A stretch of DNA of 64,000 bases. Origin: Ectocarpus siliculosus (taxonomy: Eukaryota > Sar > Phaeophyceae > Ectocarpales > Ectocarpaceae). Positions within the stretch are counted from its first letter, which is position 1; every line of letters begins with the position of its first letter. Location of the stretch: assembly GCA_000310025.1 (NCBI GenBank), contig FN649744.1, positions 1,175,247-1,239,246 of the forward strand, given 5' to 3'. The translations under genes were made by a program, and so were the position numbers. This document shows, one piece after another, positions 1 to 64,000 of this stretch. A model generated the notes under the pieces. That model was given only the letters and a program-made list of their open reading frames with translations, searched no databases and had not been told where the DNA came from.

Positions 1-200
1 CCCCCTTGCGGGCCGGGTTTAAAAAAATTTTTTTTGCCCCAAGATTTTTTTTTTTTATTTTAGGGCCAGGACTTTGTTCCCCCCCGAAACCCCTTCTTGG
101 GGGCGCGCCCCCCTTTTCGCCCTACATTTTTTTTTTTGGGGGGCCCCCTTCCCCCCCCCCCCCCCCCGCTCCCCGCGCTTCGCCGGCACCATGATGTATC
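1..200. other. low-complexity window edge, no gene
   Basis: Runs of T, C and G with almost no mixed sequence. It looks like poor-quality sequence at a contig end. Any open frame here is a homopolymer artefact. Confidence 0.6.
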
Positions 201-235
201 AAGCCCAAATCCCCTCCCCCAGACAGACGTTCCTG

Positions 236-325
236 TGGGAACAAGCGCTCCATCCTCTCAAGGACGGTGGTCAAAATGGTCTGACAGCCAAGGCGTGCAA
301 AACATGAAAAGTACGCCCCCCCCCG
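236..325 (+). repeat. dispersed poly(C)-ended repeat, short copy
   Basis: The sequence runs from a CTCAAGGACG segment through a GGTCAAAATGGTC segment and a GGCGTGCAAAACATGAAAAG segment into a C-rich run. The same order of motifs occurs about ten times in the window, always with the C run at the same end. Confidence 0.6.
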
Positions 326-329
326 CCCC

Positions 330-938
330 CCGCGGTGTTTGCCATCGGGGTTTGGGTTTTCGTCGCTTGGCAACGACGTTGTAAAACAAGCCCCCCACTC
401 GGTGTTTGCCATCGGGATTGGGTTTTCGTCGCTTGGCAACGACGTTGTAAAACAAGCCAATTCACTTCGTGAACTCGGCAACCAGGTTACCGTTTTTTTT
501 TTTTACCTCGTTTTTTTTTTTGGCGGTACCATAATGGTGGTCGAGTAGATCATGTTGTGCGGGGTCGAGAAACCTCACTCCGCGCAACGGGGGATGATCG
601 CACCACGTTGTGTTAAAATGGTCAAGCTTCCTCGAGGCAGTTACACAGTGCTTACTACTGTCTCTGGAAGTGAAAGCACCAGAAAATAAATTAAGTCATA
701 CGTAGCTGTCATCCGTACGCAAGGAAGTAAGCACAAGATGCCGAACACCCTTAGCAGGATGCAGCTCACTCTTCATGCGACTCGCCAAATACCTCACGGC
801 GCTTCGCGCTTGGTGATGTGAGAGCCTGGTCCGGTGAGAACCCGGCGTGCTCCGTCCCGGCTTTGTAGGGATGCGAGGTCAATGGTCAAACGACTAACGG
901 CATGCACGACTATGAGTACCCCCCCCCCCCCCCCCCCC
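330..938 (+). repeat. about 600-bp repeat, copy 1 (near-identical to 14478-15150)
   Basis: It begins with two tandem copies of a roughly 60-bp unit (around 335-456) that contains an imperfect hairpin, CGTCGCTTGGCAACGACG. A unique-looking body follows and ends in GAGTAC plus a long C run. The sequence is almost base-for-base the same as 14478-15150, which has three tandem units instead of two. No coding capacity is recognised. It is probably a non-autonomous mobile element or a recent segmental duplication. Confidence 0.75.
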
Positions 939-984
939 TGCGCTCTCCCCCACATTTGCCCTCTCAAAGAGTCCCTCAGCTCAC

Positions 985-2217
985 CCGGAATAACGACAAC
1001 GTAGCAGAACGCCACAACCGACGATATCAACTCGTCGGGCCCCGCGCTGTCCGGGTCCAGCAGTTCCGTGCAGCACACCGTCGACAGCGCTGCAGGAGTA
1101 GGCTCCTCCGTCACGCACGCCGCCATGTCCGACACCCCGCACTTCTCCCCCGCGAGCGACAGCGGAAACGACAGGTCAGGGTTGTCGCCTACCACCTTTT
1201 CCCCGCACCAGCAGCAGCACCAGCAACACCAGCAACACCAGCAGCGAGCGGCAGCAGCAGAGGAGAAGGAGCAAGACCGACAGCAGAACACATCAACGCG
1301 ACGAAGATACAGAGATTGGTGACGGCAATGCCGTTAAGAATCGCCGACGTTGGGAAGTCAAACAGCTCTTGGAGCAAAACACCGGCGGCTACAAACAGGA
1401 AGTGAGCAGTGAGCAAGACCCTTTTGGTGCTGGGTACGAGCATTAGCGTTCCGTCAACGCACCCGGCAGTAGGAGGCCAAACAAGACAAACAAAGTGGAC
1501 AGGATAACCCCCCCCCCAAAGTGCTACTACTACTACAGCACCACAGCACCACAACGTGTATCAATAAGTACCAAACGAGGAGAGGGTCAGCAGGTCAAAT
1601 CTCAGAAGCCAGAGTGAATTTTTGAGGGCAATAAAGTACCACAACGTATTTCCAGGGACCAGAAATGTACCCGCTGGCACTCGAGCCGTTTCAGTGACCA
1701 GCCGGTTAGCGCGGTCGATGCTATCAAAAGAAACACACACAAAAAAACTATTTTGACTACATACATACATACAGCTTGTTCGGCTGCAAAAAAAAAGACT
1801 GGCGTCTTTTCATTGGTCAGCCGGCAATGCTACTCACAAAGAAAACGCACACGCACACACACACACACACAGAATTCCCGGTCTCCTCCCCCTCCCCCCG
1901 CGGCAACAACAAAAAAGCAAACGCACCGTAGTCGTGCCGTCCTCGGCAGTGGTCGTGACCGACAAGACCTCGAAGTCGTACACCGGGCTGTACTCGTTCA
2001 CGGCGTACAGCACCAACGCCTCCACGACCAGGAAAACAGTGAAGAGCCCCCGGAGCCACGGCTGCCTCCTCCTCCTCTTTGGCCTGGTCGACCCCCTCGA
2101 CGAGTCGCTGTCTTCCGCCCCGCTCGCCCCTCCGTTCGGGCCGGTGGCGGCGGCGGCGGCGGCGGCGGCGTCCCGGCCGCCCCCCTTGCCGTCTCCGACC
2201 ACCCCCCCCTTCTTCAT
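985..2217 (-). CDS. unrecognised membrane protein, 5' exons only (runs off left edge)
   Basis: Exon 1 (2217-1927) starts with ATG and encodes an Ala/Gly-rich N-terminus, a basic KRRRRQ stretch and one hydrophobic segment (GLFTVFLVVEALVLYAV). It ends at a clean donor, ACG|GTGCGT. A second likely exon (1195-985) is phase-compatible; it is Cys- and acid-rich, has a hydrophobic segment (SSVVAFCYVVVIP) and ends at CCGG|GTGAGC. A short exon with a TM-like segment near 1290-1420 is possible but not shown. Below position 985 only repeats remain, so the 3' part is missing or beyond the edge. I do not recognise the family. The basic patch before the first hydrophobic segment suggests a cytosolic N-terminus. 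Exon 1 is fairly secure; the join to the second exon is inferred. Confidence 0.4.
1851..1871 (+). repeat. (CA)n microsatellite
   Basis: Interrupted CA dinucleotide run inside the predicted first intron of the neighbouring minus-strand membrane-protein gene. Confidence 0.8.
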
Positions 2218-2399
2218 CCGATCCCGTCCGCGAATGCCCTCGTCGGTAGCCCATCGTGTCGGGGCTGGTGTCCTGGGGGGGGGGGGGGGGGCACAGATAT
2301 GGGTTTCGTGGAAGTTGCCAGGAAGTTGGTTGCTTGGACACGCTTTTGCTTGGGATACATGCCAAGTTGGCATTTGGGGCAAGTGCTAGGCTGACGGTG

Positions 2400-5025
2400 C
2401 TTGGGCAAGGCCTTGTAGGCCGCTGTTGAGTGGAACCGATCCTTTATGTTTAATTTTTCTACATAAACAAAACAAAACACAACCAATTTCATCTCTATCC
2501 ACAGATGAGTGTCCGGGATAGACTAGCAATGAATCCATCGCGTTGGCGGACACTGCCTGTGCTGGTTTGATTCCCTGAGGAGCAGCATATAGCGACATAC
2601 CCCCTGCGTTTTAACAGGCTCAAGAAATTAGTTTGGTACTTCTATATATGTTGGAGGTCTCTCTAACGGTGGGACTATTGCGTCGGGTGCGCCCGACGGG
2701 TGCGCGGGCATCCCTTACATCGTCCCCAAATGTTCGTCGAAGGAAAAACGGGGAATTCCTTCTCACCGCTGAGGTGATGCGGCGTCATCACAAGTGAGAA
2801 AACAGACACCTCGTGAGTTATTGTGCGCGGGGTGTGGGTGTGATTGAACCCTCTCTGGAAGTCTTTTCGGCCGTGTGATGTGTGTGGTTGAAGTACTACG
2901 TTGTACGCATACGTACGAACATAGTGGCACGGGCTCAGCACAGATGGCCGCACACGAGCGCTTCTCCCGACGGGATCATGCAGATTGGCTTTACGGTCGC
3001 CATGCAAGAAGGTCAGCGAGGGATACCCTCCTCCACCCTTGTTCTAAATAACGCTCTCTGAAGATCTGTTCTAAATAACGCTCTACAAAGATCTGGCAAA
3101 TGACCCCGTGTGTGCCCTCGTCGTACGTGATGCATACACACACAGATTTAGCGTGGTTGTGACGCACACACGCACACTTTGCTGCTGTCGGCGCAGCGGT
3201 GAGTCAAGTGTGGATCCGTCGCACGTGTCGACACATCCCACACAACTATCTGCGGCCGTTGAAGACACACCCAAATTATCACTCCGTACCTACAGGTGCA
3301 AGCGTGGTACCTTGCAGTTCTCCTCGTCAAACAACAGAGAGCGCGCAGGACAGCCAGCCGTAGCGTGAGGGTGGCAGACTTGTACTACTATCTATAATAG
3401 TACAACGAGGAGACGGCGTCGCAAGGCCTTCACCGGCTGCCTGCCCACCGTGTCGAGCTGGTGCCAATTCCCTGTGGGTGTGTTGGTGATGACATCCCGT
3501 CTACGCCGACGCCAGGCGACACATTTCGGAATACATTTTGGCCGCATGGTGACGCACGTATGAATGTACTTGTACGCAGAACAGATCATCCGGGCAGCCG
3601 GGGTCACACAGGAGCACAGGAGGAGCCAAAGGCAAAGTATGGATACGGATTCTGTTTTTTGTTATTGTTCCACTTTACGCGTGCTGGCGTGCCTCTCGAT
3701 TGTTGTTACGATTTTTTCACACAAAGGGCCCAGCAGTCTCTCCCTGTCACCTGTCACTGCTGTGTACATACATTGCTCACGAATTCGCTTTCCAACACAA
3801 CAGCAAAGTCGCTCACTCCCGAGAGGAATTCGAACCCACAATCGTTCGAAGCAGAACATACACGAGGTACAGCAGGACCTAGTAGAAGCGGCACTACACG
3901 ACCATGCCGGCCGGCTTCATCGGGATAATTCAACTCTCGCTTGTCCCCCGGAGGTTGAGAGCTGCTTATGCTGCGGATTGTCGTTATTTCATTCTGACAC
4001 TACTTTCGTGGAAAAGACCAAGCGCGGAGTTTGAATTGCAGCAGTCGACTCGCAAGAAGGCTCTCTGCTGAGCACAGCAGGCGCCGCAGCAAGGAATACT
4101 TACTGATGCACACAGGCCAAAGTGACACGGAGCACATTCATTTTTTGTTTTCCTTAATTTTTTTTCCTCTTGGCGTTCCTGAGACGAAGAGACCGTCAGC
4201 TATACGGGGTAACCGAGGGGTCAGTAATTGCAATACGGCGAACTAAACACCGACACACTCGTTGGCCTAGAAGAAACCATCTAGACTACAGCAGCAGCAG
4301 TGGATACCACACCAACTAGCAGGCACACCCGAAGCTCTGGTCGGCGGATCTTGGGAGCTGAAGTAGGTGTGCATGATTTGGTTCTCATCGCTTTTTTTGT
4401 TTTCCTTCCCTTGTGTGCTCTATTAGCTGCCTCCCACACCACGCTCATTGATATTATGATTCGCAAGCACACGCCTGGAGGACGACTGATGCTGGCGCTG
4501 GCCGCACATCTGCTCTCGAAACGGTCATGTTCTTCTGACTGCTACTGCTGTTTCTATGATAGAGAGAAGGAGAAGAGCTTTGAGAGCTTGAGAGGAATTC
4601 GCCCGTTCATGTTGAACTCACCCTCCTTTTTGGCGGTGAACGGCTGCTGCTGCAGCCCAAGAGAGCACACCACTTTGCCAGAGACTGCAACGCTACAGGC
4701 GTTCCCGCCGAGCCTGTGCTGATGTCTGATTAACGCTGGGTGGTGCTGCCGGAGAGAGCAACCGAGCGCGTGTTGGTGGGACTGCTATTATAGGCTGCAG
4801 CTGCTGTACAGTACGTGCGTGAGAGGAGACAGCGGTGCCAGCACGAAACAATAGAGGCTCGCGCAGGATAATTTTAGGGGGAGTGCGGGACAGCAATACT
4901 ATCTGAGATGCCCCCCCAAGACAGGCTTATGTGCCGCAACAACCCAATCCACAATCCACCCTTGCGCTCCCCCTACAGGAGCGAGGGCGACAGAGGAGCA
5001 CGGAGGAAGTGGAGAGGACGGTGCG
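2400..5025. other. intergenic, between divergent genes
   Basis: This separates the minus-strand membrane-protein start (2217) from the plus-strand Yos1-like start (5032). I found no convincing exon. It contains a direct tandem duplication of a 26-bp unit (GTTCTAAATAACGCTCT plus variable end) at 3043-3095. Longer open frames here lack codon-like composition or flanking splice signals. Confidence 0.5.
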
Positions 5026-5031
5026 TGCTCA

Positions 5032-6264
5032 ATGTTGTTTGGCTTTAACCTGCTGTGGAAGCTCTTCAAGGCTGGGCTGCTGGCCACCAATGCCGTCACA
5101 ATTCTCCACAAGCAGCGCTTCTTGAGAAAATGTAAGCGAGGCAGGTTATTACTCCGCGTCTCTCACCCTGTGTTGCATATGGAACGATGGAATCTGTGGG
5201 GAATGTGGAGTCCACACAGAGCTCAACAAAGCACGACTTTGCGATAACTAGAGAGGAAGGAACCCACCTACCCGATAGGAATCAGGCTACATCATCCTAA
5301 AATAGCCTGGTGGGTACGGAAGGCCAGTTGACGTCGAACACGGCCGTGGATGCAACAACTGCAGCTCGAGTCGCTTGTACAACGACGATACAGCAGTACT
5401 GCTGCTATGTGTAGAGGTCGACGGGACGATGTTTCTTTTTTTTATGCTTTGAGCACCGTGCTGAGCTTTCTGACCTGCATCTTTTCAGGTTCTATGATGT
5501 TGTCGTCTTTTATCATCATCGATTTTGGACAATGTGGACTTCGAAAGCTGAGCTGCAGCACAGCAGGGAAGGTTATTATGTAGTTTAGACCCTCGGCGTC
5601 CTCTTGGACAATCAATCTGCTACAGCTGCACTATCTAGGAGACTTGTGTACGTTGAGAACCGGGTTGGTGAGAAACGCGCAGCACGCTGGCCTACATGAT
5701 GAGCTACCCTTTTGAACCGCGCCACCAGTTACCCTGTTGGAACGTTGGAACCCGCAACACCGAGAGTTACACCTGTCTGCTCCCGCAGCTTCTCGCTGCT
5801 CCCTCGCGTAAGCCCTTGAGCGTCCGCACCCCCCCACCCACCCCGGGGCACTCTCCCTCACCCTTCATATTTTGCCGCGTTTGCATAGCCTTAACAAGCA
5901 GCAAGAGACAGATTTCTCTCCCCCTTCTCGTCGCTTTTGACGCCCATGTGCGTACACCGCGCCAATAGTTTGTAGTCTATCCCCCCATCAGCCCACTAAC
6001 CTTAGCGAGGATATTTCACTTGGTTTTAGCATGGGTTACGGGGTTGTGTGAGGGCTACAGTAGGTCAGTCCTTCGCGCGACAGACACGAACCCCCCGCGC
6101 TCAACGAACGTGACCTCGCAGATCGGCTCGACGAGGTGGACCACTCGCCGTCGGCCTCGGCGATGAAGAACCAGGTGGTGGGCTTGATCGCGGCGGTGGC
6201 GTATCTCCGCGGCCCGCTGATCGTCCTCAACTCACTCACCTGCGTCATCGCGATGCTCCCATGA
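5032..6264 (+). CDS. Yos1/IER3IP1-like ER-Golgi transport protein
   Basis: Exon 1 starts at ATG 5032 and encodes MLFGFNLLWKLFKAGLLATN followed by AVTILHKQRFLRK. This is the usual Yos1/IER3IP1 N-terminal hydrophobic segment plus the LHxxRFL motif. The last exon (6084-6264, acceptor GCGACAG) encodes an acidic linker, then KNQVVGLIAAVAYLRGP and LIVLNSLTCVIAMLP-stop, which is the family's second membrane segment. Yos1 proteins are about 80-90 residue two-TM subunits of the Yip1-Yif1 complex, needed for ER-to-Golgi COPII transport. The donor is uncertain. T|GTAAGC at 5131 is the better site but leaves a phase mismatch, implying a small middle exon. AG|GTTATT about 16 bp further joins in frame without one. 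Assignment is from family knowledge and both diagnostic ends are present. Confidence 0.8.
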
Positions 6265-9200
6265 CATACATCGCCGTCGCAAGCCGGAAATGGGTTCCGT
6301 AGTGTATTGTCGACATTGCATACGTCGGTCGCTCATGGTGGCAAGTACCATACATTTGAGGTGCTTTACATCAGCATGTTCGCGGGGGGGGGGCGTGTGG
6401 TGTAGACTTGCTTGACTAGCGTGCGATAGAAATACGCGACGGTTCAGTATCGTCGGCGTGATGCGAGTGGCGCGTCTTGTTGTTGTAGGCTTTCGCCAAG
6501 TTTTTGGAATAAATGTAAACAGTTTTGTGTTTACGGTGCGACGACCGTTAGCGCCTTTTCCTGTGCCCCGGGGCCAGAGCGCGCTCGAGCTTACCTACAG
6601 TACGACAATCGGGGCGTGGTGGAAACGAGAGAGGGCCCGGGAGTGTGGGGGAGAGGGGGCGAAATCCTCTCGCCTTTTCCGTGTCATATGTGCATGGTTT
6701 TTCTGCGACGCCGTTTGCTCTCTCCCAGAGCACAGCGTTGAGCGCGAACGTCGAATTAAACACGACGCTACTTGCATGTTCAGTTCTCGCCAAGGAGGAG
6801 GGAGCACTCCCGTGTGTACTTTGTTGTTGATGGCACCTCCCATACACACGCACTCTAAGAATCTATTCCATCTGTTTTTGCCACCTAATTGGGTGCGTGC
6901 CTTTCGCCCCCGCTGCTCCCATTGCATGGCGGTCCTCAAGTTTTGTTGCATTGCACGTTGCGTACTATTATTCGTTACTCTTCCCTGGGAATTTCTGGGT
7001 ATTTCAAGGCTACACACGTACCTCTGGAACCGTCTTACAGATCGGGGATCGCCCGATCGATCCATCTGATCTCGACCATACTTGGCGGTTCTGCGAGAGA
7101 TCAGGGACTAGGAGATTACAATGAATGGGTGATCCCCCCACCTCGCCTTTCGTTAGGTGAGCCTGATGGAAGTGCGGGCTTTCGTATCCATTCTGCTCCC
7201 CTGCAACATCTCAAAACACGAATCCTGGTAGCTATCGACAACATTTGGACACGAGCCGTGGGTCCTTGAACACACTTGTTTTTATCTTCAATCGCCGGTA
7301 TGTTTGTGACACCGACTCGCGAGGTCCCTTCCTTAGCGGGGGCGTGGGTGGAGGCATGCGGTAGTAACCCTGTCATTGTCAAGGATCGAAAACATGACAC
7401 CCCGTTGCTTGCAGCAGTCCTTTGTCTGCAGATTCTAACAACGTCGATGCGGGCCATGCTTGCCCTCTATGCCATGGGATATGTTGCAAGGTTTTTACGT
7501 CGTAGAAATGTCAAGCGCCTCAAGATAGGGACGTGCTGACGCATGCATGTAGACGGAGGTGGGGGATGTTCTTCGTGAACAGCCGTGGACCACCCATAGA
7601 AACAACACCTTTCTGCTGCACCTTCCCAACATAAAATGTATGAGACAGCTACCAAACTGTTTTGTTGAGCCTGTTACCCGCAGGGGAGATGCCCTATATG
7701 CTGTCTGGGAAATCGCAGACATACAGGTAGCTTCTTCTGACCCTATGAATTCATTGCTACTCTGTCTCTGACTCTTTTCTATGATAGAGATGGATTCGTT
7801 GTGTCATATTAAGAAGAAAAAAAAGAAAAAAAAATGGCACGCTGTCTCAAAACCGCATTGAGTAAAACTCAGAATTGGCCAAAACCCTTGGTAGGAGGCG
7901 CGCCGGGTCGAAATGTGGAAGGACCTATCATGGAGAAAGTGCCACCGCATGGTATGAAAACCCGAGTAACCAAAGTCAATATTTTCTCTCGCTAAGGCCT
8001 CGTTCCAGGATGGAACCACCCTGTTCGAGATGCTGGCAACGGATTTTGACCACAACAAAAAACCCCAAGAGAAGGGTGGGGATGTCGTGGTCTTTTCGTA
8101 GTACTACTGTAGGAAGAATCGAAGAATGAAAGTCGTGTTTTCGACGTGTGCACGAATAATCAAATCGGCGATCGATTCGGTAATCTCGAACGGGTTCGGT
8201 CAGGTCCTCATCTTCAGATCTCCCCCGTGTCGGTTTAGTCTTCAGTGGTGCATGGCTTTCATTTGCGCTACCAACATTCACCTGCTGGAACACAAACAAG
8301 TCGTGTTTCCTCTCGCCAACCAACGAGACTATCGCCGAACGGTCACAAGAAACAGGGAGGACAACAACAACACACGGCTAAGGGTAGCAGGGTTGGAGAG
8401 ATAAGACACCAGTTGGAGAGGAGGAATCGAGCTGGTGCAAACAAAACGGATCCGAGCGGTCAAGCATCATTCTTTGTGTGATCATCTGCTCGCTCGGTCG
8501 ATTCGACATGCCCTCGACGGCAACGTGGTATGCATATGACTGACGCACCGCAGGGGTCAGCTTCACGGGCAAGGACCAAACACAAACGCATTTGAAAAAA
8601 CGGTTACAGAACACGTGCCACACCATATCCCAACATATCCCACTAAATAAAAACGTTCGCGTCGTTCCAACGATATCAAAGGGGGACTGACTGCACGACA
8701 GCTGGGGTTAGAGACGCACGGGCCAGCAGATCGATCAAGACGACGCTTCTTGGATAGCGGAGAGAGAGCTCCACAACATTGCAAGCAACAAAAGGATTGC
8801 GGATGAGTCATACATGCAGTACCCGTCGAATCGTGGACCGTGCCCACGTTGCTCTTGCTCTCGGCATTTGACTGAGAGCGCTACAGCAGCGCGGCCACGT
8901 CTTCAATGCGCACCCGTTAGCTACGGAAATGATCGACCGCGTACAGCAGTAGGTGAACACGTGTACAGCAGTAGGTGAACACGTGTCGTGCTGTGAGGTG
9001 GATACAGGGTAGGTGTTTTGGTGTGATTGTTTTCACCAAATTGAGCTGCGAGGTGCTGCATGTAACAGTAGGAGCGAGGGATGCATGTGTGTACACAAGA
9101 GTTTGCTTATTCTCGGCGTGCGTATATAAATTACATATGAGAACATCCAAAACAACGCCCAGAACCCGGAATACTTTCCCCGTACACCTGCTATTCATGA

Positions 9201-9460
9201 ACACCACACAGCCCCGACAAGCCTTAATCCAAGCCCAAAAACAAACCCTGCGATTGGATCATCGTAACACAGCCACACGCTCTCAACCGCACCCACCACT
9301 CCACAACATGAAACCGCCTTGATCCCTGGCCCTACACTTGTTGCACGCCTTATATCACATGGAACTCCAATTGCAGCTCCCCCTCCCAAGACGGACGGTC
9401 CGACCGAGCAGTGCCCCCAAAAGCCAGGCAGCGATTTCCTTCGTAGGGACCGGCCGGCCG
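6265..9460. other. gene-poor intergenic region
   Basis: No exon can be supported on either strand. It holds a perfect 22-bp direct duplication (GTACAGCAGTAGGTGAACAC-GT) at 8941-8984 and a short A-rich tract near 7812. Open frames are short and lack splice context. Confidence 0.45.
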
Positions 9461-9469
9461 GCCACCACC

Positions 9470-9688
9470 TCAAACGGACGCGGTCACCACGTTACTCTTC
9501 GACGCGGCACCCTGCGTGACGATCACACGCCTTGGCGGCGCCGCCGTTGCCGCCTTCGCCGTCCTCGAGGCTGGCTCCGGGGGCTTCGCGCCGGTGCTCG
9601 CGGTAGTGGTAGTAGCAGTAGTACCCCCTTCCTCCTCGTCGGAGGCCCCCTCGTCCTCGTGCTCTAGCAAGGACTGCAGTTCCACCGG
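9470..9688 (-). CDS. orphan terminal exon; possible alternative C-terminus of the SLC35B-like gene
   Basis: Read on the minus strand, a splice acceptor (CACGCAG, 9688, or TTGCTAG, 9663) opens a frame. It encodes an acidic patch (EHEDEGASDEEEGG), a Thr/Ala/Pro-rich stretch and a basic PPRRVIVTQ tail, with a stop at 9470-9472. The next gene upstream is the SLC35B-like transporter. Its last exon contains a consensus donor (GGGAG|GTGAGC) just before its own stop, in a phase that matches the 9663 acceptor. So this may be that gene's alternative last exon, giving a charged cytosolic tail. No start or other exon is visible here. Inferred only. Confidence 0.3.
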   Translation of the reverse strand, partial: PVELQSLLEHEDEGASDEEEGGTTATTTTASTGAKPPEPASRTAKAATAAPPRRVIVTQGAASKSNVVTASV

Positions 9689-11045
9689 CTGCGTGGCGTG
9701 TGTGGTTAAAAAAAAAAGCGCAAGCGTCCGTCGCAGAAGACAGAGAAATGTTGAAAATATACTTGAAGTGATTCCTCCGGAATGGGCTCTCATGAGAGCA
9801 CGGCGGTGTCATCAAGGAGTCATGCAAGATGAAATCAACCCACAGTTGACATGCCAGCTGCGGTGCGAAACATATCTCCAAGAGACGTACGCAACATGGT
9901 TCACACGGAACCGGCAGAAGCAGCCCTATCCGTCTTCCCGGAACGTCTGATACTGCCAAGAGTGGCACAAAGGCTGCAAGGATAAATACTGCCTCCACCG
10001 GGCACATCTCCCCCCGCCCCCTCCCCGCTGGTTCTACGCGTGGTAGGTTATCGCTGAGAGTTCAGCACTCCCTCCCCTCTCCCCTCCTTTCGGGGGTGGA
10101 CACTCTTTCATTCCCGAACGCTTTTGGTCCCAGGTTCTGAGGAGTGAAAGTGTTGCGATAGACTTCGTGTGCCATATTCCTGTTGGCGCCATACTACGGC
10201 TTACGAAAACCTCCAGGTTATTTCCTGCCGCACCTCCTGCAACTGCGAATCATGGCGTTTTGGATGCGAATCATGACAGCAAAAGTGTGGTTACAATATT
10301 GTGGTTTGGGCAACATAAAGGCAGCAGGAGGTGCCGTGCCTAAAACCTATCAGAGGCTGTATCGTTGGGGGGGGAGGAAGGGGGCTCTGTGCCACCATAC
10401 ACATTGCGGAGCTGGGGGGGGTGCCGTCCATTCAACAAATTGGGTCTACGTCCGCAGTCGACCGCTTGTAATTTACCTTAGAGGCCTCCGTGTCCTCGGA
10501 AGGATGTGACCTTCCACCATGCCCGTGCCCCCCTCCTTCGCGGCAAAGCACGCCCAGGGTCACAACAAACAACGCGTGAAGCGAGGTGGACGCGGAAGAG
10601 AAATCGTCAGGGTGGGTAGGTACTTGTTTCCGATGCCGCATGCACATCTTGCTGCACAAGAAAACCCCTTTTTGTTCGTGGTCGAAGGGAAGGCGGGCAC
10701 AACCTATGTGTAGAATTCGGAAGGACTTCGGATCGCCGACCCAGCAACTGAGCACGAGCACCGCTGTATTTGAAACTTCGATCTCCGCTAACAACTGTGG
10801 TGGCTAAGAGCTCTTTACTCTCCTCGAGCCTCTCCCTCTCCCCGTCGCCCCACTCCCACCTCCTGTAGGCAAGGTTATTTGTATACGATACAAGAGACTT
10901 TTCCGCTAAAACGGAACAGTAGAAGGCCGGACATAAGCTAAATAGCGAATTCGGCGTTGTCACACCCTCTCTTACATCACACGTAGCCGGCACTGGTGCA
11001 ACGGGCACTAAACTTCGAAAACTGCAAGTTCGTCCTTTTCGCCGT

Positions 11046-12387
11046 TTATTTTCGCTCACCTCCCTTCTTCTTCCCCTTGTCGAGGAAGTTGAAAACCATC
11101 GCGCCGACGGCGATGGCCAGCCCGACGAACTGCATCAAGTTTACCTTGTGGCCGTAGATCAAAATAGACGCCAACAAGGTCACGATTTTCCGCGCCAATC
11201 CTGCAGGGATGGGCCACACGCACGTGTCGGGGAGCCGTGGGAGGTAGGGGAGAGGGATGCCATGGCGTAATGATTAAAAGAAGTAGCATGTTTTTGTTCA
11301 CCCAATTTTGCCCTGACTTGATTTCGTAGCCAGCATCAACACAAACATGCGGCCGTCAGCACCTTCGCCTCTTTTTATATCTTGCAAACCTGTGCCACAA
11401 CACTGCTCCCTACACTAAAGCAAAGGTGCCTAACCAACCCCACCGTACCAATAACCTATTTTGGTTCTTAGACATAGGGATGGGAAATGACGAGATGTGT
11501 ACGCGCCAGCGCGTACTCAACGCTACCGTGCCCAACCCCTCTCCCCAGGTCTTGGGCTCGAGAGGAAACTTTCAACACCACAGATTCCCCCACCTCCCAC
11601 CCCCCACCAATGCTCCGTCCTCGCGAGGACGCGTGGTCAATGGTCTAACCGCCAAGGCATGCAAAACAGAATAGTACCCCTCTCCCCCCCCCCCCTACCC
11701 GCCGAGCAGCATGCGTTCAAGTACATGAGTAACCCTCCCCCCGCCACCCGCCTGAAATACAAACCAAGCTAGCACGCACCGATGATGGAGCACGTGAGCG
11801 CCCCGAACTTGGAAATCGTGACGAAGATGAAGACCTGCCCCATCGCCCCGGACAGACCCAGCAACAGCAGCACCGGTCCCGTAGAGTGTACCATCTGCGG
11901 TCCAAAGGAGGTTTTAGCAACAGCAACCAGTTGCCATCATCAGCGCGGGCGAGCGAGCACACAGCAGTCGTGTGGTTCGAGGGAGCGTCGAGCCAACGCT
12001 AGCGGCAGCACGAAGGGAGCAAAAAGAAAATGCCACTGAACTCAGCAGGCAGGAGGTTCAGGCAACACTAACACACAGGGAGAGACATAAGGTGAAGCCA
12101 GAACCAAGAAAAAAAAAACGGAGGGGACCGTGAAGTGGAGCGTTCCGTGCGCCACGAGAGCCCCCACTCCGCAAGGGTAAACGCCACTCACGTTGAAGAA
12201 CCCCGTGATCTGGCCCGTGACCACGAGCCCCAGGCCTGCAAGCAGCATCTTGGCGAACTGAATGTTGAACATGAGGTCGAACGGGCCGACGTGGTGCTTG
12301 TTCATGAGCTTGTCCTCGTATGCGCCGGTGCCACCGTCGAAGCAAAGGGACATGAACAACAGCGTCAACCCGAACAGCTAGAGGGAG

Positions 12388-12430
<43 letters not shown>

Positions 12431-12816
12431 GAGGGAGAGCGAGGGAAAAAGGGAGAGGGAGCGACCAAGGCGCGGCCCGATGAACACAGGAGAGGAGGAG
12501 GGGGCGTTTGCGGTGGGATGGGTTCGGGAAAGGGTTAAGCAAGCAAGGTAACGGGCGAGCTCCACCATGAGGCAAGGGGCATAGCCTAGGGGCCGGGACG
12601 CGAGACACCTCTCTAGGTGCAGCAAGCGAACGGAAGACATCAGCCAGGATCAAAACGGAAGACATAAGCCAGGATCAAAAACAAGCACAACCATCCAGAA
12701 CCCAATTGCTGTGTGGGCCTTCAGGGACAGAGCGAACGGAGGCGGTAGAAGTCACACCGACGCACAACAAGAGCGTTGAAGAAACAACAGCTCCACCAAA
12801 CACTTCTCATAAAAAT

Positions 12817-12884
<68 letters not shown>

Positions 12885-15800
12885 AATCGACAAAGTACAA
12901 CTGCCGCTACGCCCCGTCCCGTCCTAGCCTTCTGTACCTGCCCTCCGCTGCTCCCCCCCGGCTTCCCCGCTCCCGACCCCGACTGCATAAAGAGGGCGAC
13001 ACCCGCCACGATCAGCGCGACGTTGAGGTACTTCTTGAGCGGGTATTTCTTTCCCAGGAAGGCGCCCATGAGCATCACGGGGATGGGTTTGCAGCTCTTG
13101 CCGAGTACCTGGAGGGGACGTAAAGGAATGGGTAGATAACGGTGGGGGGTGTACTGATGAAAAACGATTGCCGTAGTCGTAAGAACATCGACCTCGCATC
13201 CCTGAAATGCCGGGACGGAGCCATATGCCGGGTTTTGCCGGCCCAGGGGGGGGGGGGGATGTGAGTATTCACATACATACGGCCCTGGAACGCCTTGGGC
13301 TCATGTAGTAGAGAGAGCGGATTGAGTACCCCAACCTCCGAGAAAGGCTGCCGTTGCGACAAGAGGTGCGGACGCGGAAGGTGGGGAAGAAAGCGACTCC
13401 TCTGCTCCCCGTTAGCCAAGCCTTCAACAGCAGTCCGGTCAAGAACTACTCATTTTCACCTATCTGCTATATACTACTGCCAACACTTTTGTTATCCCGC
13501 TTTGGAGTCTTCGCGACGGTTCAGAGGCAGCAAGACTGCTCTAAATACACATTTGGTAATGTTTATTTGTGTTCGTTGAGGTTCGCTGGGCTCTTCGAGT
13601 CAAAAAACAAATTAGCTGTGTGAGCTGCTCGAGCTTGGGAAACGTCACTGACGGCAGCTGGCAGCTGATGATTTACACCAACACATGCTTCCACCTTCGT
13701 CTTGCGTCACGCCTTGACTACTACTACTACTACATGCTCTGGTGAGCCCACTCCGGAGGCGCGCCTTGTAGTACACTATCAGTTGCACAGCCGTCACAAT
13801 TCTTTCTGGTATAATGTATGCATAGCCCGCCCCACCTGTACGGGATAGATGACGTATCGCAGCGACCGGACGGATGTAAAGGTGGAACCCATGGAGGTCA
13901 TCCCCAGCACCAGCATCTGGGTCCTCGGGATAGTTGTCGGCTCCTGCAAGGGCCGCATGGCACGGCGCAGCAGCACACACGAGGCAACAAGCGGCACCTG
14001 GTTATGGATGGGGACGATGTGTGTGAAACGTGAAACATGGCGAAAACACTCAAGCTGCGCTGCTGTGAAACGACTGCAACACGCCCCCCCCCCGCAGACG
14101 TCAAGCTTCCAATAGCACATGAAATTTGTAAAGAGCAATGGCTAAGGATGGGGAGGACAAGTTGTGAAACATGATGACAACACTGAACCTGCACTGCTAC
14201 TGTACACAGCCACAGCAAAACCCACCTTTGATCCCATCTCAGAAGGATACACCATGATGAAGGTCTAGGAAAGCATTTCTGAGCCACCTTTGGCAATTTA
14301 GGATAGAACGATCGGCCATCGGTGATCGGTTCTGTGGGAACAATACTCCGTGCTCTTGAGGACCCGTGGTCAATGCTCAATACTCCGGTGCTCCGTCTCG
14401 AAAGGGACGCGTGGTCAATGGTCAAATGACTACGGCAAGCAACAAATGAGTAAGCCCCCCCCCCCCCCCCCCCCCCCCGGTGTTTGCCATCGGGGTTTGG
14501 GTTTTCGTCGCTTGGCAACGACGTTGTAAAACAAGCCGCCCCCCCCGGTGTTTGCCATCGGGGTTTGGGTTTTCGTCGCTTGGCAACGACGTTGTAAAAC
14601 AAGCCCCCCACTCGGTGTTTGCCATCGGGATTGGGTTTTCGTCGCTTGGCAACGACGTTGTAAAACAAGCCAATTCACTTCGTGAACTCGGCAACCAGGT
14701 TACCGTTTTTTTTTTTTTTACCTCTTTTTTTTTTTTGGCGGTAACCATAATGGTGGTCGAGTAGATCATGTTGTGCGGGGTCGAGAAACCTCACTCCGCG
14801 CAACGGGGGATGATCGCACCACGTTGTGTTAAAATGGTCAAGCTTCCTCGAGGCAGTTACACAGTGCTTACTACTGTCTCTGGAAGTGAAAGCACCAGAA
14901 AATAAATTAAGTCATACGTAGCTGTCATCCGTACGCAAGAAGTAAGCACAAGATGCCGAACACCCTTAGCAGGATGCAGCTCACCCTTCATGCGACTCGC
15001 CAAATACCTCACGGCGCTTCGCGCTTGGTGATGTGAGAGCCTGGTCCGGTGAGAACCCGGCGTGCTCCGTCCCGGCTTAGTAGGGATGCGAGGTCAATGG
15101 TCAAACGACTACGGCATGCACGACTATGAGTACACCCCCCCCCCCCCCCCCCCCCCCCCNNNNNNNNNNNNNNNNNAACCCCCCCCCCCCCCCCCCCCCC
15201 CCCTGTAACTCCCATCTCAGTCGGGTTGCCCCTCTCTCATGTTGGATGCAAAACTTACTGGTCTGTCTGTTTCTGAACACGGCTGTAATGACAGAAAGGG
15301 AGCACTCTCTTCGGCGGGCACATACATGACCACGCGGGACGCGGCAAAATCTAAACGATCTATCTGTGGTCGGCACGTATTTGTAGTTTGCCGTACATAT
15401 GCAGCACATGTAGTGGCACCTATGTATTACCGCTGTCCTTCTACCCTCTCAAACCGTGCATGTTTTGAGGGCAATCGACGATCATCCTCTGCCCCAGCTG
15501 CTGAGAACCAGCCCATAACCACCGAGGGCTTTATATGAATTTTTGGATGCCTCGCAGTCTACAACTGCGACCAAATTTGTTAGCCCCCGCGATGTCTGTA
15601 CCATGATGGACCAATCGGCCACACCCTCGGTGGAACCGTCAATCTTAACCGCACGATCTCACATTCACCTCTCTCCTCGACTGCGACAACAACTTGTTTG
15701 CTTAATTTGTTTTCATATTTCCCTCACGTACATACTCTGCAGTCGATACCTACTCTGCGGCAATTTGCCTCCCTAACTAAGTAAAGAGTCCCGATTTATG

Positions 15801-16574
15801 CATAGGGCCTCACAGCACAGTCCTCTGCAGTTCTTGGTGAGCATCACTCCAATGCCCAACCGCATGCTGACTGTATGCGAATGTATGCTACGCTTATGTT
15901 TCTCCGCATGTCAACGAGACTCATCACCACCAACCTTTCAAACCTCCCGTGCATTGCTTTTAAACGAACCGCACAGATAGAGAGACTTGGGGGAAGCTAC
16001 AAACAACGCTGCTGGACTCCCGTTGCATCTTTTTTGCAGAACGTGGCGATCACGCCTGCGCTGCTGTTGGAGCAAGCACTCTTGTGGTTCACGTGCAAAG
16101 CGAATGAGAATTTGTACGGAGATGTCTCGTGTCCATTGGCGAGGGAGATGTTCGATCACCATATTCCACAGCAGAAGTCTAGTGCGGCAAAATCCGCGCA
16201 ACCAAAGCCATCCTCTTCTCTGCCTCGTGCACCTCTGCGACCAACTGCTGTGCCCGTCTCATCCCGCCCATCAGCAGTCTCACCTCTCCGTTCATGCGGC
16301 GGCCGTACCAAGCGGTGACGCTGTACATCAGGGACGTAAGGAAGATCATCGACAGCTCGTGCAGCTCTCGGCCGCCGCTCGTGGCGTACTCCATCACGAT
16401 CCCGTACACGATGAACGAGCACATGATGCCCAGGAAGCACAGGCCCAGCCACAGGTACCCCGCGTTCGGGGTCTCGTAGCCACCGTCCCCTCCGTGCCCG
16501 CCTCCGCCGCCGCCACCATGACCGTGACCGGCTCCGTGATCGGCACCCGAAGAAGCCGCCGCTTCTGCCGCCAT
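11046..16574 (-). CDS. SLC35B-type (SLC35B1/UTR-like) nucleotide or nucleotide-sugar transporter
   Basis: Six exons join in phase: 16574-16233, 13943-13836, 13108-12938, 12377-12192, 11894-11780 and 11200-11046, giving about 358 residues. Order of recognisable segments: a His/Gly-rich N-terminus, first [29 protein letters not shown], then the hallmark [15 protein letters not shown] with [46 protein letters not shown], and a final TM ending [15 protein letters not shown]. Members of this family are about ten-TM antiporters of the ER/Golgi membrane. Human SLC35B1 exchanges ATP/ADP at the ER, while plant and yeast relatives carry UDP-sugars, so the substrate cannot be set from sequence. The Lys-rich C-terminus is not an exact KKxx retrieval signal. 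Intron 1 holds the 600-bp repeat and an N gap. GTG at 16595 is in frame, but 16574 is the first ATG. Confidence 0.92.
11628..11695 (+). repeat. dispersed poly(C)-ended repeat, short copy
   Basis: ACGCGTGGTCAATGGTCTAA, then GGCATGCAAAACAG and AGTACC, then C runs. Same family as 236-325. It sits in the last intron of the SLC35B-like gene, antisense to it. Confidence 0.6.
12390..12426 (+). repeat. (GA)n microsatellite next to a 3' splice site
   Basis: About 18 GA units directly upstream (on the minus strand) of the acceptor at 12378. On the transcript it reads CT-rich and so forms the polypyrimidine tract of that intron. Confidence 0.85.
12817..12882 (+). repeat. (AGC)22 trinucleotide repeat
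   Basis: A perfect AGC run in the intron between the [10 protein letters not shown] exon and the LCFDGG exon of the SLC35B-like gene. On the transcript it reads as CTG-class repeat. It is not translated in the supported model, although it opens poly-Ala/Ser/Gln/Cys frames in all readings. Confidence 0.95.
13185..13258 (-). repeat. dispersed repeat fragment, reverse orientation
   Basis: The reverse complement matches the body of the copies at 30440 and 27110 (GGCCGGCAAAACCCGGCATA, CTCCGTCCCGGC, GGGATGCGAGGTCGATG). It carries a 14-base homopolymer at one edge. It lies in the intron between exons 2 and 3 of the SLC35B-like gene. Confidence 0.55.
14340..15203 (+). repeat. poly(C)-ended repeat cluster with 600-bp repeat copy 2
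   Basis: A short poly(C)-ended copy (14340-14478) is followed by three tandem copies of the roughly 60-bp hairpin-containing unit (about 14478-14670). Then comes the same body as 330-938, ending in a C run interrupted by an N gap. It lies in intron 1 of the SLC35B-like gene. Confidence 0.75.
15160..15176. other. assembly gap (17 N) inside a poly(C) run
   Basis: More than 20 C on the left and more than 20 C on the right. True length of the homopolymer is unknown. Confidence 0.98.
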
Positions 16575-16599
16575 GGGAGGTACCGGGGTTCCCACCAGC

Positions 16600-18225
16600 C
16601 ACCACGGCGCGCTTCCGCCAAGCTACTTACCCCACGACCAGCTCGTCGCTGTTGTCTCTTTCTCTCCGAGAGGCGCTCTGCGGGCACAGGGCAGCGTATG
16701 GCAGTCTGACAGACTGGTCTTGCTCCGCAGCGTGCGGCCGCACTGGGGATGTTCTACCATGGAGGCTCCGTGACATGTATCACGATTTTTGTACACCTCC
16801 CTTTTGATGAGGGTGCGGGAGAATTCGACTCTCGGGCCAATACGGTGCTGCTCACTCTTGAGCTCATCGGCACATCCATCGGCCGTCCATGAAGGCCTCA
16901 GAACCATGCATTGCATGACACGCTGGTCCGGCTACGCCCGGTTCGCAACAAGGGTTGCTCCTAACCCTCGCGCGAGACGGTAAGGTGTAGACTACTCTCC
17001 TGGAGTACATGTAAGATTTCCTTCGTTTATTGACTCTGCTCTCGAAGCAAGTCATTTATTTTTTTATTTTTCCTAGTATGACACGACGAATCCATCTCTA
17101 TCATAGAAAATATTTCATGAGTCGTCTCGGTGGTGGCATGCGCGGGTAGACTTAACCAGCTCTATGCAAACTGCTGTACATAGGCCCAACTCGTTATCGA
17201 TACCCGATCGTAGCATCAAATATTCGAGCCTAGTGCAGCGCAGGCATGGCCCCTCCTCGAATGGGACGACGCCACTACTTGATCGAGGTGCACGCAACTT
17301 TCGCGTCCCAAGGTCGCCCGTGAGGTGTGTGGGTTTCTGGATTTCGGCTACTGTCTACTTGTTATTTTAGACTATATAGTGAGTACAGCAGTAGTGCCCG
17401 CCCCTTCTTGCGCTGTTTGAGGTGCGTTGGCCGCATCCGGCACAACGCACACGGTGGGAGAGGGCGAATCTACGGGAAACACACACAGCGGCGATGCTGA
17501 GCATGGAGACTCTGCCGCCGTTCGACCACACTCCTATTTTTCTGGGATGACAAATATTCGAGTTGGGAAGAAATTACTGCTGCTGCTGTGGCGTCCGATT
17601 TGGGTTTCGACATTTCTCGAGAGGGTGGAGTACTCTCAAAGGGGATAACCAGGGTGCCATTTGGGGTTACCTCCACCAGCTCTTCCTCATCGATACACAA
17701 GGTCGAGAATTTCGGTGGCGATGATAAGAGTTCCTCGACGTTGACACTCTGAACGAACACCGTTTCACTTGCAAACAGGTGGCGTCCTGCCGCATTTTCG
17801 GACGTGGTTGTAACCCCAGTCTTCTGTTGGAACAGCAAGCGAATACCAAGCACTCTCGCTCACAACCCCGCTCCACACCGCGCAGCTTTTATCAGAAGCG
17901 AACGAACCTCTCTGCTGAAAACTCCCTAGTTTACTTATAAATAGACGCTCTCTTCTCTCGATCCCACCACTCCACTCCTCCACCGTAAAAACACACGGGA
18001 CTGTTACTATCTATCCTCCAATTTTACCAGAAGTGAAAGCGCTATGATACAAGAGGCTAACAGAAAAGCACACCTCACAAGATATAAAAAACGAATGGAA
18101 ATCCAAGGTTCCATCCTAAAATTACGCCTGTCTCTCTTCGCAGCGAACGCACAAACAATACCCGACGTCACCCGTACACATTGCTCAGAGGAACCAGACT
18201 CGTGAACGATTCCACAGGAATCAAT
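16600..18225. other. intergenic between two minus-strand genes
   Basis: This lies between the SLC35B-like start (16574) and the RecG-exonuclease stop (18231). Only one candidate exon is visible, listed separately at 17470-17835. The rest shows nothing supportable. Confidence 0.45.
17470..17835 (-). CDS. candidate exon, unrecognised protein
   Basis: An acceptor-like TTCCAACAG opens a long minus-strand frame with protein-like composition (NVEELLSSPPKFSTLC, IDEEELVEVTPNGTLVIPF). A possible donor (GAG|GTAACC) follows the EELVE segment. There is no ATG in frame and no recognisable domain. It could be an exon of a small gene or chance. Confidence 0.22.
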   Translation of the reverse strand: MFQQKTGVTTTSENAAGRHLFASETVFVQSVNVEELLSSPPKFSTLCIDEEELVEVTPNGTLVIPFESTPPSREMSKPKSDATAAAVISSQLEYLSSQKNRSVVERRQSLHAQHRRCVCFP

Positions 18226-18230
18226 CGTGG

Positions 18231-21200
18231 TCATCGCCCGGTCCGTCGGTTGTTGTAGTACCGCCATCCGTCTGCCTTGGTTCTTCTTGCTGGGGGTTTC
18301 CTCGTGCGGGCGGCGATGTTCGTCGCAGCCTGCAGTTCCGCCAAGGAACGCGGAACGGGTATCTGGCAGGAGGGGTGGCTGCTAGCCACGCCTCGCCACC
18401 TAACAGACAGCCAGCGGGGGTAGGGGGGGGGGCGTACTCATGTTTGGAGTGCCAGGGCGGTTAGACAATTTGACCACTGGGCATCAATTCATTCACCGGC
18501 GCTGGACAAGTTAGACACAACAACAGCGGTCACTCGACAACGTTCATGCTGAGTCCGATTCAGGGCAGAAGAAACGATGCAAAGGAACGTGTCGCAAAAG
18601 GCATCGTCACTGCTTACGTACAACAACGTCGTCGACGATTCAGCACGCGCGCTCTCTGGAAACACCAAGAACACCCAACAGAGCGGCCCCGCCGCCACCC
18701 ACCCCTCATTGATGCCCGGCGCCGACAGGATGCGTTCCAGTCCAACGACGTCGCCCATCGCGTTGTGCGCGTCTGGCATTTCGTAGCCGTACAGGTGCTC
18801 GAACACCCCTGAGAGAGCAGAGGCGTTATCGCAGGGAAAAAGTGACCGGGTGAAGCAGACAAACAGCAAAAGGACAGGGCAATGGGGTGTCAGTACTGCA
18901 CGCGCAAAATCCATGCTCATGTAGAAATAAAAATGTCTCAAACTTCGAGCACTGAATCAGGCACCTTTGTTGGCCTACAAATCAGTCACATCACCTCATC
19001 ACCTGCGCGACAGGCCCAGAAAATGAAGTCCTACACCCAAGCCCTCCTCCCTACAGCAATCCCAATCGATTTGCGACGGCGGCAAAGCCAACTAGCCACC
19101 AAGTCGCATCCTTGCCCAGGTCAGTAGAATTTTTGGTATCCAGTCGGGGCGTGTCAACGTGTGCGTGGTCACCGCCTACTTGCTTGCTCGGGCACGATAT
19201 ACCGACCACAAGACTTGGTCTAGGCTGCGCTTGCAAGCATAGCAATATACCACGGTTGGAAGGGGGCTGGGCAAAACGAAGAACCAGGAAACGGCCGTGA
19301 CGCAAACTAACCAAACCCCAAACTATCGCACATCACAACCACGTCCCCGCTTCCCCGGGTCGTTCTCTCACCCCCGAGCTTGAAATTCTTGGGCCTCGTC
19401 GGCATGTGAAAGTCAGAGGCTTTTTGTCTCCACAAGCTGCTCTCCTTCAAGCACCTCAGGGAGTCAACGATGCACACGACTCCCATGTCCTGGCCCATCA
19501 TGAACCTTCAAGGCGGCCAAGCAAAACAACAGAAGCGCGGGGTTTCTACTAATACCGACAAGGAGAAGAGGAAGAGTGCAAGCACGCACCGCGAACTCAC
19601 CCGGTGCACGAAAGGGGAAAAAAACAACCCGAGGACAAGCTATGTTTCTTTCTAGGCATGCATAAAAACAGCACTCGATGCCCTGCCGAGCGCAAACGAA
19701 CACCTGTCGTGGTCGGCCAACAACAACAACAACAAAAAATCCCCGACTATGTTACTCCCCTGGCTGCCAGCCTGACCGCACCACCCCGAAGCGCCATCCA
19801 CAACGCCGTCCAAAATGACCTTTAACCCCAACCAGCATAGCCCAGCAGCCCCCGAAAAACCGCCCACACCTGCTGAAGCCGCATCGCGACACCTCTTCCT
19901 TGAGGAACTTGTGGTCGAACTGGGCGTTGTGGGCAACGAAGACGACGCCGCCCTCGCCCCTGCCCTCCGCTTGCTCTTCGGCCACGACCCCCGACAGCCA
20001 CGCCGCGAACTCCGGCCACACTTGGGGGAACGGGCGCGCGCCGTTGGCGGCCAGGATCTCCGGCGTGATCCCCGTAATCTCTGTCCGAAAGACACACAGG
20101 GTTTGCCGTTTGGGAACACGCCGCGTTCGTGGTCATGCGGTGACGCAGAGACAGTAACGCTTGCCATAAACGGAGTATTTGCGGTGAGGGAGACGGTTAA
20201 CGCTTTACCAACCACGTAGATGCTTACCAAAAACGGAGATTTTGCCGCACGGAACACAGAGATAAGCGTTGTCGAGGGCACGCCGTGAGGTAGACAGCAG
20301 TAACGCTCACCATAAACGGAGGTTTTGCGGTATGGAACACCACAGAAACACGCGTCATCGAGGGAATGCCGTGGGGTAGACAACAGTAACGCCTACAATA
20401 CGATAACTCAGAGAAAGCTGGAGCGTGCTACCTTTCTCCTGATTATACGGAACTCTCGCGGCAGCAAGCAAGCTGGCGTGTCCTGCGAGACAGAACTCTT
20501 GCAAGACCAAAGCTGGCGCGTGTTTGCTCTCGCCTGCTACACAGCCACGGCGACGCACCGCGCAGCTCCGGCGTTGGATCAGCGACGATGAGAGGCCCCG
20601 TCATTATATTAAGAGAGCTTGCCACCACACACACCCCACGCCAGGTAGGCCTTAGAATCACGCCTACACAGCGGCAGCCCAAAAAACACCAAAATATGTC
20701 ACAGCAGGGCGTACCTCGGACTCTGGGAGGCACCCCCACTGCCCCCGGGTCGACGAACTCCGCGAACGAGTGCCTAGGATTCTCGCTGCCCAAGACCTGC
20801 AACGGACAGACAGGTGGCGGCGTCGGCGGGGGGGGGGGCGCAGGCGTCGGCGGGGGGGTTGGTTGACGCCCTCTTGGTATGCACACGTCCAGGTCGGCCA
20901 AGAAAACACGAGGGTGAGGAACACTCCTTGGCTTCACACTGGTGAGAGGAAACAATATTCAGGTGGATAGTATACACAGCATTACGGAGCTCGATCAAGT
21001 AGTGAGCTTGGTCACACAACAAGCTGGACTTTCGGGCCGGAACACGTCCCTTTACTACGCCCCACGAGTCACAAAAACATCGCGTTTAAGTTGTGTGCGC
21101 ACAGCAGTCGCACGCCTGGTTCGAGCTTTGTTTTGAGACGAGGCGGCTCTGACCGCCCTTAGGGCCGCCATCGGTGCAACGCTGAAACTCTCGGCCTTCC

Positions 21201-24200
21201 TCGCCCAAGGGCCACGACGGTGACCTAGGGCATCCCGTCGGTTTGTCGGCATTTTTCACCCCGAAACAAGCGCTACGTACGGGCTCTCCGTGGAAGCAGC
21301 ACGGAGCCACTGAATCGACCGGCGTCCATGGTGCAATACCGCAGAAAGAGAGCCGTTTCTCTCGACACAACGCTGCGCACTGCGAACCTTCGCCGCGAGC
21401 TGAATGACCCGGTCTTCCTTAGCCCGGAGCCCCGTCGTCTCGACATCGACCACGACTACCGTGTGCGTCCCCTCCGACAAGTCCGCCCGGCGGATAATCG
21501 CCACGCCCTCCCCCCTCGATGCACCTCCGTCAGCTCCCACCGGAGGCCCCGTCGGCGCCACCTCTCCTGAAGACCTTCTCTCGTGCTGCTGCTGCTGCCG
21601 CCCTGCCGGCTGCAAACGCGGCGGCGGCGGCGGGGGCGGGGGCGCGAAAGAGAACCCCGAGAGATACTCATCTTCCTCGTCCTGGCCCTCCATCATCTCC
21701 GCGTACTCCGAGGCCGACTTCTCCAAGAAGTCCGCCTCGTCGTCGAAGTACACCGCCGCGGGCACCGCGAGCTCCGGCCCCGGTTCTTTGCCACTGCTGC
21801 CCGGGCCCGCAGTCATCCGCGAGCCCGACACCCCCACCGCCGCCGTCGCCTCCGCCTCCGCTCTGGCTGCGAAGTCGGGGGCGGAGGAGGACGACGCGGG
21901 GGGGGCGTCAGCAGCGGGGGTGCTGGTGTTGAGGCTTTCCACATCATCAGGTGTTGCTGCCGCAACCGGGAACGACTGTGGAAGTTCCGTCGCTCGTTGG
22001 GGGGCGTGTTCCTTTGCCTCGCGCTCTCTCGCCGCCGCTCCTGCCCGGTCCGCGTCCCCGCCTGCCGCCACGCCGGCGGCGTCGCCGTCCGCCCCGCCTG
22101 GAGGGGGCGTTCTGGACGCGAAGCCGCTCAGCAGAGCCTTCGCATCGGCGCCCAGCCCGCAGAGCACCAGCAGCAGCCCGAGGCTCTCCGGCCGGCCTCT
22201 CTCCTCATCATAGTCAGCACCGGCACCCCCCTCTTTCAAAGCCACGGTGCCCCCCACTCGCGGAGCCCCCGAAGCGGCGGCTTCCTCGGCATCGGCGGCG
22301 GCGGCGGCGGCGGCGCCTCGAGGCGTCCAGCTCTCTACGAGACGGCGGGCGCGCTTGCTGGCGTGCTCGGCGAGGGACCCCTGTCGGGCGAGGTCGGCCA
22401 CCTTGAACCTGTCGGGGGTCGCAGTTAGTAATCATCGCGCCGAGAGGGGTGTTGTTGTCATTGTCGTTAGGGAAAACGAGTGGTGAACCTTTTGGTCGCA
22501 GTTATCATCGCGACGAGGGATGTCGGTGTTTGTCATTGTAGGGAAACGGGCGGGGGGGGGAAAGAGGAGGGGGCCAACAGGACACCCTATAATAGGCGGA
22601 GCCGCCACAATTCGAAAGATAGCCATGACGTCACATCCTACTTTCGTGCTTCACAGATCAACCCTCGCCAACTTCAATCGGATTCGATGCGCCCATGCCC
22701 CAGCGGAGGACGGTAAACAGGCCTGGCCGCGAACAAGCATACGCGCAGCGACACTTCAAAGTCTGCGGCGGAGGGTTCGTAGCACGTCGCTTTGCGAGGA
22801 GCAAAAACGAGTTACCATTTAGGCTGCTGTATCCAACAACAACAACTTTGTAAAAAAAAAAATGCGTCAAGATAAAAAAAAAATATATATATATGACACC
22901 TTCTTCGTGGGCGACAGACACGGCAGTTTACTTCATATACCGTAGGTGACGCAAGATACCACACCCCCTGCACCGACTGTCCAAGCTCGAGTACTCCGCG
23001 ATGAAACAAAAAGGATGTTTACAACAAACCATACGGTTTCGGAAAGCTCTCGACGAGCCGGTTCCAACGCTGACATTCTCGACGCGGCCGCTCTTTCTGT
23101 GACTGTGGATTAATTGAGCTTTGGTCCAGGGGGGGGGGGTGATATCTTACGTCATTAATATATCGTGTACTCACTTTCCCTCGATGTACCCCTTCTGCCG
23201 CATCCCGAGCACCTCCCCGGGGCCCCTGAGGGCCAGATCCCTCTCCGCCAACAGAAACCCATCGCGAGTCTTTCGGACGGCCTTGAGCCTCTCCGTGGCA
23301 TCGTTGCCTACGTCTGGCCCGTACAGCAGGATGCAGTGGGAGGTTTGCCTCTTGTCCTGCGACGGGTCCTCCTGGTCATGGGCGGGGAAGGCACGTGATC
23401 GTCGCCATCGGCATAAGGAATACAGTAGTGCGGGGGATCGAGGCAAGCAACGGCATATCAAGTGTACATTTAGCTTTTACAAGACAAATATTTTACCCAA
23501 AATCTTTGGGAAATACAAAACGAAGATATTGCTTTTGTAACAGCTCAATTTTAAGCACACAAAAACATGCATTGTTGAAAACACTTGTTTTTTGCGCCGA
23601 TCGCAAACCAAACTGCGTGGTGTGTATGGGAGGCTGGCGATCAAAATTCCCAGCACTTGGCGTACGTGCGCTCACTGCGGCGGAACAGCGGGGGGCCACC
23701 GCTGCGGCAACTCACTGCGGGAGCACACACAGTCATCATTTACAAGCAAATGGAAGCATCGTCACAATCATCACAACAACGGACGGTGGGGATCCGTTCC
23801 AACTACATAGATATTATAGTACCACAGCTTCATGTTTCCTCCCACTTCAGTTGAACCACTGCTGTTGAAACCCCGTTGTCCGGGGAAACGTGCGAGTCAT
23901 CACGCACTTTCATATCTCACTTGCTCCACAGCCAAGAGACTGCCGGTGAGAAAAGGGCAGGGTGGTGTCGGGAAACAAAATCTCGCCGACAGCTTCCCCT
24001 TGCGCGTATTTGTCGGTTACCGCACCATGTGGACTTATCGGTTCGGGCTTTCTTCACTCATCCGAGGGTGCGTGGGCGATGACTGTTCACACTTTCACGG
24101 TTTACATACCACACCCAAAAAAAAAAAACAAATGCCGTGTGGCGTTGATGGTGGTAGTCGCGGAACACCCGGACCGACTGCCCTCCCGGTCCCCGTTCGC

Positions 24201-27200
24201 AGCAGTGGCACAGTGGCACCTACCTCGGGGGAAGCAGGCTGCTGCAAAGATCCCGTCGGTGCTGTCGTTGATCGCTCCCGCTTCCCCCGGTCGGTCCTTC
24301 CGAGCCTGCCGCGGAGCTGGTGCAGCTGGCTGAGACCGAACATCTCGGCGTTTTCGACCACGCACACCCCTGCCCGGGGGACGTCGACGCCGACCTTGAG
24401 ACACAAGCGGCGATCAGCAAGCAAGGGCAGCAGCAGTGCGACGGAGGAGGGGAGGAGAAATTTCCGTCGGCGGCCGGATCAATATCTTGCGGCAGGATGA
24501 AACGTACTGTGAAGCCAACGCGGTGGTATCTCAAAGCGACCTTTAGTCATCGCCGAAAACACAAGGGGGATCAATGATGTCGATGAAACAAATCACCAAG
24601 AATCGTAGCACGTTCAGCCTGGAACAAACGCCGCCAATGTACCGCTACCCTGCACGCTCTTGATCTCCAGCCTGCATCAAGCCTAGCTTTTCCCCCATCA
24701 CTGCCGCTCGCATCATCGCCGTCCGTAGGCGGATCCCTGCGCAACTCCACCTGACGAATCTCACGCTCACCTCGATGATGCTGGTCGACACCAACACGCG
24801 GAGCCCCTTGCCCTTCTCCCCGCCGGAGAACTCGGAGAGGCGTTTGTTCTTCTCGGCCGAGGTCATCTTGCCGTGGAGGAGGGTCACCCTGCCGTCAGTC
24901 GGACACACAACACAAAAAGAAGACACATCATTGGATGGAAGAGACCACGCCGAATGAGCTTCTTGCGTTCTCTGATTGTTGCAAGGCGAAAAAAAAGGGG
25001 TGGGCGAAGCGCACATTGCCGGAGGATGGGTGGTCAAGCATGCATGGATTTTTCGTATTTGCTGGCACGTGGGTTCAGCTTTCTAGACGCCGTTTTTTTA
25101 ATGTGCCGAGTACGGGGGGGAGGGAGGGAGGGAGGGAGGGAGAGGGAGGGAGGGTGCTACGCGAGGAAACCTGTTGGAGAGAAGATGAATGCGTGAGGTT
25201 CTTTCGAGCAGCATCTGTATCACCACAAACTTGATGCACTGAAACGTGTGGGATTTTACACACAAAAGAGAGTGAAAGCCAAGGGGCTCGTGGACCGCGG
25301 CGACACCTATAGCAGCTCTCACACCGACGCTGACGCTCTGTCAACTGCAGGCGACGTTCGGTCGCAAGAGCAACGTCGAAGGTATTTCGCAGCAAACACC
25401 ATCATCGACAACAACAACAAAAACAACAACACTGCCAACAAAAACGACAACAGAGCAACAGCAACAACATCATCATCATTGCCTACAACGACAACAACAA
25501 CAACAACAACAACAACGATGGACAACGAAGACGGAATGCGGAGGCCACACGACGGGGCTCACCTATCCTCTCCGAGCTCCTTCACGAGCGCATCGTACCG
25601 CTCGGTGGCCGAAGCGAGGTGCTGTCTAGTGCTAGACTCAGACTTGTTGATTTTGTGGGAGAACCCAAAACACCTGGGTCCGCGGGTGGCCGGGGGGGGG
25701 GGGGGGGGGCGAGATGCAACCATGTTCATCCACGGGGGCTTTACGCTTCAAACAGGGTGTGGCCGAGAGGAAATGAAAAGCTGGGCTAGCACTTGTTTTG
25801 GGGCAAGGCTTGGCGATGGATACGCTGAGGCCGGCATACGCGTGGCAGAGCAGACCAAATACACAAATTCAATCACAAATTCAATCTCTTGTAGAGAGGG
25901 TGATAGCTTCAACGGAAGCGGGCGCCGAAAACAACTGACACAATCACCGAAAAAAGAAAAAAGGAAGAGTGTTTGATGAGGGAGCTTTGCAAGGGGGGGC
26001 CGCAGTCAAAACAAGGGGGATGATGGCGACACTACCCAGGGATGGCGTGAAACCTTTTCTTCGCGGCTATTGTATAATTTCAAGCCCAAGGGCGCAGGCA
26101 GCTTGCTGCATCAATCCTTCTCATGTGACGATTTTCGCCTTGTGAAACACAACTAACACAGGGGCTTCAACCAGCTAGGCAGGGTCGGACCTACAGAGGG
26201 GTGAGCACGAAGCACTCGCCCTCCCCCATCCCCACTGCCCTCCAACCCACAACGCACCTTGTCATCGGTGTCTTCCCGACCCTTGAGCCTGTCCATGACT
26301 TCCTTCGCCTTGGCCACAGGGATGAGGGTCGTCTCGATGTTCGCGGTGCCTCGCGGCATCTCTCGGATCTGGCTGATCTGTTTCGCCGCCCAATAGGCGA
26401 GCGGGGGGGTTTTGACGAGCAAGCGGTCAAGGCCAAGCAGTTACCTCGTACCACTAACTTTGGCGGATAAGTTTACAAAGTTTGGCGTAAGTTAGCACTG
26501 ACGTTTATCCCATTCGGAGTGCGGGCACGGCCGCCATAACCCGTCCGCGCCTTGTGAAAGGAGGGTATGGGCTGCATGGTTGAACTGACTGCTGGAATTT
26601 CTAGACTCCGTTGCCTCCGCCCGACGGTCCCCTCAACCGACTAAATAGCCGCCGGCACCTCCAGCACAAAACGACTCGCCTAAGTGCCTCAATCTTGAGA
26701 GACGGTGACGAGAACTTCGATCCCCCCCCCCCCCCGGTACCCCTCTATCAACATGCCTTCTGCACGTCCAGCACAAACTGACCCATTCTCCATTCCTCAA
26801 TTCTTAAGAAGTGACGGGCACTTCGAGACCCCCATCCGCACCCCTCAATCAACATACCTCTGGCATGTCGAGCACCACATGACCCACCTCCATGCCTCAC
26901 TTTTGAGAGATGATGACGGGCTCTTCGAGACCACCATTCCCCCCCCCGGTACCCCTCTATCAACATGCCTCCTGCACGTCCAGTACAAACTGACCCATCG
27001 CCATTCCTCAATTTTTAGAGAGATTGTGACGAGCAAATCGAGACCCCCCCCCCACCCCCCATGCGACTCGCCAAATACCTCACGGCGCTTCGCGCTTGGT
27101 GATGTGAGAGCCTGGTCCGGTGAGAACCCGGCGTGCTCCGTCCCGGCTTTGTAGGGATGCGAGGTCAATGGTCAAACGACTACGGCATGCACGACTATGA

Positions 27201-30200
27201 GTACACCCCCCCCCCCACCCCCCCTCGCACCCCTCAAATAACATGCCTCCGGCACGTCCAGCATAACAGGACCCACCTCCATGTCGCCAAAGAGGGCCAA
27301 CGTTAAGCTCCTCGGGATGGGGGTAGCCGAGAGATAGAGCACGTGCTGCGCAAAGCCTGCGGTCGACGAAACGCAAGACGCGTTATGGGGAGGGGCAAAG
27401 GTCGGGGAGCGGGCACGTAAGGGGTTTGCTGCGAGAAGGAGGCGTTCCTTCTTCAGGGAGGGTGTGAGAAAACCTCAATTTTCACAAAACGAGCTTGGTA
27501 GCTCGTGTCCGTGCCTGCGCAAGGTGATCGACAGCGGTGTGGTAAAACATCGACAGAAACCTCGAGGAGCGGTGGGGATGGTGGCGCACGCCAAAATCAA
27601 CCTTGCTCGAGAGAAGGACCCAACCGCAACGTAGCCGGCAGTGGTATATTCGGGAAAAGGAACACCCTCTCACGGCGCACGGTTAATGCCGTGTGCGGTT
27701 GGTGTCGGCGCGGGATGCGTGAAGAAATAAACGCCTCTGAAAGTGCGGGAAAATGCTAACGTCCGACTCTCACCCCTGCGGTTGTCCACAGCAAGGATGT
27801 ACGGAACAGAACGGAAACGAACAAATGAGGGCGACAAGAGCGGTGACTCAAGGATAACAGCGAGAGGCTCACCAGTCAACTTGTCCCTCTGCTCCACCCC
27901 GAACCGCTGCTCCTCGTCCACTACGGCCAGGCCGAGATCTCGGAAAGCCGTAGACGCGCTCGTCAGCACCGCGTGAGTCGCCACCAGAATGTCCACCTGC
28001 AGGGGGGCCACCAAACACCGGCACGGCGGTAACTCAGGAAAGTCTACGAGTTTTTTTCCGGTGGTCCCGGTACTAGCGGTGATTACCGGCATACCATTCG
28101 GTAGTACCGGGGGGACCGCCGAAGGCGGCACCGCCGAAGGCGGCACCGCCGAAACACGAAAAAACGCTTACCGCCGCAAAAGCACCGGCGTGTTTGCAAT
28201 ACCGCCACGCTGGTGACCTCCCACAAAACGGTACCGACGACAGCCCTGGTAACAAGGGTTACATGTTGACAAGGTTTTTGACCAAGATCCTCGTAGGTTG
28301 TGAGAGCCGTCAACACAAAAAATAATGCACTCTCCCCAATCACTGGGGAGGAAAAAAATATATAACACGAACACGCGGCATGGAGGGACCAAGCGAAACC
28401 ATAACGGGCGTTGTGGTTGGTGTACCCACGCGAAGGTACCCGTGGGTAAGGGGGCTCTGTCACAGCCGCGTGCCCCCCCTCCCCCTGCCTCTCCAGTAAT
28501 CTCGCTCATCCGCAAGATACTAAGTGCAGCGAGTTCGTCTTACAAACACAACCCGAACGACCCAACCGCACGTACCTCCCCACTCTTGACGTCGTTCAGC
28601 AGCTGCTGCCTCGCCTTCCCCTTAATGCTGCCCGTCAGCAGCTCCACCCTCAGGTTCCCCTTTCCATCCGGCCGCTCGATGCCCTCGGCCATCGACCTCA
28701 GAGTCTGGGAGCCCAAAAGTTCGTCGCAAAATTAAGTGGGTCTTGCGTTCAAGAGTTCGAGTGAAGCCTACCAAAAACGTTTCAAAACCCTTTTTTATTG
28801 TTGCTAAACAGCACGAAAATCACCGGGTGTTTGTCGCAAAAAAAAAGTGGGCCTTGCGCGCGCCGCACGAGCACGGTCGAAACCTCCCGCAAAACATTTG
28901 CAAGTACTCTCTTGTTGATGCTGCTGCTACTGCCGCCGCTTGTCTTGGCGTGGACGAATGCCTTTGACCATCTGCCCAGCAGTGGCATGCCCTCACTGCT
29001 GTTGTCACCCCCCGCTTGCAAAGTTAACGACCAGTGCGGCCCGAAGGCAAGGGAGAACATTGCGACTACACGGTCTCTGCGACGGTTCCAAACCGAATAA
29101 AACCCTTCCAAGCCCTGCTACGAGACAGAAGACGTCCTGGAACCGAACTACCGCATACACGTGGTCAAAACCCCCACCAGGGTATATATGACTTAGGCGA
29201 CGCTGAGTCAGGAGTCACACGTTGTAGGGGCTAGAAAAGACTCTTTCAATGCTTCAACACACCCAAGGCTCTAGGCCACCCCGAGCACAAACCAGAGAAG
29301 CTGGTCGCCGCAGAAGCGGCCGTGACAAACTGGCGTGATTTCATCGCTCAGCCGGAAATGTACCGCGGTCGATGCCAACAACAACAAAAAAAATACACGC
29401 ACACACATACATACACACAACACACACCAACAGACTACAAGGCGAGCAAACCTCGATTGACCACATCGTCAGTAGCAGAACGAACGTACAAGCACATATA
29501 CCTGTAGGTGTTGCACCGTGAGCACCTCGGTCGGGGCGAGCATGCACGACTGCGACCCCTGTCCGGCGGCCCTGAGCATCGCCAGGAAGGCCACCGCGGT
29601 CTTCCCCGACCCCACGTCGCCCTGCAGCAGCCGAAACATCCGGAGGCTGCTGCAGCTGCCGCTGCCCTCCATGTCCTTCAGGACCTCGTCGAGAGCTGCA
29701 AGGTCGGCCGGGGCGGGAAGCATAAGAGTGACGGTGGGGGGGGGGGGGGGGGGGGGGGGGGGAACCTTTNNNNNNNNNNNNNNNNNNNNNNNNNNNNNNN
29801 NNNNNNNNNNNNNNNNNNNNNNNNNNNNNNNNNNNNNNNNNNNNGCGGGAAGCATAAGAGTGACGGTGGGGGGGGGGGGATACTCATGTTTTGCATGCCT
29901 TAGTTGTTAGAGCGTTCACAACGCGCCCTCGCGAGGACGCATGGAGCATTTGTTCCAACGAGAACGATCCCCGATGGACAATCGGTCCTTCTTACTTTTG
30001 CCAAAGGTGACCCAAAAATGGGGGGAGGCGGTTATGGTCCGGGGTATATGTCCGGCCAGCACAGAGAGATACGCTCGCTGGCAAAGCAAGGCGGCAATCG
30101 ACCGAACCAAGCGCTGACCCCATGTGTTGTGTGTTGGGATGGATACGGCAGGCAGTTACGGCAGGAGTGGCAAAGGGATGGCCTGTTGCCTTCGATTCTT

Positions 30201-33200
30201 TGGTATCGCACGAGCGCCACGCCAAAAAGACGACACACTTCTCGCGGAGCAACAGACGCACGGAGAGAAGACTTGTTTCTAGGCGAAAAGACAGCACCAG
30301 AAGCGGAGAAAACGCGCACTCGAACCAAGCAACCCCCGGCCGCACCTCTGAAACATGCCCCACCCCCTCCGTTTGGCACAGCACACGCAAGGATGATGAC
30401 CGCCTTCTGGTTCATCCTGGTGAAAGGTAGCCTGGGCCGGCGAAAACCCGGCATATCGCTCCGTCCCGGTGTTGCAGGGATGTGAGGTCAATGGTCCCAC
30501 GACCACGGCATGCTTTTACACGAGTACACCCCACACGCGGTCAATGGTCTAACAACTAAACTCATGCCGAACTGAGTACCCCCCCCCCCCCCTCCCCCCC
30601 CGTAAGCTGTTCACTTTATCGACGCACCTTTGTTTTGACTCGAAGTGAGGTCAAACGGTAATCGCCGCCGTCCCTCTTCCACCAATGCCGCTTCCCCCCG
30701 ACCCTCGCCATACTCGCCAGCAGCAGCAGCCGCAGAGCCGTCTCCCTGATCCCCTCTATGGCCGCTAACGCCGCCACCAATGCCGCGAGTTCTGGCGTCT
30801 CCTGAGCGCGAGAACGATCTGGCTGGCGAGGAGCTCGTCGTACGCCAGGCGAGATCGGGTGGCACCGGAAGGTCTCAAGTCTTCCTGTTTTGTTGCAAAA
30901 AAAAAATCGCGGCGATATTTTGGTGTGTGGGTGTAGACTAGAAACTGCAAAGGCAGCAACAGCAGTAGCCGCAGCGGCAGCGGCGGCAAAGAAAAGTAGC
31001 GTCCAGCGAGCAAAGAGGTTCGATAGCACGAGAGGAGGGAGGTGCTACCACAAAAAGGGCGGCGGAGAGAGGGGTGTGTGTTTCGTCAGAGATTCTCCCG
31101 CAAAGCGCCCTAGGGGGGGAGGATCAACCAAGCCATCCACAAAACACCCCCCGCTGCTCCTGAAGCCATCTTCTCATCAACCGGTGTTCAGGATCGATCC
31201 AAAGAACGCTTCGCTCGGGGCTATCTCGCAGAAATGGTGATCGGCGCGCTATGCTACACTCACTGCTGTAGGTGACATTACGTAAGATATCACGCTCCCT
31301 GGATTGGTTCTGCAAAGCTCGACTACACCACACGACGAAGAGGATGCCACGAGTCAACTGATACGTTTTCGGAAAGCTGCCGTTCCACCGCCGCCATTTT
31401 CGGCACCACGTCTCTCGCTCTCTCTATGCCCTGGAGTAATCGATCTTTGAAAAATCGGCCCAAAGGGGGGGGGGGGGGGGGTGATATCTTACGCCACGTA
31501 CTCCGGCAGACATCCGACAAGACACGCCGTGTGTTAAGCAGAGGCACAGAGAGAGGGGGGGGCGTCGCGCACCTCCTGTTGAGGGCTGTGGGCCGCCGAT
31601 AGAGCTTCCCGAAGGCTTGGCCAACCGTGCTCCCGCATCGTTTCCTGGTCTATCCACTCCGGCGGAAACTGCGTCACCCCCTCCAGCTGGTCGAGCGCCA
31701 GGGCGATGACCGAGCGGAGGCTGGACCCGCTCAGACCGGCGGTGAGGGGGTACGTGGGCTGGATAACTAACACCTGAGGGTACATGGGTTGGGTGGGGGG
31801 GCGCGTGCTCATGTTTTGCATTGTTAGACCGTTGAGCACGCGTCCTCGAGAGGACGGAGTACTGCTGTTGCCGCAGGACCGATTGCCGATGGCCAATCGT
31901 TCCTTCCTACTTGTGCCAAAGGTGGGGGAGATCATCGGCAGCGACGGTGTGGGAAGGGGCAGGAGTGATTGAAAACAGTACGGGTTCGGTGGGAAGGGGG
32001 CTAGATGAAGAGTGTGGGGGGGGGAAGGGGGGCAGGACTAAAAAACGTCGCTCATGGGCTCGATGTTTTGGATTCCTTGCCTAGTGGACCGTCAAAAGGG
32101 TCAAAGTGACCCCGTTCCCGTAAGCACCGCAAAAAAACAACCAACCCCTGCACGGCGCCAACGCTTCATCTGCGGTGTTGCAACGTGGCTCTTGGTAGCA
32201 GAGAGCATGCACCAAACGGAAGGTATGCTCGTATCACCTGGCACATGCCAAGCTTGGACTCAAGAGACGGAAATCTAACCTTCGAGGCCACCCGCCCCAA
32301 CGCGTTTCGTTTCGGGAATCCCCCCCCCACACGTATTCGCGCCGCTGGTCCTGACCCCCCTTCTCGACACCCAGCAACGACGTGGCCGTGGCCTGCCTCC
32401 CGAACTGTCCCCACACGATAATCCCCTTGCAGAACCCCAGGTTCTGTGCCCCAACCATGCAGTACACCATCCCGATCCCAAACTATTGTAGAGCAAGGTC
32501 CGGGGGGTTGTGGCTGCTACCAAGAAGACATGGCTCTACACACAAGAGCCAGAACGTGGCCCTCCCTCTAAAAACGCGACTCAATCGACTCATAACACTT
32601 TCAGTTCCTAAAGCTCATCGACGCCCGTGTGCAACTCCGGAAATGCGCACTAATTGTAACACTTTCAGCTTCTAAAGCTCATCGACACCCGTGTTCAAAC
32701 TCCGGAAAGACGTGCTCCTTGATGGTTGGATCCCTCCCGAGAGGGCCGTGCTGCTCCCTTCCTGGCTCACCTTTTCAAGGTCGGCGGCAGGGGCTACGAC
32801 CTCTGGCGAATTCATCACCAGGGCTCCGCTGTACTTGTCCATGGTGACCTTCCCACTCACCACCTTGGTCTCCCCGGGCTCGTAGTTCTTGCACAGCCAG
32901 GACCTGCGTGTTCAGATTGGCCCAAGGCATGGACAGCAGAGGTGGTGGCTACGGCATAAGAGAGGGTTCGGACATGTCAACAACGCTCTCTTAAATCCAG
33001 TTTATCTTGAAAACCGTACTGCTGTACAATATGTGAAGTTGTCAAGGTCGGGACAAGCCAAAAACACCCTCTTAAAACTCGATTTTCTCTTGAATACTCT
33101 TTAACCCGCTACTGCACAAGTTTCGTAAAGATTCCGACCAACAGCACGTTTGCGTCCGGTTAGGTGGGTCCGGTTGGGTGGCCAATTCGAGGATTTCCCA

Positions 33201-35556
33201 ACCAATACCGCGCGAAGAAGGATGAACACAGGGTTAAGTGGGGGGGGGGGAGGGGGCATTGCCGGGCCGGACTGAGAGGCGGCTGTCACAGGAGAAATCC
33301 AGTTTTACCGTCTGGTCATGATCGTCCCTCACACGATGCCTGGATAAACACAACACCAACAAGCTCACACGTCCACGCCCATGTGGAAACTTCCGGTAGA
33401 ATTTACCTAGTGTTGTCCACCGCCAACCCAAAACCGCATCAAAAACGAAACTTCTCCTAGGTGGGCGGATAAGGGGAGGATAGCTCTACTCCGGGGTTGT
33501 CTGCGGTGGACGCACGGAACAAACTACCTGAAGCCGGGTGAAAATGCTTCTCTTGCTCTCACCCGCCAAACATGACGATGTCTATCTTATCCTCCACCAC
33601 GTCAACGCAATGGACGCGTGTGATCCGAGGCGACCTTTTGCGGGGGTCGCTCTGCACCTTCACCACCTGCGCGCGGCGCAAAGCAAGCAAACCAGCCAAC
33701 CACGGGGCGGCGCAAAAGACAAAAACAGCAACCCAGAAACAACGTGAAACAACGAAGCGGCCGCACCACGCGAACGGGGAGAGACGAGGGGAACAAGACT
33801 GGGACATATCACGGCGAGGAAGAGGAGCGTCGTGGCAACACAAGTGTCAGGCACCCAAGCCATAGTGTGGCGTCCCTGCTCGATTGATACAGCAGCGAAT
33901 GCCGACAGTGACCTACAGCTGCGGTGGCCACAGGTTCCCACCCCACGTCTGCGCGGGTGGAAACCATGGACGAGATTGACCACTTGCCACGCCACGCCAA
34001 AAACCCTACCATTCACTTCCACGAAAGATATAATAGGACGTTCGTCCGAAAGAGGGTACTCAACAGAAGCGCACGAGGAAAAAAAAAACATGATGAAGAC
34101 GTCTAGCAGAAGTAAGGGGTCGGTGTGCCAGACGGGACGACGGGCGTCACCTTGAGCAACAAGGTGGCAACCTCTCCCTCCACGAGATTCGCCACGCGGC
34201 TCGTTTCCCTCCTGTCCACCATCCCCGTCGGAAGGTGCCAGAGCAGATCCGCCACGGTCGTCACACCTGTTTGCCCGAGCGCGTTGGCCGCGCGGAGGCG
34301 GGCAAAGAAAAACAACGCGTAGCGGGTGGGAGAACGTTGGAGCAGCAGCGGATGGAAGAAGAGAGATGTGCGCTCGGGCAGCGGAGTGGAAAACGGAGCT
34401 ACAGCAGACTCTACGCGGATACGAGTACGGACATGCACGCAACGACCGGGCAACCATCAGAGGACTTGGGGCAGTCAACAGCGCCGACACCACCAACATT
34501 GCAGTAACTCCGCGATCGATCCCCCCTCCCCCTCCCATTTCACCTAGCTTGGCCAGCTGCTCGGCCTTCCGCGGCCCTACCCCCTTCAGGGCATCCTCAG
34601 GCGGGCTCGACAGGTAAGACAGGGTCTCCGCGTACGCGTACGACTCGTCCACGACGGCACCCTTCCCCCCCCGCCGCGCAGCAGCTACCCCCGTAGCAGC
34701 CTTCCTGGCTTGCCTGGGACCGCTGCCCTTCTTCCCGCCTCTCGTGGCCGACGTCCCGTCCCCCGTCCCCTTGTCGGCGAAATCATCGGAGGCGTTATTG
34801 CCGCTGCTGCTGGTTTCTCGTCGCAATTCTCTTGCTGCTACCGTGCTGGTGGACGAGCCTCGTGTGGGGGCGCCGCTGCCGACGGCTGGCGCGCGCGAGA
34901 AGGGGAGAGAGTGGCCGCGAACGGGTGAAAAACACAGAGTCTGACACTTGGTGGGCAGTAAGGGGTGGATTAAGACACACGGCGCGTGCTCCCCCGACTT
35001 GGAGTACGTGGTTTCGAGGTCACAGGACTATTTAGAACCTGGTTCACGATGCGCAAGTGCTGGGATGCAATACCGTTACGTGCTTCCGCACAGTCTCGTG
35101 GGGAGGCCGGGCCGGGGGTGTTGGTGGTGCTGGTTAGCCTCGAGTGGTGCAAAACACCAAACGTTGCTAGGGTACCGGCGGGCTTCGCCAAACCTGGCGT
35201 GCGGTGCATAAAAGCAATCTTTGCCGGGCGTGTCAACTGAGTTTGTAACGCACTGAGCGGCTTTCTCGCCACACGTCGAGCAGGGGACCCATCGTAAGCG
35301 CGGGAGCGGCTTCTTCTCTCTACACGTCGAACAAGCGGTAACGTCGGCAAACGAGCGGTTGGGTTCACGTTTGCTCACTTTGCAGGCGAGAGAGGCCGAA
35401 GTTTGGCCTCGTGAGCACCCGCCGAGCCGCGGCCGTCCTCCAGGCATGCAGCCCAAGCATGCTGCCTGCTCCTACGAAAGACGCCCGGGATGATGTTGTG
35501 GAAGCAGCAGTAGTAGCGCTGCTGTTCGGTTGCTGATTGCGTGAAGAGAGGGCCAT
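18231..35556 (-). CDS. RecG-type DNA helicase fused to a DEDDh 3'-5' exonuclease
   Basis: Exons: 35556-35379, 34885-34544, 34266-34151, 33666-33563, 32903-32771, 31773-31573, 30884-30628, 29695-29502, 28704-28576, 27996-27873, 27356-27277, 26377-26258, 25673-25563, 24888-24771, 24394-24224, 23371-23175, 22408-21388, 20796-20715, 20080-19893, 19489-19372, 18808-18703, 18399-18231; about 1418 residues. The N-terminus is Arg/Ser/Ala-rich with no acidic residues, like a mitochondrial presequence. RecG signatures follow: [31 protein letters not shown], Walker [79 protein letters not shown] and [12 protein letters not shown] low-complexity acidic linker (about residues 890-1170) leads to exonuclease motifs [20 protein letters not shown] and DAHNAMGD. 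RecG remodels stalled forks; DEDDh enzymes trim 3' ends. Exons 30884-30628 and 25673-25563 each need one base fewer to stay in frame. Confidence 0.9.
18424..18480 (-). repeat. dispersed poly(C)-ended repeat fragment, reverse orientation
   Basis: A G run followed by CGTACTCATGTTTGGAGTGCC and TTAGACAATTTGACC: the reverse complement of the family's 3' end. It lies in the last intron of the RecG-exonuclease gene, next to the final acceptor. Confidence 0.5.
20085..20400. repeat. degenerate minisatellite, unit about 85-90 bp
   Basis: Three to four diverged units share CATAAACGGAG, TTTTGC(GG/CGC), GAACAC and TCGAGGG..CGCCGTG, then GTAGACA(G/A)CAGTAACGC. It lies in the intron between the second and third exonuclease exons. 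Confidence 0.65.
22942..23155 (+). mobile_element. MITE-like TIR element, copy A
   Basis: The left end GTGACGCAAGATACCAC and the right end GTGATATCTTACGTCAT are inverted repeats of one another with few mismatches. Internal TTTCGGAAAGCT is shared with copies B and C. A G homopolymer sits just inside the right end. No coding capacity. It lies in the intron before the large RecG-linker exon. Confidence 0.6.
25105..25155 (+). repeat. (GGGA)n simple repeat
   Basis: A GGGAGGGAGGG-type run in a RecG-exonuclease intron. Confidence 0.8.
25405..25516 (+). repeat. (ACA)n-rich simple repeat
   Basis: An interrupted AAC/ACA run ending in about nine perfect units, in a RecG-exonuclease intron. Confidence 0.8.
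26690..27290. repeat. minisatellite of about 105-bp units carrying donor-site copies
   Basis: Four or more tandem units contain ACCCCTC(T/A)ATCAACATGCC, CACGTCCAGCA, then GACCCA..(T/C)CCATgCC. The last unit is split by a poly(C)-ended repeat insertion (about 27045-27222). It continues into the real exon end at 27277, so the units look like tandem copies of this intron start including the 5' splice site. Confidence 0.65.
27061..27222 (+). repeat. poly(C)-ended repeat, 160-bp copy inserted in minisatellite
   Basis: Nearly identical to 774-936 and 14988-15150, ending in GAGTACA plus C runs. Its C-rich flanks interrupt the minisatellite, so it arrived after the tandem array formed. Confidence 0.7.
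28115..28153. repeat. tandem 15-bp self-complementary unit
   Basis: ACCGCCGAAGGCGGC occurs twice, followed by ACCGCCGAA. Each unit is a perfect short hairpin (CCGCC-GAA-GGCGG). It lies in a RecG-exonuclease intron. Confidence 0.85.
29770..29844. other. assembly gap (75 N), probably artefactual
   Basis: The sequence GCGGGAAGCATAAGAGTGAC plus GGTGGGGG occurs just left (from 29713) and just right (from 29845) of the gap. The two contig ends therefore probably overlap and were not merged because of the G run. The gap is intronic and no exon of the RecG-exonuclease gene is lost. Confidence 0.8.
29855..29955 (-). repeat. dispersed poly(C)-ended repeat, reverse orientation
   Basis: A G run, then ATACTCATGTTTTGCATGCC, TAGTTGTTAGA and CGCGAGGACGC: the reverse complement of the family. 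Intronic. Confidence 0.6.
30418..30600 (+). repeat. two poly(C)-ended repeat copies in tandem
   Basis: A body copy (GCCGGCGAAAACCCGGCATA, GGGATGTGAGGTCAATGGTC, GAGTACACCCC) is followed by a shorter copy (GCGGTCAATGGTCTAACAAC, ACTGAGTACC plus C run). It lies just downstream (transcript sense) of the exon ending at 30628. Confidence 0.6.
31268..31497 (+). mobile_element. MITE-like TIR element, copy B
   Basis: The left end has CGTAAGATATCAC and the right end GTGATATCTTACG, a perfect 13-bp inverted repeat. The interior shares TTTTCGGAAAGCTG and ATTTTCGGCACC with copy C. A run of about 16 G sits just inside the right end, as in copy A. It lies in a RecG-exonuclease intron. Confidence 0.7.
31795..31870 (-). 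repeat. dispersed poly(C)-ended repeat, reverse orientation
   Basis: GGGGGGGCGCGTGCTCATGT, TTTGCATTGTTAGACCGTTG, then GTCCTCGAGAGGAC. It lies immediately upstream (transcript sense) of the acceptor for the exon starting at 31773. Confidence 0.55.
32593..32708. repeat. tandem duplication of about 62 bp
   Basis: TAACACTTTCAG(T/C)T(C)CTAAAG, CTCATCGAC(G/A)CCCGTGT and CTCCGGAAA occur twice in a row. It is intronic in the RecG-exonuclease gene. Confidence 0.8.
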
Positions 35557-35679
35557 GGAGCAGAGGGTAGGGGAACAGCGGGGATAGCAGGGGGTGCGGC
35601 CGATTACATAGAGAGGATGCACGTGACTACGACCTCATGATATCGAATTGTGCACCATTGTGCAATGTACATCCCCTCG

Positions 35680-35899
35680 GTGGCATTAGATATCACGCAA
35701 CAACAGTTTGGTCCGATTATCAGAGCGCGATTATTCACAGCCAACACACATGGCGGTGCCGAAAAGGACGGCGTTGGAATCGTGCCTTCCAAAGCTTTCC
35801 GAAAGCATTTCGTTCGATTCATACGTCCTCTTCGTCGGGGAGTGAAGCAGTCGAGCTTCCAAAATCGGTACGTGGCGTGTGGCATCCAATGTCACCTAC
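35680..35899 (-). mobile_element. MITE-like TIR element, copy C (upstream of RecG-exonuclease start)
   Basis: In reverse complement it starts GTAGGTGACATTGGATGCCAC, contains CTTTCGGAAAGCTTTGG and TTTTCGGCACC, and ends GTGATATCTAATGCCAC. This matches copy B. It ends about 125 bp upstream of the helicase-exonuclease ATG (35556), in the presumed promoter region. Confidence 0.6.
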
Positions 35900-35953
35900 G
35901 CATTCTGTACAAAGCAGGAACACTGCGGGTCCTGTGAGTGTACTGTATGCCAT

Positions 35954-36159
35954 GAAGGTACCACGTCCAAAGAAGATATCATGCCCCCCCACAGAATACC
36001 ACAGCCGGTGACAACTTTGCGGCTCAACATGAGCCCACACCTTTGAAATACTCTCAGATCCGGGTGACAGAACACCCCACACCCCACACCCCACACAACA
36101 CCATGTAACTTATGTTTTCCAACGCCAAAACTGTTATTGTCACCGGGCGTGGTACCTTC
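35954..36159. mobile_element. 206-bp segment bounded by 12-bp inverted repeats
   Basis: GAAGGTACCACG on the left and CGTGGTACCTTC on the right are perfect complements. The flanks are also related (CAT before; GATG after). There is no coding capacity. Possibly a second MITE type; only one copy is seen here. Confidence 0.45.
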
Positions 36160-36397
36160 TGATGTCGTATACGGCACGTCGCTTTCAGAGGGGGTGATTC
36201 TAGAGACGGTGTTCGACGAGAGAGGGTGCGCGGGGTGGGTAGCCGCCGACCGTCGAACTGGTCGTGGCAGCAGCAGCAGCAGCAGCAGCAGCAGTGCCTC
36301 GTTTCGGACGACGGGAAAAAAAAGGGGACCTTGTGGTGGCCGCACCCCACCGACGACGTCGGCAGTTACCGACACAAACGCCTACGGCATGTCTCGG

Positions 36398-37000
36398 TCA
36401 CGTACACGGCGGGTTTCTACAGAGAGAGAGAGAGAGAGGCGAGAAGATGCATTGGTTCCGGGGACCCGAGACAACCCACGACGGCCGTCGCTCGCGGCTC
36501 GCGGAGTTTCTTTTCATCGTTGAGGGCGGCACCGCCGTTGTTGCATCCAACCCGACCGCATACAGTACATAGCGGCCGACACGAGTGCCCAACGGCAGTA
36601 TCAACCCACCAACTTTCTTTTTAATCCTGGCTTTCGGAGTACGGTCCACCAGCGGACGACAGACAAGCGGTAGCCCTTGCTTGGCCTAGAGCAACAACTG
36701 GTATACGTTTTGCTCGTAAATGGATCCCACGACGACTCAACGCTGCTCCTGGGTGCGACTCGCATGTTTAAACCGCTTGAATCTTCATTTTCTGCACTGC
36801 TGAGTTTCGGCTCTAGAATATTCACGGACTACTATATGGTGGACGCCACGGAAAGCTCTTACCTGGTTGCACACAAGTTGGTGGGATTTCCGTCCTCCTT
36901 CTCGGCCCCCGAAGCGCGAGCAGGTGCCTAGGGCACCTTCGCCCAACAGCGACAGCAGCAGCGCAAGCAATGCACCTCTCGCAGCAGCAGCAGTCCTCAT
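36398..37000 (-). CDS. small putative secreted/ER protein, two exons
   Basis: Exon 1 (37000-36863) encodes a typical signal peptide: MRTAAAARGALLALLLSLLG, with likely cleavage near ALG-TC. It ends at a consensus donor, CAG|GTAAGA. Exon 2 (36685-36398, acceptor CTCTAG) continues in phase with a basic stretch (TPKARIKKK) and stops at 36398-36400, for 141 residues in total. The C-terminal SPLSLSLC part reads through a GA microsatellite. No domain is recognised. It is divergent from the plus-strand gene starting at 37518. The signal peptide and donor are seen directly; the exon 2 join is inferred from phase. Confidence 0.4.
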
Positions 37001-37517
37001 CAATTTACTGGCAGGCACACACGGTCCTGACAACAGCAACTGCCCCCAGAAGCTAAGTCCCGCAACGCTTTGTGTCTCGATAAACTGCGCACGGGAGATA
37101 CAGTGGACCTGCCGTGGCTGTGTTGCTCTTGTTGCTACCGCATTGTACTGCATGGGTGGGCTTGGTCCTGAGGGGGTCTGTGGAAAATATTTCACTTTGT
37201 ATCGTCTCTTCGAATGTTGCATGATTCTACGGAGCTCAGCGAAATGTAACATGATTCGGCGAGCAGGCCACTCATTTCATCGTTGTCACATGCTCTTCAC
37301 CAGCCACGACTGCTGTACGACTGCTGCGCTTTGTGACGACGATAAACTTGGAGCACAACCTAGAATTTAGTAAGATCCGGGGATTGATAGCAGCTTGCGA
37401 AAAGGCCAGCACGGGTATATATCCCTGCTAAACATTCTACTCACCGAGTTCGCGAACAACAGCAACGAAGGTCAGCTACGCCGGGGGTCACGAGGTCAGC
37501 TGAGCTGGAGTTGGGGC

Positions 37518-38372
37518 ATGCCCCCCGCTGACATGGTAAGGCTGACTCTCCCCCTACTGCTCTCCGTGCCTACAGCAGGCCTGGTAAGCCTGCCTTCATC
37601 GTCACGGGGACTGGTCACGCACCGGTCATCACCGCTCTACCTTTCAACCTCGGCAGCCGCAAAAATTATGTTCGACTGCAGCAGCTGCAGTAGTGGTGGT
37701 GGGATATCATTACCATCTGCAAAAACCGGATGGCCAAGACGAGCGCAGAGATTGCAACGGGGAACCAAGAGCATCAAGCACCCGTCGTTGTCCGGGTGGG
37801 GAGTGGGCGTAGTTTGTGGGGCCGGTGGAGACTCAAACGGCGGCGACGACGAGAGCAGCGGAAGAAGAGATGATGACAGCGAAAGGGGAAATACTGATGG
37901 CGCGAACAGCGCACCTATGGACGAATGGTCGCTCATGGCTGAGAAACAGGGCGCCAACAGCACGGGCGATGGTGACGATTCGTTGCAAACACCAGCGTTT
38001 TCTTTTTCGGCCCTCGCAGATGAACTTCAGGCGCGTGCAGCACAGAAAACGGCAACAACACGACGGGGTGGTGCCAGAAGCGGAGGAGGAACAGCGGATG
38101 AAGGGGAAGACGCCTGGTTGCCGCGACTCTTCCCGCCACCGGTACCGGGGCAAGACGACGAAGAAGGAGACGCCATTCAGCCTTTGATTGAGCTCCCTCT
38201 GGACGGGATCCTTCTGCAGTTGTTCCCGGCTCTGCTGATAGGCGTGTTGGGTCTGTTTCTTACGGTCGCCATTCAAGTGGAGGCCGGCAGATTCGACGGA
38301 ATGGTGGGCGAGGACGGCGGGGCCGTTGTTGTGACCGACCTTCGAGACACCAGAACGCAGGAGCAACCATGA
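37518..38372 (+). CDS. conserved-looking single-exon protein, one TM, possible plastid targeting
   Basis: An uninterrupted frame of 284 residues from ATG 37518 (second ATG at 37533). The N-terminus MVRLTLPLLLSVPTAGLVS resembles a signal peptide. It is followed by a Ser/Thr/Arg-rich stretch, as in bipartite plastid leaders of algae with secondary plastids, but no clear ASAF-type motif is seen. The middle is Gly/Asp/Ser-rich and disordered. The C-terminal third holds WLPRLFPPPVPG, then PLIELPLDGILLQLFPALLI and GVLGLFLTVAIQVEAG, a single strong TM. This suggests a soluble domain anchored by one C-terminal TM in an organelle or thylakoid membrane. Family not recognised; targeting is inferred. Confidence 0.6.
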   Translation: MPPADMVRLTLPLLLSVPTAGLVSLPSSSRGLVTHRSSPLYLSTSAAAKIMFDCSSCSSGGGISLPSAKTGWPRRAQRLQRGTKSIKHPSLSGWGVGVVCGAGGDSNGGDDESSGRRDDDSERGNTDGANSAPMDEWSLMAEKQGANSTGDGDDSLQTPAFSFSALADELQARAAQKTATTRRGGARSGGGTADEGEDAWLPRLFPPPVPGQDDEEGDAIQPLIELPLDGILLQLFPALLIGVLGLFLTVAIQVEAGRFDGMVGEDGGAVVVTDLRDTRTQEQP

Positions 38373-40200
38373 TGGCTCGGGGGGTGAAGCACAACGCATT
38401 TATGAAACATGGACCTGGTAGGAGGTATCCCTAAATTCGTTTGAGGAGAACAGGCTAGGAGGTGAGAGGAGGTGCTCTCTCATAACCTCTGTTCTTTGTC
38501 GTGCGTTATTGCGAGAGTTGTTGGCGCTTGCCAGACTATACAAGGCATGGATAAGGTAGTTGAAAAGAGCGGCGGCAAATGCGACCGGGTTGTTTCGTAG
38601 CTTTGATCAGTTTGAACGTTCTGGACTACAATCTCATGGGTGTTGTTATGTAATACTTTCGAGCTTCCTGAGGTCCACCCATCCTTGTTCCTTGTTTCTT
38701 GGAGAGGAGACCGATTGTGTTGGGTACAAAACGACGCACGTGCGCACGTGTGGTTTATCTTGACAATAACCAAGCATAAAAAAATATTCTGGTGGTGCTT
38801 GGGCTGTGTTGCCGCCACAAAAAATACCTTCAATTCTCCGGTTGCTTGTGGTTGCCATGGGCGATGCTTTCACATGTTGGTTACTTTGTCTTCTTCAGTA
38901 TCTGTAGTCTACACTTGGCCAATGATTATCTTTTCGACGTCTTCCTCGAGGGGGACATCGGTTGTTGTGTGGACGAATAGGATCAAATCCTGGCGCTGGG
39001 GATGGTATTATTCTCCCAGCATGCGAGAAGGTAGTCCTTCTTCTTGTGAATAACATCGTTGGAAGGCACTGAACGTCAAGTTACACACTTGACATGTATT
39101 CTCTATTTTGTACGAGGAGAGGTGCATATACACACAAACACGCGCGTGTTCACGATGAAAACTACCACGTACAGTACTACAGCTGTATGATAGACTGCTT
39201 GCTGCCGCGTAGTAGATGATCCCGAGAACAAGATGGAAGTTCGTCGTTCTGAATGGAGTACGGTCAAGACGAAAATATCCTCCGTGGTGAAGCGAGCAAG
39301 TTGGAGTGCTGTTCGGTGTATTGTGCTGAACGTCGACATTGTCCAACTATAGATGGATGTAGCACGCACAGTGACGAGTGCGTGGACAACCACTGGCCCG
39401 ATCGGTTTGCATCCATCCATCCATACATACATGAAGAATTATGGGGAGGAATGATCAAATGGCGTATTCGTCATTTGTCATTAGAACTCTCTCGGCTATT
39501 TTCCCGCTCAGCACGCCCAATCCGCATCCTCAGAGGAAACATTCAACACGTCAAGTCCAGACACCTTGTACATGTAACAGCTGAAACGAGTTACCTAAAA
39601 AAAAATGTACGCAGTGTTGTCCCTCGTCCTGTACGTAGTCTCGGGCGAGAGTTTGCGAGGGTTCCTATATTTGTTTGTTTCACAGCAAAACGCGACAGCT
39701 AGTAGTCAGTCGTGTTGAGGTGCCATTTCATTGTGAGGAGAATATGCCTCCCGACGGACGGGTTGGTCACTACACCTTCGTACACAGCGGCCGTACCCGT
39801 GCAGTAGTTCTTTGAAAGAGATGGATGATTATGAGCTTAAGAAGAAAGGAGGGGTGTCGACACACACAGGCATGGGATTCCAGTTAAGCTTCCGGACGAT
39901 ACAGAAAATAAACACCTCCACAGAATGTACGTGTGCTGCAAAACCAGTTGAGTTTTGAATCTGTGCCGAACGCGCTTGAAACCAACATTATTTGCTTCGA
40001 ATTTGAGACACTCTGCACCACCCGATAGCTGGACTGAGTTCGCTCGGTCACGCTTGGCATTCCTCGCCACATCGAACCAAAGGAAATAACCAGCCTCCGG
40101 TGGCAGGTCATGGCCACCACACTCTGGACTCTCCGCTCACCCAGAGTAGAGGGCTCCATATTGGCGTTCGACGAAGCGTTTTCTCTTTACAATCTACGCA
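38373..40200. other. intergenic, no supported gene
   Basis: Short open frames only, with no splice-bounded coding stretches. This is the presumed 3' region of the 37518-38372 gene and the promoter region of the ankyrin/BTB gene. Confidence 0.5.
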
Positions 40201-40206
40201 CCAAAC

Positions 40207-43200
40207 ATGGGAAATACAAGAAGAATGCAGCACCGCAACAGCCGCAGTAGCAGCCGAAGCAGCCGAAGCAGCCGCGTCCCGATGCTGCTGCGCCCACCGC
40301 GAAACCCGCGGCTGAGCCCCAAAACGGGACAGCCGAAACCGAAGCAACCTGGAGAAGCCGCCGGCGCTGCCGCGAGCGTAGCAACCCCGCAGAGCAGTAG
40401 CCACGGCGAATCCCGCGGGTACTACCGTGCACTGGCCGGTGAGGGTCGCGACAGCGATAACAACGGCAGCGCTGGCGACGGCACCAACAACGGTAGCGCT
40501 CACCCCACCGACGCGGACACACACACCGACCGCGACGCCGATCGCAACGACGACGACGGCGACGGCTACGACGACGGCAACGACGACTTCGCGCAGGACA
40601 TCCTGCGGAACCGCGCTGAAGCCGCCAGCCAGCAGAGCACGTCACTCCTGGTGAGCGGCAGCCCAATTGAGGCCGTCTTCGTCGGCGAGATCCAGAAGGC
40701 AGTCGATACGGAGAAGGCCCCGCCAGCATGGGTCCTCAACATGACCATGCCGGGAGCCGCTCACCAGCCGGATATCCCGCAGGTGAATCGGCGTTCGCTT
40801 GCCCATGATCTAGCAGCAGAAAATAGTTTTGGTATGCGCACAACAGCAAGTGTTCAACAGACCCCGGCTCAGAGTGCGTCTCTACCTCGACAGTTTTACG
40901 CATCAAGAACCCGGTACACCACAACACGATAAACCAGGCCTCAACGAACCAAGGTAAACCAGCAAACGGTAAACCAGGACAACCCTACCCCGGTAACCCG
41001 TGCTTTGAGAGACGCTGTCTGCAGAGAACAGACCGATGTGTGCCCTGCAAAGTGCCATGTTTTCAGGAACATCTTGATGAGGCAGACCCTCGAGCTTGAG
41101 ATCAGGAGGCAGGTCAGTGGCTTTTAAAGTATATCTCGCCGTGCTACTCACGTCCTGGTTTACCGTGTGGAGCCTTCGTGGACTCATTTTCCCATCCTCC
41201 TAAGGATTCATCAACCATTCGCAGCTGTTGGGAATCGCAAGAGTCATGGGCCATTCAGAAGAACAGAGGGATCTATTATCACACATCCCCCCACGATACT
41301 CTCTATGTACGTGTGTCTGTGCTCCCTGAATCTCCATATCCTGACCTCCACAGCAGTCAGTCGCAAGAATTTGAAACAGATCAAATCTAAAACGAACAAC
41401 TTCAATCCGACGTATTGCCCGACGCCCTCTCCAGCCAAAGTCTAGTCTAAAAGAGACCGAGTCTCGGGCGAAACAAGACGTTCTTCGTGGTGACCGATCT
41501 TGCATTGCTGTTGTAAGTGATTCAACCGGATCAGTTAGAGACGTCCTACGGATGGATGCGTACCAGCAGGTCTTCGACACGGCAGCGAAACCCTTACCAC
41601 TTTCAGTGCATGATCCTGTAACGAAACAATACATGCACCATACATGCACCTGGATAGAAAGTTGTGCGTTGTGCGCAGTCCATTTTCCCCACTATGCGCA
41701 GTGTGCGTGGTGGGGAACCACGGAACGACGACGCACGACGCGCACAAATTGTGAGAATGTGAGGTTCAGCGAGGTCACGCCGAACCAAAAAGAGCCGGTG
41801 CATCTATGTTCAAAACGGATTTCTAATTTTCGGAGGCATAGGGGCTCCTCGGGGAGCTAGTAACAACAGTCCTGTATCGATGCGCGCCTCGGCGTCTCGG
41901 CTTCTTCTGCCTCTCTCCCGAGCGTGGTCGTACGGGCAACCATCAAGCTCGCGTTGGCTACTCAACCCAACTCCAATCCATTCGCAAGGTTGATGAGGGA
42001 GAAGCCAAGGGATACCCCCGTGTCATCGTTAAACCCGCAGGCATCTGTGTTTGTCCCGTCAGCAGGGACAGCAAACCCACCGCCCTCGTCTGGCAGCAAC
42101 ATCAACCACAGCAGCTCATCGATCCCGGTAGGACGACGCAACAGCCTCCCTGATGGTGGAGCAGGTCGAGATCACGTCCATGGCGAAGGGCTGAGGGGAC
42201 GGCGGGAAGCTCCGGCGCAGACTAGAAGCCGGAATAGGCAGGGGAGAGGAGCAGACACAAAGACGCACGCCAGCCGAAGACGCTCTCGGTCTGGACACAA
42301 TGGGCGTGAAGCTGGGGAAGGCGGAGGCTCAACCGAAGCCATCGAGGCGGCTTCTCGGTCCGAGAGCAGGAGAAGGCACGCTCCCAGGTGGGTGCCGCAG
42401 TAGAGTCTAGTCGAAAAACAGCTGAAAATACACAATACCCCAGTATACCGCAGAGGGAATTACCCCCGGCAGGTCAGCTGCGGAACGCTGTAGTCTAGAC
42501 TAATAGTGTGCCGGATGGTTCAGGGAGCATAAACAACCGTTTACGTTCTCCAAAGGTAGCAAACGTAAATAGCAAGCAATAAGTTGCGTAATCGAGCCAG
42601 TCTCAACTGCCGGCAGCGGAATACACGGCACAGCCGTGACATTCGTGCAAGGGCTGTGACATGAACTAACCTTATGTGTGTACTGTAGATGCAAAGGTAC
42701 ATACGAGCATCTAAACTGCGGGCATTGAATTCCACGGAAAACCGTAGAGGCGCCATTGGTACATAGTGCAAGGGGTGTGACACAACATATTTATGTATGC
42801 AGATGTATCGAGCAACTGGCTTATTTCTTGGTTTGCAGCTCTCCCACTACTGTTAAGTTCCAGTAGGCGTTGCTTTGCCGGTCATCTGTCAACAGCCGAG
42901 GAGAGGACAACAGCTAGACGTGAAACCTGCTATCCTGTAGACACCTCGAACCATTTCTGCTTCATCGAGAACGTTGCCATGTTAAGGCACAGCGCATTTG
43001 ACAGCTGCGCGGAGGTTTTCAAGACGTATGCCATTACGTGTCCATTCCCCCGGTAGGGCCTCAACTACATCGCTCGCTACTTACAGCCTCTGCCGCATGC
43101 TCGTGTCCCGCCTCACTCTCCGACCACCCCCTGCAACAACAATGGAAGCGCTGCTAGAGACTCCGTTCCGCAGGATGCGTACCGCGCGCCCCAGTGGACA

Positions 43201-46200
43201 CACCTTCGCGGACCCGGGCAAGCCCCTCCTGGGGGGCGCCCCCGAAACAGGAACAACCGACGGCGAACACACACACGAGACCAGCGACTCGACCCTGCGG
43301 ATGGGCATGGTATGGATAATCCTCCCCACCCCCCGCGCCCAAAGCGCGCTGCACGTCAGAACGAGGCTGAGGCTTCTGATCTGCGAGGGAGCACTCTACG
43401 CTGTCCTTGCGCTCGAGCTGACGCCCATACCGGTATGCGGAAGCGCGATGGAACGGGTGCCAGAGGACGCCCAGCAGGGGTTGACCAATCGGGAAGCAGC
43501 AAGGAGATCGGACCAATCCGGTCTCCGGTGGTTTCTCGTTTAGGAGAGGTGTCTGAGGTACCGCCGGTTTTGCCATCCACCCTCGCCGAAGATGGGGTGG
43601 ACGAAGAAGACGACGAAGCGTTCCCTGCCCTTCCGCCTGCAAGCGGGCACCGCAACACGCCGGGAGAATTGTTGACACCGCTTCAGCCCCCGTCGGGGGT
43701 AACGGCGGCGGCAAGAACTGTCGGACTAAACTACTCTTCACTGGCCGATAGGTTAGCCACCGAGGCAGCGGCAGCGGCAAAGGCAGCAGCGGGATCATCC
43801 GGTGCTCTTGATGGTACAGCAGCGGGAGATGGTTTCTCGCGGCTCAGCGTCCTACCAAGCTTCGGCAGTGGTCGAGGCGGCGAAGCGAAACCTGGGAGCA
43901 CTAGCAGTGCCATTCTCCCAATCTCGTCCGATTTGCGAGTGCTGGAGGGGTCCTCGCCCGGGTCGATGGGCACTGATGGGGACGTTTCTCGTGGGATCTC
44001 GGCTCTACCTTCACAGTCACCAAAGCTGCCGTCTCCCCCTTCACGACAGGCGGCCGCGGCCAACAGCGTCACAAGGTGCGCTAGCGCGGAGACCGCTGCC
44101 CTGAGAACTAGGTTGCGTGACCGCTGGTTTCGGCTTGAGGCTGCGAGGAAGGCCCAGCGACAGCGGGAGGCAGCCGAAAGGGCGCTGATGACGGCGGAGG
44201 ATTGCGCCACTCTCGGTAGCGCAGCCTCCGTGCTTGGCTGGAATGGTGGCGATGGTAACCACAGCAGCGCGGAAGAGGGCATACGTAGTGGCTCAGATGA
44301 AAATCACGACGAAGGAGAAGCGAAAGATCGTCGTGACTCGTCGGCACACACGGCAATGACAAGCGCTACTGCAGAAGCCAGCAGCAGTGCTGTTCTAGGA
44401 GCGGGCGTGTCGCCACTACCCCCAAGAACAGTCTCCGCCTCGGGCATGGCGGCAATTCAGCGTGCCGAGGTCGCCCTCGTTTCCGTGAGCACAGCCACGC
44501 TGCCGATGGGAACCAATACGTCGTCGCCACTCAACGAGGACGAGTCCCACCGGGACATTTCAGCGATTGTAAGCATACCAGCAGCAGACGCGGAGCTTAA
44601 CGAAGCCGCGGGGCCGGCGTCATGTCGCCCGGAGACCACCAAAGTCGATTCGGAACTTTCCGAGGAAGATGGTGGACGTGATAGCTGCGGCGGCGGCGGC
44701 TTACCTGCCGTCACCGGGGAACACGTCTATGCGGCGTGCCAAGCGGGCATGGCTGGGCTTCTGAATGACCTTCTTGTGCGGAGTGGAGGCAGAGCGGCAG
44801 ATGGCAAAGACAAGGTCCGAGAAAATGGGACGGGATTTTAATCAACGGTTCTTTAGGATCAGGAGCTCCCACGTTCTGTGCTGTTGGAGAAAGCCACAAG
44901 CAGCCGTGTATCTACTACTGAGTGGAATCCCACCCGAATATTGCCGAAATCCTTGCTACAGCGGCCTGCGCAATCTCTTACCGTTCTCGTGGACATCTTA
45001 TGGACCGTGTTACCCTCCCTCCCCTTCCTCTGTTCACGTCGTCGATGACTCCTGTGATGGTTTACTCTGTTTCCAGCTGCGTCGGACGCCGTTGCATCTG
45101 GCTGCCGAGGCGGGATCCCTCGAGTGCGTGAACCTTCTGCTCAAGCAGGGAACGAGGGTAAGTGTGGTTTTGCCTAGAAGCGAGGTATAACAACTCTGCA
45201 GCTGGATTCCGACAGGTGTTGGGTCTTGACATTTTGCGCACAACAACGTACTACGGTACAGTGCGACGTGTCATTTTCCGTGACGGTGTGTTGCCTTGTC
45301 ATGCCGTGAAGAGAAACATAGTGACTCCCTTTTCCAGGTCTGGTCCATTGTCGGTACGCTTGTTGCTTCCTGACATCAAGGTTTTGAACTTTGAGATCGT
45401 TCTCTGTGCGTTTCCCCTGCCTTCATGCCCTCGGTCGCGTCTTGCTCGTTATTGTACGCAGCTTGATCAGAGAGATCGCTGGCGCGAGACCCCTCTGCAC
45501 AAAGCTGCTCGCTCTGGCAAGTGTGGCATCGTAAAGGCCCTGTGTGCGGCACGAATGAAGGTATGTAAAGTGGGTAGACACCTGTATACCTTGGACTGAC
45601 AAGCAGATGTTTCGCTCCGCTTGGACACTCTGCTCTTAACGAGTAACTTCTGAGAACTCGATGAAAAATCTGGTTGCACGGTTACTGGCGCACACATCGG
45701 GGTGCACATGGTTTACAGATAATCAAATTCATGCCGCACGGATGAAGTCGGTGTGGTCTCTTACCAACCAAGAACCAAAGTGGGGGGAACAATGTTGATA
45801 GTTGACACGTAAGCTGCCCTGCGTCCTTCCATGCCCACCCCCTTAACCAATTGCACCGCTATTCAAACCACTTGTCTCCCAAAGGTTAACGTTCGCAACC
45901 GGCACCGAGAAACCCCGTTACTCCTGGCGGTGCGCTCAAACAGCGCGGATGCGGTTGCGGTTCTACTTGGCTTCGGAGCTCGCCTCGATGAACCAGATCT
46001 GCACGGTGAGTCAGCTTTTGTTGTCTTGTCGCCGGGAAACTGAGCGGGCTGTTCCGCGGAACACATACAAAGCAGACGCTGCGTTTTTGGGCGCTTCGTT
46101 AAGGCAATAAGCGTCGAACTCTCTCCGTGTTGAACTCACGTTTGCTAAGACGTTCCCCCCCTTCTCGAGCGAATTTTCAACGACTCTGTCTTTGTGACGT

Positions 46201-49200
46201 TTGCCCACGGCCCATGCTTCGTAGTGTTGTGGGTTGTGGAAATACTGTTTTCATTCACAAATTGGCCGGCCAAGTTTACCGTCGCTTTGATACTACTGTG
46301 ATGCTTGATTTGCAGCAGCGTAGCGAGACGCCGCACCATTCCCCATTCCGTGTGATGCATTCCGTACCCGTTCCGTGCATGTGGATCGTTTTTTTACGCC
46401 GATACAGGCGTTACCCCAGTTGTGCAGGCGGCAAGGAGCGGCCAGGCGGAGCTCCTTATGACCATGGCCAACAGCAACCAGGCGTGGAAGAGCAGGTACC
46501 ATGTATGAAGGCAGGAGGTGTATGCCGCGAACCGCTTGAGGTATTTTGTATTTTGGTTGTTGCGCTGGCGTATGAAAGGACGTGGGCGCAATGGGCTACC
46601 CTTCGTGTTCCTCCAGGATCATGACCGGCACGAGTATATCGAGTGCCAGACGCCACGCCGCGCATGTGCACCGCTTCGTCTGGGCATCGTTCTGGCTTTT
46701 GCCGGTAGGCGCGCAATGTTGTGCAAGACATTATGGACTGGTGTGCAATCCTTTCTAATGCCCGATGAAGTAAGAATAGGCCATCGCCCTCTCCCGTGTA
46801 TCCCAACGGCGAGAGTCTATCTCCGACCCTCCCCTTTGTTTGCTGATTCTATTGCACACCTCCTGTACTGCCCCCAGCAGTCGAGATGATTCCGCGCCGT
46901 ATTCGATGGTTGCCATGAGCGACCCAGCGAGTAGGGCTCGAGGAAATGCCACCGGGAAACGACGAGCCCTGCAGTCTCCGATGAACCCTGGGTCGAGCAA
47001 CAGCATCAGAGCGAATGGAGGAAAGGGGAATGGCGTCCCCGTTTCGGCTCTTTCCCCATTGCACGAAGCTGCCGCTTCGGGCCAACCGGAAACGTTGTCG
47101 CTGTTGCTGCAACTCGGCGTTTCGTTGGAGGAGAGAGATGCGGCGGCGGGAGTCGGGGGGGACACCCCGCTCGGGAGAGCGGTTAGGGCGGGGCAGATAG
47201 ACTGTGCCAAGCTCTTGCTGGACGCTGGAGCAATGGTCGGTAGAGAGAATGCACGAGGGTAAGTTGAGGCAGGCTGGTGGGCTATAAGTGGGGGAGGCAT
47301 CGGGTGTTTTGGGTTTGCGGTTTGGATGCGACATGTTCACTGGCGTGGATGGTTGACAATGCTCTGATAATCTCAATAGCGATGGCTTTTACACCAAACG
47401 AGGCGCCACCCGGCTCGTTTTCTCAATCTTTTCCCACTCGAATGAGTAGGAGGGAAACCAGCATGGCGAGTAAAATACGTTTCACGAGATTTTAAAACTT
47501 GGCCTCATTGTATAATCCCTCTTTCTTGCTGCTTTTCGATGTGCTGGTTGGTCTCTGTGGGACATGCACAGAGAAACGCCGTTGGTGGTCGCGATCAGGG
47601 CCGGACAAGCCTCGGCAGTGGAACTCCTCTCTCAACACGGCGCGCCTCTTGACGGAGGAAAGTCGAACGGGAGGCTAACTGGCGCAGACGGGCGAGCTCC
47701 AACGGGGCCACGGGAAAAGATGATGGCTCGAAGGTTGGGTTGTGGCACTATTTTTACGTATCGCGGCGCATGAATGCAGAATGCAAAATATTCGTGGACG
47801 CAGCCGTCGTTGCCGAGTTCCAACATGCGCACAAGCTGGTTCACGGAAATGATCCCACATTTCTCAACATCAACACCTCACGCCGCGGTTTTCGGAGGTA
47901 TCCTCCGACATTTTGCACAAAAAGTACTGTTGTAGGGAAATCGCAAAACGCTGTCGTGACACGCCTTTTAGTTTCATCTGTTGCCACCGAGTTTCTGGGG
48001 TCCCAGAGGTCCCGCAGGTCGTATACCCTTCCCAGACCCCCGGAAATCCGGCAACAAAACCAAAAAGTAGCGCTTCACATTTACTCATTTTTCATGTGCG
48101 CAGAGTTTCTGGGTCTGACTCTGAAAGATATCCTGAGATTTGGCGATTGTATGTGAGTATGCAACAAATGGGTAGATTGTTCGTCGGGAAGCTTTCACTG
48201 AAGTTTAGATCATTTCCGTTGATGGAATTGTACATAAGCAGGTCTGCATTCCTTTGTTCCCTTGAGTGCTTCATGGCAGCGAGTGTGTTCGGTGAAAATC
48301 TGCGTTCCATGCCGGCATTGGATATGTGTGGCGGAGAATTGCTCTTCCGGGCCTAAAACTCTTATCAAAACTCCAATCATCATGCCGCTAGCCAAGCGTC
48401 ACCCCCAACCGCCGGGCGCCTTTTTTCCATGCGCAGGAGAGTGGAGCCGCTTGAGCTTGCTCTGCGTGAGGGACAGCTTGCATGTGCCGCAGCGCTGATC
48501 GAGGGTGGAGCACGCATCAATGAGCGGACGTTGCGGGCAGTAAAATTGGAACCTTCGGGCGCCGGGGCTACTGAGGACAAGAGGTGATACATGCAAGACT
48601 CGGTCAGCATAATCTTGGGTCAATCCTTAGAATTGTGTGTGAATTCTGCTTACAGCGAGCTATCCTTGCTCCTTCATTTAGTTCTTGACCGTCATATCTG
48701 TGCACTGTCTACGCCTGGTGAGTAGAACAGCTTAGACCGAGAAGGATTCTGCGATACACGCAATGCGACATCGCCGACCTCCACCCAGGCAGAAAATTTC
48801 CTCGACCCATTCCAATGCATTTCTAAATGCGTCCTGCTTCGCGGTGCCTGACATGGTTGGAATCAGTGTCGCTCAAGGAAGACAAGTAATTTACGCCGGA
48901 ACCAGCCCAGGCGAAAGCCACCGTGGCGGCGGTTGGAGCGGGAATGGCGGAGCGGGAAGCGCCACTACCCCTGCGATCACACTTCCTGTACAGGCGGACA
49001 TACTCAAGAGACTGTCCCCCGAGGTGTCTGAGATCTCCGACTCAGCTCCTCCTAATGGGGGTGGCCTCGAGGTCGACCCTGAGTACGACTGCGACATGTT
49101 GGACAGGGAGTCTGTGGACATCCGCGAAATGTGGCGAGAAAAAGACTTGGCACGTCGGGAGCCTAGCGCAGGCGGCTCGAAAGAGACGGCGGCGGAGGGA

Positions 49201-52200
49201 GAAGCGGCCACGAGGCCGGGACGTCCAGCGGAATACGTAGGGGGGCTCAGGCCCGCCCTCGGTGAGTGCGACATCGAGCTCGTTTTGGAAGACGGGTCGC
49301 GTCTGCCAGCCCATTCGTGTCTTCTGGCGGCGTTCAGCGGAACCTTCTGCGACCTGTTCCTTCGCCGGCACGGCCGCTGCTCTCGCCGCACATGTCCAGC
49401 AGCCCGCGGCGGCAGTTCTTCAAAGCGACAACCTGTACCTGGAGCATCGGAATTCGCCGCGGCGGCTGCCGATAGGCTTGAGATGGACCAACGCACACGC
49501 TCGCGCGACGTACATCACCTCCTAGCCGGACACGACCCACCTGGTCAAGGACGAGGCGCGGCCTCAGAGCATCAACGCCAGACTTCACCATCAATCTCGG
49601 AAGCGGCGGTGGCTGCGGCGGCCTTTGCTGCCACCGCAACAGTGGAGAATGCGGCCTGGTGGGCACCGGCCGTCATAGACTGGGGGCCCGAAAGGGGGGA
49701 AGTTTCCGTAAGATTTTGGGGTGCGGGTACCATGTCGGCGGTAGTCAAGCACGTCTACACCGGCCAACCGCCATCGAACATGCACGCGGACGGCCTGGGG
49801 CGACTGCTCGTCGCTTCGGTATCGTTGAGGATGAACCGATTGATCCGGCAGGTGGAGCACCTCTTGTCTGCCAGGCTGTCGCCGCAGAAGGGGAAAGCTC
49901 GGTCTCTTCAGCACGACGAAGCGGCGAGGTTGCTGAGGGCGGCTCGCGTCCTGCGGGCAACAGACTTGGAGAAGCGGTGCACGCTGTACATGCAAGCCAA
50001 CGGCGTGTTCCCTGCAGTCATGAAGGTGGATGGGGGATATCGTCTCGCGTTTTGCTTTTTCTCATCGTGTTCTAACCATACCCCAGGTTACAGTTAACTT
50101 TTTCCGTGTGGTGTTGCGCAGAAGGACCAAACCCTGTTTTCGCGTTGAGGTTTATCGCAACTCGTTGCATTGCATGTACCGGGGTGCAAGTTAAAGAATT
50201 ATCATTGTGCACCACCCGTCTACCCCGTCTAACCTCGTCGGTTACATGTTGTACACGTCGCAGTTGCGCCGGGAGCTGGTCGTCCCTTCTCTCAACACGT
50301 CGGATGTGACAAGGGGCTTGGCTCGGTTGAGCAACAGCGGGTATCTGGGATCGGGCCCTGCGCACGCGTGGTCTTCATCTGGGGCGGTGTCCACGTTTTC
50401 TGCTTCCGCTACAGTAGCGGCTGCCAAGCGAGCAGTCGACTTGTCACTGCGCAAGCGAGCTGTGGACTTTGATCAGCTGGTGCCTCTCCTGCTAGACACG
50501 ATCCGGTGAGGGTTGCGTGCTGCCTTGGCAACCACACTTGTTTTCCAAGACCATACTTCTACTGCGCCCTGTTTTTTTTTATGCGTAATCCTCGAAGAAC
50601 TAGTGAAGGTTCATCACATGGTACAACGCCTTTCTCAACTTTTAGCATTACACCCGGTGCATCCCATATAGGTGTACATCGACGCTTTCTATTGGGCGCC
50701 AGGAGCGCGCGGTTCTTCTCACGGCAGCCTTGGCCGACGCGTGTCCTCAAGAATCTCCACGCTGCCAGAACGAGGCGCCCGACCCACTCGCTGCTCCGCA
50801 GCGGTGGCGTCCGATTCCACCAAAGCTCCGAGGTTGCTGCGATGCGGTTCGTTGCGACGGGGACAGGTGGAACGCTGACCGACCTGCTGTTCCGCTCGTG
50901 TCGAACGTCTCCGCGTTTTCCCACGGTATGGGCTGGCTCCTCAGGACCGGAACGGTAGCCGACGCTGTCTTGGTCCTTCCCGGGCAACCTAGCCACTCAC
51001 ACGCAATGCCGCCGGCGACGGTGATCGACAACGGGGAGGAGGACGAGAAGAACGACTCAGGAAATCGAGAGAGTCTCAGTCCGGGTGGCAGGGTTGGTGT
51101 ACAGTCCAGCGAGCGGGATGCGCACTCAGCCGATAGCGCGGTTGATTCTCCCGCCAGAGTGTCGTCAGGAGGGCTCGTGAAGGACGAAGGCTCAGGACGG
51201 CCGATGGCCGATTCGCCCAAAGTGGAACGGACCACGAAGGATCAACTTGAGAACAGCCAATTCCTGGCGCATTCCATGGTGCTGGCCTCTAGATCGGAAA
51301 AGTTCGCAGCAATGCTACGTTTTGTGCAACGACAAGACGGCGATAGCCGAACCTACGCAGACAGCGTCGACGGCAGGAGCACGGACGATGATTTTTCCAC
51401 CGATGCTGACATACCTGAGGGCGAACACAGGAATAGAGAGGAATCTCCATGGGGTGATGTGGAGCAAGGAGAACCTGTTGGTCACAACCAAGGCGAAGCT
51501 GTGGACAATAGTGGCCAAGATGGGGAGGTTTCGCAGCTCCCTCGAAGTGACAGCCGCCGACCCTCGCCACCCAGCGACCGGAGATGCCACCGTCGCCGGC
51601 GTCCCCGACGTAATCCGGCGCCAAGAGAAATAGAACTCCACTCTCCACTTCTCACCCCGCAGTCTCTCGGCCTATTTCTGGAGTTTTTGTACACTGGCGT
51701 GCTGGACACGTCGCTGTCCACGAGGGAGTTGTCCGAGCTCGCCCTCATCGCGGACGAATATCTCGTGCCCGACCTCACTCGGCAGGCAGAAGCTCTTCTG
51801 GTGGAGTGCTTGGTGAGACGTGGCGATGTGCGATACTCTTTGCATTTCACTTTATTGATGCTCGAGTCACTTTTTACACTGTAGTCTGGTGCCCGGATGA
51901 CCTTCGTGCTACCGTCCCTGCACCTCATGAACGAGCTTTTTTATTTGGATTACGGCTGCAATTTCTTTGGTTTTTGGTTCCTTCTGCATTCCCCTCACTT
52001 CCCCTTCTCTGTGATGCAAGCACGGCACCCTGTCATGCTTAACCCTACCTTACGTCCTTTTCCCCCCTTCCTAGGCCATCCTTGCGGCGTGATGTGGTCG
52101 CGGATTTGTAGTTTTGCTACAGCAGTTGTCTTGACCCCTGCTGTTCTTCGAAATCCTAGCGATGACCCTCCGCAATCACCTCGAAAAACGCAGGCGTCAC

Positions 52201-52463
52201 GGAACGCTGGCGAGTATTTGTTCGACTCTACAACGTTCAACGGAACGACCACCATTCAATCCAAGAGAGAAGAAGACACAGCATCAGCACCGCTTGAACT
52301 TCTGCAGCTGGGAGTTTCACTGGCGCTGCCAGATCTATCGGCCGCGGCAGCGCGGGCCGTGCTTCTCCAGCTGGACAGGGTTTCCAGATCGGAGGCTTTC
52401 GAAGAATCGAGCATGTCTAAGCGAGAGCTTGTCATGGCGGCTCTGGAGGCGATGTGTTCTTGA
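40207..52463 (+). CDS. ankyrin-repeat protein with two BTB/POZ domains
   Basis: Proposed exons: 40207-40831, 41027-41112, 42132-42387, 43057-44814, 45077-45157, 45462-45560, 45885-46005, 46408-46495, 46881-47258, 47572-47733, 48437-48583, 48789-50025, 50264-50505, 50672-51812, 52194-52463; about 2230 residues. Layout: a disordered N-terminus; helical segments (VFRNILMRQTLELEIRRQ, MVEQVEITSMAKG, GLNYIARYLQPL); a long Ser/Ala-rich region; about nine ankyrin repeats (for example RRTPLHLAAEAGSLECVNLL, RETPLHKAARSGKCGIVKAL); BTB 1 (GECDIELVLEDGSRLPAHSC, KHVYTGQPP); BTB 2 (GTVADAVLVLP, FLAHSMVLASRSEKFAAML, FLEFLYTGVLDTSLSTREL); and a helical C-terminus. Such proteins often act as Cullin-3 substrate adaptors. 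All joins from 43057 on are in phase. Exon 3 has an in-frame TGA at 42192-42194 and a length one base off, and the exon 1/2 junction is uncertain. Confidence 0.85.
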
Positions 52464-53067
52464 CTTATCGGTTTCACTCTGTTTTGAGGCATGTTCGTCA
52501 GCTCCAATTGCTACTGCTACACCGTGGCAATCTAGATCGAGGAAGCTGTGGACCCACGCATAGGTACAATTGGCGTTTCGCGGGGTGTGTGAGTTTGAAT
52601 CCCGTCATGCGAGAGTTGCGGTCACGAAGCTGCAGTCAGCGTCGTGCATTGAGAGATAAAGGTGTCGATTTTGTTAGATCAACCAAGCACCACGGCTGTG
52701 TTGTGAGTGAATAGCAGTGTATACCCTCGCCAGTTTGGTGAAACCGTAACACACCGGATCCATGGTTCTCTTCCTTGGTTCGCCACGAAGACTTAGTCTC
52801 GTAGCACCGCATATCATTGCCATTCGCCCCGCAGCCACCAAATCACCTCAGCGTGTGTGACTTCATCAACAAGTGGTACCGGGCGAGCGATTTGTATTCC
52901 ACGCCACCGTAAGTAAATCACTGTTGTGTGACTGCGCGACAATGCTGACGCCCGTATCGAATTCACTCGTAGGAACGATGCCACCCAATCTGGAAAAGGC
53001 CCCCCAAAACGAAATCAATGTCACGAAAACCCTGGTCTAAAGAATTTCACGAGTGCGCCACTCAACC
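52464..53067. other. space between convergent genes (3' ends)
   Basis: This separates the plus-strand ankyrin/BTB stop (52463) from the minus-strand cryptochrome stop (53068). It presumably holds both 3' UTRs. No exon is supported. Confidence 0.55.
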
Positions 53068-56000
53068 TCAACGCTTGACTCTCTTACTAGACGCCGGCTG
53101 TGCTCCTCGAGCACGCGACCTTGCTCCGCCACCACTACCACCACCACTACCACCACCGCCACTGCCACTGCCTCCGTCATCGTGGGATTCTGCAGCCTGC
53201 GCCTCCTGGTGGGCATCGTAAGCGTCGTTCATCTTGGCCATGTTGGCCTTGGAGGTGTCGGCGTGGTCGACGATGGGCTTCGGGTAGTCCTTGCCGATGA
53301 TGCATCCGCAACCTCGTTGCACCTGAAATTTGTGGAAGAATGAGCTGTTAAGGGGTCTCTCTTTTGGGAGCCCGTTGGAGTGCGAATGAACAAAGAACAA
53401 AGAACAAAGAGGCTAGATGAGGCGAATATGTTATCACGAGAGAGTGGGAGGAGGACATCCATCCAACACCACCTATCGGTGCTGCTGACGACCAGTTTCA
53501 AAATCCGACATGTAGACTAGACTACATCCAACACGTGGATTCCAAGGCAGTGGTACAATAATCTGCGGCTGTTCAATATATCTTTCACTTGCAGAGTGCA
53601 GCCTCAGTACGTGACTAGGTTGAGGATCTGACCTAGGCTGCCCAGCATCCATTGCTGCAGTCTCACCCATACAGACGCACATACTACGTGCCGACGTCAC
53701 AACAACGGCGCCTGGGCGTACCATCTCGAGTACCATCGAGAGGCACAGCCTTGCCCACTTGTCAAGGGTATCTCAGACGATGTCCACAATCGCGGCAATT
53801 ATTTCTGTTGCAGGGAGAGTAGAGCATTCCGCTACCATTCCACTTTGTGCTCCCCGGCTGGTTTTTCGTACCCGTCAATTCATCGATCACGATGGCAGCA
53901 GCAATATTCACCACAACGGTTCAGCAAATCGAGCACGTCCCTACTCACTCCGGTCATCGACTACACAGTTGCTCTCGTTGTGGCAACCGTTGAGTCACCA
54001 GCCGTACCTGTAACGGTGCCGTCCATGGCTCGTAGATGTACTTCGACGGAAACTTTCGGAGGGCTGGCAAGTACTTCTTGATGTAGTCCCCATTTTGGTC
54101 TGTCTTCTTTCCAAAGGCAATTGGACTATAGCACCTGAAGTACTGCATGGGAAAGAGACAACATGCACACACAACGACAGATATTAGTGAAACGGGAAAA
54201 AAATAAAGCTTGCAAACACCAATGACTCGGCTCCTCTCTGGTAGTCGGTATACTCTTACTGACGTTAGGTGACACCTCACACACTGAGCTATCACAACGC
54301 TAACAAGAATGACCGTATAAGTCTGCCACTCGCTTAACTTGTCAAATATCGCCAAGCCACCCAAGCGGTAGCATCTCCACACGTCCGCGGTCATGGGAGC
54401 ACACCAATAGTACGACAGTATACGCAATTTATCGCTCATCAAGGGCTTACGTCCTCTCGCGGCATTCGTAGCCTTGCCCACCTTCGATTCACCCCTTGCA
54501 CTCCCACGACAAACGCTAAAACTCTCCTCGGTAGGACTGCTTATCACAAGGGTACTCACAGCATGACAATGGTGGCACCCTGTCTAGGTGACCATGAGAC
54601 GACAATACGAATCATACCACACCACCATCCAAGCACGCTAGGGTACAAGTGATTGGCTTGAAAAGCGCAAAGAGACTTGCCTGGTAGAAAAAGGCCGAGC
54701 AGCTCAACCACTGCCAGTTGAAGTTGTTGATGCTCCAATCAGCGTCGAGCAACAGCTCGTCGAAAACGGCAGCTCCGTCCTCCCAGCTCTGCCACAGGTC
54801 ACCCCGCGTCAGGAAGCAAGCCACTGCGTGGCGAGCAAGGTGGTGAATCCATCTGGGAGTGGTGCACAATAGAGCAAATTGGCAATCGCGTTGAGCACCC
54901 AGTAGTCGTCAAATACGCATCATTCCGTTAGCGTTCCTCGCCTTGCCACCATTGTCAACAGTCTTCTTTTGAGAAGACTTTCGGCGCAGGATCATGGACA
55001 AGGTTTCTCTACGTTTTTCTCCTTCGTTTCTCAACAAAGAAATAGCAACTCAGTCGTTCTTATTCTCCACCAAGGGCCCGCTGGTTTACGAACAACCATG
55101 CGTTCAGCAGCTGCGGAGAACTGAAGACCATGTCATTCGTTGAGGATCGAACTCACCACCCTTCAGAACGGGTAAGACGGCATCGGCTGAATCATCGGGG
55201 CGACCTCATTTCCATCGTTGTGATGTGTAGGGCAGTATGAGGCCGTCACTTAAGGCGGTCATTTGTGCTGCGCCATCCGTGTCAATGGAGGAGGAAGCCA
55301 AGGTGGCGTACGATTGGCGCGCCCGGCCGGCGTGACATGATCAGTTCTTCGCCAACAGCAGCAGCAACGAAAAAACCAAAAAGCACGTGCTTCGAAGCAA
55401 CGTGATTACCCCGAGGGATTCTAGAGGCATTTAACCACGGACTAGAAACTAAGGCGCTCATCGGTGTGAATCATTTTGGGATAAACTCGGAATATTCTTG
55501 AAGTGCGCATGTTCCCCAAAACGAATACACACCCTTCGTCCTTGAGCTGCGTCATAGCGGCGTCGATCCAAGGGAATCCGGTTCTGGCCTCTTTCCACGC
55601 CATCAGCTTCTCCTCGTCCTTGTCCCACGGTATCTGCCTGCAGCGCTCCCGAAAAAGCACGGCGGGACAAAGCAGGTGCAAGAACCCTGACCGCGTCCCA
55701 TGTACTTCTAAAAGAGATCATGGCGTGGACACGTTTATGAACCCTGAACATCAAACTGTGGGGGGGGTTGCAGTCATATTAAGCGTCGTGCACCTTGAGT
55801 AGGGACTCAGTCGTTCACCTGGTAACGTCGCAACCTCTGACGCTTGTTTGAATCTAAGTGCAGTCACACGAATTGCGCTTCTATCTCACATCATGCACAA
55901 ACCATGTGGAAAGCGATAATCTATTCGGAGGCGCAACATCGACTTCACGCCGGACGAAGGAAAGGAACGGTTGAATCTTCCTTGCGACAAATTTAGGCAA

Positions 56001-59000
56001 GCCCTCGCAAGGATATTCTCAAACGCATAGTGGTAGCGCAAAACGAGCGTCTGCGTTCGGAACGTTTTCTAACAAGGACAAAGACCTAGCCCCACCTGAT
56101 GACGGGATTGCCGACCATCTTGTCGAAGCTGGGGATGGAGTACCCACTGAAATAGTTAAACTCTTTCCACAATAGTTGGCCCTGTTTAACGGAGCAATGA
56201 TGGGGAGGCATTACGTTCAATGCATCAACAAAAACGCGTAACCAGACTCCGGAGCCATAATCACCCGAGTTGCGGCGAACTTGTGAGAATGTTGTCCCCT
56301 GAGAATACTCGATTTGGGAGAGGTTTTCATGCACGGACAAAATCTGGAATACGAGGGTCACGGTTGCGAAAGAGGCGCATTCGTCTACATAGCCGCGAAC
56401 GACTACCGTAACGCACAGGCTACTCAAAAATAAAAACCTAAAAACTTGTTTCAGTTGGTCTCGGATAGGGAACTTTGCTGCTCAGTCTGTTGCACACCAG
56501 AGGACCGACGACGAGAACAACGTTTAAAAGAGCGCGGGAGACTCTGGGAGGGTCCGAAAGCTGAAAACGCCCGACTCCGCGGTACAACCACCCGGGAAGC
56601 GGAACAATGTTTTGCACCCATCACCTCACGGCGAAGCCGACATCGTGCGATGATGACAACGTCGGACAGCCAGTCATTCGCTCGTATGTGTCGCTCGAGA
56701 AGTCGGCAAACATCACACGGTGAGAACAATCCAAGGCTGCGTCGCCCACCACAAGGCGGGTTACGGTGCGGTACAAATCACCTTGAGCGAAACCGGAGGC
56801 TTGGAGCCACCCTTTTTGGTGTAAACCTTGCAGAGGGCGTGCCAGAACCTCCGCGTGCTCAAGCACCCGTGAGAAATGTACATGCTGAGGACGGTTGTGC
56901 TGGGCTCGATCGAGTTCGGAGAGGTTTTGGGCTTCTCGAACTTTGATATCCAGTCCTCCCTTGCCTGGCTCAGCCACATAGCGCATCGCGTATTGGGAGG
57001 GAAAGAGGCGAACGTTGGCCGTCCAGCGGTTGAGAAAGTCTTTGAAAGAATCAGAAAATATTCACCGTCTTTCCGCCAAAGAGATATCCACGGCATTCAA
57101 GCAGTGTGGGAGGGTAAAGACCCGTGCTCGTGGCACATCTCAGCAAGCACACACACCATCACCGTTTGCTCAATGAACACACAACCCCGCGTTCAGTTTT
57201 CAAGATGTAGAACACTGCATGTGGTTACCGAGTGCTTGCGACGCTCGCTGCCGCGCAGATAATCGACCGTTTATTTCTTTGGACAGCTTTGATTCCCTAG
57301 TAATGATCATCACCCACCATGACGCGTTCGAGCCTGGCAAGAGCTTCTCTCTCGCCCCCTCGAAATTTCAACGCCTTTGCCAGCGGCTCCACGCCCAGGT
57401 CCGACAGAGAGGGAATCGAAAAGCGGTCGTACTCGGCATCGTCCGGCGATGCACCGGGGGCTGGCAAGTCTCCGGAGATGTCGGGGGCGCAGTCGGGCAC
57501 AGGGCCCGCGTTGTCGTGCAGCTGTGAGAGGCGACGGTAAGATGCATAGGGAGGGAAGGAGATAGTCGCCGCGGCGAAGGGACGTGGTAAGAGGTGGCGA
57601 GGAGAAAGCGAGGGTTGTTTCGCTTGTGCAAACTGACCATAGGGTACACCCAGCTTTTGCGAGCTTCCGGGGTTGCGCACGGCAAGGGTAACGCTCGAAA
57701 GCACGGCAAAAGGCAGCTTTGCTAGCACCCGACGAAGAGATCCAGTTAACTAGAAAATCCTGGTTTCCCTCCAGCTGCAAAGATCGTCAAGGTACGATTT
57801 TCTGGTTTCGGCTCGAGCTGCAAAGATCGTTAAAAACTTTAGTACGATTTCCAGTGTGTGCAAAGATCGTCCACACAACAATGCAAATACGCTTGCCGAA
57901 AGCTCGAGGGAGAAACTCAAAAGACTGGTGACAAAAGAGAATGATTCACCGCCCGACCTTGAGGAAAGCCCCGTAGGTCTTCAGGTATGTGCCTTGCTTC
58001 TTGCCCATGAGCATGTGGTAGTTTTGAAGGTTTCGCAGAGTGGACGTTCCTCGAATCAAAACCTGAACCCCAGCTTCCTTCGCCAGGGAGCCCACCTTGT
58101 CCACCAAATCGACAAACGGAATGCAATAGATGCTGCAACGGCACAACACTTGAGTACAGGCTTGGGTGATATGTCATTTGGCTTATCGGGCAGCAAACTT
58201 TAACACCGGAGGTAGACTTTGTACCGGCGAGGTTATCAACCCACCCGCTTGCAAGAGGGGTGATTTCGACTAATCCAAAAGGACGGTGAGAGTTCAACGA
58301 CAGAACAAAGGACAATGAACCTTCACCAGCCCACTTTCAACGACAGCGTCAACAGCACCCACCTCTCTATCGCGCGCGCGAGATCGCGGCTCCGAGTCTG
58401 CCTCGAACGTCAGCTTCTTGACGTTCCACTCCTCGAAGAGCTGCGGAAGAACTTCCTCCGGTTTTCCACGGACGACGAAGAGGCGTGACCCCTTCGCACG
58501 TAGCTGCTCATCGAGATCTTGGAGCGATTCCAGAAGAAACGCCGTCCTCGAGTACGATGGGTGTGTGTATACATACGAGAAGAGCACGGTGATGCAGGTG
58601 CAACAACCAGCGTGTGCCTATTCGAGACCGTGGCTTGTACCTATTCGAGGAAAATCTGATAAGTTTCGCATAGATGTAGTTCAGACCATGACAATTTGTA
58701 TGCAAAACTGAATTCCGGCGAAAGTAGTGATTTCTGTACGATGGGCTACTGGTCTCGCTAACAGCACAAACATGTATGGTCTTTTGGCCATCGCCTTCAA
58801 AAAGCATTAGACTATTTCACTTCTCCGCACCATGTGTGCGATGACTCAGATCTGGTATCGCCATAGACTAATTCAAATCCTCATGGAAAATACCAAAAAT
58901 ACCCACGAGAGGGGTCCGTACGTTGAATGATGTGGAAAAGCTCCACGAAATCATGGTCGTGTAAAAAAGTGCTCGGAGATTCGAACTTCCGTCTTCCGTC

Positions 59001-59420
59001 CCATTGGGAATAAGGCTCATGCAACTTTGAGGCTCATGAAATTTCCTGGTTCCAATCTTGTCGCTGTTCGGTACGGTTTATGTCATAGGAGTGTGTGTGC
59101 GGGCTGACTCAGTTCTGCGTTTCAAACTTTCCACAGCAGTGATGGGACAACACCGACAGCAGCAGCTGTTGTCCTGGCGCAAACGACGAACACCACACTC
59201 GAATACCAATCCTAAAACCCGCGCTCCCCGCCAGGTGAGTGCCCGTGCCTCACCTTAGAGGGCCCGCCCTTGACTCGGGTGATGCGGGGTCGGAGTCCAG
59301 CACAAACAAAGGGTACAAGGACGCTGTGCCATTGCACGCTTCCAGCAAAGCGCGGTTGTCGTGCAAGCGCAGCCCCTTTCTGAACCAATGAATGGAGGAG
59401 GGTTCCTTTGAAGAACTCAT
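53068..59420 (-). CDS. animal-type cryptochrome / (6-4) photolyase
   Basis: Ten exons join in phase: 59420-59254, 58546-58363, 58095-57958, 57521-57318, 56964-56782, 56181-56096, 55637-55533, 54852-54681, 54142-54008, 53322-53068; 542 residues. The photolyase N-domain shows [13 protein letters not shown] and [13 protein letters not shown]. The FAD domain shows [110 protein letters not shown] and YIYEPWTAP. The two His of HHLARH used by (6-4) photolyases are present, so repair activity is possible; sequence alone does not separate repair from signalling. The C-terminus is a Gly/Ser-rich tail ending KRVKR, NLS-like. The intron after 54681 starts with GC. An in-frame ATG at 59606 would add 62 residues resembling an organelle leader. 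Confidence 0.95.
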
Positions 59421-59641
59421 CGTCCCAGCACCGGTAACACCAACAGCGGAAGCGGAAGCAGCGGAAGAGGTAGCGCTAGCTCGGGTGCGGTGCACTAGGT
59501 TGATGGGGGCTTTTCGGGGAGCAGCGCGTACTGCTGTACCCACACGAGATACAGAACAGTTTGGGCGTATCAGTAGGAAGCCCAGGAGTGCTCCGCGCGT
59601 TTGCATGCAGCATACAACCCGCTGTGATGTGTGTGTGTGTG

Positions 59642-59675
<34 letters not shown>

Positions 59676-60200
59676 CAACGGCGATGCGATGGCTGTCATG
59701 TGGATCGGATGTAGAAGGTTTGGGTAGAACCGCAACGCCACCCAGGGTACATGTATTACTGCCGCTGGAGGAAGTCTGCGCGCGAATCTGCCCAACGCGC
59801 ATGCTTGGTTCACTTCTTTACAGCTCTCCGGCGGACGAACGCACGAGTTGTACGTAACCAATGATGACAACTCTACGGCATTACCTACAAGGCAGGATGA
59901 TGGACTAGTAGTTCTTCATCGGCTGACGGTCTTACCTCCGACAGAAGTGTCTCTCGCTCGGGATCACCGGCAGAACCATGTATGTGATCTTGAATGTGAT
60001 CTTCTACCGTCCATACATAGCACTGTCACATGTTCGCATACCGCATAGCGAAGCATGGTATCACTAACCACCTAGCGTTTGGCGCGTGCCCCCACTGGCT
60101 ATACATACAAAAACGTTCTGGCCGCACTGGTCACGGATCGTGTTCGTTTTGTGCTTGGCCCTAGCCATGATCATGATGAGTGCTGAAACTTTCATGAGAA
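59421..60200. other. upstream region of cryptochrome gene with (GA)n microsatellite
   Basis: Contains GT/GA microsatellites at about 59630-59669. The stretch 59421-59606 could be coding if the upstream ATG is used. Nothing else is supported. Confidence 0.5.
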
Positions 60201-60203
60201 CCT

Positions 60204-60812
60204 TCAAACCGAATACCGCCGGACGGCGCGAGTCGAAGTGGGGTTCCCTGAGTGATCCACATAATTCCACTTCGCCCCCTCCTTCAGCAACGTGCGTAGT
60301 ACTCCGTCGTGGCCACGGAAATCAGCCAAGTGAATACGGTGAAAACCCTTGTTGCCCCTTGTGGGGATTGGCTCCGATTCACAGCGTTTTGCTTCCAAAT
60401 TTGCAAGTTTTGCAAGATCCACGTGTGGCGTTGACGGCGAATTGAAATAGAGTGTTGTTGTGTGGATGGCAAGAGTTCACATCCGCCCCAGCAAGCATCA
60501 ATGCTCCTGCAGCAGCGACCTTTCCCCTGAGTGCAGCACAATGGAGGGGTACAAGAGCGAAGCCAGAGGTTGTGGCCTCAGTACCTCCCCCAGCACCAGC
60601 CCTGATGAGCGCTGTCACCACCCCCTCGTTGCCGCCCTCGGCAGTCGCATGAGTTTTGTCATCACAACCCCGCCACCCCGCCACCCCGCACTCCCGTCTG
60701 CTCCAACTTCCAGCAACTTCTCTACCAAACCATGGTTACCCATGCCTGCTGGGTTCTCGAGAAGAGCCCTCAGCGACTTTGCCCACTGCTCAGGCGCTGA
60801 CCGGTCACACAC
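60204..60812 (-). pseudogene. broken ankyrin-repeat gene fragment
   Basis: Minus-strand frames give ankyrin-like segments in succession: MGNHGLVEKLLEVGADGSAG, then ATAEGGNEGVVTALIRAGA, then PLHCAALRGKVAAAGALMLA with GADVNS, then HLADFRGHDGVLRTLLKEGA. The first two are in different frames. The switch coincides with a tandem 8-bp duplication (CCCCGCCA twice, 60668-60683 on the plus strand). One copy fewer would restore the frame. A further frame change or small intron separates the third and fourth segments. There is no clear start or end. Either a decaying copy of the large algal ankyrin families or a gene with an indel allele. Confidence 0.55.
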
Positions 60813-60819
60813 GAGATGG

Positions 60820-62565
60820 AAGATTTTTTCTCTCCCGCACCCTGCAGTTGTCGATCCTCGTATCCCTGATTGATTTGAGATACACGCTGCCTTTCACCGT
60901 ACTTCGGTGTACAAGTGAGAACAGGTCTGGTGTTGGCGATGAGTGGTTCAGGGGAGTATCGGATGGGATGCGCGAGTGACGCACGCGAAATGGGGGACAT
61001 CGGATGGGGAGCATGATGTGGGATGTGGGGGTTTCGGGGCGAAAACGTAAGGAGAGGTCGGGGTGATCGGTGTTCAGTCGCTTCGGGTACGCTACGGTGC
61101 TGCGTACACCGCGAGGTCCGACAAGATCGACAAATAAGTGCGTTCAGTTGTTGATTAAAATCATTGGACCCTCCCGCCCGTACATGAAAAGAGCAGTCGG
61201 TCATATCGGTTGGGGCAAACGAAGCGCTCCGCTTGTCGGTCGAGGACCCCGAGTCAGACTAAAAGGAAAGAATGCCTGAGATTGGCCTCAGAGATATCTT
61301 ATTGGGAAGTTGATGGTGCTGTTTGTCCATAATAGGGCGATGTGCGCAACAGCTCGTACTCTTCAACTAAATCTGTGCAGCTACGCCAGCTCAAAATTCT
61401 CGCCCAATTACCTGTTGAACGAGGGTCCGACGGTGTTTGGTCGAAATAACGAAGAACCTGAGCCGCCAAGATATTCTTGCCTACAGTTTTGTTGTTTTTG
61501 TCCCGTACGGTGTGTAACATTATGTTCCCACCTGCTTTGCGGTCTCGCAACACTGATGTCTATTCATTGAATTCTTGAACAGAAGAGACCCATCTGCAAC
61601 AGGTCGGTTCCAGACGAATCGGGGAACGTCCCTCACATTTTAAGCCTCGGAATAATCACTGGTCCTGCGAATTTTTTCAAGCATCTTACTTCTATGCTAC
61701 GTACAGGCCAGTCCTTCATCCAACGAACATGGGCGTCCCGTTGATGGGAAGTCTGCGCCAACAAAACAGGGCAGGAGGATATCACAGCGCTTGCACCAGC
61801 CCAACCGACCCAATCCTGCACTCTGACGGTCAGCGAACGCAACGCCAAGGATATTTCGTAATTTCGACTTTCATTTGGTGTCTGGTGTCGAGCGTGCCTT
61901 CACGCCTGTTGTCGGTTTTCAGCTCCGAAGTCTCTTACCAAAATTCGGCAACACTCCATTGCCAGACTTTCTACAATTGTACGCAGAGGTGAAAACTTGA
62001 GTCTATGCCGCCCAAAACTTCACCGGAGTTACATGTCGCGTTCACATATCCCAAAATTTAGGGTTCTTTCTTCTGGCATCTTTGCCGCCAGGTAAGCACC
62101 CCACTCCATCAACCCTGCTCGCTCTATATGAACAAATGTTCATGGCACAACACCAACAGCACTAACCTGCCATGGCAGAAACACACACACACACTCAACA
62201 TAATGTACACGACAAAATTATCGCCTGGAAGCTACGTATTTCCTGCGCCCTGTACACGGTTCCTGCGCCCTGTACACGAAACAACTATAATACCACCAGC
62301 GAAATCCCCGGCCGTAGTCTTGCGGCCAATGGACCCGAGACCACTCTCCCCCTGTGCTATGTCCCGATCATTTCGAATCCTTTGCGAACGGATTTTGGTC
62401 TCTTTCATGGCACAAGCCGTTCGCGACCAATACCGAAGCAGCGGACGGAGCCCGTACCAGTCAAGCCCCAACTAATCACATCCAACCAAGCAGCGCGGTC
62501 CCAAGTCTTCGGCCCCTGATCCGAACTGTGGATTAGGGATTCATCCAGAATTTCCGCGAGAGACG
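60820..62565. other. intergenic, no supported gene
   Basis: No splice-bounded or domain-bearing frame found on either strand. Missing 5' exons of the ankyrin fragment could lie here but are not visible. Confidence 0.4.
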
Positions 62566-62571
62566 GGTTCT

Positions 62572-62681
62572 TCAAGTGTGGAACTTCTTGTCTCCTCGCG
62601 CGTGGTCCATCAGGAGCTGGCAGGGTCGGAACTGCTCGCCATGCTCGTCGGCCAAACGGTTCATCATGTCCGCATAAGCGC
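62572..62681 (-). CDS. last exon of mitochondrial trifunctional protein alpha subunit (HADHA-like)
   Basis: After acceptor CATCACCAG the exon encodes GAYADMMNRLADEHGEQFRP followed by CQLLMDHARGDKKFHT and a stop. This matches the conserved C-terminal end of HADHA (a YG-x-QF-x-PCQLL-x-DHA pattern finishing KKF). HADHA is the enoyl-CoA hydratase/3-hydroxyacyl-CoA dehydrogenase subunit for long-chain fatty-acid beta-oxidation in mitochondria. The incoming phase is 1. No further exon is recognisable up to position 64000, so the preceding intron is over 1.3 kb and the catalytic domains lie beyond the window. The assignment rests on one short exon and family memory. Confidence 0.7.
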
Positions 62682-64000
62682 CTGGTGATGACGGGAACAC
62701 AGAGTTGACACAAAAGGAAAAATGTGGGCAGGGCAGGCAATGATGGCAACGTGACCCGTGGGACAAGGCAGATAAACATCCCAGGTTCTTTTATAGCCGA
62801 GAATTCACTTCTCGGCTCAATTGGTGTGCTCATGCCGAAAGTGACGTTGGCTCTTGCTCGTGGGAGATTTTCGCCAAGATGTTCACAGATGAACTGAACC
62901 GTGGGTAGAGCCAGCCCACATTAGCAAAGCGTATTATAACTTTTTGGCCAGATCCACTGTGAGAAAAACATCCAGAGTGCCATATTCCCTGATGCGTTGC
63001 AGATTTGATTCATTCTCCTGCAGGTAGACCACCTACAGCTGGATCGGACACATACACCAAGCGAGGGAATTTAGAGGCCGCAAGGTAGTACGGTGTTACG
63101 TCATAAAATCTCGAGCGAAAGAGTGGTGCCGGTACGGACAATGTCCGGTTCCATGGGGTGCAAGGTTTTCTGGCCATTTTTCAACCGGAATTATTGTCCA
63201 TCTTGTGCTGAAAACTTCTTTCCGAACCGTTCTCGCCAAAAAACGTCTTTTCTTCAAAGACACGTTGGGTTCGGCCATGAAGAGGACGCACCCAACAAAA
63301 ACTTTACGACCGCAACGACACTGTACAACGCTCGCCCGTCCTCGTTTACGACTGGGATGTGGTGGCCGTTGGATGAAGGTAAATGTGATTTTTGCGAGGG
63401 GAGCACAGCACCGGTAGAAGGATAAGAAGGGATTTCGCCAGTGCTCTCTGAGGGAGATGACACACACTAGTCGTAAACGAGGACGGGCGAGCAGCAGCAC
63501 GGGTGTCGTCCCTTCATGGGCGAGATTATCCCCGTCCAGCGTAAATTTTCACACGTGCTCTCTGGCCGGCTGGGCGGGTTCTGCAGTTGCAGACATGTCG
63601 ATGAGAAGTTTGCCTGTCATGACGTGGAAAGTTTGGGAAAACCTGGAGTCGAGGCAGCCAACAACCCGCAAAATCAAAGTTAACCCGTTAATATTTTCGC
63701 CCCACATTTTGTGACCGTCACTCGCAGCAGTCTCGACTGCCCTAAGGCCTCCCTCTTTGACTGGGCGACTACGATTCGGGCTCGTAGCAAAGAATTCCTC
63801 TGCAGCACATGCCAGTACGAAGTAGTACCAACCACTACCCTAGAAGGGTTGAGACGTCCCTCCCTTACGTATAACTCCCAACCAAGCGCTTTACACTAAA
63901 CAGGCACCACTTGAGAAAAATACCTCGCCAGGATTCGAACCCCCAGCCACGCCGTTTTGCACTTTTTTGAGGTTACCACCTACACCGCAGATGGAACGAT
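62682..64000. other. presumed HADHA-like intron, with inverted repeat
   Basis: No exon is seen. Contains a perfect 24-bp inverted repeat (63330-63353 and 63469-63492). Near 63927 a GGATTCGAACC box resembles a tRNA T-arm, but no tRNA fold can be drawn. Confidence 0.4.
63330..63492. repeat. 24-bp perfect inverted repeat, 115-bp spacer
   Basis: The left arm begins GCTCGCCCGTCCTCGTTTAC; the right arm ends AACGAGGACGGGCGAGC. The arms are exact complements over 24 bp. It may form a hairpin or mark a small inserted element. Confidence 0.85.

Follow-up and report, generated by a model that had tools for sequence, protein, structure and literature searches.

A candidate organelle-directed RecG-exonuclease fusion encoded in the genome of a chlorophyll a/c alga

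The locus analysed here raises the question of whether a RecG helicase and a DEDDh exonuclease, encoded one after the other on the same strand, make up one protein, and if they do, what kind of enzyme it would be and on what DNA it would act. It lies in a window (the whole stretch of DNA that was analysed, 64,000 nucleotides, G000:C19:1175247-1239246) of a 189-Mb assembly. We put at about 65% the probability that a nuclear gene encodes here a single organelle-directed protein of ~1430 residues, in which an alphaproteobacterial-type RecG is followed by a linker of 290 residues and then by a DEDDh 3'-5' exonuclease of the TREX/DPD1 type, and in which DNA remodelling would be coupled to the removal of 3' ends.

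The gene model comprises 22 exons, and the exon coordinates proposed in an earlier note on this DNA agree with it. All 21 introns have GT-AG ends and their phases agree throughout, except at two frame breaks located inside exons 7 and 13; with an X placed at each break, the spliced model has 1434 positions. The content and order of domains can be read directly from it, with Pfam matches running from RecG_wedge through DEAD, Helicase_C and RecG_dom3_C to RNase_T. The features, in window coordinates, are:

18231..35556, minus strand: whole gene model, 22 exons, from the ATG at 35556 to the TGA at 18231 (21/21 GT-AG introns, phases)
35379..35556, minus strand: exon 1, ATG and putative mitochondrial leader
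34544..34885, minus strand: exon 2, N-terminal region of low complexity, followed by the beginning of the RecG wedge region
34151..34266, minus strand: exon 3, RecG wedge
33563..33666, minus strand: exon 4, RecG wedge
32771..32903, minus strand: exon 5, RecG wedge
31573..31773, minus strand: exon 6, RecG, interval between wedge and helicase core
30628..30884, minus strand: exon 7, end of domain 1 and LPFDLT motif; holds frame break 1
29502..29695, minus strand: exon 8, helicase motif I, GDVGSGKT
28576..28704, minus strand: exon 9, helicase core
27873..27996, minus strand: exon 10, helicase motif II, DEEQ
27277..27356, minus strand: exon 11, helicase motif III, SATPIPR
26258..26377, minus strand: exon 12, helicase core
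25563..25673, minus strand: exon 13, VFWVLPQ, start of the second helicase domain; holds frame break 2
24771..24888, minus strand: exon 14, helicase C domain
24224..24394, minus strand: exon 15, helicase motif
23175..23371, minus strand: exon 16, RecG domain 3
21388..22408, minus strand: exon 17, RecG C-terminus (...LVESW), 290-aa linker and exonuclease motif I (VVVDVETTG)
20715..20796, minus strand: exon 18, DEDDh exonuclease
19870..20080, minus strand: exon 19, DEDDh exonuclease, motif II, HNAQFD
19372..19505, minus strand: exon 20, DEDDh exonuclease
18703..18808, minus strand: exon 21, DEDDh exonuclease, motif III, HNAMGD
18231..18399, minus strand: exon 22, basic C-terminal tail and stop

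A run of Ns is present in the intron preceding exon 8, and a short GCCTTCGGCGGT-type repeat (window 28083-28170) is found inside an intron of the RecG half.

The RecG half exhibits Pfam matches to the wedge domain (PF17191, 4.9e-16, residues 160-315), to DEAD (5.2e-20) and Helicase_C (5.1e-18), and to the C-terminal domain 3 (RecG_dom3_C, PF19833, 3.2e-9, 37.2 bits with the cut-off at 26.8, residues 830-887). The solved structure of RecG (PDB 1gm5) is matched at 2.8e-98 over wedge, helicase and domain 3, and helicase motifs I, II, III and VI are all present. The best NCBIfam model overall is also RecG (NF008164, 2.9e-185); this match and that to TIGR00643 (E-value 1.2e-156, 523 bits vs 659.4) fall below the respective curated cut-offs, which were made for bacterial annotation, and the query protein carries two frame breaks.

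The exonuclease half is matched by RNase_T (PF00929, 1.5e-13) from residue 1179 onwards. The DEDDh signature has been defined as Asp-Glu, Asp, His and Asp distributed over motifs Exo I, II and III (available part of PMC12292046), and all of these catalytic residues are present in the sequence (DVE at 1182-1184, HNAQFD and HNAMGD). The earlier note called the enzyme a proofreading-type exonuclease; its placement among DEDDh enzymes stands, and the proofreading/epsilon subgroup is probably wrong, since among solved structures in the PDB the best match is TREX1 (3.5e-10), with an alignment running through motifs II and III, followed by PolC (4.7e-7), RNase T (9.8e-6) and, weakly, DnaQ (2.1e-3). 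Yet NCBIfam models of bacterial DinG, PolC and epsilon also match, at best with 3.9e-18, mainly over the first half of the exonuclease (Exo I-II), in a library that showed no TREX model. The two resources are thus not unanimous, and we assign the domain to the TREX/DPD1 type, although not with certainty; DPD1, an organelle exonuclease of plants, is described as resembling the TREX1 kind (PMC12292046). TREX1 and TREX2 themselves are standalone animal enzymes, unlike the fusion considered here.

The two halves meet in exon 17. As had been claimed, the tail of RecG and exonuclease motif I lie in one exon of 1021 nt (22408-21388) with no stop, and both of its junctions, with exon 23371-23175 before it (AA|G) and with exon 20796-20715 after it, are in phase. 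The 290 residues between LVESW, which ends at residue 888, and VVVDVETTG, which starts at 1179, form a probably flexible linker with a high content of Ala (21%), Gly (12%) and Pro (10%). In the 822 nt of the linker that were examined the gene frame contains no stop, and the two remaining forward frames contain 4 and 8. Among 2000 dinucleotide shuffles of this sequence, 1.15% kept the frame open; among 500 sequences shuffled from the introns on either side, none did. The openness of the linker taken alone is nevertheless weak to modest evidence, because the linker is GC-rich (0.72 vs roughly 0.5-0.6 in the flanking introns) and the opposite (+) strand in the region of exon 17 also holds long open frames, of 269 and 285 aa. 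The strong argument for a fusion is the homology found in one frame on either side of the linker, to RecG_dom3_C at 830-887 and to RNase_T from 1179.

Ahead of motif I the frame contains Met codons at residues 1059, 1099 and 1100, so that a separate start of the exonuclease inside exon 17 is conceivable, as is a separate promoter, and the locus would then consist of two adjacent genes, RecG and a downstream TREX-like gene. We consider this very unlikely: no in-frame stop occurs between the RecG C-terminus and the exonuclease, so that a transcript of RecG by itself would depend on alternative splicing of a kind not seen here or on early polyadenylation. The splice sites that flank exon 17, moreover, have scores inside the range spanned by the other sites of the gene. 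We infer, instead, that one transcript spans both halves.

The earlier note did not mention that the frame is broken twice, once in exon 7 (30884-30628) and once in exon 13 (25673-25563). On both sides of each break the homology to RecG continues only after a change of frame, and the assembled gene as it stands therefore has no read-through. Both breaks belong to the RecG half and are separated from exon 17 by more than 3 kb. Inspected by eye, alternative splicing did not explain them: around the exon 7 break no choice of GT-AG sites joins the frames sensibly, and in exon 13 an inner AAG acceptor would restore the frame, with the loss of VFWVLPQINK. The breaks may be read as real lesions of a decayed gene, and the only gene used for comparison, the Mfd gene on contig C33, contains none over the 9 of its exon segments that were aligned; as a control it is weak, because the same scan alone failed to reveal the two breaks of the window gene. 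We regard a pseudogene as unlikely, and assembly errors as the likelier cause, because there are just two breaks over about 1430 codons and the helicase and nuclease motifs are intact, as are the splice sites (all 21 introns GT-AG), with no premature stop elsewhere in the model. The exon 13 break, moreover, adjoins an A-run, and assembly indels are common at such runs.

The rest of the genome was searched for relatives of either half. TIGR00643 gave 12 matches, 5 of which belong to the fusion gene and 4 to one gene on C33, which was considered as a second RecG and turned out to be Mfd (4/4 stretches tested score best with mfd). One of the two matches on C14, also a candidate, is a short stretch in a frame whose best model is the Hef nuclease, i.e. 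a Hef-like helicase. The other match on C14 and one elsewhere on C19 (40233-40466) each cover about 80 positions of the helicase core; with these two short matches left aside, the fusion gene appears from these comparisons to be the only RecG found in the genome. No second relative of the exonuclease in the genome passed E 0.02, the two weak matches having E 0.0235 and 0.241. The one match in the genome to the RNase_T family, in a search that missed the fusion gene itself, whose exons are short, is a distant intron-less frame on C16 (L001). This frame (1432-2082, minus strand) encodes a DEDDh exonuclease of 216 aa (PF00929, 2.6e-4), is located beside other long open frames, and may lie in inserted foreign DNA.

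What would such an enzyme do? RecG substrates are branched intermediates. The likely role, as far as it can be deduced from the domains, is the remodelling of organellar forks or D-loops coupled to trimming of 3' ends. The wedge and the translocase would bind branched organelle DNA such as stalled forks, D-loops and R-loops, which the RecG half would then unwind or reverse, and the tethered exonuclease would remove the displaced or invading 3' end exposed by the remodelling. As an outcome, illegitimate strand invasion between short repeats might be irreversibly aborted, or a reversed fork might be reset. The preference of RecG for branched substrates, together with the single RecG found in the genome, which would fit a maintenance role, would argue against a different division of labour, in which the domains are joined and the exonuclease serves bulk degradation of organelle DNA, as DPD1 does, with RecG only opening the DNA or recruiting the enzyme to it. 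That the best solved match of the exonuclease is of the TREX type speaks for such a function, as does the degradation of plastid and mitochondrial DNA by standalone DPD1 in plants, reported in the available parts of PMC12292046 and PMC12079397; on balance we find it doubtful and prefer coupled remodelling and trimming, the coupling itself being presumed from the joining of the domains.

The organelle in question would be the mitochondrion. The earlier note described a mitochondrial-type leader, and the N-terminus is compatible with one as far as composition goes: residues 1-60 include 7 Arg, and neither Asp nor Glu occurs before residue 79, mitochondrial leaders being Arg-bearing and without acidic residues. 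The RecG half was placed in a tree of 30 rows (the window gene, 8 alphaproteobacteria, 10 cyanobacteria, 10 others and E. coli), in which it groups with the 8 alphaproteobacteria with support of 100/98, and joining it to the 10 cyanobacteria is rejected (p-AU 0.0196). A mitochondrial (alphaproteobacterial) origin of this half is hence favoured by the sequence comparison, as a lead and no proof, because the window RecG sits on a long branch (1.94), the alphaproteobacterial rows had been selected for being best hits, and the remaining Proteobacteria are represented by E. coli alone.

The host was characterized by its light-harvesting proteins. The genome yields 87 matches, many of them gene pieces, and one translated protein matches the fucoxanthin-type FCP17 of PDB 9ygv at 7.4e-114 (next match 2e-63), which identifies the host as a chlorophyll a/c alga and no green alga; judging by the size of the genome and the style of its genes, it is probably a brown alga. 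On contigs C92, C232 and C488 many light-harvesting matches occur with identical scores and short spacing, a pattern that would fit recent amplification in tandem or duplication during assembly.

A fusion of this type had been presented as new to eukaryotes, and it is not: a DPD1-like exonuclease fused to RecG was published in 2024 for the green algae Micromonas, Ostreococcus, Volvox and Cymbomonas (available part of PMC12292046), and a 2025 review repeats this finding and describes the function as still to be explored (available part of PMC12079397). The architecture is thus known, because RecG-DPD1-like fusions are in print, and exon 17 places RecG and exonuclease in one reading frame as in the green-algal proteins, which, as far as the available text of PMC12292046 goes, share with ours the combination, within a single protein, of RecG with a DPD1/TREX-like exonuclease, and the link to organelles. 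They differ in the host, and what is new here is the host, a chlorophyll a/c (fucoxanthin-type) alga. No fusion in stramenopiles or chlorophyll a/c algae was found in the literature searched by title and abstract opening, with few subscription journals covered.

Other systems resemble the fusion in part. Bacterial DinG (NF005981, TIGR01407) also joins a DEDDh exonuclease to a helicase and is similar in Exo I-II, but its helicase belongs to another family and its exonuclease is N-terminal (profile positions 5-113 of 931 matched), whereas that of the window gene is C-terminal. Plant organellar RECG1 (Arabidopsis; RECG of Physcomitrella) is likewise an organellar RecG homologue, the organellar location being predicted in our case, and to our knowledge it carries no attached exonuclease. 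The Arabidopsis RECG1 is described as organellar in the available part of PMC9129000. The DPD1-MutS1 fusions of Viridiplantae, as given in the part of PMC12292046 available, also attach a DPD1-type exonuclease to an organellar recombination or repair protein, but with MutS1 as the partner and DPD1 at the N-terminus, in contrast to RecG and a C-terminal exonuclease here; MutS_III gave 4 matches in the genome studied.

The occurrence of the fusion in green algae and in a chlorophyll a/c alga implies that the union of RecG and TREX/DPD1 is either old, or was spread between lineages, or was invented repeatedly. Its recurrence argues for a real functional link between remodelling of branched organellar DNA and 3'-end removal. 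A rather unlikely scenario, which we put forward tentatively, is that chlorophyll a/c algae acquired the fusion by themselves, on a mitochondrial (alphaproteobacterial) RecG, in convergence with that of green algae; if true, two distant algal lineages would each have tethered a TREX/DPD1-type exonuclease to RecG, yielding a convergent organelle enzyme for fork remodelling and 3' trimming.

Prokaryotes were surveyed for a C-terminal exonuclease in sets that are small, picked by similarity and no census. A first scan matched at least 596 stretches, 592 of which, among the matches listed, encoded a relative, and 80 loci were kept. Ten (L021-L030) were taken as RecG, with 39-53 residues past the matched part, and the other 70 as Mfd, according to score and, mostly, to frame lengths of 1074-1340 aa, some of these frames being truncated where a contig ends; three loci tested among these 70 were all mfd. 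With the exonuclease of the fusion gene as query (E 1e-3), no exonuclease frame was found in the 80 loci. RecG_dom3_C was matched in 33/36 prokaryotic genomes, and 30 of its loci were taken, of which two (L107, L118) gave no RecG frame. The remaining 28 frames, which share some genomes with the set of 10, all end 22-57 residues past the match, so that none carries a C-terminal exonuclease; one weak exonuclease match (E 0.081) is in another frame of L126. In viral contigs 3 stretches matched the pattern and none encoded a relative.

As to the neighbours of the fusion gene in the window, frames P0001, P0002 and P0005 have no Pfam match. Downstream of the gene, a minus-strand open frame of 147 aa (window 16179-16622), also with no Pfam match, contains hydrophobic stretches and resembles a membrane protein. 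Two plus-strand open frames, P0003 (48736-50097) and P0004 (50646-51884), exhibit partial BTB/POZ matches (1.6e-8 and 3.8e-8, respectively) and are possibly exons of one gene.
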